Source of the DNA: an uncultured Methylophilaceae bacterium
Lineage (GTDB): Bacteria; Pseudomonadota; Gammaproteobacteria; Burkholderiales; Methylophilaceae
Assembly (NCBI GenBank): GCA_905618945.1
Contig: CAJQTF010000003.1
Location: forward strand, 1-57,219
Length of the DNA stretch: 57,219 nucleotides
Direction of reading: 5' to 3'
Shown here piece after piece: positions 1-57,219 of the stretch (positions are counted from its first letter, which is position 1; each line of letters begins with the position of its first letter). Below the pieces are notes generated by a model that was not told where the DNA came from, made no database searches, and saw only the letters and a list, made by a program, of their open reading frames with translations. The translations under genes and the position numbers were made by a program.

Positions 1-10
1 TGATAATTAG

Positions 11-1777
11 ATGATTAAAATTAAATCTAGAAAAGAGTATTTCGAACTATCAAGAGCCAGAAGGCGAATAGTCTTAATACTTATGCTTGGAATGTTTTTA
101 GTTTTATTTGCGCAAGCGATTAAATTAGCTGCTTTTGAAAAAGATAAGTTACAAAAAGAATCAAGGCAAAGACAGCATAGGGCATTAGATTTATTTCCAT
201 ATAGGGGAAAAATTTTAGATCGTAATGGCTCACTATTGGCAGAAAGCACCCCAGTTTATTCAATTATGGCTGATGCAGCGATAGTAAATTTCAAAGATAC
301 AGATCCTATTGTTCAAGCCAAGCTTAATAAGCAAAAGAAGCAGTTAGCTAACTTACTTAAATTAAGCACAAAAGATTTAAACAAAAACCTTAAAGATAGA
401 AATAAAAGAAATATTCCTCTTAGGAAAAATATTCCACCCGATACTAAAATAAAAATTATGGCATTAAAAATATCGGGTATTAGTTCAAATAAGATATATA
501 AAAGATTCTATCCTGAAAATGGACCAGTTGCCCATGTTGTAGGATTTACTGGAAGCGATGGTGTTGGGCAGGAGGGAATAGAGATGTTAATGAATAAAAA
601 ACTTACTGGAGAAAAAGGAAAGATAATAAATCGTATAGATAAAAATAGGAGAGTGGTTGGAGAAGTGCAACAAATAAAATTACCAAAAGATGGAGAAGAT
701 ATAAAGCTAACGATTGATTTACGATTACAAAATGCGGCTTATAATGCTCTTCGAAAAGCAGTAGAAAAGCATGAGGCAATATCTGGATCCGCCGTCTTAT
801 TGGATGCTAAGACTGGTGAGGTGCTTGCTATGACAAATTACCCTTCTTTTAACCCAAATGGATATAATAAAGTAGGAGATTTTATAAAAAATCGTGCAGT
901 GACAGATGTGTTCGAGCCTGGTTCAACGATGAAGCCTATTAGTCTTGCTGCAGCCTTAGAGAGAAAAGTAGTGACTATAGACACCATAATTGATACAGGT
1001 AAAGGTGCATATAGATATGAGGGTAAGCCCATACATGACACTCATGCGCATGGAGAAATAGCTGTAAAAGATGTGATTAAAGTTTCTTCAAATATAGGCT
1101 CGGCTAAAATTAGCGAGAAAGTTAGCTCAAAGAATTTAGCAGCAATGTACAGAAAATTCGGTTACGGAATAAAAACAGGTATTAATTTTCCTGGAGAAGT
1201 AAGCGGGTCTATAAGAAAACATACAAAATGGAAAAAAATAGACCATTCGCGAGCAAGCTATGGGTATGGAATGAATTCGACACTCATTCAGACTGCTCAA
1301 GCTTACACAGTGTTTGCTAATGAAGGAAAACTAAAACCAATTTCTCTAATTAAAAAAGATGATCTAAAAATAAGTAAAAAAGTATTGTCTTCTAAAACAA
1401 CAAAAGATATGTTGCTTATGTTGGAATCTGTAACTGATGCTGATGGAGGAACAGCGCCTAAAGCTAAAGTTTATGGTTATAGAGTAGCTGGAAAGACAGG
1501 AACAACAAGAAAATATATAAATGGGGAATATGCTAAAGATAAATATATCGGGACTTTTGTAGGATTAGGGCCAGTATCAAACCCAAGGTTTGTAATGGCA
1601 ATTATGATTGATGAACCATTAGTGGAAAAAGGTTATTCAGGAGGTACCCTAGCGGGCCCAGTTTTTAGTAGAGTTATGTCAAAAGCATTTGAATGGTATA
1701 GCATTGAAGCTGATGGATTAGAATTAAAGGATACACAAAATAAAAAAGAGGCCTATGCTGATAAGACAAAATTATGA
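11..1777 (+). CDS. ftsI: Peptidoglycan D,D-transpeptidase FtsI (PBP3)
   Basis: Septal class B penicillin-binding protein that cross-links peptidoglycan at the division site with FtsW. The 588-residue protein has a basic cytoplasmic start, one membrane anchor at about residues 20-40, a PBP dimer domain (about 55-220) and a transpeptidase domain. All three catalytic motifs are present: S-T-M-K at 305-308 with Ser305 the predicted nucleophile, S-S-N at 359-361 and K-T-G at 495-497. Length is normal for the family. It overlaps murE by 4 bases (ATGA). The few bases before it are presumably the end of ftsL, cut off by the window, so the usual ribosome binding region is mostly outside view. Confidence 0.96.
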   Translation: MIKIKSRKEYFELSRARRRIVLILMLGMFLVLFAQAIKLAAFEKDKLQKESRQRQHRALDLFPYRGKILDRNGSLLAESTPVYSIMADAAIVNFKDTDPIVQAKLNKQKKQLANLLKLSTKDLNKNLKDRNKRNIPLRKNIPPDTKIKIMALKISGISSNKIYKRFYPENGPVAHVVGFTGSDGVGQEGIEMLMNKKLTGEKGKIINRIDKNRRVVGEVQQIKLPKDGEDIKLTIDLRLQNAAYNALRKAVEKHEAISGSAVLLDAKTGEVLAMTNYPSFNPNGYNKVGDFIKNRAVTDVFEPGSTMKPISLAAALERKVVTIDTIIDTGKGAYRYEGKPIHDTHAHGEIAVKDVIKVSSNIGSAKISEKVSSKNLAAMYRKFGYGIKTGINFPGEVSGSIRKHTKWKKIDHSRASYGYGMNSTLIQTAQAYTVFANEGKLKPISLIKKDDLKISKKVLSSKTTKDMLLMLESVTDADGGTAPKAKVYGYRVAGKTGTTRKYINGEYAKDKYIGTFVGLGPVSNPRFVMAIMIDEPLVEKGYSGGTLAGPVFSRVMSKAFEWYSIEADGLELKDTQNKKEAYADKTKL

Positions 1778-3222
1778 GCAATTCATTAAAAAAGCTATTA
1801 ACTGAGTTTAAATATTTAGAGCAAAATAGTATAAATATTAAAAAAGGCTCAATTTTCTTAGCTTACCCAGGCGAGAATAAAGATGGAAGGAATTATATTG
1901 ATGAGGCTATAAAGAAAGGAGCCGGTGCAATAATATATGATCCTTTTGGTTTTAAATGGGATGCCAAATGGAAATTACCAAATTTACCAGTAAAAAACTT
2001 AAAAAATAGTATTTCAAATATTGCAAGCGAGTTCAATAATAACCCATCAAGAAAAATAAATTTAATAGGGGTAACTGGCACTAATGGGAAAACTTCAAGT
2101 GTCTATTGGATAACCCAATGTCTTAAAAATCTTGAGAGAAAAGCTACAATGATCAGCACAATTGGTTATGGTTTATTTGATAATTTACAGCCAACTACCA
2201 ATACAACACCTGATGCAGTTACAATTCAAAACATATTAAATAATTTTGTTATCAATAAGGTCCAAGACGCATGTATTGAAGTATCTTCGCATGGGATTAA
2301 GCAAGGCAGAGTATCCGGTATTGATTTTAATGTACGTCTATTTACCAACCTTTCTAGAGATCATCTAGATTATCATGATTCTATTGAGAGTTATTCACAT
2401 ACAAAGAAAGATTTCCTATTGGATGCAAAGAAGGGTAATTTAGTTATAAATATTGACGACCCACTAGGTAAAGAAATTTTTCAAGAATCAAAGTTAGATG
2501 AAGCTCAAAAAATATCTTTTGGTATAAATACCACATGCACATTACAAGCAAAAAATCTTGTTACAGATAATAAAATAACAAAATTTGATTTAATATATCA
2601 AGAAAAAAGTATTGAGATAAGTGCTTCAGTGGTTGGACAATATAATATTTATAATACTTTAGGGGTGATTGGGACTTTAATTTCTTTAGGTTATCAAATA
2701 GAAGATATTATCCCATTATTAAAAATCTTGAGCCCTGTTCCTGGAAGAGCAGAAGAATTAGAAACTGGTTTGAAAAATTGTCCAAAAGTGATTATAGATT
2801 ACGCTCATACCCCTGACGCTCTTAAAAATATCTTAGAGTCATTGAAATCATCAAAATACAAAAATTTAAATATAGTTTTTGGATGTGGGGGAGATAGAGA
2901 TAAGGGGAAAAGAAAAGAAATGGCAATTATTGTTAATCATTATGCAGATTTTGTAGTTGTAACTTCTGATAACCCTAGGTTTGAAGAGCCAAAATCAATA
3001 ATTGATGATATTTGTCAAAATATAATTATTCCAAATATAAAAATAGAAGATAGAGAGGCTGCAATTAAAGAAGTTTTAAAGAAGTCTGATATTGATGATG
3101 TAATTCTTATTGCAGGAAAGGGACATGAAACATATCAAGAAATAAAAGGAGTCAGAAAAGAATTTTCAGATAGCTTGATAGCAAAAAAATATTTAATTAG
3201 ATACTTTGGAGTAGGTAATTAA
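1774..3222 (+). CDS. murE: UDP-MurNAc-L-Ala-D-Glu:meso-diaminopimelate ligase MurE
   Basis: Cytoplasmic ATP-dependent ligase that adds meso-diaminopimelate to UDP-MurNAc-dipeptide. The ATP-binding motif G-T-N-G-K-T is at 102-107, and a KK pair near 211-212 probably holds the carbamylated lysine. The D-N-P-R motif at 399-402 is the established signature for meso-DAP rather than lysine, so the wall should be the usual Gram-negative A1-gamma type. Its 482 residues match the family. It starts inside the ftsI stop (ATGA), and its last codons carry the GGAG that probably serves murF. Confidence 0.96.
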   Translation: MSNSLKKLLTEFKYLEQNSINIKKGSIFLAYPGENKDGRNYIDEAIKKGAGAIIYDPFGFKWDAKWKLPNLPVKNLKNSISNIASEFNNNPSRKINLIGVTGTNGKTSSVYWITQCLKNLERKATMISTIGYGLFDNLQPTTNTTPDAVTIQNILNNFVINKVQDACIEVSSHGIKQGRVSGIDFNVRLFTNLSRDHLDYHDSIESYSHTKKDFLLDAKKGNLVINIDDPLGKEIFQESKLDEAQKISFGINTTCTLQAKNLVTDNKITKFDLIYQEKSIEISASVVGQYNIYNTLGVIGTLISLGYQIEDIIPLLKILSPVPGRAEELETGLKNCPKVIIDYAHTPDALKNILESLKSSKYKNLNIVFGCGGDRDKGKRKEMAIIVNHYADFVVVTSDNPRFEEPKSIIDDICQNIIIPNIKIEDREAAIKEVLKKSDIDDVILIAGKGHETYQEIKGVRKEFSDSLIAKKYLIRYFGVGN

Positions 3223-4564
3223 TATTACATTAAAGAAGATTATAGAGGTTACAAAAGGTTCTTTTATCGGGCCAGTAGAATCTTTAAAAACTAAAGTATC
3301 AACTATCACAATAGACTCAAGAAATGAAAAAAAAGGTGATTTATATATTGCAATAATAGGAAAAAAACATGACGGGAATAAATTTATAAAAGAAGCTTTG
3401 AACAATGGTGCTAAATTTGCAATCATTTCTAATCCTGAGTTGCATTCAAAAAATACAATTTTAGTAGAAAGTGGAAAAAAAGCATTAGCAAATATCGCTT
3501 TATTTCTTAGAGATGAAATTAAACCAAAAATAATTGCAATTACAGGAAGTAATGGAAAAACTTCAACAAAAGAGATACTAGTATCAATTATGAGTAACTA
3601 TTTAGGCGAGGATAAATTATTATATACAGTAGGAAATTTTAATAATGATATTGGCTTACCACTTACACTTCTAAATCTTAAGGACAGTCATAGTCATGCT
3701 GTATTAGAGTTAGGGATGAACCATGCTGGAGAAATTGCTGAACTTATAAAAATTGCTAAACCCAATATTGCTTTAATAACTAATATTGGCGAAGCACACA
3801 TTCAAAATTTCAAAACTAAAGACAATATTGCAGAAGCAAAGAAAGAACTCTTAAATAATTCGGATGAAATTGAAACCTCTATATTGCCTAGAGATGATAA
3901 TTATTACCAATTTTTAGCTAAGAATAAAGAGCACTTAAAACAAATCACGTTTGGGTTTACAAAAGAAGCAACCATAAACTGTAAAGTGCTAAATGAGCAA
4001 ACAATAACAATCTTAACTCCCAAAGAAAATTTTGACGTCAAAATAAATTTATTAGGCAAGAATAATATAAGGAATATTCTTGCTGCATGCGCATGCAGTT
4101 ATGCTTTAGATATACCTATAAATATAATCAAAAAAGGAATAGAGGCAACTAAACCATTTCCTGGAAGACTTGAGATTATGGATAGCGGTAGTGGGACAAT
4201 TATTATTAATGACAGCTATAATGCCAATCCAAGCTCTATGAGGGAGGCTGTAGATGTTTTGGCATCAATGAAAGGGAAAAAAATTTTAGTTATTGGAGAT
4301 ATGGCTGAGCTTGGAAATAATACATATAGATACCATCAAGAATTGGGCGATTATATTAAAAAATCTCAAATAGACTTTACCCTAGCTATTGGAAGTCAAA
4401 CAAAAATAACTATGCAACAATTAGATAAAAATGAATTTTGGTTTGGATCGAAAGAGGCTCTTTTAAGTAAACTATTAAAGATAATAGATGCTAAATCAAT
4501 TATATTGGTTAAAGGATCCCGGTTTATGAGAATGGAAGAACTTATTAGTAGAATTATTTTATAG
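3218..4564 (+). CDS. murF: UDP-MurNAc-tripeptide:D-Ala-D-Ala ligase MurF, probable ATT start
   Basis: Ligates D-Ala-D-Ala to UDP-MurNAc-tripeptide, the last cytoplasmic step of pentapeptide assembly. The G-S-N-G-K-T ATP motif falls at about 110-115 when numbered from ATT 3218. The first conventional start in frame is TTG 3398, but the 60 codons before it are open and encode a normal MurF N-terminal domain, including T-I-D-S-R and G-D-L-Y-I-A followed by D-G-N-K-F. An in-frame TAG at 3212 limits the start to codons from 3215 on. Only ATT 3218 and ATT 3224 are plausible, and GGAG at 3208-3211 sits 6 bases before ATT 3218. Length then is 448 residues, normal for MurF, overlapping murE by 5 bases. 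The identity is firm; the exact start is inferred. Confidence 0.9.
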
Positions 4565-4574
4565 GGAATTAATA

Positions 4575-5678
4575 ATGTTATTAGAATTATTTAGATGGCT
4601 ATCTACAGATATTCAAGGATTTAATGTTTTCAATTATATTTCTCTGAGAGCTGTATTAGCTGTTATTACATCTTTATTAATTTCATTTTGTTTTGGTGGT
4701 TGGTTCATTAAGAAATTAGGAGAATACAGTCTAGGCCAATATATAAGAAATGATGGACCAGAAGGGCATCTTGTTAAGTCTGGAACTCCGACAATGGGAG
4801 GAGGATTGATATTAATTTCAATTATTATTTCAACATTACTATGGGCAGATCTTGGTAATACTTACGTTTGGCTTTTACTTATTGTGACTACTTCTTTTGG
4901 CTTAATAGGTTTGATTGATGATATTAGTAAGATTAAGAAGAAAGAAGGCGATGGAATAACAGCAATTCAAAAATTTATAATGCAATCAATTATTGGTATT
5001 GGTATTGCGTGCTATTTATTTTTTACTGCTGGAACACCACAAGAAACAGAGTTATTAATTCCATTTTTTAAAAATTTAAGTTTACCGCTAGGAGGATCAG
5101 CTTTTATTATCCTTACTTATTTAGTAGTGGTTGGAAGCAGTAATGCAGTTAATTTAACAGATGGGCTTGATGGATTAGCTATTATGCCTGCTGTTATGGT
5201 AATAAGTGCATTAGGAGTTTTTGCATATGTTGAGGGCAATACAATTTTTGCAAATTACCTTAGTATCCCATACATAGAAGGAGCGGGCGAGTTGACAATA
5301 TTTTGCGCCGCACTAGCTGGAGCAGGGTTGGGATTTCTTTGGTTTAATGCATACCCAGCAGAAGTGTTTATGGGAGACTTAGGTTCTTTATCAATTGGAG
5401 CTGCAATGGGGACACTAGCAGTGATTGTAAGACAAGAAATTGTTTTAATGATTATGGCTGGAATATTTGTGGTGGAAACATTTTCAGTAGTAATTCAAGT
5501 GAGTTACTTTAGATATACAAAAAAAATATTTGGAAAAGGAAGGCGTATTTTTTTAATGGCTCCACTTCATCACCACTATGAAAAAAAAGGCTGGAAAGAA
5601 ACACAAGTTGTTGTGAGATTTTGGATCATAACTATGATGCTTGTTCTTATTGGCTTAGCTAGTCTAAAAATTCGTTAA
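4575..5678 (+). CDS. mraY: Phospho-MurNAc-pentapeptide-transferase MraY
   Basis: Integral membrane enzyme that moves phospho-MurNAc-pentapeptide onto undecaprenyl phosphate to make lipid I. The 367 residues contain about ten hydrophobic segments. The family's acidic motifs are visible: I-D-D-I-S-K in a cytoplasmic loop near residue 115, [10 protein letters not shown] near 193-202, and the C-terminal loop M-A-P-L-H-H-H-Y-E. Preceded by AGGGAATTAATA, a weak ribosome binding site. The stop overlaps the murD start by one base (TAATG), which suggests coupled translation. Confidence 0.96.
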
Positions 5679-7012
5679 TGAATGAAAGTATCAATAATGT
5701 ATTAATTTTAGGCTGCGGGAAAACTGGTTTATCTATTGCGAGATATTTAGATAGCAATACAAAAATATCTTTTTATGATGAAAACAAAAAAGCTTTGGGG
5801 AATGCTATAAATTTATTTGGTACCAAAAAAAATTTATATTTCCATGGCGATTTAAAAGAAGAATTTTTTGAGAATGTAGATTTTGTTGCAATTAGTCCTG
5901 GAGTAGATCCTAGACACCCTTTATTAAAAAAAATGATAAAGAAAGGGGTAATTTTTCATAATGATATTTCATTATTTTTTGAGAGAAATGACTTATTAGG
6001 AACAAAAATAATTGCTGTGACTGGCACAAATGGTAAAACGACTGTTTGCTCAATGATTGAGCAAATTTCTCTGGAATCAGGATTAAGAGCAAAGGCAGTA
6101 GGAAATATAGGTTTTCCAATATTGGATATCGATCAATTAGAAACCTTGGATCTTTTAATTATTGAATTATCAAGTTTTCAGCTTGAATTGCTCAATAAGG
6201 CAAAAATTGATGTAGCCGTAATTCTAAATATTTCAGATGACCATATGGATAGATATGATTCATTCACACAATATTTTAAAGTAAAAGCAAAATTGTTTGG
6301 CTTAGCAGAAATTAATATTATTAATCGAGATGACGAAAAATTAGATGCTTTAAAGCATAAAGCAAATTTATCTTTTGGAGCTTCAGAATCTCATAATAAA
6401 GACGATTATATTTTGACAAATAATAATTTTTCTCCTTCTGTAGAAAGAGGAGATGGGGTTACTATTTTATTGAAAGGTCTAAAGTTACTAGGGTGGCATA
6501 ATAAATTAAATATTATGGCTGCAATTGCATGTATACAATCTGCTTTCCCGAAATTTAACCATTTTAAAATTAATAATTTAAAAGGTGTTACTCATCGGCT
6601 AGAGTGGTTAAAAAATTTACAAGGTATTGAATTTTATAATGATTCAAAAGCAACTAATGTTAATGCAACAATTACAGCTTTAAAAAGTTTTGATAAAAAA
6701 AATATTTTTTTAATTGCCGGCGGTGATAGTAAGAATCAAATTTTAAAACCTTTAGAAAAGCATTTAAAGCAGAGGGTATCAGCTCTTTATTTAATTGGTC
6801 AAGATGCGCATATATTTGAAGAAAACTTTAATTCTATACAATCACTGAAGATTACTAATCATAAGTTGATGAAAGATGCAGTTTTATCGGCATATAAAGA
6901 TGCAGATGCCGGCGATATTGTTTTATTATCTCCCGCATGTTCAAGCTACGATATGTATAAAAATTATAAAGAACGTGGTGATGAATATAAATCTATTGTG
7001 GAAGATTTGTAG
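5678..7012 (+). CDS. murD: UDP-MurNAc-L-alanine:D-glutamate ligase MurD
   Basis: Adds D-glutamate to UDP-MurNAc-L-Ala in the cytoplasm. An N-terminal Rossmann-like motif (L-G-C-G-K-T-G, about 11-17) binds the uridine nucleotide. The central ATPase motif G-T-N-G-K-T is at 116-121, and the C-terminal Mur ligase domain contains the Y-N-D-S-K-A-T-N segment typical of MurD. At 444 residues it is full length. It sits between mraY and ftsW, the usual dcw order. Confidence 0.95.
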   Translation: MNESINNVLILGCGKTGLSIARYLDSNTKISFYDENKKALGNAINLFGTKKNLYFHGDLKEEFFENVDFVAISPGVDPRHPLLKKMIKKGVIFHNDISLFFERNDLLGTKIIAVTGTNGKTTVCSMIEQISLESGLRAKAVGNIGFPILDIDQLETLDLLIIELSSFQLELLNKAKIDVAVILNISDDHMDRYDSFTQYFKVKAKLFGLAEINIINRDDEKLDALKHKANLSFGASESHNKDDYILTNNNFSPSVERGDGVTILLKGLKLLGWHNKLNIMAAIACIQSAFPKFNHFKINNLKGVTHRLEWLKNLQGIEFYNDSKATNVNATITALKSFDKKNIFLIAGGDSKNQILKPLEKHLKQRVSALYLIGQDAHIFEENFNSIQSLKITNHKLMKDAVLSAYKDADAGDIVLLSPACSSYDMYKNYKERGDEYKSIVEDL

Positions 7013-7015
7013 GTT

Positions 7016-8188
7016 ATGAAACTTTTTTCTTCTCAAAAAAATTACAATCTTCCAATTTATGATTATAGCTTGATATGGGCTGCTTTATTGTTATTGGGGA
7101 TAGGCCTAGTTATGGTGTATTCGGCATCAATTGAGGTAGCTGCTTCCGAACAAAAATATGGGTATCAACATTATTATTTTTTAATAAGACAGTCAGCGTA
7201 TCTAGTGATTGCTTTTATTTGTGGGTACATTACATTCTTAATCCCAGTGTATTTTTGGCAGAAATGGGCACCTTATTTGTTCTTAATAGGAGGTGTACTT
7301 TTGGTCTTAGTTTTAATTCCTGGTATTGGTCTAAAAATTAATGGAAGCAGAAGATGGCTTTCATTGGTTGTTGCAAATTTTCAACCAACAGAGCTTGTTA
7401 AACTTTTTACAGTCATGTATGCATCTGATTATGTTTTAAGGAAATCAAAGCAAATGAGAACCATTGTGAAAGGATTTTTACCAATGCTTGGGGTGATGAT
7501 TATTACTGGATGGTTGGTTTTCGTAGAGCCTGATCTCGGCGCTTTAATTGTGATTACTGCAATTGCTATGGGCATACTTTTTTTGGGGGGGTTGACCTTA
7601 AGGGTTATTTTAAGTTTAGCAATATTAGCTCCAATTGGAGTGTGGGGAGCAATTCAAATATCCCCATATAAACAGGCAAGAATACAAGGATTTTTAGATC
7701 CGTGGGGGCCCGAAAATGTATTTAATTCAGGCTATCAAACAACGCAAGCACAAATGGCTTTTGGTAATGGCGAATATTTTGGCACAGGAGTAGGAAGTAG
7801 TTCTGCAAAAATGTCTTTTTTACCTGAGGCACATACAGATTTTATTATGGCAATTATTGGGGAAGAATTTGGTTTATTAGGAGTTACTATTGTTATAGGA
7901 TTATTTGCATTTCTAATAGTAAGAATGTTTGGGATTGCAAAAGAGTCAATACAAAATAATAGACATTTTGCAGCGTTAATGGCCCAAGGTATAGCTATAT
8001 GGTTTTCGATTCAATGCACAATTAATATAGCTGTAAATTTAGGCTTGTTTCCAACCAAAGGATTAACATTGCCATTACTGTCTTATGGGGGAAGTAGTAT
8101 TCTAGTGAGTATTATTGCTATAGCTATTGTGCTTAGAATTGATCATGAAAATAGAAGAAATTTACGAGGACAACATTATAATAAATAA
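7016..8188 (+). CDS. ftsW: SEDS peptidoglycan glycosyltransferase FtsW
   Basis: Polytopic inner-membrane SEDS protein that polymerises lipid II at the septum together with FtsI. The 390-residue protein has about ten transmembrane stretches. SEDS signatures are visible: N-G-S-R-R-W-L, then Q-P-T-E-L-V-K-L, F-V-E-P-D-L-G, the extracellular loop around P-E-A-H-T-D-F-I, and near the C-terminus L-P-L-L-S-Y-G-G-S-S. It starts 3 bases after murD. Its last part overlaps possible upstream starts of murG. Confidence 0.95.
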   Translation: MKLFSSQKNYNLPIYDYSLIWAALLLLGIGLVMVYSASIEVAASEQKYGYQHYYFLIRQSAYLVIAFICGYITFLIPVYFWQKWAPYLFLIGGVLLVLVLIPGIGLKINGSRRWLSLVVANFQPTELVKLFTVMYASDYVLRKSKQMRTIVKGFLPMLGVMIITGWLVFVEPDLGALIVITAIAMGILFLGGLTLRVILSLAILAPIGVWGAIQISPYKQARIQGFLDPWGPENVFNSGYQTTQAQMAFGNGEYFGTGVGSSSAKMSFLPEAHTDFIMAIIGEEFGLLGVTIVIGLFAFLIVRMFGIAKESIQNNRHFAALMAQGIAIWFSIQCTINIAVNLGLFPTKGLTLPLLSYGGSSILVSIIAIAIVLRIDHENRRNLRGQHYNK

Positions 8189-9269
8189 ATTTAAGACTAT
8201 GGTTGTGGCTGCCGGAACAGGTGGTCATATATATCCTGGCCTTGCAATTTCAGAGTATTTTTTGGAACAGTCAATTCCTGTGTCATGGGCTGGTACGCCA
8301 AAAGGCATGGAAAATAGTTTAGTAGATAAATATAAGATTCCTTTTTATTCAATAAGTATTTCTGGCATTAGGGGCAAGGGTTTATTGCCATGGATTAAAC
8401 TCCCATTTATGCTTTTCAGATCAATACTTCAGTCTATAAAAGCATTAAGAGTTGATAAACCAGATTTTGTAATAATAATGGGTGGCTATATAGGCATACC
8501 AATGGCAATTGCATCTAAAATACTCGGAATACATTTAATTATTCATGAGCAGAATGCGATACCAGGATTGGCTAATAAAGTAATTTCAAAGTTTGCTAAT
8601 CAGATATTTTGTGGATTTGAAAATAGCTTAAAAGGAAAAGTAATAGGAAATCCAATAAGAAAATCAATATCTAACATTAAAAACCCTCAACAAAGATTTA
8701 AGAATAAAACAGGACCTCTGAATATTTTAATTTTAGGTGGGAGTTTAGGAGCAAGTGCTTTTAATAGATTATTGCCACCAATCTTAAACAAATTTACAAA
8801 GGAGCAAATCTCAGTTATTCATCAATCAGGTGAAAAGCATTATGAGGAATTAGTTAGAACATATTTGAATTTAGCGAGTGGTGTTGCAAAAGGTCCACCC
8901 TGGCTCTTAGGAAAAGAAAAATTTATATACGATATTGAGGAAAAATACGAATGGGCTGATATTGTTATTGCTAGATCTGGAGCACTTACTATTTCAGAAT
9001 TTATTGAAGCAGGTATTGCTTCAATATTGATACCTTTTCCATATGCTGTTGATAATCATCAGTATCATAATGGAAAAATATTAGAAGATAAAAAAGCAGC
9101 TTACATTATTCATGAGAATGAAATTGAGAATAAACTTTTACAAATCCTTTTAAAAATAAATAGAAAAGAATGTTTTTTGATGGCTTTAAGAGCAAAAAAA
9201 GATAAATTAAATTCAAATGTATCTAATAAAATATATTCATATTGTGAAGAGATAAACAATGAAAAATAA
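8145..9269 (+). CDS. murG: UDP-GlcNAc:lipid I N-acetylglucosaminyltransferase MurG (start uncertain)
   Basis: Peripheral membrane GT28 glycosyltransferase that converts lipid I to lipid II. The N-terminal glycine loop A-A-G-T-G-G-H-I-Y-P-G and the HEQNAIPG segment are diagnostic, and the C-terminal half has the donor-binding L-G-G-S-L-G-A-S and R-S-G-A-L-T-I-S-E motifs. The start is unclear. ATG 8145 adds a non-conserved stretch inside ftsW; ATG 8199 starts only a few residues before the glycine loop. Family alignment from memory favours a start near I-N-K-F-K-T-M, where only ATT 8175, ATA 8178 and ATA 8181 lie downstream of GAGGA at 8166-8170. ATG 8145 is listed as the conservative conventional choice. 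Confidence 0.9.
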   Translation: MKIEEIYEDNIIINKFKTMVVAAGTGGHIYPGLAISEYFLEQSIPVSWAGTPKGMENSLVDKYKIPFYSISISGIRGKGLLPWIKLPFMLFRSILQSIKALRVDKPDFVIIMGGYIGIPMAIASKILGIHLIIHEQNAIPGLANKVISKFANQIFCGFENSLKGKVIGNPIRKSISNIKNPQQRFKNKTGPLNILILGGSLGASAFNRLLPPILNKFTKEQISVIHQSGEKHYEELVRTYLNLASGVAKGPPWLLGKEKFIYDIEEKYEWADIVIARSGALTISEFIEAGIASILIPFPYAVDNHQYHNGKILEDKKAAYIIHENEIENKLLQILLKINRKECFLMALRAKKDKLNSNVSNKIYSYCEEINNEK

Positions 9270-10635
9270 AATAAAAAATATACACTTTATAGGTATTGGT
9301 GGATCTGGTATGAGTGGTATTGCTGAGGTTATGCATAATTTGAAGTTTAATGTACAGGGGTCAGATCTCGGCAAGTCAAAAGCAATTCAACATTTAAAAA
9401 AAATAGGCATAAAAGTTTTTAGTAAGCATCTAGAAAAAAATATAAAAAATATTGATGTTCTAGTTATTTCGGCAGCTATTTCAGATCAAAATCCTGAAGT
9501 TAAGGCAGCAAATAAACAAAAAATACCAATTATTCCAAGAGCAGAAATGTTATCTGAGTTAATGAGATTTAAAAAAGGTATTGCAGTTGCAGGCACACAT
9601 GGAAAAACTACAACAACTAGCTTGATTGCATCAATACTAACCGAGGGCAAGCTTGATCCAACATATGTAATTGGAGGTAGGCTTAATTCAATGAATGCAA
9701 GTGCTAAGCTTGGTGATAGTGATTTAATGATTGTTGAAGCAGATGAGTCAGATGCATCATTTCTTCATTTAAATCCTGTGAGTGCAATAATTACAAACAT
9801 TGATAATGATCATTTAGGTACATATCAAAATAACTTTGAGAGCCTAAAACAAACATATATAGACTTTGCTCATCAAGTACCATTTTATGGGCCAATATTT
9901 TTATGTACAGATGATAAGCATGCGAAGAGTATTATGCCAAAAATATCAAGGCCAATAGTTACATATGGTTTAAAGAATAAAGTCGATATTCAAGCAGTTA
10001 ACATAAAGCACGAAGGAAACAAGGTTCACTTTAAGGTTATAGATAATAAGTATAATCAAAACGAATTTGATATTACAATTAATTTTCCTGGTGAGCATTT
10101 TGTAAGAAATACTTTGGCAGCAATTGCAATTGCATTAGAGTATGGCGTATCAAAAGATAGTATACAAAAAGCTCTTATTAATTTTGAAGGTGTAGCAAGA
10201 AGATATGAAATTTATAACAATGTTCTTATACAAAATAAAAATATTAAAGTTATAGATGATTATGGGCACCATCCAACTGAAATTGAAGCAGTACTAAATG
10301 CTACAAAAAAAGGATTTAGAAATAAAAAAATTAATTTAGTATTTCAGCCACATCGATTTTCTAGAACTATGGATTGTTATGAAGAGTTTATGAGAGTTTT
10401 AAAAATTCCAGATAAGATTTTTATTTTTGATATTTATTCAGCAGGAGAGATTAATGAAACAAATATCTCAACAAAAAAATTAATGAAGTCTTTGAAGCAT
10501 CCCTCAATGCATTATTTACCCAATTTCAAGACGGCAAAAAATACTATAGCTAACTTAATTGAAGATGATTCAATTTTAATAATAATGGGCGCCGGATCGA
10601 TCGGTCAATTTACCGAACAAATTATTGCAAAATAA
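9259..10635 (+). CDS. murC: UDP-N-acetylmuramate:L-alanine ligase MurC
   Basis: First Mur ligase, adding L-alanine to UDP-MurNAc in the cytoplasm. The N-terminal nucleotide-binding motif G-I-G-G-S-G-M-S-G-I-A-E is at about 12-23, and the ATP motif G-T-H-G-K-T is at 112-117, the histidine variant typical of MurC. E-A-D-E-S-D-A-S-F follows in the central domain, and the C-terminal domain has D-D-Y-G-H-H-P-T-E. Full length at 458 residues. It overlaps the end of murG by 11 bases. Confidence 0.96.
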   Translation: MKNKIKNIHFIGIGGSGMSGIAEVMHNLKFNVQGSDLGKSKAIQHLKKIGIKVFSKHLEKNIKNIDVLVISAAISDQNPEVKAANKQKIPIIPRAEMLSELMRFKKGIAVAGTHGKTTTTSLIASILTEGKLDPTYVIGGRLNSMNASAKLGDSDLMIVEADESDASFLHLNPVSAIITNIDNDHLGTYQNNFESLKQTYIDFAHQVPFYGPIFLCTDDKHAKSIMPKISRPIVTYGLKNKVDIQAVNIKHEGNKVHFKVIDNKYNQNEFDITINFPGEHFVRNTLAAIAIALEYGVSKDSIQKALINFEGVARRYEIYNNVLIQNKNIKVIDDYGHHPTEIEAVLNATKKGFRNKKINLVFQPHRFSRTMDCYEEFMRVLKIPDKIFIFDIYSAGEINETNISTKKLMKSLKHPSMHYLPNFKTAKNTIANLIEDDSILIIMGAGSIGQFTEQIIAK

Positions 10636-10638
10636 AAT

Positions 10639-11520
10639 ATGGATAAAAATATAATTCATTATGGCGTAGAGTTAAAAAACTTTAACAGCTGGAAAGTTGG
10701 GGGAACAGCTGAGCAATTTTTAATTTGTGACGAAAAGGACATCCTTGCTTCCTTTATAAAGAAAAAAAAAATTAAGTTACCAATAACAATTGTAGGTTTA
10801 GGATCGAATTTATTAGTTCGTGACGGCGGAATTAAGGGAACTGTAATAGTTATGAATGGTGGATTAAGAAAAATTAATAATGATGAAAATCTAATTTATA
10901 CAGAAGCTGGAGTAAGTTGCTCCAAGTTATCTAAATTTTCAGCTAAGGAAGGGCTGTCTAATTCAGCTTTTTTTTCAGGTATACCAGGTACAGTTGGAGG
11001 AGCTTTGTTTATGAATGCAGGATGCTATGGTTCTGAGACATGGGATTATGTTCAAAAAGTATTAATGATTAATTTGAACGGTGATCAAATTGAAAGAAAA
11101 AAATCAGACTTTGAGATTAGCTATAGAGAAGTAAAAAATTCTAATAAAGGTGAATATTTTCTTGCTGCATGGTTTAAGTTTCCAAAAGGCAATAAAGATA
11201 GGGCTGAAAATGAAATAAAAGAACTATTGGCTCACAGGAAAAATACTCAACCTTTAGATTGGCCAACAGCTGGGTCAACTTTTCGCAATCCTAAAGATAA
11301 TTTTGCAGCTAAGTTAATTCAAGATTGCGGACTAAAAGGGTATCAAATTGGAGGAGCGCAAGTTTCAAAAAAACATGCTAATTTTATAATTAATCTAGGG
11401 AATGCTAGCGCTTTAGATATTGAAAAAATAATCATCTATATTCAGAAGGTTGTTTATGAGAAGAAAAATATTCAATTATTAAGAGAAATAAAAATAATCG
11501 GAGATGAAATTGAAAGCTAG
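10639..11520 (+). CDS. murB: UDP-N-acetylenolpyruvoylglucosamine reductase MurB
   Basis: FAD- and NADPH-dependent reductase forming UDP-MurNAc. FAD-binding motifs G-L-G-S-N-L-L-V-R-D-G-G and G-I-P-G-T-V-G-G-A are clear, and G-S-T-F-R-N-P carries the conserved catalytic serine region. At 293 residues it is shorter than the E. coli enzyme and looks like the type II form without the extra substrate-capping loop; that class call is from memory of the family. It follows murC after 3 bases and overlaps the start of ddl. Confidence 0.95.
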   Translation: MDKNIIHYGVELKNFNSWKVGGTAEQFLICDEKDILASFIKKKKIKLPITIVGLGSNLLVRDGGIKGTVIVMNGGLRKINNDENLIYTEAGVSCSKLSKFSAKEGLSNSAFFSGIPGTVGGALFMNAGCYGSETWDYVQKVLMINLNGDQIERKKSDFEISYREVKNSNKGEYFLAAWFKFPKGNKDRAENEIKELLAHRKNTQPLDWPTAGSTFRNPKDNFAAKLIQDCGLKGYQIGGAQVSKKHANFIINLGNASALDIEKIIIYIQKVVYEKKNIQLLREIKIIGDEIES

Positions 11521-12418
11521 AGACTTCGGAAAAGTAGCTGTATTAATGGGGGGGGCATCAAATGAAAGAGAGATTTCATTGGAGAGTGGACAAGCGGTTC
11601 TAAATGCACTTCTTAGAAAAAAAATACATGCTGTAGCAATCGATCCGAAAAAAGATGATTTAAATCAACTAAGCGATTTTGATAGGGCTTTTATTTGCCT
11701 GCATGGGAAAGATGGAGAAGATGGAGAAATTCAAACCTTTCTTGAGGCAATAAATTTACCATATACAGGGAGCGATATTCTTTCATCGTATTTAGGTATG
11801 GATAAATTTAAATGTAAAACTATTTGGAAATCTAAAAATATTAGCACACCTGATTTTATGCAGGTTAGCCATGTTGACGATTTTGAGAGGGCTTCCAATT
11901 GCTGTGGGTTACCTTTTTTTATTAAGCCAGCTAATTCAGGATCAAGTATTGGTATAGCAATAATAAATAATGAGAATGATTTTATTTTTGCTTTTGAGCA
12001 AGCGTACAAAATTGATAAAATTGTTATTGTAGAATCTTTTATTGTTGGCAATGAATACACACTACCTATAATTCATAATAAACCATTACCCATCATTGAG
12101 ATTAAACCGAAAACAGAGTTTTATGATTATGAGGCTAAATATTTAAGAGATGATACTGAGTTTATTTGTCCAGCAGATATTACTTCTCCTTTGGTGAAAA
12201 ATATTAACAAATTATGTATAAATGCATTTAATGCAATCGGTTGTATTGGCTGGGGCCGTGTTGATTTCATAATTGATAAAAATAAAAATATTTATATTAT
12301 TGAGATCAATACAGTTCCTGGAATGACCAATCATAGCCTTGTGCCAATGTCTGCAAAATCTGCAGGAATTGAATTTGATGATTTGGTGACGATGATATTA
12401 GAGACATCAAATGCTTAG
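11504..12418 (+). CDS. ddl: D-alanine:D-alanine ligase
   Basis: ATP-grasp ligase that makes the D-Ala-D-Ala used by MurF. The N-terminal motif V-L-M-G-G-A-S-N-E-R-E-I-S-L is present. H-G-K-D-G-E-D-G and K-P-A-N-S-G-S-S-I-G-I mark the ATP-grasp fold, and E-I-N-T-V-P-G-M-T marks the metal site. Length 304 is normal. ATG 11504 directly abuts GGAG (11500-11503); the in-frame TTG at 11510 sits 6 bases after that GGAG and could be the true start. The difference is two residues. Confidence 0.95.
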   Translation: MKLKARDFGKVAVLMGGASNEREISLESGQAVLNALLRKKIHAVAIDPKKDDLNQLSDFDRAFICLHGKDGEDGEIQTFLEAINLPYTGSDILSSYLGMDKFKCKTIWKSKNISTPDFMQVSHVDDFERASNCCGLPFFIKPANSGSSIGIAIINNENDFIFAFEQAYKIDKIVIVESFIVGNEYTLPIIHNKPLPIIEIKPKTEFYDYEAKYLRDDTEFICPADITSPLVKNINKLCINAFNAIGCIGWGRVDFIIDKNKNIYIIEINTVPGMTNHSLVPMSAKSAGIEFDDLVTMILETSNA

Positions 12419-13157
12419 CAGCCAAGGATCAATAAAAAAAGTTACAACCTTTGTGTACTTATTAATATTTATAACTTTGATTTTTTTATGCTTTCAGCTA
12501 ATGACGAGTTCAAAATTTCCTATAAATGAAGTTGGAATAACAGGAGAGTATGGAAATATTAATAAGAACCAAGTCGATTTAATTAAGAATCAGTATATTA
12601 AAAAAAACTTTTTTGCGGTAAATCTTCAAGATACAAGAGATGCTTTTAAGAAATTACCTTGGATCAGAGATGTAAGCATCAGAAGAGACTGGGATAAATT
12701 TGGTTTACTAGTCGAAGTAGAATCTCATAAACCAATAGCTAGATGGAGTAATCGAGGCTTAGTTAATAGCTATGGAGAGATATTTCATGCGGCTTATGAA
12801 GATAATTTACCATTATTTTTAGGTCCAGATGGGTTTGTTGGTGAAATGACAGTAAAATATAATCAAATAAACAAAATTCTTAAGAAAGAGTTGATGCAAA
12901 TTGGTACAATTTCATTATCAAATAGATTATCTTGGGAAATTTATACAAACAATCAAATGCGTATTTTTTTAGGCAAAGAAGAGGGGGACAATATTGCTAA
13001 AAAATTAAATATATTTATAGAAAATTATCAATTAATTTTATCTGAATTGAAAAGTAGAGTTGAGTATGTAGATATAAGATATAAAGATGGATTTGTAGTA
13101 AAGAAATTAGATGAGAAATTATATAAAACAAATAAAGAAAAAAAGACTGCCCTATGA
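12411..13157 (+). CDS. ftsQ: Cell division protein FtsQ
   Basis: Bitopic divisome protein linking early and late division proteins. The 248 residues show one N-terminal membrane segment (about 10-32), then a POTRA-like domain starting near I-N-E-V-G-I-T-G and a beta domain with W-I-R-D-V-S-I-R-R, typical of FtsQ. It overlaps ddl by 8 bases and ftsA by 4, so it is probably translated by coupling. FtsQ is divergent in sequence; its position between ddl and ftsA makes the call secure. Confidence 0.93.
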   Translation: MLSSQGSIKKVTTFVYLLIFITLIFLCFQLMTSSKFPINEVGITGEYGNINKNQVDLIKNQYIKKNFFAVNLQDTRDAFKKLPWIRDVSIRRDWDKFGLLVEVESHKPIARWSNRGLVNSYGEIFHAAYEDNLPLFLGPDGFVGEMTVKYNQINKILKKELMQIGTISLSNRLSWEIYTNNQMRIFLGKEEGDNIAKKLNIFIENYQLILSELKSRVEYVDIRYKDGFVVKKLDEKLYKTNKEKKTAL

Positions 13158-14416
13158 ATAACGTCATACCACCACAATTAAAAAGCAAAAAAGATCAACA
13201 AAACATGATTGCTGCCCTTGATATAGGAACCTCAAAAGTTGTTGTCATTGTTGCTGAGATACAGCCTGATGGAGTTTTAAAAATTATTGGCAAAGGCCAG
13301 CATGTTTCAAAAGGATTAAAAAAGGGCGTAGTTATTAATATTGAGAATACAAAGCAGGCAATACAGAGAGCTGTTGAAGAGGCAGAGTTAATGGCAGATT
13401 GTAAAATAACTGAGGTATATACTGGAATTGCTGGAAGTCATATTAAAAGTATAAATTCTCATGCTATGGTAAAAATCAAAGATGATGAAGTAACCCAAAT
13501 GGATGTTGAGCTAGTTCGGGAAACTGCAGAGGCCATAAACCTTTCAACCGATCAAGAAGTGTTGCATGTTATAGATCAAGAATATATTATCGATGATCAG
13601 CAAGATATCAAAGAGCCTTTAGAGATGAGTGGAAAGTTGCTCAATATCAAAGTACATATTATTTCTGGTTCAATTGCTGCACGTCAGAATATTATTAAAT
13701 GTATTAAACAGTGCGGTTTAGATGTAATTGACTTAGTTTTTCAGCCTTTAGCATCAAGTGAAGCTGTTTTAACTCAAGATGAGAAAGAATTGGGTGTTTG
13801 TTTGGTAGATATAGGGGGCGGCACTACGGATATTGCTTTAATTAAGAATGGTGCATTTCAGCATACTGCAGTCATTCCAGTTGCTGGCGACCAAATAACA
13901 AACGATATTGCTGTTGCTTTTCGAACTACAACGCAATCTGCTGGTGATGCTAAAGAAAATTATGGTTCTGCTATGCCCAGCTTATGCTCTATGACTGAAG
14001 AAATTGAAATACCGCTTGTTGACGGCCAATCTCCATTAAGAATTACTACACAGGCCTTAGCTCAAGTCATTGAGCCAAGAATCTCAGAGCTGTTTGAATC
14101 AGTGCAAAACGAAATAACTAGAAGTAAAATGAGTGGCGCTATTGCATCCGGCATTGTTATTACTGGTGGGTCCTCGATGCTAAATGGTATGGTTGAGTTA
14201 GGGGAGAAAATATTTGGCATGCCTGTTAGAATCGGAATACCAAGAAATGTTGATGGGCTTTTGCAGGTAGTAGAAAATCCAAGATACTCTACTGGCGTAG
14301 GATTGTTAATAATGGGTAAGAATGATTTACAAAGGAATATAGATAGATTAGGAAAAGGAAATTCGATTAGCCATATGTTAAAAAGAGCAAAAATGTGGTT
14401 TCAGGGAAACTTTTAA
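13154..14416 (+). CDS. ftsA: Cell division protein FtsA
   Basis: Actin-like ATPase that tethers FtsZ to the membrane and recruits later divisome proteins. The phosphate 1 motif A-A-L-D-I-G-T-S-K-V is at about 20-29, the second G-V-C-L-V-D-I-G-G-G-T-T-D lies near 215-227, and V-I-T-G-G-S-S-M-L is the adenosine motif. The C-terminus ends in a short amphipathic membrane-binding segment rich in K, R and W. Full length at 420 residues. Confidence 0.96.
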   Translation: MNNVIPPQLKSKKDQQNMIAALDIGTSKVVVIVAEIQPDGVLKIIGKGQHVSKGLKKGVVINIENTKQAIQRAVEEAELMADCKITEVYTGIAGSHIKSINSHAMVKIKDDEVTQMDVELVRETAEAINLSTDQEVLHVIDQEYIIDDQQDIKEPLEMSGKLLNIKVHIISGSIAARQNIIKCIKQCGLDVIDLVFQPLASSEAVLTQDEKELGVCLVDIGGGTTDIALIKNGAFQHTAVIPVAGDQITNDIAVAFRTTTQSAGDAKENYGSAMPSLCSMTEEIEIPLVDGQSPLRITTQALAQVIEPRISELFESVQNEITRSKMSGAIASGIVITGGSSMLNGMVELGEKIFGMPVRIGIPRNVDGLLQVVENPRYSTGVGLLIMGKNDLQRNIDRLGKGNSISHMLKRAKMWFQGNF

Positions 14417-14434
14417 TGGAATATGGGGTAACTT

Positions 14435-15646
14435 ATGTTTGATGTTGTAGAAGGTAAAAAACAAAAAGCCATTATTAAAGTTATGGGCGTTGGAGGATGT
14501 GGTGGTAATGCTGTCGATTATATGATTGAAAAGAATGTGATGGGTGTTGAATTTATTTGTGCAAATACCGACCTTCAATCATTAAAAAAAAGCCAAGCAA
14601 ACACTATCGTCCAGATTGGAGAGATATTAACCCAGGGGTTAGGTGCTGGTGCACGACCAGATAAAGGAAAGCAGGCTGCATTAGATGATAAAGATAAAAT
14701 AATCGAGACTCTTGAAGGGGCAGACATGCTCTTTATTGCTGCTGGAATGGGTGGAGGAACTGGAACTGGAGCAACTCCAGTTATTGCTGAAATTGCAAAA
14801 GAGCTTGGCATTTTAACTGTTGCCGTTGTAACAAAACCTTTTAATTTTGAAGGTAGAAGAGTTCAAGTTGCAAATGACGGAATAGATGAGCTTGTGAACC
14901 ATGTCGACTCACTTATTACAATACCGAATGAAAAATTAATGGGGGTTTTGGGCCCAGATGTAACTTTTGTAGATGCATTTGGAGCTGCTAATGATGTTTT
15001 ATATAGTGCAGTGTCAGGTATTGTTGAAATTATAAATAACCCAGGATTAATTAATGTAGATTTTGCAGATGTTAAAACGGTTATGAGTGAGATGGGTATG
15101 GCAATGATTGGCTCTGGGACGGCAGAGGGCTCAGATAGAGCAACAATTGCTACAAAACAAGTTGTAGCGTGTCCTTTATTAGAAGATGTCAATCTTAATA
15201 ATGCTAAAGGAATGTTGGTAAATATTTCTGCAAGCACGGATTTTAAAATGAAAGAATATCACGAGGTAATGAATATAATTAAACAATATGCCGCAGAAAA
15301 TGCACATGTAATAGTGGGAAATGTAATAGATGATGCAATGGGAAATCATATCAGAGTTACCATGGTTGCTACAGGACTAGCCTATCCAAAAGAAGGAGAA
15401 GGCTTAAACATGGCAAATAATTCAGATCAAAAGAATAGCGAAGTTATTCGTGAATTCATTTATAAACCAGATACAGAGTTAGGGGTGGATAAAAAAGAGA
15501 TACAAGAAGATACAGATCAGGGTAATAGAGATAGTCCAAATGTATTTGGATCAAATACGCCGGATGAAGAAGGTTTTAATGAGGTAACAATGCCGGATGA
15601 AGACGAATATGATATCCCATCATTTATGAGAAGAAAAAATAAATGA
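14435..15646 (+). CDS. ftsZ: Cell division GTPase FtsZ
   Basis: Tubulin homologue that forms the Z ring. N-terminal [10 protein letters not shown] and the tubulin signature G-G-G-T-G-T-G at 106-112 bind GTP. After the C-terminal domain there is an acidic, low-complexity linker of about 60 residues and then the conserved tail D-I-P-S-F-M-R-R, which binds FtsA and related partners. GGGG about 8 bases upstream of the ATG is a better ribosome binding site than most genes here have. It overlaps lpxC through ATGA. Confidence 0.97.
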
Positions 15647-16593
15647 TTTTTCAAAGATCAATAAAAAATGAAGTAAGTACTGTTGGAGTCGGCCTTCATT
15701 CAGGAGAAAAAGTCCGTATTGTATTAAAGCCAGCCAAAGAAAATAGCGGAATAATCTTTAAAAGAATAGATATTAAATTGCCAATAGAGATAAAAATTGA
15801 ACCGAAAGCTGTAAAAGAGACTAGATTATCGTCAACGATTGGGAAAGGTAAATTCAAGATCTCAACAGTTGAACACTTAATGTCTGCTTTATCTGCTTCA
15901 GGCATAGATAATATTTTAATTGAAGTTGATGGTTCCGAAATACCAATAATGGATGGAAGCTCTATCTCATTTGTATATTTGATAAACTCGGCAGTTGTAT
16001 GCGAACAATCTAAATTTAAGAAATTTGCTGTAATTAAAGATGTAATCAAAGTTGAAGAGGGTGAGAAGTTTGCCAAATTTGAACCATACAAAGGATTTCT
16101 AGTTGATTTTACGATTGATTTCCCTCACCCAGCCTTCAAAAAAGAAAATAGTCGTGTCGAGATAGATTTATTTAAAGAATCATATGTAAATAATATCAGT
16201 AGAGCAAGGACATTTGGCTTTATGCAGGAAGTAGAATACTTAAGATCAAATGGATTGGCTCGCGGAGGAGCATTAGATAACGCTATTGTTTTAGATGAAT
16301 ATAAGATTCTAAACAATGAAGGATTAAGATATTCAGATGAATTCGTTAGACATAAAATTTTGGATGCAATTGGTGATTTATATATGATTGGGATGCCTAT
16401 TATTGGTAAATTTACAGCATATAAATCAGGACACGAGCTTAACAATAGATTACTTAAAGCATTACTAGAGCAAAAATCAAAGTGGGCAATAGAATATTTA
16501 GACCTTGAGGACGAGCAGACTTCTTTGTTAGCAAGCAATTACATCAAAGATAAAAATAAATTTGGGATTAAGGGTGTAGACATACTCCAATGA
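15643..16593 (+). CDS. lpxC: UDP-3-O-acyl-N-acetylglucosamine deacetylase LpxC
   Basis: Zinc amidase for the committed step of lipid A synthesis. The zinc and catalytic ligands are visible in T-V-E-H-L-M-S-A-L, in R-H-K-I-L-D-A-I-G-D-L with His and Asp, and in the catalytic-histidine segment K-S-G-H-E-L-N-N. The early G-V-G-L-H-S-G motif is also present. Length is normal at 316 residues. The start overlaps ftsZ and the stop overlaps the next small ORF, so lpxC is probably part of the dcw transcript. Confidence 0.96.
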   Translation: MIFQRSIKNEVSTVGVGLHSGEKVRIVLKPAKENSGIIFKRIDIKLPIEIKIEPKAVKETRLSSTIGKGKFKISTVEHLMSALSASGIDNILIEVDGSEIPIMDGSSISFVYLINSAVVCEQSKFKKFAVIKDVIKVEEGEKFAKFEPYKGFLVDFTIDFPHPAFKKENSRVEIDLFKESYVNNISRARTFGFMQEVEYLRSNGLARGGALDNAIVLDEYKILNNEGLRYSDEFVRHKILDAIGDLYMIGMPIIGKFTAYKSGHELNNRLLKALLEQKSKWAIEYLDLEDEQTSLLASNYIKDKNKFGIKGVDILQ

Positions 16594-16772
16594 TATTTAT
16601 TAAATTAAGTATTTTTTTATTATTTATATTCGTTGCATTAATGGCGGGCTGCTATCTTTTTACAAAAAATAAAAAGTATTTATTTTTAGCTAGAGATGCA
16701 ATTAAGTATTTAATTTCATTGGTACTCATCATTGTAATAATTTATTTTTCTCTAAGGTATTTACACCTATAA
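16590..16772 (+). CDS. Small two-helix membrane protein, function unknown
   Basis: A 60-residue protein with two hydrophobic segments (about 3-24 and 37-56) separated by a short basic loop that also carries charged residues. It starts inside the lpxC stop through ATGA, so it is very probably real and translationally coupled to lpxC. I do not recognise a family. Its position suggests an envelope role, but nothing in the sequence shows one. Confidence 0.7.
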   Translation: MIFIKLSIFLLFIFVALMAGCYLFTKNKKYLFLARDAIKYLISLVLIIVIIYFSLRYLHL

Positions 16773-16776
16773 ATTA

Positions 16777-17664
16777 ATGAAAGTAATTTCCATATTTGGC
16801 GGTACTGGATTTATTGGCACTGAACTTATTAATCAGTTAATCAGAATGCCTGTTAAAATTCTCGTGTTTACCCGAAATAAAAATAAAGCTAATCATTTAA
16901 AATCTCTCCCTAAAGTTACAATATTAGAATTTTCCTCACAAAATTTTTCATCAGATAACCTTAAGGGATCGGATGTCATAATTAATTTGGTAGGAATCCT
17001 GCATGAATATAAAAATATTAAATTTTCAATGGCACATGAAGATTTTGTTACCAAAATAATAAAATCTGCTTTAAAGCAAAATATAAAAAGATTAATTCAT
17101 TTAAGTGCATTAGGTGTGAGTAAAAAATCATTAAGTAGATATTTATATTCTAAATACAAGACAGAGATTATTATTCAAAATAAATTTAAGGAAAATGATT
17201 GGACAATTTTAAGACCGTCAATTGTGTTTGGACTCAATGATAAATTTATTAATTTATTCAAAAGTTTGGTTCGGTTTTTGCCTGTAATATTTTTAGTATC
17301 ACCAAAATCTGAATTTCAACCCATTCATGTTGAAGATTTAGTGAATATAATAATAAAAATTATTAATGATAAAAAAACTTTTAAAAAGACTTTTAATTTA
17401 GCTGGCCCTAAGAAATATACTTTTTATGAGGTTATTAAGTTAATAACCAAATGTGATAAAAAATACAATATTGTTATCGGTTTAAGTAAGACAATGTCTT
17501 ATTTATTCGTTAGATTATTAATGCTATCCCCAGTAAAAATTATTACAACAGATAATTTGAAATCAATGGAGACTAGTAATACAGTAAAGGTGAATGATGC
17601 ATATAACTTTAAATCCACTTTAAAAGAATTAAGTACTTATTTAATTAATTATAAAAAATATTAA
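16777..17664 (+). CDS. NDUFA9-like NAD(P)-binding SDR family protein
   Basis: Atypical extended short-chain dehydrogenase-like protein of the complex I NDUFA9 / NmrA-like group. The Rossmann motif F-G-G-T-G-F-I-G is at 7-14, followed by I-N-L-V-G-I-L and H-L-S-A-L-G-V. Y-S-K-Y-K-T-E lies where the family has its Y-x-x-x-K region. R-P-S-I-V-F-G and H-V-E-D-L-V are typical of this branch. It may bind NAD(P) or a quinone-related ligand without being a dehydrogenase; the substrate is not predictable. Starts 4 bases after the small membrane protein. Confidence 0.85.
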   Translation: MKVISIFGGTGFIGTELINQLIRMPVKILVFTRNKNKANHLKSLPKVTILEFSSQNFSSDNLKGSDVIINLVGILHEYKNIKFSMAHEDFVTKIIKSALKQNIKRLIHLSALGVSKKSLSRYLYSKYKTEIIIQNKFKENDWTILRPSIVFGLNDKFINLFKSLVRFLPVIFLVSPKSEFQPIHVEDLVNIIIKIINDKKTFKKTFNLAGPKKYTFYEVIKLITKCDKKYNIVIGLSKTMSYLFVRLLMLSPVKIITTDNLKSMETSNTVKVNDAYNFKSTLKELSTYLINYKKY

Positions 17665-17667
17665 TAT

Positions 17668-18828
17668 ATGAAAATTTATTTAGTTGGTGGGGCTGTTAGA
17701 GACAAAATAATGGATATTCCAGTTAATGATAAAGACTATTTAGTCGTAGGCAGCACCCCTGAAGAGATGGTTAAATTAGGCTACAAACCTATCGGAAAAA
17801 ATTTTCCTGTATTTTTACATCCTAAAACTAAAGAAGAATATGCACTTGCAAGAACAGAGAAGAAAGTTGGCAAGGGTTACCATGGATTTAAGTTTTATAC
17901 ATCACCCGATGTAACTCTTGAGGAAGACTTAAGTAGAAGAGACATTACGATAAATGCAATAGCCGAAGATGAAGATGGGAATATCTATGACCCATTCAAT
18001 GGTAAAGATGATATAAAAAATAAGATTATTCGACATGTTAGCGATGCTTTTATCGAAGATCCTTTAAGGGTTCTTAGGGCGGCTAGATTTTCAGCATTAG
18101 ACGTAAAATTTAGGATCCAGACAGAAACATTAGAATTGATGAGCGCGATGGTATTAAGCGGTGAGCTAAAGTCCCTATCATTAGAACGAGTAGTGGCAGA
18201 AGTTGGAAAAGGGTTGGAAGGAGAAAATCCAGATATTATGCTTCATTACCTTTGTGAATGTGGGGCTTTGAATGAAGTTTTCTTGGACCATCCCCATTGG
18301 AGACCTTCTTTTTCTGAAGATTTTGTTAGCTTAGGGTTGGCTATGAAGAAATTCCCAAAACCTTTGGCTGCTGAATCTAAATTAATCATGTTGCTACTGG
18401 TTCCATATTTTGGTAAACATTACTTACCTGAGTCCCGTAAAATTTGGGTAGAGAAACAAACATATTTATTAAAAGACTTAAAAATATCGAGCCTGTCAGT
18501 TAAGATATTTTGGAATATTATAGATGAAGAGCTAAACCTTAAACAGTTTTTAACATTAACAGCAGAAGATAAATTGGATTGTTTATATCGACTTGACTTT
18601 TTTAGACGCCCAAATATTATTTCAGAGATTTTGAATATAATCGCGGTATTTTATAAAGCATTTGAAATAAAGGCCCCAACATTTGAAAACCTTAATAAAC
18701 TCATAGTTCTTTTTTCTAATGAAATAAATCAATTAAAAAGTGAGTTAGATACTTCAAAATCTGGGGGTGAAATTAAGGAAGTTGTTTATCAGGAGAGGCT
18801 TTCTCTTATTAAAAAAATTAGTCAGTAA
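17668..18828 (+). CDS. cca: tRNA CCA nucleotidyltransferase, HD motif not seen
   Basis: Adds or repairs the 3' CCA end of tRNAs. The class II nucleotidyltransferase head is intact: V-G-G-A-V-R-D at about 6-12, N-D-K-D-Y metal ligands, E-Y-A-L-A-R-T-E, then R-R-D-I-T-I-N-A-I-A and D-P-L-R-V-L-R-A-A-R-F. At 386 residues it is a little shorter than the bifunctional proteobacterial form of about 410. Where that form carries an HD phosphohydrolase motif, none is visible, so the 2',3'-phosphatase activity is probably lost. The 3' end overlaps the convergent HAD gene by 11 bases. Confidence 0.92.
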   Translation: MKIYLVGGAVRDKIMDIPVNDKDYLVVGSTPEEMVKLGYKPIGKNFPVFLHPKTKEEYALARTEKKVGKGYHGFKFYTSPDVTLEEDLSRRDITINAIAEDEDGNIYDPFNGKDDIKNKIIRHVSDAFIEDPLRVLRAARFSALDVKFRIQTETLELMSAMVLSGELKSLSLERVVAEVGKGLEGENPDIMLHYLCECGALNEVFLDHPHWRPSFSEDFVSLGLAMKKFPKPLAAESKLIMLLLVPYFGKHYLPESRKIWVEKQTYLLKDLKISSLSVKIFWNIIDEELNLKQFLTLTAEDKLDCLYRLDFFRRPNIISEILNIIAVFYKAFEIKAPTFENLNKLIVLFSNEINQLKSELDTSKSGGEIKEVVYQERLSLIKKISQ

Positions 18829-19435
18829 TTAAATCTTTTAATTTAGATATTTTCTTATCAATATATGAAGGACTTTCTTTTTCATTAGTTAGCCATATTG
18901 TAGATAACCCAAATTTATTAGCTGTTTCAAGATTCTCTTTTACATCATCTACAAAGTAAGCCTTTTTAATTTTATATTTTTTTAGAAAAAATCTCATTGA
19001 AATTTCACTTGGTTTTGCTAAAAAATTACAATCTTCTATACTAAAAATTTCATCAAAGTAACTTTCAACCTCACATGCCTTAAGCACTCTTCTTGTGTAA
19101 GCTCTAGGCGCATTTGTGTAAAGTATCTTTTGACCATTTATTGAAGATAATACTTTTATTAAACCTTGCATAGGTATAACTAAATCTTTGAAATTTTTAA
19201 GTGTGTGAGTTTTTTCTAAAAAGTCTGTTGGGCTAATATCATGGTGCCTAATTAATCCTTCTAATGTAGCTCCGTAATGATCCCAATATTTTTGTCGAAG
19301 TACATCAGCTTCTCTAAGATTAATTTTTACTCTTTTACTGATGTATCTATTAATTTTTTTATTAATTAAAGGGAATATTCTTTTTTGCGCATCATGCAGT
19401 GTATTATCAAGGTCAAATATCCAAGTATCTTCCAA
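18818..19435 (-). CDS. HAD-family pyrimidine 5'-nucleotidase-like protein
   Basis: HAD phosphatase of 205 residues. Motif I is F-D-L-D-N-T-L at 7-13 with the nucleophile Asp8 and acid Asp10. Motif II is around L-Y-T-N-A-P-R, and motif III-IV is K-P-S followed by F-V-D-D-V-K-E-N. The family, often called pyrimidine 5'-nucleotidase (SDT1-like), commonly sits next to argB in betaproteobacteria, as recalled from family knowledge. It starts one base after the argB stop and is the last gene of that operon. Confidence 0.87.
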   Translation of the reverse strand: MEDTWIFDLDNTLHDAQKRIFPLINKKINRYISKRVKINLREADVLRQKYWDHYGATLEGLIRHHDISPTDFLEKTHTLKNFKDLVIPMQGLIKVLSSINGQKILYTNAPRAYTRRVLKACEVESYFDEIFSIEDCNFLAKPSEISMRFFLKKYKIKKAYFVDDVKENLETANKFGLSTIWLTNEKESPSYIDKKISKLKDLITD

Positions 19436-19436
19436 A

Positions 19437-20294
19437 TTATTGATCCTTAATTAGAGTGCCAACACCTTGATCAGTTAATATTTCCAGTAATAATGCATGC
19501 TCAACTCTACCATCAATAATATGCACAGTATTCACTTCATGCTTAGCAGCATGCACTGCAGAGTTTATTTTAGGAAGCATACCTTCAGATATGGTTCCAT
19601 CTTCTATTAGCTTTTTAATTTCTTTGGGAATTAGCCCTGTAATTAGATTATTTTTTTTATCTAAAACCCCTTTTGTATTAGTCATTAGTACTAATTTTTC
19701 AGCATTCAAAATCTCTGAAAATTTTGAAGCTACAACATCAGCATTTATATTGTAAGTTTTGTTATCACTACCTATTCCAATTGGTGCAATGATTGGTATG
19801 ATTCCATCATCTTTAAGTTCTTTCATAAAGGATGGGTCGATACTCAATATTTCACCTACATAACCAAGATCAATTAATTTTCCTTGAACTTGTAATTTTT
19901 TAGCTTTGATAATTCCTATTTTATTTTTGTTGCTATAGCTATTAGCATCCCCACCATTTTCTTTTATCAGTAAAACAATTTCCTTATTGATCTCATTTAA
20001 GACATTTGCAACGATTCCCATAGTTTCTTCATCGGTAACCCTTATTCCTTCAACAAATGAAGGTTTCTTCCCTAATGCATCTAGGGAATCATTTATTTGG
20101 GGGCCTCCGCCATGAATAATCACTGGATTCATTCCAACTAATTTAAGGAGTACTACATCTTTAGCAAATGACCGTTTTAACTTAGCATCAACCATAGCAT
20201 TCCCGCCAAATTTAATAACAATTGTTTTACCAAAAAATTTTTTAATGTAAGGAAGTGCCTCGCTTAAAACCTTTGATTTTTCGTTTGGAGTCAT
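19437..20294 (-). CDS. argB: Acetylglutamate kinase ArgB
   Basis: Second enzyme of arginine synthesis, phosphorylating N-acetylglutamate. Amino acid kinase fold with I-K-F-G-G-N-A-M at about 28-35, the substrate loop I-I-H-G-G-G-P-Q-I near 59-67, N-I-N-A-D-V-V-A and an ATP-site K-I-N-S-A-V-H-A-A. The N-terminal stretch before the kinase core resembles the helix found in arginine-sensitive hexameric enzymes, so feedback inhibition is plausible. Length 285 is normal. It lies 3 bases after argA and one base before the HAD gene. Confidence 0.95.
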
Positions 20295-20297
20295 ATT

Positions 20298-21836
20298 TTA
20301 TAACCTTTTGATAAAGTATTTAGAGTTTCGTTCGACAGTATAGGTTTTCTTTCTTTCATCGGGTATAAATTTTCTATCTGTTAAGGAGAAATTATTCTCT
20401 ATAAACCAATGTTCCGATTGAGTTGTAAGTGTAAATAATTTATTTATATTTTTATTTATGGCAGTTTGCTCACAAAATTTTAATAATTTTTTCCCATAAC
20501 CTAGATTTTGATAATTTTCATGAATTGCAAAGCAAGCCACTTCTATCATTTTGTCATATTGGTATAAAGCAACAGTTCCAATTATATTATGGCCATGCTC
20601 AATAACATAAAATGAGTTTATATCTTTACTAATATCTTTATTTACCCTATCAATGAGAATACCTTCTTTCTCCAATGGTTTAATAATATTTATTATCTGA
20701 TTGATGTCTTTTATTGCTGCATTCCTAATATTTTGAAGGGAATATTCTGTCAAGACTGTCCCAGACCCTTTATCTGTGAATATTTCCTCTATGACTGAGC
20801 CATCAATATTTCTATTTATTAAGTGCACTTTTTCAATATTATTCTTGATTGCATATAAGCTACTTTTAAGTATATTGAAATCATGATAAGAAATAAAAGG
20901 AGCATTGTTTGGATCTTCAATGCTTTCAATCAGATGTCTGGCTTTAGAGATAGTTAATTCTGGAATTAATTCCCCACGAATATTTAAAATTCCATTTGCA
21001 TTTATATAATAAATTAATTTTTCAGCTTTTATTGCTTGTGCTACATGTGCGGCAGTCTGCTCGTAAGATAAATTAAATATATCCCCTATGGGTGAATAAC
21101 CCAGGGGTGAAATAATGACAATTTCTCTATTACTTAACTTATCATTTATAGCATTAGTATCAATTTTTCTTATTTGCCCTGTTAGCTGCATATCTACACC
21201 ATCAATTACACCTAATGGTCTTGCTGTAATAAAATTTCCACTAGATACCTTAATATTACTTTCAAGCATCGGGGACTCCAAGATACCTGAAGATAAAGTG
21301 GCTTCAATATTTGTTTTTATTGTCCCATTTACTGCAACAATATCGTTTAACATTTCTTTTTTTGTTACCCTAATATTTCTAATTAACTCAGTCTTTTTTA
21401 TTTCCTCTTTTAGTTTATTATCAATTTGAGGCCTGATTCCATGTACCAAAATAATATTTATATTCATTGAGTGGAGTAAATTAATATCACAAGCGATTGA
21501 CTTTAATTGATTATCACTAATGACTTCGCCACCAATAGCAATAACAAAGGTCTTATTATTAAATTGATTAATAAACTTTGCAGATAATCTAAAATTTTCA
21601 ACGAAACTCTTGACTTCACTAACCAAATTATTTTGAGGTGAACTTTTGTCAAAAAATACTAATGGAGATACATTTAAAGCTAAAGATAATTTTTCAAGCA
21701 AATTAAAGTTTATATTTAATTCATTTCTCTCAACTCTAGATAGGTTACCGGGATCTAATTTTATACGATTTGCTAAATAAACAAGCGTCATATTTTGTTC
21801 TTGGCGTAATTTTCTTACAATTTGACCTGGATTCAT
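20298..21836 (-). CDS. argA: N-acetylglutamate synthase ArgA with N-terminal XRE helix-turn-helix
   Basis: First enzyme of arginine synthesis, acetylating glutamate from acetyl-CoA. The 512 residues comprise three parts. Residues 1-62 are a clear XRE/Cro-type helix-turn-helix, with a recognition-helix region near L-D-P-G-N-L-S-R-V-E-R. Residues about 80-365 are a classical ArgA amino acid kinase domain, with A-I-G-G-E-V near 100-105, L-L-H-S-M, and V-H-G-I-R-P-Q-I-D. Residues about 370-512 are a GNAT acetyltransferase domain with Q-N-L-G-Y-G at 443-448 for acetyl-CoA. E. coli ArgA is about 443 residues, so the extra length equals the HTH plus linker. Frame is open throughout and ATG 21836 opens directly on the HTH. 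A role in arginine-responsive transcription is inference only. Confidence 0.9.
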   Translation of the reverse strand: MNPGQIVRKLRQEQNMTLVYLANRIKLDPGNLSRVERNELNINFNLLEKLSLALNVSPLVFFDKSSPQNNLVSEVKSFVENFRLSAKFINQFNNKTFVIAIGGEVISDNQLKSIACDINLLHSMNINIILVHGIRPQIDNKLKEEIKKTELIRNIRVTKKEMLNDIVAVNGTIKTNIEATLSSGILESPMLESNIKVSSGNFITARPLGVIDGVDMQLTGQIRKIDTNAINDKLSNREIVIISPLGYSPIGDIFNLSYEQTAAHVAQAIKAEKLIYYINANGILNIRGELIPELTISKARHLIESIEDPNNAPFISYHDFNILKSSLYAIKNNIEKVHLINRNIDGSVIEEIFTDKGSGTVLTEYSLQNIRNAAIKDINQIINIIKPLEKEGILIDRVNKDISKDINSFYVIEHGHNIIGTVALYQYDKMIEVACFAIHENYQNLGYGKKLLKFCEQTAINKNINKLFTLTTQSEHWFIENNFSLTDRKFIPDERKKTYTVERNSKYFIKRL

Positions 21837-21872
21837 ATTGTATTATTTACATATATTGTTATTATTTAGTTA

Positions 21873-21902
21873 ATTATAAGCTAAAAAATGTAATTTATAC
21901 AA
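21873..21902 (-). promoter_or_regulatory. Possible argA promoter overlapping the rsmE stop
   Basis: On the minus strand, a TTGTAT -35-like element (21897-21902) is followed after 18 bases by a perfect TATAAT (21873-21878), about 36 bases before the argA start codon. The stretch from there to the ATG is AT-rich with an ACA/TGT-flanked core near 21850-21860 that could be an operator, though no strong palindrome is seen. Prediction by eye only. Confidence 0.4.
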
Positions 21903-22629
21903 TATCTCCATATTTATATTGTAATATTGACAAAATACACATAGGTGCAGTTTCTGTGCGAAGAATTCTTGGTCCTATTTTGATTGGCGAAAAACCCTTT
22001 TGAATTGAAAAATCTAATTCTTGTTTAGTAAAGTCACCTTCTGGGCCAATTAAAACTTTTATGTCTTGCTTCATGTTGGGAGTAAAATTGTTTAAGGATT
22101 TGGTTGCTTTAGGACTTAAGATTATTTTAGTGTCTTTTTCAGATTCCGTCTTCTCAAGGTATTTAATAATATTTTCTGGCTTGTGAATTGTAGGTATTTC
22201 AGCACGCCCACATTGCTCACAAGCTGCAATACAAACCTGACGCCAGTGCGATAATTTTTTCTCTATTTTTTCATTTTTAATTTTTACTATACTTCTTTCA
22301 CATACAATTGGTTGAATCTCACTGATTCCCAGTTCGGTTGTTTTTTGAATAATCAAGTCCATTTTTTCACTGGAAGTTAGTGCTTGTAAAAGAATTACCT
22401 TTAAATTTGATTCATTTTTAATATTTTTCTTTGATTTAATTGAGACTTCAACTTGACGCTTACTTATTCTTATTACCTGCCCTGTGAAGTCCGACCCATC
22501 GCCATTAAATAAAATTAATTGATCATTAGTTTTTAGACGCATTACTTTTAGCGCATGATGGGCAGCGAAATCATCCATAACTATGGTTTCATTAATATTT
22601 ATGGGTTTAGAATGGTAAAATCTATTCAT
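21895..22629 (-). CDS. rsmE: 16S rRNA m3U1498 methyltransferase RsmE
   Basis: SPOUT-class methyltransferase acting on U1498 of 16S rRNA. An N-terminal PUA-like domain (H-H-A-L-K-V-M-R-L) precedes the trefoil-knot domain, which shows the signatures L-I-G-P-E-G-D-F-T and G-P-R-I-L-R-T-E-T-A-P. Length 244 matches the family. It leads the rsmE-argA-argB-HAD set and is divergent from the thioredoxin-fold gene across 55 bases. Confidence 0.95.
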   Translation of the reverse strand: MNRFYHSKPININETIVMDDFAAHHALKVMRLKTNDQLILFNGDGSDFTGQVIRISKRQVEVSIKSKKNIKNESNLKVILLQALTSSEKMDLIIQKTTELGISEIQPIVCERSIVKIKNEKIEKKLSHWRQVCIAACEQCGRAEIPTIHKPENIIKYLEKTESEKDTKIILSPKATKSLNNFTPNMKQDIKVLIGPEGDFTKQELDFSIQKGFSPIKIGPRILRTETAPMCILSILQYKYGDIV

Positions 22630-22684
22630 AGGGGTTTAGAAAATTGAATAACATTTATTTAATGATACAGAATGGAGAAAATTT

Positions 22685-23248
22685 TTGGTTAGTTTAAATA
22701 CACCATTATGTAATTTTGGGTTGAAGGCAAAGCCATTTAATTTATTGGGTGTTGATGATAAATTATGGACTCTTGATAAAATTAAAGGTGAAAAAGGACT
22801 TCTAATAATGTTTATTTGTAATCATTGCCCTTATGTAAAGGCAATTCTCCCACGTTTAATTAATGATTTATCCGAATTAAAGCAATATGGCATTAACTCA
22901 ATCGCAATTTCTAGTAACGACACTGTAAATTACCCTGAGGACTCGTTTGAGGAAATGAAAAAATTATCACATTTTCAGAATTTTACCTTCCCGTATGTTT
23001 TTGATGAGTCCCAATCTGTTGCTAAGTCTTATGATGCAATTTGTACCCCAGATTTTTTTGGATTCAATAAAGACTTACGGTTGCAATATCGTGGTCGATT
23101 TGATTCAACTGGAAGGGGTGACAACCCCCCTGCAATCAACCAAAGAGATCTTTATAAGGCTATGAAGTTAATTTCTAGCACTCAAAAGGGCCCAGAAACT
23201 CAATTTTCAAGTATTGGATGTTCATTGAAATGGAGAGAAGTCAATTAG
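22685..23248 (+). CDS. AhpC/TSA-type thioredoxin-fold protein with CNHC site
   Basis: A 187-residue redoxin with no signal peptide, so cytoplasmic. The active site reads I-C-N-H-C-P-Y-V at about residues 43-50, and a cis-proline-like C-T-P-D-F follows near 120. This is the soluble CNHCPYV thioredoxin-family group, whose exact substrate is unknown. The start is TTG 22685, supported by GGAG at 22674-22677 seven bases upstream; no ATG is available near the conserved N-terminus. Confidence 0.85.
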   Translation: MVSLNTPLCNFGLKAKPFNLLGVDDKLWTLDKIKGEKGLLIMFICNHCPYVKAILPRLINDLSELKQYGINSIAISSNDTVNYPEDSFEEMKKLSHFQNFTFPYVFDESQSVAKSYDAICTPDFFGFNKDLRLQYRGRFDSTGRGDNPPAINQRDLYKAMKLISSTQKGPETQFSSIGCSLKWREVN

Positions 23249-23369
23249 AATTAAATTGCAGATATCTTGATTGAATGACTACTTTAGTGAATAATTCTAG
23301 ATTAAATTTAATAAATGTAAAGAAAGCCTAATTGGCTGTACTAAAGAAATTAATTATGGAGATTAAATA
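23249..23369 (+). other. Intergenic region before tkt
   Basis: 121 bases with no gene. It holds a weak AGCC-TAATT-GGCT stem (23325-23337) and ends in GGAG shortly before the tkt ATG. A tkt promoter is expected here, but no convincing -35/-10 pair is seen. Confidence 0.4.
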
Positions 23370-25358
23370 ATGGCTACAAGACAAGATTTAGCAAATGCAA
23401 TTCGAGCACTATCAATGGATGCAGTTCAAAAAGCAAAGTCTGGACATCCAGGCGCCCCTATGGGTATGGCCGAAATTGGTGAGGTACTTTGGAATCATCA
23501 TTTAAGCCATAATCCGACTAATCCTGATTGGGCTAATCGTGATCGCTTTATTCTTTCAAATGGCCATGGATCAATGCTAATTTACTCACTCCTTCATTTA
23601 ACTGGCTACGATCTTCCAATGAAAGAGATTGAAAGCTTTAGACAACTACATTCCAAATGTGCAGGTCATCCAGAATATGGTTATGCGCCTGGTGTTGAAA
23701 CAACAACTGGGCCATTAGGCCAGGGTATTAGTAACGCAGTAGGTTTTGCAATGGCAGAAAAACTTCTTGCTAATGAATTTAATAAACCAGGACATGATGT
23801 CGTTGATCATCATACTTATGCTTTTCTTGGTGATGGTTGTTTGATGGAGGGTGTTTCTCATGAAGCGTGTGCACTTGCAGGCACTTGGGGGCTTGGTAAA
23901 TTAATCGCTTTTTGGGATGACAATGGTATTTCTATTGATGGACATATTGATGGTTGGTATACCGATGATACTGCAAAACGATTTGAATCTTACGGTTGGC
24001 ATGCAATAAGAGATGTTGATGGCCATAATCCTGATGCTATTGAAAAAGCTATCCAAGAAGCTAAAAAGATAACGGATAAACCGACAATGATTTGTTGTAA
24101 AACAATTATTGGGAAAGGGTCACCAAATAAATCTGGTACGCATAATTGTCATGGAGCCGCTCTTGGTGAAGATGAAGTTGCTTTAGTGAGAAAAGAAATA
24201 GGATGGGACCATGCTCCTTTTGTTATTCCTCAGGACGTTTATGATGGTTGGAATCAAAAAGAAAAAGGCCAAGCTAGAGAGGCTGCATGGAATACCAAAT
24301 TTGATACCTATTCTAAAGAGTTTCCAGATTTAGCTTCTGAATTAAAGAGAAGGATGTCTAATAATCTTCCAGCTAATTGGAAGAAAATTTCTGAAAATCT
24401 TATTAAAGATGCAAATGCTAAAGCTGAAAAATTAGCAACGAGAAAAGCTTCCCAGAATGCAATTACATCGTTGGCTGAATTTTTACCAGAATTTGTTGGT
24501 GGCTCAGCAGATCTAACAGGATCAAATTTAACAAGTTGTCCAAGTTTTGAACATGTCAGCGGTAAAAAACCAGGAAACTATATTTCTTATGGCGTTAGAG
24601 AATTTGGAATGGCTGCAATTATGAATGGGATGGCTCTTCACGGGGGTATTTTACCTTTCGGCGGTACTTTCCACATATTTACTGATTATATGCGTAATGG
24701 TATGAGAATGGCCGCATTAATGAAACAAAGAGTGATTTATGTACTAACTCATGATTCAATCGGTCAGGGTGAAGATGGTCCAACTCATCAACCAATAGAA
24801 ACCACTTCTAGCCTTCGCTACATTCCAAGAATGGAAGTATGGCGTCCATGTGATGCAACAGAGGTTTCAACCGCCTGGGTTGCGGCTGTTGAGAATCTAG
24901 AAAATCCAACAAGTTTAGTATTAAGTCGTCAAGGTACAAGCTTTATTCCTAGAACAGACTCACAAATAACAGATATTCGTAAAGGTGGTTATGTATTGTC
25001 GGATTCTGATGGTAAGCCTGACGTTATAATAATTGCAACAGGTTCTGAAGTGGGTCTAGCTATGGACTCACAGCTAGCTCTTAAGGAAGATGGTGTAAAT
25101 GCCCGAGTTGTATCAATGCCATGTACCCATGCGTTTGATCGTCAAGAGAAAAAATATCAAGATAGCGTTCTTACACCTGGTGTAAAAAGGGTATCTATTG
25201 AGGCTGGCGTAACAGATTTCTGGAGAAAATATGTTGGTTTAGATGGGGCATCTGTAGGAATAAATACATACGGTGAATCTGCTCCGGGCGGTGACCTATT
25301 TAAACATTTTGGATTTACTGTTGAAAATGTCATTAAAACAGTAAAATCTATTATTTAG
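23370..25358 (+). CDS. tkt: Transketolase
   Basis: Thiamine-diphosphate enzyme moving two-carbon units between sugar phosphates. In a methylotroph it rebuilds the pentose acceptor for formaldehyde fixation. [11 protein letters not shown] near the N-terminus, the ThDP motif G-D-G-C-L-M-E-G near 155, and the central D-L-T-G-S-N-L-T segment are diagnostic; R-E-F-G-M-A-A and [15 protein letters not shown] lie in the pyrimidine domain. Length 662 is typical. First gene of a tkt-gapA-pgk-purC run. Confidence 0.97.
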
Positions 25359-25432
25359 AATAAGGTCTTATTAGTTTAGGATTAAGCCATTTTTAAGCAC
25401 TAATGATTAATCTTGAAGTATTATATTGATTT

Positions 25433-25461
25433 AATTAAGGCATCTTTAGGGTGCCTTAATT
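25433..25461 (+). promoter_or_regulatory. Perfect 10-bp stem-loop in the gapA leader
   Basis: AATTAAGGCA (25433-25442) and TGCCTTAATT (25452-25461) are exact reverse complements around a 9-base loop TCTTTAGGG. The stem ends 18 bases before gapA ATG 25480, and GAGGAAG between them is the ribosome binding site. There is no downstream T-run, so it is a poor intrinsic terminator. It could stabilise the gapA mRNA, protect a 3' end after tkt, or bind a protein or RNA. Confidence 0.7.
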
Positions 25462-25479
25462 CCTTGTGAGGAAGTTTTA

Positions 25480-26496
25480 ATGACTATAAATATTGCTATA
25501 TCTGGGTTTGGAAGAATCGGTAGGTTAGTACTAAGAGCATTATACGAATTGAAAAGAACAGATATTAAGATAGTAGCTATTAATTGCAGTCGAGGTGATA
25601 TTAAAAGCCATGCGCACCTTATAAAATATGATACTGCTCATGGTCGTTTTGAAGGTGAAGTTAAAACTACCGAGGATTATTTTATAATCAATGGCGATAA
25701 AATTAAATACTTTAATACTAAAAATCCCGAAGAGTTAACCTGGAAAGATCATAAAGTTGATGTAGTTTTAGAATGTACTGGTGCTTTTAGAGGAAAATCA
25801 TCTAGTTCTTTCCATATAGAGCAGGGTGCTAAAAGAGTGCTAATTTCAGCGCCAGGTGAAAAAGATGTCGATGCGACAATTGTTTATGGCGTTAATCATA
25901 ATATTTTAAAATCTACTGATTTGGTTGTTTCAAATGCATCATGCACTACAAATGGACTTGCACCAATTGCTAAAGTTATTCAAGATCATATTGGAATTGA
26001 GTCGGGCTTAATGAATACTATTCATTCATACACAAATGATCAATCACTATTAGATAATATGCATGTTGACATTCGACGTGCCCGAGCTGCTGCTGCTTCA
26101 ATGATTCCTTCTAAAACTGGAGCTGCTGCTTCAATAGGGTTAGTAATTCCGGAACTTATGGGTAAATTAGATGGGATTGCTATTCGTGTTCCAACTACAA
26201 ATGTTTCTTTAGTAGACCTCACATTTACACCCTCAAAAAAAACTACTAAGGAGGAAGTAAATAAAATAATGCTAGAGGCGTCTCAAGGAGCTCTCAAAGA
26301 TATATTGGCCTACAATGACGAACCCTTAGTATCTATTGATTTTAACCACACAACAGCCTCAAGCTACTTCGACTCAACCCTTACAAAAGTGAGTGCAGAT
26401 GGGGACTTAGTTAAAGTATTTGCTTGGTATGATAATGAATGGGGATTTAGTTGTCGCATGTTAGACACTGCTGTCGCTATGATGAATGCAAAATAA
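25480..26496 (+). CDS. gap: Type I glyceraldehyde-3-phosphate dehydrogenase, probably NADP-preferring
   Basis: Oxidises or forms glyceraldehyde 3-phosphate. G-F-G-R-I-G-R and the catalytic motif S-N-A-S-C-T-T-N are intact, and H-S-Y-T-N-D-Q is present. Two residues that set NAD specificity in the classical enzyme are changed: the Asp after A-I-N is replaced (A-I-N-C-S-R), and the Leu-Pro before H-x-D-x-R-R-A-R is replaced by N-M. This resembles NADP-using GapB-like enzymes. The general function is secure; cofactor preference and an erythrose-4-phosphate dehydrogenase alternative are inference. Length 338. GAGGAAG upstream is a good ribosome binding site. Confidence 0.93.
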
Positions 26497-26508
26497 ATTG
26501 TTTTGAAT

Positions 26509-27684
26509 ATGAACAGAATTGGTGATTTCAACCTTAAAAATAAAAGGGTTTTAATAAGGGCTGACTTGAATGTTCCAATTCACTCCGGAACAATATCTTC
26601 AGAAAATAGAATTCAAGCATCACTACCAAGTATTTTATATGCAATGAAAGAAGGTGCAAAGGTTATGGTGACTTCCCATCTTGGTAGACCAGAAGAGGGA
26701 CATTTCTCAATTGAAGACTCTCTGGAGCCAGTCGCAAAATACTTAAGTAGACATTTAAATCAAAAAGTCCCATTAATTAAAAATTGGACTTCTGAGCCAT
26801 TTCATTTGGAGTCTGGAAATCTGGCAGTTCTTGAAAACTGTAGGTTTAATGTGGGGGAAAAAGAAAATGATTCGACCTTATCTAAACAATATGCTGCCTT
26901 AGCTGATATTTTTGTAATGGATGCATTTGGAACAGCCCATAGGAAGCAGGCATCAACTTATGGGGTAGCAGAGCATTGTAAACAAGTTTGCGCAGGGATG
27001 CTGTTTGTAAGTGAAATAGAGGCTCTTAACAAAGTTCTTTTACAGCCTAAGCTACCAATGCTTGCAATAGTAGGGGGAAGCAAAGTTTCTACAAAGCTTA
27101 GCATCTTAGATGCCTTATCAGATCGAGTTGATCAATTGATTTTAGGTGGAGGAATTGCTAATACTTTTTTAAAGGCCCAAGGCTTTAATATTGGGAAATC
27201 TTTATATGAAGAAGATTTTATTCCATCAGCAAAAATAATAATTAAAAAACTAGAAAGTCGAGGGGCATCGCTACCAATTATTACCGATGTTGTTTGTGGT
27301 AAAGAATTTGATGAAAACGAACCTGCTATTACGAAGCATATTAGTGAAGTAGAACCTGACGATATGATTTTCGATCTTGGGGTTACTTCAATGAATGCAA
27401 TAACTGAGAAAATTAAAATAGCTAAGACTATTTTATGGAATGGCCCAATCGGCGTATTCGAATTTAAGCAATTTTCAAAAGGTACTGAGTTATTGGCTCA
27501 TGCGATTTCAAATTCATCTGCTTTTTCATTGGCTGGAGGTGGAGATACTATTGCTGCAATTGAGGCTTTTGGTATGGAAAAAAATATTTCGTATGTATCG
27601 ACAGCTGGTGGAGCCTTTTTAGAATTTATGGAAGGAAAAAAATTACCTGCTATAGAGATTTTGGAAAAAAGAGCTAAAAAATGA
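26509..27684 (+). CDS. pgk: Phosphoglycerate kinase
   Basis: Interconverts 1,3-bisphosphoglycerate and 3-phosphoglycerate. R-A-D-L-N-V-P near residue 20, S-H-L-G-R-P, and the C-terminal nucleotide-site segments W-N-G-P-I-G-V-F-E and A-G-G-G-D-T are all present. ATG 26509 gives 391 residues, the normal length; a TTG at 26503 is an alternative giving two more. No ribosome binding site is obvious. It starts 12 bases after gapA and overlaps purC by 4 bases, with no pyk or fba between. Confidence 0.96.
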   Translation: MNRIGDFNLKNKRVLIRADLNVPIHSGTISSENRIQASLPSILYAMKEGAKVMVTSHLGRPEEGHFSIEDSLEPVAKYLSRHLNQKVPLIKNWTSEPFHLESGNLAVLENCRFNVGEKENDSTLSKQYAALADIFVMDAFGTAHRKQASTYGVAEHCKQVCAGMLFVSEIEALNKVLLQPKLPMLAIVGGSKVSTKLSILDALSDRVDQLILGGGIANTFLKAQGFNIGKSLYEEDFIPSAKIIIKKLESRGASLPIITDVVCGKEFDENEPAITKHISEVEPDDMIFDLGVTSMNAITEKIKIAKTILWNGPIGVFEFKQFSKGTELLAHAISNSSAFSLAGGGDTIAAIEAFGMEKNISYVSTAGGAFLEFMEGKKLPAIEILEKRAKK

Positions 27685-28568
27685 CTATATTAACTAAAAC
27701 TCACCTTTCAAGTCTTAAGTTATTAAATCAGGGTAAGGTCAGAGATATTTATGATATAGATGATGAGAATATGATGATTGTAACAACGGATCGTTTATCA
27801 GCATTTGATGTCATCATGAACGAGCCTATCCCCTTCAAGGGTGAAGTGTTAACTAAGATGGCAAATTTTTGGTTCGAAAAGTTTAGAGATCTTGTACCAA
27901 ATCACTTAACAGATAAAAATCCACTTGATTTTGTGAACCAAAATGAAGTGGAGCAAATTATTAATCGCTCCATTATTGTAAAGAAATTAAAACCCATTCC
28001 AATCGAGGTAATTGTTCGTGGTTATATTATTGGAAGTGGCTGGAAAGAGTATGAATTAGATAAGTCAATTTGTGGTATTAACTTACCAATGGGTCTCAAA
28101 TTGGCTCAAGAGCTTCCTAGGCCTATTTTTACTCCTTCGAGTAAAGCGGAAATTGGTAGCGTAGATGAAAATATCTCAATAGAGGCATGTGAAAATTTAA
28201 TCGGAAAGGAATTTACAAACCAGCTAAGTTTAATAAGTTTAAATCTGTATAAAAAGGCATATAAGTTTGCATACAATAAAGGAATAATTATTGCGGATAC
28301 TAAATTTGAATTTGGGGTAGATAATTCAGGAGTAATTCATATTATGGATGAAATTCTTACACCTGATTCATCAAGATTCTGGCCTAAAGAATCATACCAA
28401 TTAGGAATTTCACCACCAAGTTTTGATAAACAATTTGTGAGAGATTGGCTTGAATCAATTAATTGGAATAAGTCCCCACCACCACCATCTTTGCCTGATG
28501 ATGTTATTCAAAAAACAAGTGAAAAGTATCGTGAAGCATTTTTTCAGTTAACTGGTAAAAAAATTTAG
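27681..28568 (+). CDS. purC: Phosphoribosylaminoimidazole-succinocarboxamide synthase
   Basis: SAICAR synthase of purine synthesis. G-K-V-R-D-I-Y-D at about 18-25, T-D-R-L-S-A-F-D near 37-44, V-R-G-Y-I-I-G-S-G-W-K-E-Y, and the C-terminal D-E-I-L-T-P-D-S-S-R-F-W are classic. The 295-residue length fits the longer, eukaryote-like form. It starts in the pgk stop (ATGA) and ends just before a strong terminator. Confidence 0.96.
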   Translation: MTILTKTHLSSLKLLNQGKVRDIYDIDDENMMIVTTDRLSAFDVIMNEPIPFKGEVLTKMANFWFEKFRDLVPNHLTDKNPLDFVNQNEVEQIINRSIIVKKLKPIPIEVIVRGYIIGSGWKEYELDKSICGINLPMGLKLAQELPRPIFTPSSKAEIGSVDENISIEACENLIGKEFTNQLSLISLNLYKKAYKFAYNKGIIIADTKFEFGVDNSGVIHIMDEILTPDSSRFWPKESYQLGISPPSFDKQFVRDWLESINWNKSPPPPSLPDDVIQKTSEKYREAFFQLTGKKI

Positions 28569-28569
28569 T

Positions 28570-28605
28570 CATAAAAAAACCTACTATTAAGCAGGTTTTT
28601 TTATG
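28570..28605. terminator. Bidirectional intrinsic terminator between purC and hppA
   Basis: CATAAAAAAACCT (28570-28582) and AGGTTTTTTTATG (28593-28605) are perfect 13-base arms around a 10-base loop. The runs of seven A and seven T let the stem work in both directions, fitting the convergent purC (+) and hppA (-) genes. It starts 2 bases after the purC stop. Confidence 0.9.
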
Positions 28606-28619
28606 AGCTTAATTACTAA

Positions 28620-30644
28620 CTAACCTAGTAAAGGAACAATTAATAGTGCCACTATATTAATAATCTTAATTAGTGGATTAATTGCAGGTCCAGCTGTATC
28701 TTTATATGGATCTCCTACGGTATCTCCAGTCACAGATGCTTTATGAGCTTCCGAACCTTTCCCACCATGGTTTCCATCTTCAATATGTTTTTTAGCATTA
28801 TCCCAAGCACCACCACCTGTACACATTGAGATTGCAACAAATAAGCCCGTTATAATTGTGCCCATCAACATACCACCAAGACCTTGTGCACCAAGAGGGG
28901 ATAAGCCAACTAATACAGGAACTACTACAGGGAGAAGTGAAGGTACCACCATTTCTTTTATTGCTGAGGTTGTAAGTAAATCTACTGCCTTAGCGTAATC
29001 TGGCTGACCTTTTCCTGTCATAATACCTTTGATAGTTTTAAATTGACGCCTTACTTCCTCAACTACTGCAGTGGCTGCTCTTCCTACAGCTTCCATTGCC
29101 ATAGCGGCAAACAAATATGGTATTAAGCCACCAATAATTAAACCAATAATTACATTCGGATTACTTAAGTCAAAATTTGTTCCAATACCTGCAGCATCTA
29201 ATTTATGAGTGTAATCAGCAAATAAAACTAATGATGCTAACCCGGCAGAACCAATTGCATAGCCCTTAGTAACTGCTTTTGTTGTATTACCAACTGCATC
29301 TAATGGATCAGTAATATTCCTAACACTTTGAGGCATACCAGCCATTTCAGCAATACCACCAGCATTATCTGTAATAGGCCCATATGCATCTAAGGCTACA
29401 ACGATACCTGCCATGCTTAACATTGAGGTTGCTGCAATGGCAATACCATAGAGACCAGCAAAGTCATAAGCAGTATAAATTGCTAAACAAACTGAAAGCA
29501 CAGGAATTGCAGTAGACTTCATTGAAATCCCGATTCCAGCGATAATATTAGTCGCATGACCAGTTTCTGACGCTTTTGCAATATGTTGAACTGGGGCATA
29601 TTGAGTTCCAGTATAGTATTCGGTAATCCAGACTAAAACAGCTGTTAAAACTAAACCAACAATTGATGAGTAAAATAATGCCATAGCAGAATAGCTTCCA
29701 GATTCTGTTACAAAGCCATCGACAAACATCATTTGTGTTACATAATAAAAAGCAATTGCAGAAAGAATTCCCGCTATCGCCAATCCTCTATAAAGAGCCG
29801 GCATTACATTGGACATTTTTGGAGATGCTTTTACAAAGAAGCAGCCAATGATAGAAGCAACAATAGAAACCGCTCCAAGATATAGTGGATATAAGACAGC
29901 ATCCCCACCACCTGAAACTATTAAATGTCCGAGAACCATTGTTGCAATAATTGTTACTGCATATGTTTCGAAAAGATCTGCTGCCATCCCAGCACAATCA
30001 CCAACATTATCACCAACATTATCTGCAATTACTGCAGGATTTCTAGGATCATCTTCAGGTATTCCTGCCTCAACTTTCCCTACAAGGTCAGCACCTACAT
30101 CAGCACCTTTTGTAAAAATTCCACCACCTAATCTTGCAAAAATAGAAATTAAAGATGAACCGAATGCAAAGCCAATTAATGGGTCAAGATTATCTGGTGT
30201 TCCACCAAGATAACTATAAAATCCTGCAACACCAATTAAACCAAGGCCAACAACCAACATACCCGTAATGGCACCACCTTTGAATGCAACATCAAAAGCT
30301 TGCACAATTCCTTTAGTCGCTGCTTGAGCTGTTCTTACATTTGCTCGGACTGAAACATTCATACCAATAAACCCACAAGCGCCAGATAAAAATGCGCCAA
30401 GAATAAATCCTATGGCAGTATCTTGACCAAGAAAAATTCCAATTAATATTGTTAAAATAATACCGACAATAGTAATAGTTTTATATTGCCTAGCCAGATA
30501 AGCTGAAGCGCCTTTCTGTATTGCACCTGCGATATTTTGCATTTTTGTATTACCAGATGGTAAACCAATAATCCATTTCGACATTATTGCACCGTAAAGT
30601 ACTGCAAGTATTCCTGCTGCTATAGCGATATTAATTACTGACAT
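28620..30644 (-). CDS. hppA: Membrane-bound proton-translocating pyrophosphatase, K+-independent type
   Basis: Multi-span membrane enzyme coupling PPi hydrolysis to ion pumping. 674 residues with about 16 hydrophobic segments. The substrate motifs [11 protein letters not shown] and [12 protein letters not shown] are complete, as is the C-terminal [11 protein letters not shown]. The segment G-N-T-T-K-A-V-T has Lys and Thr at the positions that distinguish K+-independent proton pumps from K+-dependent ones with Ala and Gly. GGAGGAAG just before the ATG is the strongest ribosome binding site in the window, and it has its own promoter, which fits high expression. Confidence 0.96.
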
Positions 30645-30711
30645 TGCTTCCTCCAGATAATGAGTGTTAATTTAAGCTTTATAAGTAAAAAACTTAAAAA
30701 TTTAATGCGCA

Positions 30712-30740
30712 ATTATCACACTTTTTAATCTATCTCACAA
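30712..30740 (-). promoter_or_regulatory. Predicted hppA promoter
   Basis: On the minus strand TTGTGA (30735-30740) and GATAAT (30712-30717) are spaced by 17 bases, matching the sigma-70 pattern at 4 and 5 of 6 positions. Transcription would begin near 30705, giving a leader of about 60 bases before the hppA ATG. Confidence 0.55.
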
Positions 30741-30747
30741 TATAATA

Positions 30748-30794
30748 TAACTAAATTTTTTTAAATAATTGATTAATATAGTTAAATTTAGTTA
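30748..30794. repeat. 11-bp inverted repeat at the end of the TSUP gene
   Basis: TAACTAAATTT (30748-30758) and AAATTTAGTTA (30784-30794) are perfect inverted repeats 25 bases apart; the right arm covers the stop codon of the TSUP gene. The stem is AT-only except one pair and lacks a T-run, so it is at best a weak terminator or mRNA-end structure. Confidence 0.45.
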
Positions 30795-31585
30795 AACAAC
30801 ATGAATAAACCAATGATTATTAGATAAGATGAGAATAATTTTTTAACATTGACATCAGAAATTTTTAAAAGCCAGTTTGCAGAAAGTCGAACAAAAATTA
30901 AGCCTGGTAGAGTAATAAACAAAATGGCGGGCAAATAAAGAAATCCAAACATATTGTTATTTATTGGCTCGAAATATAAAGAACTAATAAAGATACTTAT
31001 TGAAGCCCCAAGTCCAATTAAACATCCTATTGCACTTGATGTCCCAATAGCTAATTTAGTAGGTATGTTGTTTCTAATTAAAAATGGAACAAATAAAGTG
31101 GCGCCACCAATTCCAACTAAGCCAGAAATAAGAGAAAAGATAAAGCCAATTAAATTCGAGAAAAAATTATTTTTAATGGCAAAATTATTATAGATAAAGT
31201 TAGATTTATAGGTATAGATTCTATAAGCAACAAAAAAAACATATATGATAAAGAAATTCTTAAGCACCTGTCCAGGAACTAAATTAATAAGATATCCAAC
31301 GAATATGGTTCCGAGAATAATCCCAATTGTAAATTTATGAATAATTTTGTAGTCAATATTTTTATTTTTTGTGTGTGCATAAGTAGCCATTGCTCCTGTT
31401 AAAACCATTGACGCTAATGAGGTGGCTATTCCAGTGATAATTGCCTGATCTAAAGCGATATTTGAAAATGATACCAGTGAATATGTAACAATAGGAACTA
31501 TTATTAACCCTCCCCCTAGGCCAAAAATACCAGCAAATATGCCTGTGCAAATTCCTGCTAAAATAAAAATAATTACCTCAGTCAT
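30788..31585 (-). CDS. TSUP (TauE/SafE) family membrane transporter
   Basis: Polytopic protein of 265 residues with about eight hydrophobic segments. The duplicated TSUP motif is visible as G-I-F-G-L-G-G-G-L-I-I-V-P near residue 20 and G-L-V-G-I-G-G-A-T-L-F-V-P-F near 160. The family exports sulfite, sulfonates or related organic anions in known cases; the substrate here cannot be told. The ATG overlaps the stop of dciA by one base, so the two are co-transcribed. Confidence 0.88.
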   Translation of the reverse strand: MTEVIIFILAGICTGIFAGIFGLGGGLIIVPIVTYSLVSFSNIALDQAIITGIATSLASMVLTGAMATYAHTKNKNIDYKIIHKFTIGIILGTIFVGYLINLVPGQVLKNFFIIYVFFVAYRIYTYKSNFIYNNFAIKNNFFSNLIGFIFSLISGLVGIGGATLFVPFLIRNNIPTKLAIGTSSAIGCLIGLGASISIFISSLYFEPINNNMFGFLYLPAILFITLPGLIFVRLSANWLLKISDVNVKKLFSSYLIIIGLFMLFN

Positions 31586-31995
31586 TATTTATTCTTAAAA
31601 ATTTTCTTCAAATATGTCTTAAGTGGCGAATCTGAGATCTCTTTAGATAGTTTTTTCATGCGGGCAGTAGATGATATTGATGTTTTATTTGCTTGTCTTT
31701 TAGGTATTGGACTTTGTACGACAATTCTAACCTTTATTTTATCTAATTTTAAAGAAGCATTATTATTTATTTTTTTTAGGATAGAAGCGGATGTCATTTT
31801 AATCTTATGTGCTACATTATTATTAGTTACCTCAACAATAAGAATGCTTCCAATTCTATTTTTAACTTTTACGTGGGATTGAATTTGACATGGTATATTT
31901 TGAAGGAATTGGTTCTGTAATGAGGCTAGCTCAGATTTTTTCCCCTCATACTCGTAAAAAACTTTAGCTGTGAATAACTTTTTTATTGATTCCAT
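31585..31995 (-). CDS. dciA: DUF721 protein, DciA-like helicase loader
   Basis: Small basic protein of the DUF721 family, whose studied members (DciA) load or regulate the replicative helicase DnaB. ATG 31995 (M-E-S-I-K-K-L-F) gives 136 residues and fits the family start; a longer form from 32028 adds 11 residues with little conservation. The core E-L-A-S-L-Q-N-Q-F and the V-E-V-T-N-N-N-V-A-H-K-I region resemble DUF721, with a basic, disordered C-terminus. In betaproteobacteria this gene is usually divergent from the M23 peptidase and secA, as here. Confidence 0.75.
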   Translation of the reverse strand: MESIKKLFTAKVFYEYEGKKSELASLQNQFLQNIPCQIQSHVKVKNRIGSILIVEVTNNNVAHKIKMTSASILKKINNNASLKLDKIKVRIVVQSPIPKRQANKTSISSTARMKKLSKEISDSPLKTYLKKIFKNK

Positions 31996-32040
31996 ACTAT
32001 ATAATGCTACATTAATTTTACTAAACAAGATTAACTCTTA

Positions 32041-32931
32041 ATGAAAATATTATTTATTGGGAAAAAAACATCTAAGCCAAAAAGTGTGAGCCTTGCTTTA
32101 GTTATGTTTATTGCATTCCTTTTCTTTTCTTTAAGTATTTATACAATTAATTATTTTTTTGTATATAAAGTTAAAGAATTAAATAGCAATATAAGGCTTA
32201 ACAACTTTGAAGTAACTAGCGATAAATATAACTATCAAGATAATTTAGGTGTTTATGTTAATCAAATTGGAGAGTTGTATTCGAGAATTCTTGATATTGA
32301 TCAACAAACTGAGCGTTTGCAAGATGTGATGAAGAAGCAAATATTAGGAAAAGAAAAATTACCAAAACTAAATAAAGAAAATAAATTAGATGGTAAGGGC
32401 GGGCCATTTCTTGAGAAAAAAATTAGCTATAATGAGATTCAAAAGACGCTAGAAATGTTGATGGGAAATATAAAAGTAAGGGAAGAAATTTATAATAAAA
32501 TGGAAGCAATGCTATTAAAACAGTCAGTATTAAAAGAAACATTACCATCTTTATATCCAGTTGATGTACCCTATAGTTCTTCTTCATATGGGTGGCGTAT
32601 GGACCCAATACTAGGAAAAAGGGCATTTCATGAAGGAATAGATTTTAGTGCAGCACATGGCGAACCAATATATGCAACAGCTGGTGGAATCGTCAAGAAA
32701 GCAGCTAGGTTAGGAGCCTATGGAAAACTAATTACTATTAATCATGGAGGTGGCTTAGAGACAAGGTATGCTCACCTATCTAAAATTTTAGTTAAAAGCG
32801 GTGATATTGTAAAAAAAGAAGATTTAATTGCTTATGTTGGAAATACAGGCCGCTCAACCGGTCCTCATTTGCATTATGAAATAAGGCTAAATAAACATTC
32901 CCTTGACCCGAAACAATACCTTAAGAGATAG
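32041..32931 (+). CDS. M23 (LytM-type) metallopeptidase, membrane anchored
   Basis: Probable peptidoglycan endopeptidase facing the periplasm. 296 residues: an N-terminal membrane segment at about 20-42, a helical, probably coiled-coil region to about 165, then an M23 domain. Zinc ligands appear intact: H-E-G-I-D-F (H-x-x-x-D) and the C-terminal H-L-H-Y-E, with R-Y-A-H-L between them. Because the site is complete it is probably a real hydrolase rather than an EnvC-like activator, though regulation of amidases cannot be excluded. A TATAAT at 32000-32005 may be its -10. It lies 9 bases before secA. Confidence 0.88.
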   Translation: MKILFIGKKTSKPKSVSLALVMFIAFLFFSLSIYTINYFFVYKVKELNSNIRLNNFEVTSDKYNYQDNLGVYVNQIGELYSRILDIDQQTERLQDVMKKQILGKEKLPKLNKENKLDGKGGPFLEKKISYNEIQKTLEMLMGNIKVREEIYNKMEAMLLKQSVLKETLPSLYPVDVPYSSSSYGWRMDPILGKRAFHEGIDFSAAHGEPIYATAGGIVKKAARLGAYGKLITINHGGGLETRYAHLSKILVKSGDIVKKEDLIAYVGNTGRSTGPHLHYEIRLNKHSLDPKQYLKR

Positions 32932-32940
32932 ATAATAATT

Positions 32941-35577
32941 ATGTTTAAAAAAATTCTCAATACATTTTTTAATAGTCGAAACGATCGATTATTGAATGAA
33001 TACTCTAAAAAAGTTAATTTAATTAATGAGCTAGAGCCGAAAGTCAAAAAACTTAAAGATAACGAATTTAAGTCTAAAACTAAAGAATTTAAGGATCGTG
33101 TTAAAGGCGGAGAACAATTAGAAGATTTAATTGTTGAAGTATTTGCTCACGTACGTGAAGCAAGTGTGAGAACTTTGGGAATGAGGCATTTTGATGTTCA
33201 ATTAATGGGTGGCATGGCTCTTAATGACGGAAAAATATCAGAAATGAGGACCGGCGAAGGTAAGACGCTTGTCGCTACTCTGGCAGTTTATTTAAATTCT
33301 CTTTCGGAAGATGGAGTTCATGTTGTTACTGTAAATGATTATTTAGCAAAAAGAGATGCCAAATGGATGGGTAAGTTGTATGAGTTTTTAGGGTTATCTG
33401 TAGGAGTAAATTTATCCAGAATGGATCCGAAAGATAAGAAAGTGGCTTATGCATCAGACATTACTTATGGCACAAATAACGAATTTGGCTTTGATTATCT
33501 AAGAGATAATATGGTTTATACAACAGAAGACAGAGTTCAGAGACCTCTAAGTTATGCTGTGGTAGACGAAGTCGATTCAATCTTGATTGATGAGGCAAGA
33601 ACCCCCTTGGTTATATCGGGTCAATCTGAAGATAATATTGACCTATATTCTAGAATTGATAAAGTTGTTTCTAAACTAAAAAAACAAGATAAAGAAGATT
33701 CCAAGGGAGATTTTTGGGTTGATGAAAAATCGAACCAAGTTATTTTATCGGATGAAGGACATGAGAATACTGAGATAATTTTAGTTAAACTAGGAATTTT
33801 ACCAAAAGGCTCAAATTTATATGATCCTGCAAATATTAATTTAATACATCATGTTAACTCCGCCCTTAAAGCACATTATAGCTTTATTAAAGATAAAGAA
33901 TATGTTGTAAAAGATAATGCAATTACAATTGTTGATGAATTTACTGGAAGAATGATGCCTGGCAGGCGCTGGTCAGATGGCTTACATCAGGCTATTGAGG
34001 CAAAAGAAGGCGTTGAAATCCAGAAAGAAAATCAAACCCTTGCAAGCATAACCTTTCAAAATTACTTCAGAATGTATAAAAAACTTTCGGGAATGACAGG
34101 CACTGCTGATACAGAAGCGGAAGAATTCAGCCAGATTTATGGTTTAGAAACAATTATTATCCCTCCTCATAGACCTACAGTAAGAATAGATCATGGCGAT
34201 AAAATATATCGGACAAACTCAGAGCGATATACGGCTGTTATAGATGACATTAGGAATTGCCACGCAAAATCTCAGCCAGTTCTTGTAGGAACTACATCGA
34301 TTGAAAATTCGGAATTTATTTCTAAAATACTTAATAAAGAAAAATTAGAACACCAAGTATTAAATGCTAAACAACATGAAAAAGAAGCCCATATAATTAC
34401 TCAAGCAGGCCAACCTGGCATGATAACTATTGCAACAAATATGGCTGGTCGGGGCACGGACATAGTACTAGGTGGAAATATTGAACCAGAAATTGAAAAA
34501 CTTGACAAAATTAAATATAAGAAAAAAATTATAGATACTCAAGATAGATGGAAAAAAAGACATCAAGAAGTTATTGATGCCGGAGGCCTTCATATTATTG
34601 GCACAGAAAGACATGAGTCGAGAAGGATAGATAACCAATTAAGAGGAAGGGCTGGGCGTCAGGGTGATCCAGGATCAAGTTCATTTTACCTCGCATTAGA
34701 CGATTCTTTATTAAGACTTTTTGGTGGTGATCGGGTAGCGTCTATTATGGACAAACTCAAGCTTCCAGAAGGTGAAGCAATTGAGCATACGATGGTAACT
34801 AAATCTGTAGAAAGTGCACAGAAGAAAGTCGAAGCTAGAAATTTTGATAGTAGAAAGCAATTGCTTGAATTTGACGATGTTCCAAATAATCAAAGAAAAG
34901 TAATTTACGAACAACGAAACGATATTATAGACAGCCCCAACATTCAACAAAGTGTTAGTCAGATAAGGGAAGATGTAATTGTCGGTACAGTTTATGAATA
35001 CATACCTCTTGAGAGTATCGAGGAAATGTGGGATATAAAGGCATTAGAAAAAAGATTGAAAGCTGATTATGCAATTAAAATCAATATAAAATCATGGCTA
35101 CAGAAGGAGCCCAACATAGCAATCGAAGAAATTGCTAGCAGAATCAAAGAGCAAGCAAATAAAAATTATGGCTTAAAAGAAAAGCAAGCTGGTATTGAAG
35201 TATTGCATCATTTTGAAAGGTCAGTTATTTTGCAAATAATAGATCAAAATTGGCGATCACATTTATCTGCATTGGATCAATTAAGGCAAGGAATTGGTTT
35301 AAGAGCATATGGCCAAAAAGATCCAAAACAAGAATTTAAGAAAGAAGCATTTGGGCTATTTGAACAGTTATTAGAAAAAATTAAGTTTGAGATAACGAGA
35401 GTTTTAATGCTTGTTCAGGTTAAAGATGAAAAGCAAGTGAATGAGATAGATAAAAAGAACGAAGATACATTACGAGCAGCTGAATTAGAGAGTGAGCCAA
35501 AAAAAGTTTCGCGTAATGACCCTTGCCCATGTGGTAGTAAAAAGAAATATAAATATTGTCATGGTAAGTTGATTTAA
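32941..35577 (+). CDS. secA: Preprotein translocase ATPase SecA
   Basis: Motor of Sec-dependent protein export. 878 residues. The Walker A region M-R-T-G-E-G-K-T is at about 102-109, then the DEAD-like [16 protein letters not shown] and, in the second motor domain, [12 protein letters not shown] and [12 protein letters not shown]. The C-terminal zinc tail [13 protein letters not shown] is present, implying SecB or lipid binding. No ribosome binding site is obvious; the stop overlaps the DUF1289 gene by one base. Confidence 0.98.
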
Positions 35578-35759
35578 TGGAAGAAGAACAGAGTAATGAT
35601 TTATCTCCCTGTATTGGAGTATGTCAATATAATGAAGAGGAATTATGTAGTGGTTGCTTTAGAAATTCAACAGAAATTTCTCAGTGGTTTGATATGACAA
35701 TAGAAGAAAAAAAGAAGATTATTAGCTTGTTACCATCAAGAATGGAAGAATTGTTTTAA
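35577..35759 (+). CDS. DUF1289 small cysteine-rich protein
   Basis: A 60-residue protein with the DUF1289 pattern S-P-C-I-G-V-C, then C-S-G-C-F-R, then W and a short helical tail. The four cysteines (about 12, 16, 24 and 27) could bind a metal or an iron-sulfur cluster. The family has no well-established function known to me. It starts on the last base of secA, so it is probably coupled to it. Confidence 0.85.
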   Translation: MEEEQSNDLSPCIGVCQYNEEELCSGCFRNSTEISQWFDMTIEEKKKIISLLPSRMEELF

Positions 35760-35761
35760 TA

Positions 35762-36394
35762 TTAAGCAAACTTGTATTTATATTCACATAATTTCCTAAT
35801 TAGACAGTTATTACAATGTGGATTTTTTGCTTTACAAACGTATCTCCCATGAAGTATTAATAAATGATGAGCATCAATTAAGAATTCATTTGGAATTAGT
35901 TTTGTAAGCTTTAATTCAACAGCTAAGGGAGTTTTAGCAGTTGCTAATTTTATCCTATTAGATAGCCTAAAAATGTGTGTATCAACAGCGATAACTGGCT
36001 CTTTAAAAATAGTATTTAATATCACATTGGCTGTTTTTCTCCCAACACCAGGAAGACTTTCAAGCCCTTCTCTATTGTTAGGTATTTCACCGAAGTATTT
36101 TTGAGTAATAATCTCACTAGTTTTATGAATATTTTTAGCTTTAGTATGAAAGAGGCCTATATTTTTAATTAGTGACTCTATTTTAATAATTGATAGCGAA
36201 CTTATTTTTTCAGCAGTATTCGCTATTTTAAATAAATGGACAGTAGCTTTATTGACTGAAATATCTGTGGCCTGAGCCGATAAAATTACTGCGATTAAGA
36301 GCTCAAAAGGACTATTATATTTAAGCTCAGTAGAAGGATTTGGATTATTTTTCTTTAGAAGAGAAAAGATTTTTCTTCTTTTTTCAATGTTCAT
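35762..36394 (-). CDS. nth: Endonuclease III
   Basis: Base-excision repair glycosylase and AP lyase for oxidised pyrimidines. The helix-hairpin-helix L-P-G-V-G-R-K-T-A contains the catalytic lysine, A-V-D-T-H-I-F-R holds the catalytic aspartate, and the C-terminal C-x6-C-x2-C-x5-C binds the 4Fe-4S cluster. Length 210 is standard. It ends the minus-strand set that includes rnfB; an rnfB-nth link is known in many proteobacteria. The 3' end is 2 bases from DUF1289. Confidence 0.96.
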   Translation of the reverse strand: MNIEKRRKIFSLLKKNNPNPSTELKYNSPFELLIAVILSAQATDISVNKATVHLFKIANTAEKISSLSIIKIESLIKNIGLFHTKAKNIHKTSEIITQKYFGEIPNNREGLESLPGVGRKTANVILNTIFKEPVIAVDTHIFRLSNRIKLATAKTPLAVELKLTKLIPNEFLIDAHHLLILHGRYVCKAKNPHCNNCLIRKLCEYKYKFA

Positions 36395-36396
36395 TT

Positions 36397-36612
36397 TTAT
36401 TCTTTTTGGTCTATCCAGTTAATTAAAGTGATTTGAAATACAAGCCCTAAAAAAGCTACTGATGGGAGAATGGGTAAAAGAAAGTCAATGTAATCAATCT
36501 CAAAAATAAATATACAAGCTAATACTTTCGAGATAACCCCTGCTATTACAAACACAATAACCATGGTTAAATTTGCTACTTTTTGAAGGAATGGAGATCG
36601 CTGGCTGGACAT
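36397..36612 (-). CDS. Small membrane protein between rnfB and nth
   Basis: 71 residues with two hydrophobic segments (about 15-35 and 43-65). The ATG overlaps the rnfB stop by one base and the stop lies 2 bases before nth, so it is very probably translated. I do not recognise a family. The tight fit after an iron-sulfur electron-transfer protein suggests a membrane partner, but that is inference. Confidence 0.65.
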   Translation of the reverse strand: MSSQRSPFLQKVANLTMVIVFVIAGVISKVLACIFIFEIDYIDFLLPILPSVAFLGLVFQITLINWIDQKE

Positions 36613-37244
36613 TAGTTAATTTCCCCATTATTAGCTCTACTGACTGCAGCTGCAATTTCCAACCTCTTTTCTTCAATTAATTTTCCTTTTTCCCCTTTGT
36701 TGCTTTCTAATTTACGTTTTGCATTTCTTTCGGCACGTTCTATTTTTTCTCTTTCAAACCTTAAAATTCTAAAATTATTTCTTTTACGAGCGACATTTGC
36801 TTCTTTATTTGCAATATCATCTGAAATAATTTCCTTTATTTCTGGCATAGTTATACAGTCAACAGGACAAGGAGCTAAGCACAATTCACATCCAGTACAC
36901 TCCTTTTCAATTATTGTGTGCATTTGTTTGGCTGCACCTAAGATTGCATCAACAGGACATGCTTGTATGCAAAAAGTACAACCGATACATGTATCCTCAT
37001 CTATAAATGCCACAGCTTTTGGCTTTGAGATACCATACGATTCATCTAGAGGTTTATATTTAACATCCATTAATTCAGCAAGAGCATGGATGACTATTTC
37101 ACCTCCTGGAGGGCACTGATTGATATCAGCTTCCCCTTTTGAAATAGCATTAGCATAAGGCATACATCCAGTATAGCTGCACTGACCACACTGTGTTTGG
37201 GGTAAGATTGAATCAATTTTTTCAACAATGTGATTACCTTCCAC
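36612..37244 (-). CDS. rnfB: RnfB-like iron-sulfur protein without membrane anchor
   Basis: Electron-transfer protein of 210 residues. The N-terminal four-cysteine cluster of RnfB is present ([10 protein letters not shown], then Q-C-P-P-G-G), followed by two 4Fe-4S ferredoxin motifs, [12 protein letters not shown] and [12 protein letters not shown]. The transmembrane helix that begins classical RnfB is absent. The start is GTG 37244 with GGAG nine bases upstream. No other rnf subunit lies in the window, so it may work alone with ferredoxin and the nearby reductases. The last 60 residues are rich in Lys, Arg and Glu and probably helical. Confidence 0.88.
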
Positions 37245-37407
37245 TTTGCACTACTCCAAGCATCTTGTATAAAAAAGGAAAGCTCTTTTCCATTAGCATC
37301 TCTGGTAATTGAACAACAGCAGCAATGACAAAAATAAATATTAATATTCTTAAATAAACGAGGTTATTTGATTTAAGCAGATAGTGATTAATAGTCAAAC
37401 AAGTCAT
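37234..37407 (-). CDS. Tiny membrane protein (57 residues) between PepSY gene and rnfB
   Basis: An open frame from ATG 37407 to TAA 37234, read codon by codon on the minus strand. It has a basic N-terminal half, one hydrophobic segment at about 18-33 and a short polar tail. It starts 4 bases after the PepSY stop and overlaps rnfB by 11 bases, the same close packing as its neighbours. There is no strong ribosome binding site. No family is recognised. Confidence 0.55.
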
Positions 37408-37411
37408 TGAG

Positions 37412-38155
37412 CTACTTCTTTCCCTTTTTTCTTTTGATGAGCCATATCCATATACCCGATACAGATAAAAATATTAAGAGAAGACTTACTAAATCAAAAA
37501 ATATCTTACCTTCTTTCTTAAAAATAGCGCCACTATGAAAGTCCAGGATAATTTGCTCCAAAGAAATACCATTTCCAACAAAATATTGTTTAATCTCTTT
37601 TTTGTTTAATGGAGTCATCGTGCCGGGCTTGCTCCAATTTATATTATCTTTTATTATCGGGGCCCATTTATCAGATATTGATTTCCCAACCCATTTATTA
37701 AGCTGTTCATCTTTAATCACTATTTTTTCTTTATATTTACCTATAGATTTAATAGTGAATGACAATATTTTTTGCTTGTCGATCAGTGCACCACTTTGAT
37801 TGACAATAAATAATTCATCCTGAGCTGCTATGATAAAATTTTCATGATTTTTAATTACACCTATAAGCTCAGAATCAAATAAAAAAATTGGCTTATTATT
37901 TAAGAAAACTTCTGTATCAAATTGACTAAAGTTGTCTTGTTGGATGGTGAAAATTTTCGAAGGCCTAGGCACATTTAAACCATATAAATTTAAAATCCAT
38001 TTGGATGAAATATATGTTTTATTTAACTCTAGATCATCTGTGTGGTTTAGAAAAATACCTGTAATTGATAAATGGATAAGTAGTAAACTTATTCCTAAAC
38101 CAACATAAAGATGAAAGCTTAAAATTTTTTTTATAATTTTTAATTTATTTTTCAT
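37412..38155 (-). CDS. PepSY-associated membrane protein
   Basis: 247 residues with an N-terminal membrane helix (about 12-36, preceded by S-F-H-L-Y-V-G) and a C-terminal helix (about 218-240), enclosing a periplasmic domain of about 180 residues. H-L-x-x-G at the first helix and D-F-H-S-G-A-I-F before the last are typical of PepSY-TM proteins, some of which are ferric or heme-associated reductase parts. The function here is unknown. First gene of the minus-strand group with rnfB and nth. Confidence 0.75.
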   Translation of the reverse strand: MKNKLKIIKKILSFHLYVGLGISLLLIHLSITGIFLNHTDDLELNKTYISSKWILNLYGLNVPRPSKIFTIQQDNFSQFDTEVFLNNKPIFLFDSELIGVIKNHENFIIAAQDELFIVNQSGALIDKQKILSFTIKSIGKYKEKIVIKDEQLNKWVGKSISDKWAPIIKDNINWSKPGTMTPLNKKEIKQYFVGNGISLEQIILDFHSGAIFKKEGKIFFDLVSLLLIFLSVSGIWIWLIKRKKGKK

Positions 38156-38295
38156 GAATTATCTATGAATTTAACTATCGTATATTAATTCTAATCATAT
38201 CATTTCAAAATAGATTAAGGTAGACGCATGAAGAGTATTAGAGATACAATGCATAAAAATTGATGTGGTACTATTTTTATTAAAAGAGAAATAAT

Positions 38296-39039
38296 ATGGA
38301 AGAGTGGCAACAGGGTGAAGTAATTGAAAATATAAAATGGACTAGCAATCTAGCTTCTTTAAAAATAAAAGCAGATATTATGCCCCATCAAGCTGGTCAG
38401 TTTACAAAAATTGGTTTAAAGGTAAATGATAATTTGATTACACGAGCATATTCTTATGCAAGCGCCCCTGATGAAAAATTACTTGAAATTATTTATATAA
38501 ATATCCCAACTGGAACCTTGTCTCCAAAATTACACCAATTAAAAAAGGGCGATAAAATTCAAATAATGAAGCAGGCCACAGGTTACTTTACAATGGAAGA
38601 AGTACCTGACGGGAAAAACTTATGGATGGTTGCTACGGGAACTGCACTAGGTGTTTTTTTGGCATTATTAAAAACAGACTTGCCATGGCAAAGATTTAAA
38701 AAAATAGTTTTAGTTCATGGGGTAAGGCATTCAGATGAGTTAATTTATCAGGACCTTATTCAAGAGTTAAATAAAACTTATCCTAATCAACTGTCATACA
38801 TACGGACAGTGACCAGAGATAAGGTTGCAGATTGTTTTAATTATAGGATCCCTATTGGAATTGAATCAAGAGATTTTCAAAGTTATGCAAATATTGAAAT
38901 TAATGAAGACTCTCAATTCATGTTGTGTGGAAATCCACAAATGATTAAAGATACTTCAGTAACGCTAAATAGTTTTGGTTTAAAGAGGAATAGAAGGGCA
39001 AAGCCAGGAAATATAACTGTTGAAAGATACTGGCTCTAA
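38296..39039 (+). CDS. fpr: Ferredoxin:NADP+ reductase (first of two)
   Basis: FAD flavoprotein moving electrons between NADPH and ferredoxin or flavodoxin. R-A-Y-S-Y-A-S binds FAD, A-T-G-T-A-L-G-V-F is the pyrophosphate/NADP motif, and C-G-N-P-Q-M-I is the late NADP motif. The C-terminal V-E-R-Y-W-L resembles E. coli Fpr (248 residues; this one is 247). It is monocistronic and divergent from the PepSY gene across 140 bases. Confidence 0.92.
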   Translation: MEEWQQGEVIENIKWTSNLASLKIKADIMPHQAGQFTKIGLKVNDNLITRAYSYASAPDEKLLEIIYINIPTGTLSPKLHQLKKGDKIQIMKQATGYFTMEEVPDGKNLWMVATGTALGVFLALLKTDLPWQRFKKIVLVHGVRHSDELIYQDLIQELNKTYPNQLSYIRTVTRDKVADCFNYRIPIGIESRDFQSYANIEINEDSQFMLCGNPQMIKDTSVTLNSFGLKRNRRAKPGNITVERYWL

Positions 39040-39088
39040 AAATATAGCTTACTGTTTATAAGGGTATTTACGCCTCATTTCAGTTAGG

Positions 39089-40750
39089 TTACATCTTTGA
39101 ATATATTGGACCACTTCCACCTTCTGGTGGTACCCAATCTATATTTTGTTTCGGATCTTTGATATCACATGTCTTGCAGTGAATACAATTTTGACCATTT
39201 ATTTGTAACCTTACTAAATTATCTTCTTTTAAAATTTCATAAACACCTGCTGGGCAGTATCTTTGCTCAGGTGAATTGTATTTTTTATAGTTGAAATCGA
39301 TGGGAATATTTTTATCTCTTAGCTTAAGGTGGCATGGTTGATTGGCTTCATGGCCTATATTGCTAAGACTTATTGAGCTTAATTTATCAAAGGTATACAC
39401 ACCATCAGGCTTTAAGTAACTTATGGGCTTAGCCTGTTCAAAATCTATAAGAGTTTCATGATCAGCTTTTTCATGGTGCAAAGTCCATGGTAATTTAATT
39501 TTGTAGGATGCTAACCACATTTCAAATCCACCAAATAGCATTCCTAAAGTTGTCCCATATTTCGATATTAATGGCTTAATATTTCTAACTGAGTTTAAAT
39601 CATCCCATACCCAAGAAGCTTTTAGTTTTTGTAAATATTGCTCAAGAATTTTATTATTAATATTTTCTGGTTTTGTAATTGCCTCTACACATGCCTCTGC
39701 AGCTAACATTCCAGATTTCATAGCATTATGAGTACCTTTTATTCTTGGTACATTTACCATCCCGGCACTACATCCAATAAGAACTCCACCAGGAAAAGCT
39801 AGTTCTGGCCATGATTGAATTCCACCCTCATTAATTGCACGTGCACCATAACTAATTCTCTTCGCACCAGTGAGTAAATTTTTTATTTTAGGGTGGGTCT
39901 TGAAGCTTTGAAATTCATCAAAAGGGGAGAGATATGGATTCGAATAATCAAGATGAACTACAAATCCAAGAGAAACTAAATCTTCTCCATAATGATAAGT
40001 AAAGGATCCTCCCCCAGCATCATTTTCAAGCGGCCATCCTAAACTGTGCTCGACAAGACCTGGATGATGCTTATTTTTATCTATACGCCAAACCTCTTTG
40101 AATCCCAGACCATACTTTTGCGGGTCACTATTTTTTCTAAGACTTAATTTTTTTTCAATAATTTTTGTAATTGAACCTCTAGTTCCTTCTGCTATAAGAG
40201 AATATTTGGCACGAATCTCAATGCCTGCTGCATAGTTAACTGTCTCATTACCATCTGAATCTCTTCCCATATCACCTGTTAAAATCCCAACTAATTCTTG
40301 ATTGTCATTGAAAATAGGTTCTTGTGCAGTAAATCCTGGATAAATTTCAATACCGAGACCCTCTGCTTCCTTTGAAAGCCAAACACATAGCTCACCTAAA
40401 CTAACTATGTAGTTTTGTTTGTTACTCATAATAGGGGGCATAAGCCAGTGAGGTATTTTTAAATTTCTTTTTTTACTAAATAAGTTAAATATGTCCTTAG
40501 TAACTTTGGTATTGAGTGGAGCCCCCTTCTCTTTCCAATCAGGAATTAGTTCTGATAATGCGATTGGATCGATAACAGCCCCTGATAAAATATGAGACCC
40601 AACCTCAGCACCTTTTTCAACAAGACAAACACTTATCTCTTTATTTTCTCTAGTTGCAATTTGTTTAATTTTTATAGCGGCAGAAAGGCCTGCCGGCCCT
40701 CCGCCGACTATCAAAACATCATATTCCATTACATCTCGTTCAATTGTCAT
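39089..40750 (-). CDS. Electron transfer flavoprotein:ubiquinone oxidoreductase
   Basis: Membrane-associated FAD/4Fe-4S enzyme passing electrons from reduced ETF to ubiquinone. The N-terminal dinucleotide fold is V-L-I-V-G-G-G-P-A-G-L-S-A. Near the C-terminus C-P-A-G-V-Y-E and C-I-H-C-K-T-C-D-I-K-D-P supply the four cluster cysteines. ATG 40750 (M-T-I-E-R-D-V-M-E-Y-D) fits the family; TTG 40765 is an alternative that would overlap the LysR gene. About 553 residues, normal. Its partner ETF is encoded just beyond the LysR regulator. Confidence 0.95.
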   Translation of the reverse strand: MTIERDVMEYDVLIVGGGPAGLSAAIKIKQIATRENKEISVCLVEKGAEVGSHILSGAVIDPIALSELIPDWKEKGAPLNTKVTKDIFNLFSKKRNLKIPHWLMPPIMSNKQNYIVSLGELCVWLSKEAEGLGIEIYPGFTAQEPIFNDNQELVGILTGDMGRDSDGNETVNYAAGIEIRAKYSLIAEGTRGSITKIIEKKLSLRKNSDPQKYGLGFKEVWRIDKNKHHPGLVEHSLGWPLENDAGGGSFTYHYGEDLVSLGFVVHLDYSNPYLSPFDEFQSFKTHPKIKNLLTGAKRISYGARAINEGGIQSWPELAFPGGVLIGCSAGMVNVPRIKGTHNAMKSGMLAAEACVEAITKPENINNKILEQYLQKLKASWVWDDLNSVRNIKPLISKYGTTLGMLFGGFEMWLASYKIKLPWTLHHEKADHETLIDFEQAKPISYLKPDGVYTFDKLSSISLSNIGHEANQPCHLKLRDKNIPIDFNYKKYNSPEQRYCPAGVYEILKEDNLVRLQINGQNCIHCKTCDIKDPKQNIDWVPPEGGSGPIYSKM

Positions 40751-40757
40751 AAATTTG

Positions 40758-41684
40758 TCACGCAATTAAAGGTAAGTCGATTTGATCGCTACTTTCTAAC
40801 CCTGCAGTCATATCTCTACACATTTTTAAAAACTTTTTCATACCACTAGTTTGATATTTACTTTTTGGCCATAAGAAATAGAAATAACGATTTAATTGAA
40901 TATTTTTAACATCTAAAGGGACTAAACTCCCCCTTCGAAATGCATCTTTCAAGGCGAGTTTGGAAATACAACCAATCCCAATGCCTGATTCAACTGCACG
41001 CTTAATTGCTTCGGTATGTTCTAATTCAAGCCTTATATTCATATTCTTTTCATTAACACCAAAAACTCGATCAAATGTCTCACGAGTACCTGATCCTTTT
41101 TCCCTTAAGATCCATACTTGTTTAATTAGTTTATTGATACTAATATTTTTTTCTTTCGTAAGCGGGTGATTAGGAGCGCTAAAGATTACAAGTTTATCAG
41201 CTATCCATGGTTGGACTTCAAGGTCTGGATGATCACAATCACCCTCTATCATCCCTAAATCTAACTCATGATTTATAATTTGTTGAACAATAGTCTTGGT
41301 ATTATGAACTTGCAATTTTATATTGCTATCCGGATAAGTTTGTAAAAATTTTGCAACTAACAAGTTAGCTAGATAGTTTCCGATAGTTAAAGTTGCACCA
41401 ATATGCATTTCTCCGAATCCCGAGAGAGCTGAAAGTTCAGATTCAATTTCTTTTGCTCTATCAAGTAACTCTATTGCTTTAGGTAATAATTTCTTACCTG
41501 ACTCATTAATACTTAATGATCTGCCAACTCGATCAAATAATTGCAAGCCAAATTGTCGTTCAAATTCACCAAGAGATGAGCTGGTTGCTGATTGTGACAG
41601 GCATAATAATTTTGAAGCTTTAGAAACGTTATCTAATCGACTTACAGCTACAAATATTTCTAATTGCCTTAATGTGTATCTCAT
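40758..41684 (-). CDS. LysR-family transcriptional regulator
   Basis: 308 residues: an N-terminal winged helix-turn-helix (about 3-62, with S-K-A-S-K-L-L-C-L-S-Q-S-A-T-S) and a substrate-binding effector domain from about 90. R-E-K-G-S-G-T-R in the effector domain resembles the CbbR/YeiE branch. It is divergent from etfBA and directly upstream of the ETF-QO gene, so control of the ETF pathway is a reasonable inference. The effector is unknown. Confidence 0.9.
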   Translation of the reverse strand: MRYTLRQLEIFVAVSRLDNVSKASKLLCLSQSATSSSLGEFERQFGLQLFDRVGRSLSINESGKKLLPKAIELLDRAKEIESELSALSGFGEMHIGATLTIGNYLANLLVAKFLQTYPDSNIKLQVHNTKTIVQQIINHELDLGMIEGDCDHPDLEVQPWIADKLVIFSAPNHPLTKEKNISINKLIKQVWILREKGSGTRETFDRVFGVNEKNMNIRLELEHTEAIKRAVESGIGIGCISKLALKDAFRRGSLVPLDVKNIQLNRYFYFLWPKSKYQTSGMKKFLKMCRDMTAGLESSDQIDLPLIA

Positions 41685-41804
41685 AATATATTTAGTTAAT
41701 TCTTCTTATCTATTTTACTGATATATTATACAGATAATAAATATAATAAAACTGTATCAACCTATATAATCAAACCTGTTTAAGATTAAGATAAATAATT
41801 AGTT
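41685..41804. promoter_or_regulatory. Divergent control region of lysR and etfBA
   Basis: 120 AT-rich bases. TTATCT (41706-41711) and AGATAA (41732-41737) form a 6-base inverted repeat 20 bases apart, around an ACTGATATATTATACAG core that could be a LysR-type site. TATAAT at 41765-41770 is a likely -10 for etfBA, about 35 bases before its ATG. No clear matching -35 is seen, which would fit activator dependence. Confidence 0.4.
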
Positions 41805-42557
41805 ATGAAAATATTAGTAGCAATCAAAAGAGTTCAGGATTACAACATCAAAGTTCAACCTAAATCAGATGGCTCTGATGTTGATATGGAAGGTGTAAAA
41901 ATGGGTGTGAATCCATTTGATGAAAATGCGATTGAAGAAGCTATTCGTCTTAAAGAAAAAGGAGTTGCCTCGGAAATAGTTGGGGTATCAATAGGCTCTA
42001 GTTTAAATCAAGATGTATTACGACAAGGTTTGGCTATGGGGGTAGATAAAGCAATTTTGGTCGAAACAGATAAAGTTCTGCAGCCTCTAGCTATTGCTAA
42101 GTTACTTAAAAAAGTTGTAGAGAAAGAAAAGCCAGATTTAATTTTATTAGGTAAATTAGCATTAGATAGTGATGCAGGTCAGACTGGTCAAATGTTAGCA
42201 GGCCTACTAAATTGCAGTCAAGGCACATTCGCCTCCTCTATCGAGATTAAAGATAGTGAAGTATTTATTACAAGAGAAATTGACGGAGGTACTGAATCAA
42301 TAGTAACCAAACTCCCAGTTGTACTAACAGCAGACCTAAGGCTTAATGAACCAAGATTTGTAAAACTCCCAAATTTAATGATGGCAAGAAAAAAATCTAT
42401 TGAAACAATAAAAGCCGATGATTTAGGGGTAGATATTTCTTCGAAATTAAAAACAATTAGTGTCTCAGAGCCACCACCAAGAAAAGAAGGAATCAAAGTT
42501 AAGGATATTAAAGAGTTATTACAAAAATTAAATGATATTGAAGGGATTAAGATATAG
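41805..42557 (+). CDS. etfB: Electron transfer flavoprotein beta subunit
   Basis: AMP-binding subunit of ETF. It begins M-K-I-L-V-A-I-K-R-V-Q-D-Y and has V-N-P-F-D-E-N-A-I-E-E-A near residue 38 and the D-S-D-A-G-Q-T-G-Q segment near 124, all group I ETF signatures. Length 250 is standard. Its stop overlaps or nearly abuts the etfA start. Confidence 0.95.
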   Translation: MKILVAIKRVQDYNIKVQPKSDGSDVDMEGVKMGVNPFDENAIEEAIRLKEKGVASEIVGVSIGSSLNQDVLRQGLAMGVDKAILVETDKVLQPLAIAKLLKKVVEKEKPDLILLGKLALDSDAGQTGQMLAGLLNCSQGTFASSIEIKDSEVFITREIDGGTESIVTKLPVVLTADLRLNEPRFVKLPNLMMARKKSIETIKADDLGVDISSKLKTISVSEPPPRKEGIKVKDIKELLQKLNDIEGIKI

Positions 42558-42574
42558 ATACTTCGATAAAAATT

Positions 42575-43504
42575 TTGATTCTAGCTGAGCATGACGGCAA
42601 AAAACTTAATGATGTGGTTTTTAATGCTATTGGGGCTGCAGAAATTTGGGGAGGATCCATTGACCTACTAATTATTGGGAAAGGGATTGATGAATTAGTA
42701 AATCAAGCAAGTAAAATTGATAGTGTTGATAAAATAATTAAATTTGACGCCCCTCATCTTGAGCACCTACTAGCAGAGGATGCTGCTAATATAATTTCTG
42801 AGATAGGCCAAGATTACAGGGTAATTTTAGCCCCTCATACGTGGTTTAGTAGAAATATTCTACCTCGTGTTGCAGCATTATTAGATGTTTCAATGATCTC
42901 TGATGTTTTAAAAATTAATGGTGATAATACTTATATTCGATCAACTTATGCTGGCAATGTGCATGCTACACTTAAAAGTGATGAACCGATTCAAGTTCTT
43001 ACAGTCCATTCTAGTAAGTTTAAAGCAGTTGGTTTGAATGGAAATGCTTTAATTGTTGATTCTAAAGCCCCAGAACCACTCAACCTATCTCGATGGGAAA
43101 AAGAACGAAAAATAGAATCTGATCGACCTCCACTTATTAATGCAAAAGTAGTAATTTCAGGAGGACGCTCACTTGGCAGTGCCAAAAAGTTTAATGAAGT
43201 GTTAGCACCCCTAGCTGATAAATTAGAGGCGGCAATTGGGGCAACTCGAGCAGCAGTAGATGCAGGTTATGCCCCTAATGAGATTCAAGTAGGACAAACT
43301 GGGGTAGTTGTAGCACCAGAGTTATATATAGCAATTGGAGTATCAGGGGCTAATCAACATATTTATGGGATGAAAGATAGTAGAGTTGTGGTGGCCATTA
43401 ATAATGACCCAGATGCTACAATTTTTCAATTCGCAGACTATGGTTTAGTAGCAGACTTATTTGAGGCAGTCCCAGAAATGGCTACCTTAGTTTCAAAAAC
43501 TTAA
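42575..43504 (+). CDS. etfA: Electron transfer flavoprotein alpha subunit (start uncertain)
   Basis: FAD-binding subunit of ETF. The C-terminal FAD domain is clear: S-G-G-R-S-L-G, V-G-Q-T-G-V-V-V-A-P-E-L-Y, and A-I-N-N-D-P-D-A-T-I-F. The TTG at 42575 gives 309 residues but begins inside the first beta strand: the upstream in-frame codons extend it to I-K-I-L-I-L-A-E-H, as in homologues. No ATG or GTG exists there; ATA 42566 or ATA 42554 (8 bases after AAGGG) are the other options. Function is secure. Confidence 0.93.
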   Translation: MILAEHDGKKLNDVVFNAIGAAEIWGGSIDLLIIGKGIDELVNQASKIDSVDKIIKFDAPHLEHLLAEDAANIISEIGQDYRVILAPHTWFSRNILPRVAALLDVSMISDVLKINGDNTYIRSTYAGNVHATLKSDEPIQVLTVHSSKFKAVGLNGNALIVDSKAPEPLNLSRWEKERKIESDRPPLINAKVVISGGRSLGSAKKFNEVLAPLADKLEAAIGATRAAVDAGYAPNEIQVGQTGVVVAPELYIAIGVSGANQHIYGMKDSRVVVAINNDPDATIFQFADYGLVADLFEAVPEMATLVSKT

Positions 43505-43518
43505 AGAAAGAAAAAACT

Positions 43519-44295
43519 ATGAGTAAATATTCGACAGAAAAAGTTTTAAGTGTGCATCATTGGAATGACAGATTATTCAGCTTTAAAACAACACGAGAAC
43601 AGGGCCTCCGCTTCGAAAATGGACAATTTGTAATGATTGGTATAGAAGTTGAAGGACGACCCTTAACCAGAGCTTATAGTATGGCAAGTCCCAATTATGA
43701 AGAGCATCTTGAGTTTTTCAGTATTAAAGTACCGAATGGACCTCTGACTTCAAGACTCCAACATTTAAAAGTAGGGGATGATCTCTTAGTTAGTAGAAAA
43801 CCAACAGGTACCCTTATTATTCATGATTTAAGACCTGGTAAAAATTTATATTTATTATCAACAGGAACAGGTTTAGCACCATACATGAGCTTGATTCAAG
43901 ATATTGAAATGTACGAGAGATTTGAAAAAATTATACTTGTCCATGGAGTAAGAACCGTTAATGAGCTAGCTTATGCTGATTTTATTGAAAATGAATTACC
44001 AAATAATGAATTTTTCGGTGAAGAAGTGAAAAATAAATTAATATACTATCCAACTGTCACTCAAGAAGATTTTAGAAATCAGGGTAGGTTAACTAATTTA
44101 ATCAAAAGTGGAAAATTATTTACTGATATTGGATTACCACCAATAAATCCAAAAGAAGATAGAGCAATGATTTGCGGTAGCGCAGAAATGTTGAAGGATA
44201 CAAAAGAGCTTTTAGACTCATTAGGGCTTGAAGTTTCCCCAAGAATTGGACAGCCAGGTGATTACGTTATCGAGCACGCTTTCGTAGAGAAGTAA
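43519..44295 (+). CDS. fpr: Ferredoxin:NADP+ reductase (second of two)
   Basis: 258 residues, FAD motif R-A-Y-S-M-A-S, nucleotide motif S-T-G-T-G-L-A-P-Y, late motif C-G-S-A-E-M-L-K. The long C-terminus ending G-Q-P-G-D-Y-V-I-E-H-A-F-V-E-K is typical of the Azotobacter/Rhodobacter type, clearly different from the copy at 38296. It follows etfA by 14 bases and is probably in the same transcript, linking ETF, ferredoxin and NADPH pools. Confidence 0.92.
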   Translation: MSKYSTEKVLSVHHWNDRLFSFKTTREQGLRFENGQFVMIGIEVEGRPLTRAYSMASPNYEEHLEFFSIKVPNGPLTSRLQHLKVGDDLLVSRKPTGTLIIHDLRPGKNLYLLSTGTGLAPYMSLIQDIEMYERFEKIILVHGVRTVNELAYADFIENELPNNEFFGEEVKNKLIYYPTVTQEDFRNQGRLTNLIKSGKLFTDIGLPPINPKEDRAMICGSAEMLKDTKELLDSLGLEVSPRIGQPGDYVIEHAFVEK

Positions 44296-44430
44296 TGAAA
44301 AATGCAGTCCAACTGAAATTAATATATCCTGCATGAGCAAAAAAATTTGGTATCCCACTAAGCATCATTCCCTTATACCAACTAGTCATTAAGCCAATTG
44401 TTAAAAAAATGCAGAAGCTGCAGACATACT
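44267..44430 (-). pseudogene. Decayed flavin-containing monooxygenase fragment
   Basis: Reading the minus strand, an open stretch ending at TAA 44267 encodes the motif Y-K-G-M-M-L-S-G-I-P-N-F followed by G-Y-I-N-F-S-W-T. That is the C-terminal signature of EthA/Baeyer-Villiger-type flavin monooxygenases, where G-Y-T-N-A-S-W-T is expected. After it only S-L-R-K-R-A-R remains, and the expected tail is gone; upstream there are stops in every frame within about 150 bases. No start codon or FAD motif remains. The fragment overlaps the end of the second fpr by 29 bases. Upstream relic may reach about 44520, but that part is not identifiable. Confidence 0.5.
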
Positions 44431-44710
44431 GATGGATGTTTCAAGCTTCTTAGAAATAAAGACTAAGAATTTTATTAAGCACTATGGTGTTAACAAAAAA
44501 CTGTGCTGATTATCATAAAAATTTCATTATTCAGTATATTCTTGAATTAATAGAGGATTAATATCTCCTAAGTCTGCCTTTTAAGTATAAAATTTAATTA
44601 AACTATAACAATATTGTCATATATCAAAAAAGAATAAAAAATTTTTTAGTTATATATATAAAAATCAATTTGTTTAATGTTTCTAGTAGAATATAAATTA
44701 TTTTTCATTT
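44431..44710. other. Gene-free part of the fpr-dapA gap
   Basis: About 280 AT-rich bases with stops in all frames. The first half may be further decayed monooxygenase sequence on the minus strand. The second half is very AT-rich (TATATATATA near 44651-44660) and carries the dapA promoter. No RNA gene or terminator is evident. Confidence 0.5.
44670..44697 (+). promoter_or_regulatory. Possible dapA promoter
   Basis: TTGTTT (44670-44675) and TATAAA (44692-44697) are spaced by 16 bases and lie about 25 bases before the dapA ATG. The -10 is good and the -35 is weak. By-eye prediction. Confidence 0.35.
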
Positions 44711-44722
44711 GTGGAATTAATT

Positions 44723-45592
44723 ATGTTTCAAGGTAGTATCGTTGCATTGGTAACCCCAATGAACTCTGATGGTTCAATCGATGTAGGTAATTTTAAGAAC
44801 CTACTTGACTTCCATATAGAAAATAAAACAGATGGAATTGTTATATTAGGCACTACGGGCGAGTGCCCAACAATTGATTTTGACGAACACACTTTTCTAA
44901 TCAAAGAAGCAGTTTCTCATATAAATGGGAGAATTCCAGTAATTGCTGGAACAGGGGCGAACTCAACTAAAGAAGCAGTCTTTTTAACGAAATCAGCAAA
45001 AGAAGCAGGTGCAGATGCATGCTTATTAGTTACACCTTATTACAACAAACCAAACCAGAAAGGCTTGTTTCAACACTATAAAACTATTAACGATGCAGTT
45101 GATATTCCACAAATATTATATAACGTACCATCCAGGACAGGGTGTGATTTAGAAAATGAGACAGTTATTTCATTAAGTCAGCTTTCAAATATAATTGGAA
45201 TCAAAGATGCAACTGGAGAAATAGAGCGTATCGATTTTCTAAAAGGAAAAGTTGAGAACAATTTTGTTTTTATTAGCGGCGATGACCTTTCCTTTTTAGA
45301 GTATATCGAACGAGGTGGTTGTGCTGTAATTTCAGTAACAGCGAATGTTAAACCAAACTTAATGTACAATATTTGTAACAGTATGCTCAATGGAGAAGTT
45401 GAGAAATCAAGAGCTTTAAATAAAAAATTAAGCAATCTACATCAGGGAATGTTTGTAGATTCTAATCCAATACCTGTAAAATGGCTCATGACTCATTTGG
45501 GTTTAATAAATCAAGGTATCAGGCTTCCTCTAGTTGAGCTTGATAACAAACATCAAAATAATTTAATTGAAATTTTTGAAGCTATCAAATGA
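44723..45592 (+). CDS. dapA: 4-hydroxy-tetrahydrodipicolinate synthase
   Basis: First committed step of lysine and meso-diaminopimelate synthesis, feeding MurE in the same genome. ATG 44723 gives the canonical start M-F-Q-G-S-I-V-A-L-V-T-P-M; a GTG at 44711 would add four residues. The triad region L-G-T-T-G-E and the Schiff-base lysine at 161 in G-I-K-D-A-T-G are intact, and Y-N-V-P-S-R-T-G is present. 289 residues. Overlaps bamC by 4 bases. Confidence 0.96.
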   Translation: MFQGSIVALVTPMNSDGSIDVGNFKNLLDFHIENKTDGIVILGTTGECPTIDFDEHTFLIKEAVSHINGRIPVIAGTGANSTKEAVFLTKSAKEAGADACLLVTPYYNKPNQKGLFQHYKTINDAVDIPQILYNVPSRTGCDLENETVISLSQLSNIIGIKDATGEIERIDFLKGKVENNFVFISGDDLSFLEYIERGGCAVISVTANVKPNLMYNICNSMLNGEVEKSRALNKKLSNLHQGMFVDSNPIPVKWLMTHLGLINQGIRLPLVELDNKHQNNLIEIFEAIK

Positions 45593-46938
45593 AGAATATT
45601 TATCTACTCTTATTACCCTTCCTGCTAGTATCATGCGCTGATTTTGACATAACAGACAATGAAGTTATCCAAGCAGTTACCCAGCCAGACTATGTAAGTT
45701 CGTCAAGAGCGAAAAAGCTCGATGTACCTCCTGATTTAAGTGACGTTGAATCTAATGTTGAATATGGCGTGCCTGGGGAAGCGGTTTCCTATAATTCTTA
45801 TGAAGATGCAAAAAAAGCAGGATTTACAGAGGTCAAAGTCCTTCAAGATCCAGAGGGTATGCGTCTTGTTAAATCTGGAAATTTAAGATGGTTAGTAGTT
45901 AATGAGACACCTGACAAATTATGGCCTCATTTAGAAATGTTTTGGCAGGAATTAGGTTTTGGTATCAAAATTCTTAATAAACGTACTGGGGTTATGGAAA
46001 CAGAATGGATTAAGTCATCAAAATTGAAATTTGATTCTAAGAAAGGTATGGCGAGCAGATTCGATGCATGGTTGGATGGATTATCAAATCTAGCTGATAG
46101 AAGAAAATTTAGGACTCGAATTGAAAATGGGGTTGATAAAAACACTTCAGAAATTTATATTTCACAAAGAAGTGTTGTTGGGATGGATGAAGAGGCAAAA
46201 GAAAGGATTAAGAGGCTGAAAGAGGGTTCATATTCGACGGACATGTATAAAATTCAGGAATATATTCCAGATAGTGAAGAGGAAGCACAAGACATTACTA
46301 ATAAGCTGCAAAAAGAAATGAATATGGACGAATATGAAATTAATGCCGAAATACTAAGAAGGTTAATGACTAAGTTAGGAATGACAGATTTCGATGCAGA
46401 AAAGGCAATAGCAAATCCAATAGAAAGGAAAAATGCAACATTTGTTAAGAGTGATCAGGGTAATTATGTATTACTAAAAGATCCTTACGACCGATCTTGG
46501 AGGAGGCTATCATTAGCTCTAGATATCATTGGATTTGTTACAGAGGATAAAAACAGGTCCGAAGGTATTTTTTATGTTAAATACAGAGATTTAGAGATTG
46601 AGGGGAAAAAGAAAAGCAACAAAGGGTTGATTGATAAATTAGCATTTTGGAATGATGATGATGAAGAAGAACAAAGGAAAAAAGAGGAAGAAGAGAATTT
46701 AAAGAATTCAAATGAAAAAGTAAAAATTATAGAAGACAAGTCGTTAACAGAGGAAATTATGAGCTTTTGGGGGTCTGATGATGAACAAGGTCTTGGTAAG
46801 AATGAAAAGAGATACCGCATAAGAATTACAGAAGAGCAGAATGGCACAAGAGTATTTATGGATTACCCGAACGGTAAGTTGAATAATACAAAAACAGCAA
46901 AAAGTATTTTAAATATTATTTATGAGCATCTAAGGTAG
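45589..46938 (+). CDS. bamC: Outer-membrane assembly lipoprotein BamC
   Basis: Lipoprotein of the BAM complex. The signal peptide ends in a lipobox L-L-V-S-C with Cys16. The N-terminal unstructured segment contains P-D-Y-V and L-D-V-P-P-D-L, the BamD-contacting type of sequence, followed by two helix-grip domains. At 449 residues it is about 100 longer than E. coli BamC, partly due to a highly acidic then charged insertion around residues 350-410, before the last domain segment. dapA-bamC is a conserved pair. Confidence 0.88.
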   Translation: MKNIYLLLLPFLLVSCADFDITDNEVIQAVTQPDYVSSSRAKKLDVPPDLSDVESNVEYGVPGEAVSYNSYEDAKKAGFTEVKVLQDPEGMRLVKSGNLRWLVVNETPDKLWPHLEMFWQELGFGIKILNKRTGVMETEWIKSSKLKFDSKKGMASRFDAWLDGLSNLADRRKFRTRIENGVDKNTSEIYISQRSVVGMDEEAKERIKRLKEGSYSTDMYKIQEYIPDSEEEAQDITNKLQKEMNMDEYEINAEILRRLMTKLGMTDFDAEKAIANPIERKNATFVKSDQGNYVLLKDPYDRSWRRLSLALDIIGFVTEDKNRSEGIFYVKYRDLEIEGKKKSNKGLIDKLAFWNDDDEEEQRKKEEEENLKNSNEKVKIIEDKSLTEEIMSFWGSDDEQGLGKNEKRYRIRITEEQNGTRVFMDYPNGKLNNTKTAKSILNIIYEHLR

Positions 46939-46979
46939 GATATTTTTAAAATATACTCTAGTAATAAATAAAATATACT

Positions 46980-47990
46980 ATGTACAATATAATTAAATTT
47001 TTCTTATTTCTTTTTAACCCAGAATTTGCGCATCACTTAGCAATGAAGTCGCTAAAGATAGCAGATTTTTTAGGCTTGCTAGGCCTAATTTCAAAAAAAA
47101 ATGATTGTAAGCCAAGGTCGGTTATGGGCCTTAAGTTTTCTAATCCAGTAGGCTTAGCAGCTGGCCTTGATAAAAATGCTGAATATATTGATTGTTTATC
47201 TAAGCTTGGATTTGGTTTTATTGAAGTCGGAACTGTTACCCCAAGGCCACAGCCAGGTAACCCAAAACCAAGGTCATTTAGATTAACAAAACAAGAAGGC
47301 ATCATTAATAGATTTGGTTTTAATAATGATGGTATTGACCAGGTAATTGAGAATATTCGAAAATCAAAATTTAAGGGTATCTTGGGCGTTAATATTGGAA
47401 AAAATTATGACACACCCAATGATAAAGCTGTTGATGATTATCTTTTATGTTTTAGAAAGTCATACTTAATAGCAAGTTATATCACATTGAATGTATCCTC
47501 CCCAAATACTAAAGGTCTCCGCAAATTGCAGGAAGGCAAAAGCTTGGATAAATTACTGAAAGTGATAAAAAGAGAACAAAAAATACTATATAAAAAATAT
47601 AATAAGTATGTGCCATTTTTACTTAAAATTTCACCAGATAATACAAATGCACAACTCTCTTTTATGTGTAAATTATTAATCAAGTATGAAATTGATGGGG
47701 TAATAGCAACAAATACAACTCTTTCAAGAAGTGAAGTTGTTAAATCTAAAAGTCGAAATGAGTTAGGTGGTTTATCTGGGCGCCCATTAAGATTAGGCTC
47801 TTTAAAAACATTAAAATTTTTAAAATTAAATCTTAAAGGAAAAATTCCCATTATTGGAGTTGGCGGTGTTATGTCCGGAGCAGATGGTAAGGAGAAGATA
47901 GATAATGGAGCAGATTTAATTCAAATATATTCAGGTTTGATTTTTAAAGGACATAGATTAATTGATGAACTATGTAGAGCAATTAAATAA
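46980..47990 (+). CDS. pyrD: Class 2 dihydroorotate dehydrogenase (quinone)
   Basis: Membrane-associated FMN enzyme of pyrimidine synthesis using ubiquinone. The N-terminal amphipathic helix (M-Y-N-I-I-K-F-F-L-F-L) marks class 2. FMN and catalytic motifs: G-L-A-A-G-L-D-K-N, R-F-G-F-N-N-D-G, and N-V-S-S-P-N-T-K-G-L-R with the catalytic serine; I-G-V-G-G-V near the end binds phosphate. 336 residues, normal. No ribosome binding site is obvious. The 3' end overlaps the GST-like gene by 26 bases. Confidence 0.95.
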   Translation: MYNIIKFFLFLFNPEFAHHLAMKSLKIADFLGLLGLISKKNDCKPRSVMGLKFSNPVGLAAGLDKNAEYIDCLSKLGFGFIEVGTVTPRPQPGNPKPRSFRLTKQEGIINRFGFNNDGIDQVIENIRKSKFKGILGVNIGKNYDTPNDKAVDDYLLCFRKSYLIASYITLNVSSPNTKGLRKLQEGKSLDKLLKVIKREQKILYKKYNKYVPFLLKISPDNTNAQLSFMCKLLIKYEIDGVIATNTTLSRSEVVKSKSRNELGGLSGRPLRLGSLKTLKFLKLNLKGKIPIIGVGGVMSGADGKEKIDNGADLIQIYSGLIFKGHRLIDELCRAIK

Positions 47991-48606
47991 TTTAGGATCA
48001 AGGCCATATTTATTTTCTTACAGAAGGTGTCCATATGCCATGAGAGCAAGAATGGCACTAGTAGATTCTAAGATAGAATTTGATGTTTATGAAATATCTC
48101 TTCGGAATAAGCCTAATGAAATGCTTAATATTAGTGCAAAAGGAACAGTCCCTATTTTAAGGTTAAATAAATTAGTTTTAGATGAAAGTTTGGACATAAT
48201 GAAGTGGGCTTATAAGAATAGCAAATATAAACATTCCGATTTATTAGAGCCAGGGGATAAAAAAATAGCTGATGAATTAGTTGCATTAAATGACGGTAAA
48301 TTTAAAAACTCTTTAGATAGTTACAAGTATTTTGAGCGATACCCAGAAAAATCAAAAGTTGAGCATCGGAAAAGTTGTTATTTTTTCTTAGAGATTTTAG
48401 AAAAGAGATTGGAAATTACATCTTTTTTAATTAGTAACACAAGAACTTTTTCAGATATATGCATTTTTCCATTTATAAGACAATTTATGAATGTTGATAA
48501 AGAATGGTTTGATAATTCAGAATATAAAAGAGTTAAGAAGTGGTTAGCATTACTTATAGAAAGTGATTTATTTAAAATGGCAATGATAAAACCTACATTT
48601 AGTTAG
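47965..48606 (+). CDS. Glutathione S-transferase-like protein
   Basis: 213 residues with an N-terminal thioredoxin-like domain: F-S-Y-R-R-C-P-Y-A-M-R-A-R-M and the cis-proline G-T-V-P-I-L, then D-E-S-L-D-I-M-K-W-A, which is the GSH-binding E-S region, and a helical C-terminal domain. The C-P-Y-A pattern is closer to glutaredoxin-like GSTs than to SspA. The start lies inside pyrD, at TTG 47962 or ATG 47965; no other conventional start precedes the conserved fold. Substrate unknown. Its end overlaps the convergent clpA by 4 bases. Confidence 0.83.
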   Translation: MNYVEQLNNLGSRPYLFSYRRCPYAMRARMALVDSKIEFDVYEISLRNKPNEMLNISAKGTVPILRLNKLVLDESLDIMKWAYKNSKYKHSDLLEPGDKKIADELVALNDGKFKNSLDSYKYFERYPEKSKVEHRKSCYFFLEILEKRLEITSFLISNTRTFSDICIFPFIRQFMNVDKEWFDNSEYKRVKKWLALLIESDLFKMAMIKPTFS

Positions 48607-50858
48607 GCTGGTATTTTTTCCTTGTTTTTAAAGTTTAAAATAATTTTATCAGTTTCATCAATATCAATTTCAACTTCACCACCATTTACGAGCTTCCCAA
48701 ATAAAAGCTGGTCTGCTAGAGATTTTCTAATTGTGTCTTGAATAAGTCTAGCCATAGGTCTTGCACCCATTTGAGGATCAAATCCAGCTTTTGCTAAATA
48801 GTCTTTTAATTTTTTAGTAAAGGTAGCGTCAACCTTTTTATCATGTAACTGATTTTCAAGCTGCATTAAGAATTTATCAACAACTTTTAAAATAATATTA
48901 TTCCCTAATGCACCAAAGGATACGATGGCATCAAGCCTATTTCTAAATTCGGGTGAGAATAATTTTTTAATTTCTATTTGTTCATCTCCAGATTTTTCAT
49001 TATGAGTAAACCCGAAATCTACCTTGGATAATGCCTCAGCACCTGCATTCGTTGTCATAATAATAGTTACATTTCTAAAGTCAGTTTTCCTTCCATTACT
49101 ATCTGTAAGGGTACCATTATCCATGACTTGCAGAAGTATATTAAAAACATCTGGATGAGCTTTTTCAATTTCATCTAACAATAAAACAGCATGAGGATTT
49201 TTATTAATCTGTTCTGTTAATAACCCTCCATTATCATAACCAACATAGCCAGGAGGTGCGCCAATTAATTTGGATATTGAATGTCTTTCAATAAACTCGC
49301 TCATATCTATACGAATTAATTCAATTCCAAGTGTATAAGCTAATTGTTTAGCAACTTCAGTTTTACCGACGCCTGTGGGGCCACTAAAAAGAAAGCTACC
49401 GATAGGCCTACTTTCAGGACCTAAGCCACTTCTAGCCATTTTAATTGCTGATGAAAGAGAGTTGATTGCTTTATCCTGCCCAAAAATAACTGCTTTTAAA
49501 TCTCTCTCAAGAGTTTTAAGTGAGTTTCGATCATCTTTATTAATATTTTTTGCTGGAATCCTCGCGACCTTTGAAATCACATCTTCTATTTCCTTAGCTC
49601 CAATCACTTTCTTTTTTTTATTATCTGGGAGTATTCTCTGTGCAGCACCTGCTTCATCAATAATATCAATAGCTTTATCTGGAAGTTGCCTATCATTAAT
49701 AAATTTTGCAGATAGCTCTACAGCACTAATTATTGCATCAGCTGAGAATTTAACATTGTGATGCTCTTCGAAATGAGATTTTAATCCCTTAAGAATGTTG
49801 ATAGTTGTTGGAATATCAGGTTCTTCTATATCAATCTTTTGAAATCTTCTTGTTAGTGCATGGTCTTTTTCAAATACTGATCTATATTCTTGATAAGTTG
49901 TAGCACCAATACATTTAATTTGACCATTTGCTAAAGCAGGCTTTAGCAAATTGGAAGCATCTAACGTTCCTCCACTAGCTGAACCAGCGCCAATAATCGT
50001 ATGAATCTCATCAATAAACAAAATGGAATCTTTTTCTTCTTGCAGTTGTTTCATTACCGATTTAAGACGCTGTTCGAAATCACCTCGGTATTTGGTTCCA
50101 GCAATTAATGCCCCTAAATCAAGGGAGTATATTGTTTTATTTTGAAGGACCTCAGGAATATCTTTTTCTACAATTTTCTTTGCTAAACCTTCAGCTATAG
50201 CTGTTTTACCAACTCCAGCCTCACCGACTAGCAATGGGTTATTTTTTCTTCGTCTGCATAGGATCTGAACAACACGCTCGATTTCCACTTCACGACCTAT
50301 TAAAGGATCTATTTTATTTTCACTTACTAATTGATTGAGGTTGACTGTGTAAGTTTCTAAACTTTTGTTTTTTTTAACTTCAGAATCAGTTCCTTCAATA
50401 GCTGCCTCTTTATTTTCTGTTTCAATTACTTTTGATATTCCATGAGCAATAAAGTTAACCACATCAAGCCTAGCAACACCTTGTTGATGAAGAAAATAAA
50501 CAGCATGAGAATCTTTTTCTCCAAAAATAGCGACTAATACATTTGCACCTGTAACCTCCTTCTTTCCAGAAGATTGAACATGGAGCATCGCTCTTTGAAT
50601 TACCCTTTGAAAACCTAATGTTGGTTGAGTATCGACATCATCAGTCCCAGAAACAACAGGAGTATGCTCCTGAATATGGTTAGCAATATCAGATCGTATT
50701 TTTTCAATTTTTGCACCACAAGCATTTAAAACTTCTGATGCTGATGGATTATCAAGCATAGCTAATAATAGATGTTCGACAGTAATCAACTCGTGCCTTT
50801 TTTGTCGAGCGTCCATAAATGCCATGTGAAGACTAACTTCTAATTCTTGTGCAATCAT
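48603..50858 (-). CDS. clpA: ATP-dependent Clp protease unfoldase ClpA
   Basis: AAA+ unfoldase feeding ClpP. 751 residues: an N-domain that binds ClpS (1-145), D1 with Walker A G-E-A-G-V-G-K-T at 212-219, and D2 with G-P-T-G-V-G-K-T at 493-500. The ClpA family ClpP-docking loop should lie near I-G-F-T-H-N-E or G-F-T-H-N-E-K. No clpP is in the window. Last gene of the tgt-to-clpA set and directly after clpS. Confidence 0.96.
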
Positions 50859-50866
50859 AATTTAAA

Positions 50867-51178
50867 CTATATCTTTTCTATAATACATTGCAAGGGGTGT
50901 TGTGATTCTTTTGCGAAATTTAATACTTGATTCATTTTAGTTTCTGCTATCTCAAAAGGGTACATTCCACAAATACCTATTCCTTCTGTATGTATTTGAA
51001 GCATTATCCGGGTTGCATCATCTTGAGTTTTATTAAAAACTTTTTGAATAATATTTGCAACAAATTCCATGGGCGTAAAATCATCATTTAAAATAATTAC
51101 TTTATATATACTAGGAAGCTTTGGTTTAACTGTTTCTAGTTTAAGTTTGAGACCTTCTTCGTTATCACTTCGTTCCAT
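50867..51178 (-). CDS. clpS: Clp adaptor ClpS
   Basis: N-degron adaptor for ClpA. 103 residues with a flexible N-terminal part, then the fold core Y-K-V-I-I-L-N-D-D-F-T-P-M-E-F-V, the residue-binding face N-D-D and M at its expected place, and H-T-E-G-I-G-I-C-G-M-Y in the second half. It lies 8 bases before clpA, the usual pair. Confidence 0.96.
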   Translation of the reverse strand: MERSDNEEGLKLKLETVKPKLPSIYKVIILNDDFTPMEFVANIIQKVFNKTQDDATRIMLQIHTEGIGICGMYPFEIAETKMNQVLNFAKESQHPLQCIIEKI

Positions 51179-51180
51179 TT

Positions 51181-52464
51181 TTAAATTTTACCTTTCGGTA
51201 TGCGGCTATATATTTTTACACTTTTCACATTTTTATCCTGTGCATTGATTATTTGAAAAGTAATATCACTAATTTTAAAGCTGGTATTTGGTTCTGGAAT
51301 ATCCTCAAAAAATTTTAGAATTAATCCATTCAGAGTTTTAGGGCCTTGAATTGGTAAATTAAGAGTCAATTTTTTATTTAATTCTCTAATGGAAATACCT
51401 CCATCTACAATCCAGCCATTTTCATCAAAAATTATTTTTGATGATTTTGAAGGGAGCTCAATATTGAATTCCCCAATAATCTCTTCGAGTATATCTTCCA
51501 GAGTAACGAGCCCTATAAACTCGCCATGCTCATTAACAATTAAACCAATTTTTTCTTGGTTGTCTTGAAATTTCTGTATTTGCTTATATATCGTAGTTCC
51601 TGCTGGAATAAAATATGGTGGATCTATTAAAGCAACTAATTCATCTCGAGCTAAATCCTGCATATTTTCTTTAATATATAGCTTAAATAGTTTATTAATA
51701 TTTAAAACACCGTGTATTTCTTCATTGTCTTTCTTTTTTACTAGAATTCTATTGTGGTGAAAGTTTTCTATTTTTTCTAAAATATCTTCAATTGATTGAC
51801 CTAAGTTAATAGATTCAATACTTGTATGTGGCATCATAATTTCATCAATAGTTACTTTTTCAAGGTCTATCAGATTTAATAATAAAGACTTATTTTTATT
51901 AGGAAGAACTTGACCGGAATCACTGATAATACTTTTTAACTCATCCATTGTTATTAGACTATTCTGATTAAAATTAATTTTAATATTAAAAATTTTTAGA
52001 ATCCCTAGAACAAATATATTAACAAAAAGAACTATTGGGTAGAGAATTTTTAACAATGGGTAAAGTAAAAAGCTGCAGGATAGTGCTAATTTTTCAGGGT
52101 GGGCTGCAGCAATAACTTTTGGCGAAATTTCACTGAATATTAAAATTAAAAAAGTTGTGATTAATGTACCTATCATAATAATAATTTCTTGATCTCCATA
52201 TAATTGAACAGCAATTACAGTGACCAAAGTTGCGGCAGCAGCATTTGAAAAATTATTACATAGTAAAATCACACTTAATAACTTATCTGTTTCTTTTAGA
52301 AGTTTTGTAGCTAATTTTGCACCAGTATTACCACTTTTTGCTAGATGCTTTAATCGATACCTACTAACAGACATTAGGCTTGTCTCAGAAATAGAAAAGA
52401 AAGCGGATACTATTAAGAGAATAGCTAAGAGAATAATTTGGTTTGTAAGTGAAAAATTAAACAC
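51181..52464 (-). CDS. CNNM/CBS-domain protein (CorB/HlyC family)
   Basis: 427-residue membrane protein: an N-terminal CNNM (DUF21) domain with about four hydrophobic segments, a cytoplasmic CBS pair at about 200-325 (I-M-M-P-H-T-S-I and E-H-G-E-F-I-G-L-V-T-L-E-D-I), and a CorC/HlyC C-terminal domain. The family is linked to magnesium efflux or homeostasis. The start is GTG 52464, 9 bases after secF; no conventional ribosome binding site is obvious. It ends 2 bases before clpS. Confidence 0.88.
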   Translation of the reverse strand: MFNFSLTNQIILLAILLIVSAFFSISETSLMSVSRYRLKHLAKSGNTGAKLATKLLKETDKLLSVILLCNNFSNAAAATLVTVIAVQLYGDQEIIIMIGTLITTFLILIFSEISPKVIAAAHPEKLALSCSFLLYPLLKILYPIVLFVNIFVLGILKIFNIKINFNQNSLITMDELKSIISDSGQVLPNKNKSLLLNLIDLEKVTIDEIMMPHTSIESINLGQSIEDILEKIENFHHNRILVKKKDNEEIHGVLNINKLFKLYIKENMQDLARDELVALIDPPYFIPAGTTIYKQIQKFQDNQEKIGLIVNEHGEFIGLVTLEDILEEIIGEFNIELPSKSSKIIFDENGWIVDGGISIRELNKKLTLNLPIQGPKTLNGLILKFFEDIPEPNTSFKISDITFQIINAQDKNVKSVKIYSRIPKGKI

Positions 52465-52473
52465 TGTGAGTAT

Positions 52474-53409
52474 TTATACTTCTGTATTTTCCTTTTTGCT
52501 TTCTGGATTTGAAATTGCTAAATTAGTTTGATTAGTTCCGAGCCACATTGCTATTGGACAACCAACCATAATTGAAGAATAAATCCCAAACAATATTCCT
52601 ATAGTTAAAGCTAATGCAAAATTATGAAGTATTTCACCCCCAAAAATTAACATTGAAACTACAACAGTTTGTGTTGATAGGTGAGTCATAATAGTTCGTG
52701 ACATTGTACGCGTTATTGCATTGTTTATAATTTCAGCAACATTTGTCTTTCTCATCTTTCTGAAGTTTTCTCTGACACGGTCAAACACAACAACAGATTC
52801 ATTTACCGAGTAACCTAAAACAGCTAATACTGCTGCAAGAACAGTTAAATTAAATTCCCATTGAAAAAAGGCAAAAAATCCCAAAATAATGATAACGTCA
52901 TGCATGTTTGCAACAATCGCTGCTATTGCAAATCGCCATTCAAACCTCATTGTAAGATAAAGCATAATTCCTATAAAAACAAAAAGAACTGCTAGTGCGC
53001 CTTTTTCATATAATTCATCTCCAACTTGAGACCCTACGGACTCGACCCTTTTCACTTCCATTAAGTTATTTGATAATTTTAGTGCTGCTGAAACTTTTTC
53101 TGATATTTCTGCAATAGATAAACCTTCACGAATAGGTAAGCGGATCAGAACATCTTCTTCGGTCCCAAAATTTTGAACTTGAGCATCTTCTAAATCTATA
53201 TCTCTTAAAGTTTGGCGAATATCATCTATATTTGCAGCATTTGGGTAACTTACTTCCATCATTGTCCCACCAGTAAAATCTACCCCAAGATTTAAACCGC
53301 GGATAACAATAAAGAAAACTGCTAAAATAAATACAGTAGTTGATACCACTGCAGATATTTTACTGTATTTCATAAAAGGTATATCTTTTTTTACTCTAAA
53401 AAATTCCAT
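52474..53409 (-). CDS. secF: Protein translocase subunit SecF
   Basis: Works with SecD to drive late export with the proton gradient. Six hydrophobic segments, D-F-T-G-G-T-M near residue 50 and G-Y-S-V-N-E-S-V-V-V-F-D-R near 190 are the family signatures. ATG 53409 (M-E-F-F-R-V-K-K-D-I-P) is typical of betaproteobacterial SecF and lies 4 bases after the secD stop; an upstream GTG at 53442 would add 11 residues within secD. 311 residues. Confidence 0.95.
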   Translation of the reverse strand: MEFFRVKKDIPFMKYSKISAVVSTTVFILAVFFIVIRGLNLGVDFTGGTMMEVSYPNAANIDDIRQTLRDIDLEDAQVQNFGTEEDVLIRLPIREGLSIAEISEKVSAALKLSNNLMEVKRVESVGSQVGDELYEKGALAVLFVFIGIMLYLTMRFEWRFAIAAIVANMHDVIIILGFFAFFQWEFNLTVLAAVLAVLGYSVNESVVVFDRVRENFRKMRKTNVAEIINNAITRTMSRTIMTHLSTQTVVVSMLIFGGEILHNFALALTIGILFGIYSSIMVGCPIAMWLGTNQTNLAISNPESKKENTEV

Positions 53410-53413
53410 ATGC

Positions 53414-55270
53414 TTAGTTGTTATCCACCTTAAAAATTTCACCTATTGATAATTTACTTACCTGACGTTTATTACCATAGATATAGTTCACTATCGCGCG
53501 TGATACAAAAATTGCGCTGTACATAGAAGTTAAAATTCCCAATACAAGAACTACTGCAAAACCTTTAATGGGACCAGAGCCAAACATAAAGAGGGCCAAT
53601 CCTGCAATCATAGTAGTTATATTTGAATCTAGTATCGTTCCCCAAGCCATTTTATAACCCATACTAATACTAGCTTGAGGCGTATTCCCATTTCTTATTT
53701 CATCACGAATTCTTTCATTAATGAGAACGCTAGAATCAATAGCCATCCCCAATGTTAAAGCGATTGCAGCTAAACCTGGAAGAGTTAAAGTAGCTTGAAG
53801 TGCGGATAGTAATGCTACTAAAAATAATAAATTAACAGAGAGGGTGATTACTGAGATAACACCAAAAACCATATAGTAAATAGCCATCATAGTAATAATT
53901 GCAACGAAACCCCAAATTGTTGACTGAACCCCACGAGAAATATTTTCTTTACCCATGCTAGGCCCAACAGTTCTTTCCTCAATGATTTCCATCGGTGCTG
54001 CTAATGAACCAGCTCTTAAAAGTAATGCAACATCCGTGGCTTCTTGAGGATTATCCATTCCGGTAATTTGTACACGCCCTCCGCCTATCTCACTTTTTAT
54101 AACAGGTGCTGTAACTATTTCTGCTACATTCTTTTCAATTAAAAGCAGCGCCATCCTTTTGCCTACATTCTCACGAGTTATTTGCTTAAAAATGCTAGCA
54201 CCTGTTGCATCGAGGGTAATTGAAACAACCGACTGCCCTGTTTGTTGATCAACTCCAGGACCTGCGTTAGTAATTCTCTCCCCAGTAAGAATAACCGCTT
54301 TTTTTAATAGCATGCCATTACCAAATCGATCCTTAATGATTTCTGAATTAACTGGTACTTGGTCCTCGTTTCCATCTTCAAAGATATCTGGGTTGAAGTT
54401 ATCCTCATTAACCATTCTCATTTCAAGAGTGGCTGTTCTACCTAAAATTTCTTTAGCTTTTGCTGTATCTTGAACTCCGGGAAGTTGGATAACAATCCTG
54501 TCAAGCCCTTGTTGTTGAATTAATGGCTCTGCTACTCCTAATTCATTTACTCTATTATTTAGTGTTTCTAAATTTTGCTTAATTGCGAATTCTGTAATCG
54601 ATTTCTTTGTTTTCTCACTAATAATAACTTTAAGTACAATTTCATCATTAATAAAGATTTCTTGAAAGTCAAAATTATCATTGATATCCCTAATAATATT
54701 TTTACCCCTCTTTAGCTCATCTTTGGATTTAAATTTAATTTGCATGATGTCGTTATTTTTTGAGACATCGTAATAACCAATTTTTTCTGTCCTTAGTTTG
54801 GTTCTAAACTGACTTACATAACTAGCAGTTGTTTTCTCAAGAGCTTTTGATAAGTCGACTTGCATAAGAAAGTGCACCCCACCTCTTAAATCAAGCCCTA
54901 AGTACATTGGCAGTGCACCCATACCAGATAGCCAATCAGGAGAGTTCGAAATTAAATTTAAAGCTACTACATATTTATCCCCTAATGAATTTTGAATAAC
55001 AGTTTTTGCTTTTAATTGTTCTTCAGCAGTTTTAAATTTAACCTTGATGTTAAAGTTTTCTAAAATTAATCCAGTATTTTTTAATTGAGATTTTACTAGT
55101 GCTGTTTCGATTGATTGTAAAAGTGATGTATCAATTTTTTCACCTGATTTAATAGGCATTATTTGAATAGCAGGGGACTCGCCATAAAAATTTGGCATGA
55201 CAAAGAGCATACTTAACAAGATTGTTGCTAAGATTAAGAGATATTTCCAGCGGGCTGAATGGTTATTCAT
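53414..55270 (-). CDS. secD: Protein translocase subunit SecD
   Basis: 618 residues with an N-terminal membrane helix, the large periplasmic domain starting near L-G-L-D-L-R-G-G-V-H-F-L, and five C-terminal membrane segments including A-L-T-L-G-M-A-I-D-S-S-V-L-I-N-E-R-I. Normal length. It is co-directional with yajC and secF, the conserved trio. Confidence 0.96.
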   Translation of the reverse strand: MNNHSARWKYLLILATILLSMLFVMPNFYGESPAIQIMPIKSGEKIDTSLLQSIETALVKSQLKNTGLILENFNIKVKFKTAEEQLKAKTVIQNSLGDKYVVALNLISNSPDWLSGMGALPMYLGLDLRGGVHFLMQVDLSKALEKTTASYVSQFRTKLRTEKIGYYDVSKNNDIMQIKFKSKDELKRGKNIIRDINDNFDFQEIFINDEIVLKVIISEKTKKSITEFAIKQNLETLNNRVNELGVAEPLIQQQGLDRIVIQLPGVQDTAKAKEILGRTATLEMRMVNEDNFNPDIFEDGNEDQVPVNSEIIKDRFGNGMLLKKAVILTGERITNAGPGVDQQTGQSVVSITLDATGASIFKQITRENVGKRMALLLIEKNVAEIVTAPVIKSEIGGGRVQITGMDNPQEATDVALLLRAGSLAAPMEIIEERTVGPSMGKENISRGVQSTIWGFVAIITMMAIYYMVFGVISVITLSVNLLFLVALLSALQATLTLPGLAAIALTLGMAIDSSVLINERIRDEIRNGNTPQASISMGYKMAWGTILDSNITTMIAGLALFMFGSGPIKGFAVVLVLGILTSMYSAIFVSRAIVNYIYGNKRQVSKLSIGEIFKVDNN

Positions 55271-55299
55271 TTATAGTTTAAATTAGTGCTCAAGGGTTC

Positions 55300-55581
55300 T
55301 TAAATCGACTTTATTGTGCCTTTTGGCAATAGAGTTTGGATAGTTTGTTTTTGTATTTTTACGTTTACACCCTTGTCTATTTCAATGGTGGCGAATTGGT
55401 TATTTAGTTTGGTAATTTTACCCAAAATACCGCTATTTGATACAATTTCATCCCCAGCTTTAAGGGCCTCTATTAAAGCTTTATGTTCTTTAGCCTGCTT
55501 CATTTGAGGTCGAATTAACATAAAGTAAAATAAAACAAAAATTATTATAAAAGGGAGAAAACTAGCTAGTCCTTCATTCAT
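55300..55581 (-). CDS. yajC: Sec translocon accessory protein YajC
   Basis: 93 residues with one N-terminal membrane helix (about 6-24), then M-L-I-R-P-Q-M-K-Q-A-K-E-H and a small cytoplasmic domain with G-D-E-I-V-S-N-S-G-I-L-G. All features match YajC. It lies between tgt and secD, the usual order. AGGATAAATATT before the ATG provides a ribosome binding site. Confidence 0.96.
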   Translation of the reverse strand: MNEGLASFLPFIIIFVLFYFMLIRPQMKQAKEHKALIEALKAGDEIVSNSGILGKITKLNNQFATIEIDKGVNVKIQKQTIQTLLPKGTIKSI

Positions 55582-55629
55582 AATATTTATCCTCTTAAAA
55601 AAAGGTTGATTCTATCATAAGTCCTGCAT

Positions 55630-56837
<1,208 letters not shown>

Positions 56838-57219
56838 ATGACTACTAACAAAGAAAATTTAAATAAAGACCATAAAGGGAAAAATAAATTTTACCTTCTC
56901 CCTAACTTATTTACGACAGCATCTTTATTTGCTGGGTTTTATTCTATTGTTCAAGCAATGAATGGTCGATATGATCATGCAGCTATTGCTATTTTTATTG
57001 CTTTAATTCTAGATGGCTTGGATGGAAGAGTTGCAAGACTTACAAATACAGAAAGTGCATTTGGTTCTGAATACGATAGCTTATCGGATATGGTTTCTTT
57101 TGGTGTTGCCCCAGCGCTTGTGATATACGTATGGGCGCTTCAGCCACTTGGAAAATTAGGCTGGATTGTTTCATTTATTTATTGTACTTGCGCAGCAGTT
57201 AGACTTGCTAGATTTAATG
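56838..57219 (+). CDS. pssA: CDP-diacylglycerol:serine O-phosphatidyltransferase (partial)
   Basis: Membrane enzyme making phosphatidylserine, the precursor of phosphatidylethanolamine. The first 127 codons are visible; the gene continues past the window. The CDP-alcohol phosphotransferase motif D-G-x2-A-R-x8-G-x3-D-x3-D is complete at about 59-81, and hydrophobic segments flank it. The motif alone does not separate it from PgsA-type enzymes, but the early L-P-N-L-F-T-T and V-S-F-G-V-A-P segments favour PssA. Confidence 0.88.
   Translation, partial: MTTNKENLNKDHKGKNKFYLLPNLFTTASLFAGFYSIVQAMNGRYDHAAIAIFIALILDGLDGRVARLTNTESAFGSEYDSLSDMVSFGVAPALVIYVWALQPLGKLGWIVSFIYCTCAAVRLARFN

Follow-up and report, generated by a model that had tools for sequence, protein, structure and literature searches.

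The argA gene of an uncultured Methylophilaceae bacterium encodes an N-acetylglutamate synthase (NAGS) with an XRE-type helix-turn-helix (HTH) domain at its N-terminus. It lies on contig CAJQTF010000003.1, of which the whole analyzed stretch of 57,219 nt is referred to here as the window, in an assembly of 1.0 Mb that is 78% complete. The fusion is real and conserved and is accompanied by a specific promoter signature, and comparison across genomes makes a strong case that the enzyme may control its own gene.

Architecture of the HTH-ArgA protein

The reading frame at 20298–21836 on the minus strand contains no internal stop and translates to 512 residues. Pfam HTH_3 matches residues 7–59 (35.6 bits, cut-off 23), AA_kinase residues 95–301, and Acetyltransf_1 (GNAT) residues 401–474. 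The NCBIfam equivalog NF003641 (amino-acid N-acetyltransferase) covers residues 75–512 with 504 bits against a cut-off of 344, and TIGR01890 matches the ArgA core from residue 78 to 512 with 442 bits against 203. The Pfam and NCBIfam matches therefore describe a complete NAGS plus an N-terminal HTH, and the original prediction that an XRE HTH is joined to an entire classical ArgA proved correct. The features of the gene and its neighbor are:

20298..21836, minus strand: HTH-ArgA fusion gene, 512 residues (open reading frame with domain and family matches)
21651..21836, minus strand: XRE/HTH_3 domain, residues 1–62, five helices in the predicted model (Pfam, conservation, model)
21729..21752, minus strand: recognition helix, residues 29–36 (conservation and predicted model)
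21609..21650, minus strand: variable linker, residues 63–76 (conservation; pLDDT under 50 at residues 65–71)
20742..21608, minus strand: N-terminal helix of the NAGS plus amino-acid-kinase fold, containing the arginine-site residues (Pfam, alignment, model)
20301..20741, minus strand: GNAT (acetyltransferase) domain, residues 366–512 (Pfam, NCBIfam, structure match)
19437..20294, minus strand: argB, acetylglutamate kinase, starting 3 nt after the argA stop codon

A predicted structure of the monomer, calculated from a 35-sequence alignment (mean pLDDT 84), places the helices of the HTH at residues 3–13, 18–24, 29–36 (recognition), 44–54, and 58–61, followed by a poorly defined linker and a long helix (residues 67–92) that runs into the kinase fold. 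Over residues 31–38 of the recognition helix region the family consensus is NLSRIERG and the window protein reads NLSRVERN. Among solved structures the model best matches 3d2p, a Neisseria NAGS with arginine; the enzyme core dominates the Foldseek and VIA lists, which say nothing about the HTH fold. For the arginine site we used the motif E-(L/I)-(F/M)-(T/S)-x-x-G-x-G-T plus a key Lys and Glu. The window protein carries it at E351–T360 (EIFTDKGSGT), and its K273 and E351, which correspond by alignment to Neisseria K201 and E270 (roles as given in the available text of PMC4490483), are invariant in 45 of 45 sequences. The conserved residues support the arginine-binding enzyme first proposed from the window alone. 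By family model, arginine site, and fold the protein is a member of the classical NAGS, with predicted activity; a Pfam search finds no Arg_repressor domain (PF01316) in it. Its closest named relatives are from Methylophilaceae isolates, with L038 91% identical.

Whether translation might instead begin after the HTH, a doubt attached to the original prediction, was tested by comparison. Across 33 sequences less than 85% identical, mean information is 3.59 bits in the recognition-helix region (residues 28–40) and 2.77 in the whole HTH, with 1.50 in the linker, 3.20 in the kinase domain, and 2.97 in the GNAT domain. In the 11 computable sequence pairs (13 tried), dN/dS is 0.03–0.39 for the HTH and 0.02–0.13 for the core, the HTH value being the higher in eight. 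Furthermore, 11 of the 45 genes, from four genera (seven from g1; the window gene is not among them), lack an in-frame ATG, GTG, or TTG in the stretch from helix 4 of the HTH to the ArgA core. Protein-level conservation, low dN/dS, and these start-less genes together argue that the HTH is translated protein and not a mis-called start. Additionally, in 14 small genomes searched at E 0.001, HTH_3 matches besides ArgA number zero in five (G000, G007, G015, G018, G019), one short, weak match in each of G001, G003, G005, and G017, and three to five in each of five g43 genomes, so that some genomes nearly stripped of such regulators have kept the HTH of ArgA.

Distribution and gene neighborhood

A match to the fusion protein was found in 179 of 187 Methylophilaceae genomes, some merely as fragments, with all 24 genera represented, and in 119 of the 119 genomes that are at least 90% complete. 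The N-terminus of argA was read in 45 genomes and then 19 more, from 22 of the 24 genera (all but g36 and g37), and the HTH is present in all 64. Among the listed family matches, 14 begin at residue 59–75; three of these were fetched (G125, G152, G184), and all three carry the HTH, with a longer linker in front of the core.

Outside the family, the order and the class were searched with a profile of the HTH and N-terminal helix. In the order sample (n = 399), all 13 family genomes match over the full length at 112 bits or more, and the next listed match has 62 bits. In the class sample (n = 369), the window's genome alone matches in full, and the next listed match has 56 bits. The fusion was not seen among the matches listed from 386 order and 368 class genomes outside Methylophilaceae, each of which covers the HTH or the core, never both; a strongly diverged fusion could be missed by such a profile. 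The original prediction had set this protein apart from known ArgA enzymes, which it described as lacking DNA-binding domains. In the search of homologues, an N-terminal HTH on ArgA is present in all 64 read in the family and in none of the listed matches beyond it. From these comparisons, the HTH-ArgA fusion is a trait of the family Methylophilaceae and not a peculiarity of the window genome.

Several non-family loci were inspected and rejected. The Vogesella fluminis protein (L087) matched residues 2–512, and its extension is not an HTH. Six others (L044, L048, L049, L052, L060, L063), checked since their match began at residue 40–68 or a long open frame preceded the core, carry no HTH ahead of it either. 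A contig titled Rhodobacteraceae (SAT2; L036) contains an argA stretch 77% identical to that of the window in its best segment, and is probably a mis-binned Methylophilaceae contig.

No ArgR was found above cut-off in the 187 family genomes, where two short matches fall below it, nor in the 78%-complete genome of the window; the expectation that argR might be missing is in agreement with this. LysR-type proteins number two to four per genome in 14 genomes tested, and a LysR-type substrate domain at window positions 40809–41414 (minus strand) is one of four in the window assembly. ArgJ is above cut-off in 15 of 15 genomes tested, and ArgA may therefore only top up the arginine pathway.

Upstream of argA and on the same strand lies a gene that, from its sequence, we take to be rsmE. 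Downstream in the window (17668–19435), a plus-strand frame read as cca and a minus-strand frame for a HAD-like hydrolase converge with an 11-bp overlap, and in 24 of 30 loci a relative of the latter is found downstream of argB. Long open frames had raised the possibility of an argB-HAD fusion, which is absent from the four loci checked. In contig 1 of G029, a 47%-complete genome, the argA and argB matches at 537833–540228 fall into several different frames, a pattern suggestive of frameshifts or faulty assembly.

Paired inverted repeats upstream of argA

Side-by-side reading of argA leaders first brought to notice an inverted repeat, TGY-N7-RCA, that is present upstream of argA in 53 of the 64 genomes and in at least two copies in 38. 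The window leader contains:

21889..21901, minus strand: candidate operator O1, TGTATAAATTACA, whose left half overlaps the -35 position
21839..21851, minus strand: candidate operator O2, TGTAAATAATACA, adjoining the start codon
21873..21878, minus strand: -10 box TATAAT between O1 and O2 (from the sequence)
21897..21902, minus strand: weak -35-like hexamer TTGTAT (3 of 6 positions agree with TTGACA), spaced 18 bp from the -10 box
21920..21932, minus strand: possible third site TGTCAATATTACA in the end of rsmE, 31 bp upstream of O1 (weak, within coding sequence)

The TATAAT is the one that had been pointed out upstream of argA, and the stretch then put forward for protein binding (21837–21905) happens to contain both O1 and O2. 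A promoter scan, for which TTGTAT falls below threshold, omits the argA promoter, and the promoter-like sites it lists are no commoner than in the scan's own shuffles. As the left half of O1 overlaps the -35-like hexamer, part of its conservation may reflect promoter function. The third site may be due to chance because it lies inside rsmE; comparable sites 31–32 bp upstream occur in L004, L005, L013, L097, and L123.

The repeat is strongly concentrated at argA. In the -130 to +20 regions of 45 argA genes there are 90 sites, with at least one in 44 genes and at least two in 33, and other gap lengths (3–6 and 8–12) give 1–11 sites each. Counted over 140 nt plus the start codon of each gene, the sites number 81, compared with 7.9 ± 2.7 in 100 dinucleotide shuffles. 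The rate at argA is 12.4 per kb against 1.1 per kb elsewhere in the same 30 long loci. A stricter form that requires two A/T per side is found 45 times in the 30 argA windows (4.5 kb; present in 26 of 30) and five times in 36.8 kb of other intergenic DNA from these loci. The spacing of 34 pairs is 29–32 bp in 17, 41–42 bp in three, 50–52 bp in 13, and 82 bp in one, placing 33 of the 34 close to three, four, or five helical turns in what are few independent classes. A -10-like pattern lies between the sites in 33 of 34 pairs, although this pattern is loose and often expected in AT-rich DNA. For L110 the start was set at an ATG 12 codons upstream of a TTG, which puts its sites at -58 and -29. 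The subclade of L128, L129, and L130 (G005, G001, G007) differs from its neighbors in a shorter linker, the helix GNLSKIEQG, and a 41–42 bp spacing.

The sites accompany the HTH. Ten outgroups of other families formed the initial HTH-less set, from which two without the search motif were dropped before counting, and the eight remaining argA genes have one TGY-N7-RCA site in 2,640 nt of upstream DNA. Regions upstream of argC, argG, and argJ (16, 15, and 15 loci) have one, two, and four gap-7 sites, similar to other gaps; these genes were therefore set aside as further targets, and a regulon wider than argA may exist beyond the three compared. The gene rsmE does not adjoin argA in seven of 30 loci (L108, L112, L117, L120, L122, L125, L134), and at least one site is kept in six of them.

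The exception, L122, belongs to genus g42 and has no exact site. Owing to it, the 19 further genomes were picked mainly from g42 (14 of 19, with Ser, Thr-Ser, or Gly helices; a twentieth, L230, was too short and was dropped), and just nine of these 19 have an exact site. Fourteen g42 genomes carry Ser at position 30 of the recognition helix; in these, both left half-sites (TTTGY) are preserved and the right ones have mostly decayed. Two g42 members with Gly at this position have two perfect sites each. Over all 64 genomes, at least two exact sites within -110 are found in 35 of 43 with Gly30 and two of 21 with Ser30 (Fisher p = 4e-8, relatedness ignored). Eight Gly30 genomes thus have fewer than two, and L131 and L013 are the Ser30 genomes that retain two. 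On a tree of 45 (midpoint root, outgroups drawn inside, used solely to count changes at residue 30), Ser needs about four changes, at least two of them forced by well-supported branches. The Gly/Ser association is not phylogenetically independent; we regard it as moderate evidence that TGY-N7-RCA is recognized by the fused HTH.

A predicted enzyme-repressor and its relation to known systems

The fusion, the failure to find ArgR, the conserved arginine-site residues, and the conserved repeat pair together make autoregulation the best reading. It is likely, in our judgment, that the protein is a bifunctional enzyme-repressor in which NAGS would repress its own gene, with arginine as the probable co-repressor; we infer that the HTH binds O1 and O2, that control is negative, which ligand acts, and that the core is hexameric. 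The fusion protein would make N-acetylglutamate and repress argA and, in the window genome, argB along with it. Self-repression of an argA-argB operon had been suggested at the outset, and comparison favors the autoregulatory part of that suggestion. The operon part is not general, as argB follows argA within 200 nt in 14 of the 30 loci examined.

The available text of PMC4490483 describes the Neisseria enzyme as a D3 hexamer in which the N-terminal helices of neighbors interlace at the two-fold interface, and in which arginine binds near the end of this helix and moves it as the hexamer contracts by about 20 Å along the three-fold axis. If the ArgA core is hexameric in the same way, pairing of these helices would place the attached HTH domains as pairs on the two-fold axes, well suited to a palindromic site. 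One hexamer could then hold O1 at the -35 position and O2 at the start codon and block transcription, a layout that suits repression. The two sites, which flank the -10 region, are close to being in helical phase, and several HTH pairs would suit two phased palindromes. Three HTH pairs are expected per hexamer, which may be compared with the possible third site at 21920–21932. Arginine is the likeliest signal because of where it binds and what it moves in Neisseria, and it could act as both feedback inhibitor and co-repressor through one conformational change. The complete proposal, that a family without an ArgR-type repressor uses a hexameric NAGS on two or three phased operators, with a single arginine switch for inhibition and repression, is one we hold tentatively and rate at somewhat under an even chance.

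Other explanations fare less well. The repeats might be bound by another regulator, such as a LysR-type protein, with the HTH of ArgA serving a different role. The T-N11-A box of LysR-type proteins does fit TGC-N7-GCA, the 14 genomes tested each encode several such proteins, and site binding by the fused HTH is itself a deduction. Yet HTH-less argA genes are nearly free of sites, argC, argG, and argJ show no excess, the loss of exact sites tracks position 30 of the recognition helix, and sites over the -35 position and by the start codon are the layout of a repressor, which makes this explanation unlikely. We give equally little weight to the idea of the HTH as an activator of argA, or as an activator at O1 and a repressor at O2. 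Restriction-modification controller proteins activate at one operator and repress at another, and the solved HTH sequences nearest to that of ArgA belong to small regulatory proteins such as 3clc, which is listed as a controller; however, controllers are small and free and not fused to enzymes, and the positions of O1 and O2 in the window speak against activation.

It is quite improbable that the HTH has ceased to bind DNA and is retained as an additional assembly or interaction domain. Its position 30 and linker vary, some lineages have degenerate sites, and its dN/dS exceeds that of the core in most pairs, but the recognition-helix region is more informative than the HTH as a whole, and the phased operator pair would need a different explanation. 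We find least credible of all that the fusion is made as two products through an internal translation start or cleavage: in 34 of the 45 genes an in-frame ATG, GTG, or TTG occurs at least once between helix 4 and the core, with an ATG in 18 (raw counts), but the 11 start-less genes from four genera manage without one.

To our knowledge, control of arginine synthesis in bacteria without ArgR is largely open. A survey of 196 proteobacterial genomes reports that many gammaproteobacterial groups conserve ArgR strongly and that other classes lack it, and its available text mentions no Methylo- names (PMC5343134). For one methylotroph family, the enzyme-repressor reading would offer a concrete answer, namely the enzyme itself. 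If it is true, one ligand site on a single protein serves both allosteric inhibition and transcriptional repression, feedback inhibition and repression become one molecular switch, and this switch is the only HTH_3-type regulator found in several of the small, streamlined genomes.

In the literature searched, from which subscription journals were mostly missing, no paper was found that reports an HTH attached to NAGS or to a Methylophilaceae ArgA; domain databases may list such an architecture already. The main text of a NAGS review, as far as available, has 0 occurrences of the term DNA (PMC4490483); PMC5120137 does not mention argin, acetylglutamate, argA, transcriptional regulator, or XRE, and PMC6794327 mentions arginine as residue usage alone. 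The NAGS of Neisseria gonorrhoeae (2r8v, 3d2p) has two domains and no HTH, which the window protein adds. By sequence, the closest solved HTH domains are those of restriction-modification controllers such as 3clc (E about 1e-6), which we take to be C.Esp1396I. Controllers of this type regulate themselves through two adjacent operators, but are free-standing HTH proteins without an enzyme, whereas the fusion HTH sits on ArgA. ArgR likely does the same job, arginine-responsive control of argA, with a domain unrelated to that of the fusion. It is also a hexamer.

The fusion resembles the trigger enzymes of E. coli; it combines an enzyme core and a DNA-binding domain in one polypeptide, and its dual role is predicted. 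The available text of PMC8249747 gives BirA, NadR, PepA, PutA, and PyrH as enzymes that are also transcription factors; none of these five is a NAGS, and the fusion is an XRE HTH on a biosynthetic enzyme with an arginine feedback site. According to the same source, PutA binds solely between putA and putP, a local target like that proposed for the fusion protein at argA. BzdR likewise links an XRE HTH to an enzyme fold, in its case shikimate-kinase-like (PMC3602430, available text). The shikimate-kinase-like C-terminus of BzdR/BoxR is absent from the fusion protein, whose C-terminal part is AA_kinase and GNAT by Pfam, and PRK08154 reaches 16 bits (cut-off 204) through its match to the HTH region. 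The BzdR paper argues for evolution from enzyme to regulator, and its authors rebuilt in the laboratory the gain of a DNA-binding domain by an enzyme. BzdR has lost its enzyme activity and senses benzoyl-CoA (PMC3602430), whereas the fusion keeps the whole enzyme core with its conserved residues, and it represents a natural case of an enzyme with an intact core that has gained a DNA-binding domain.
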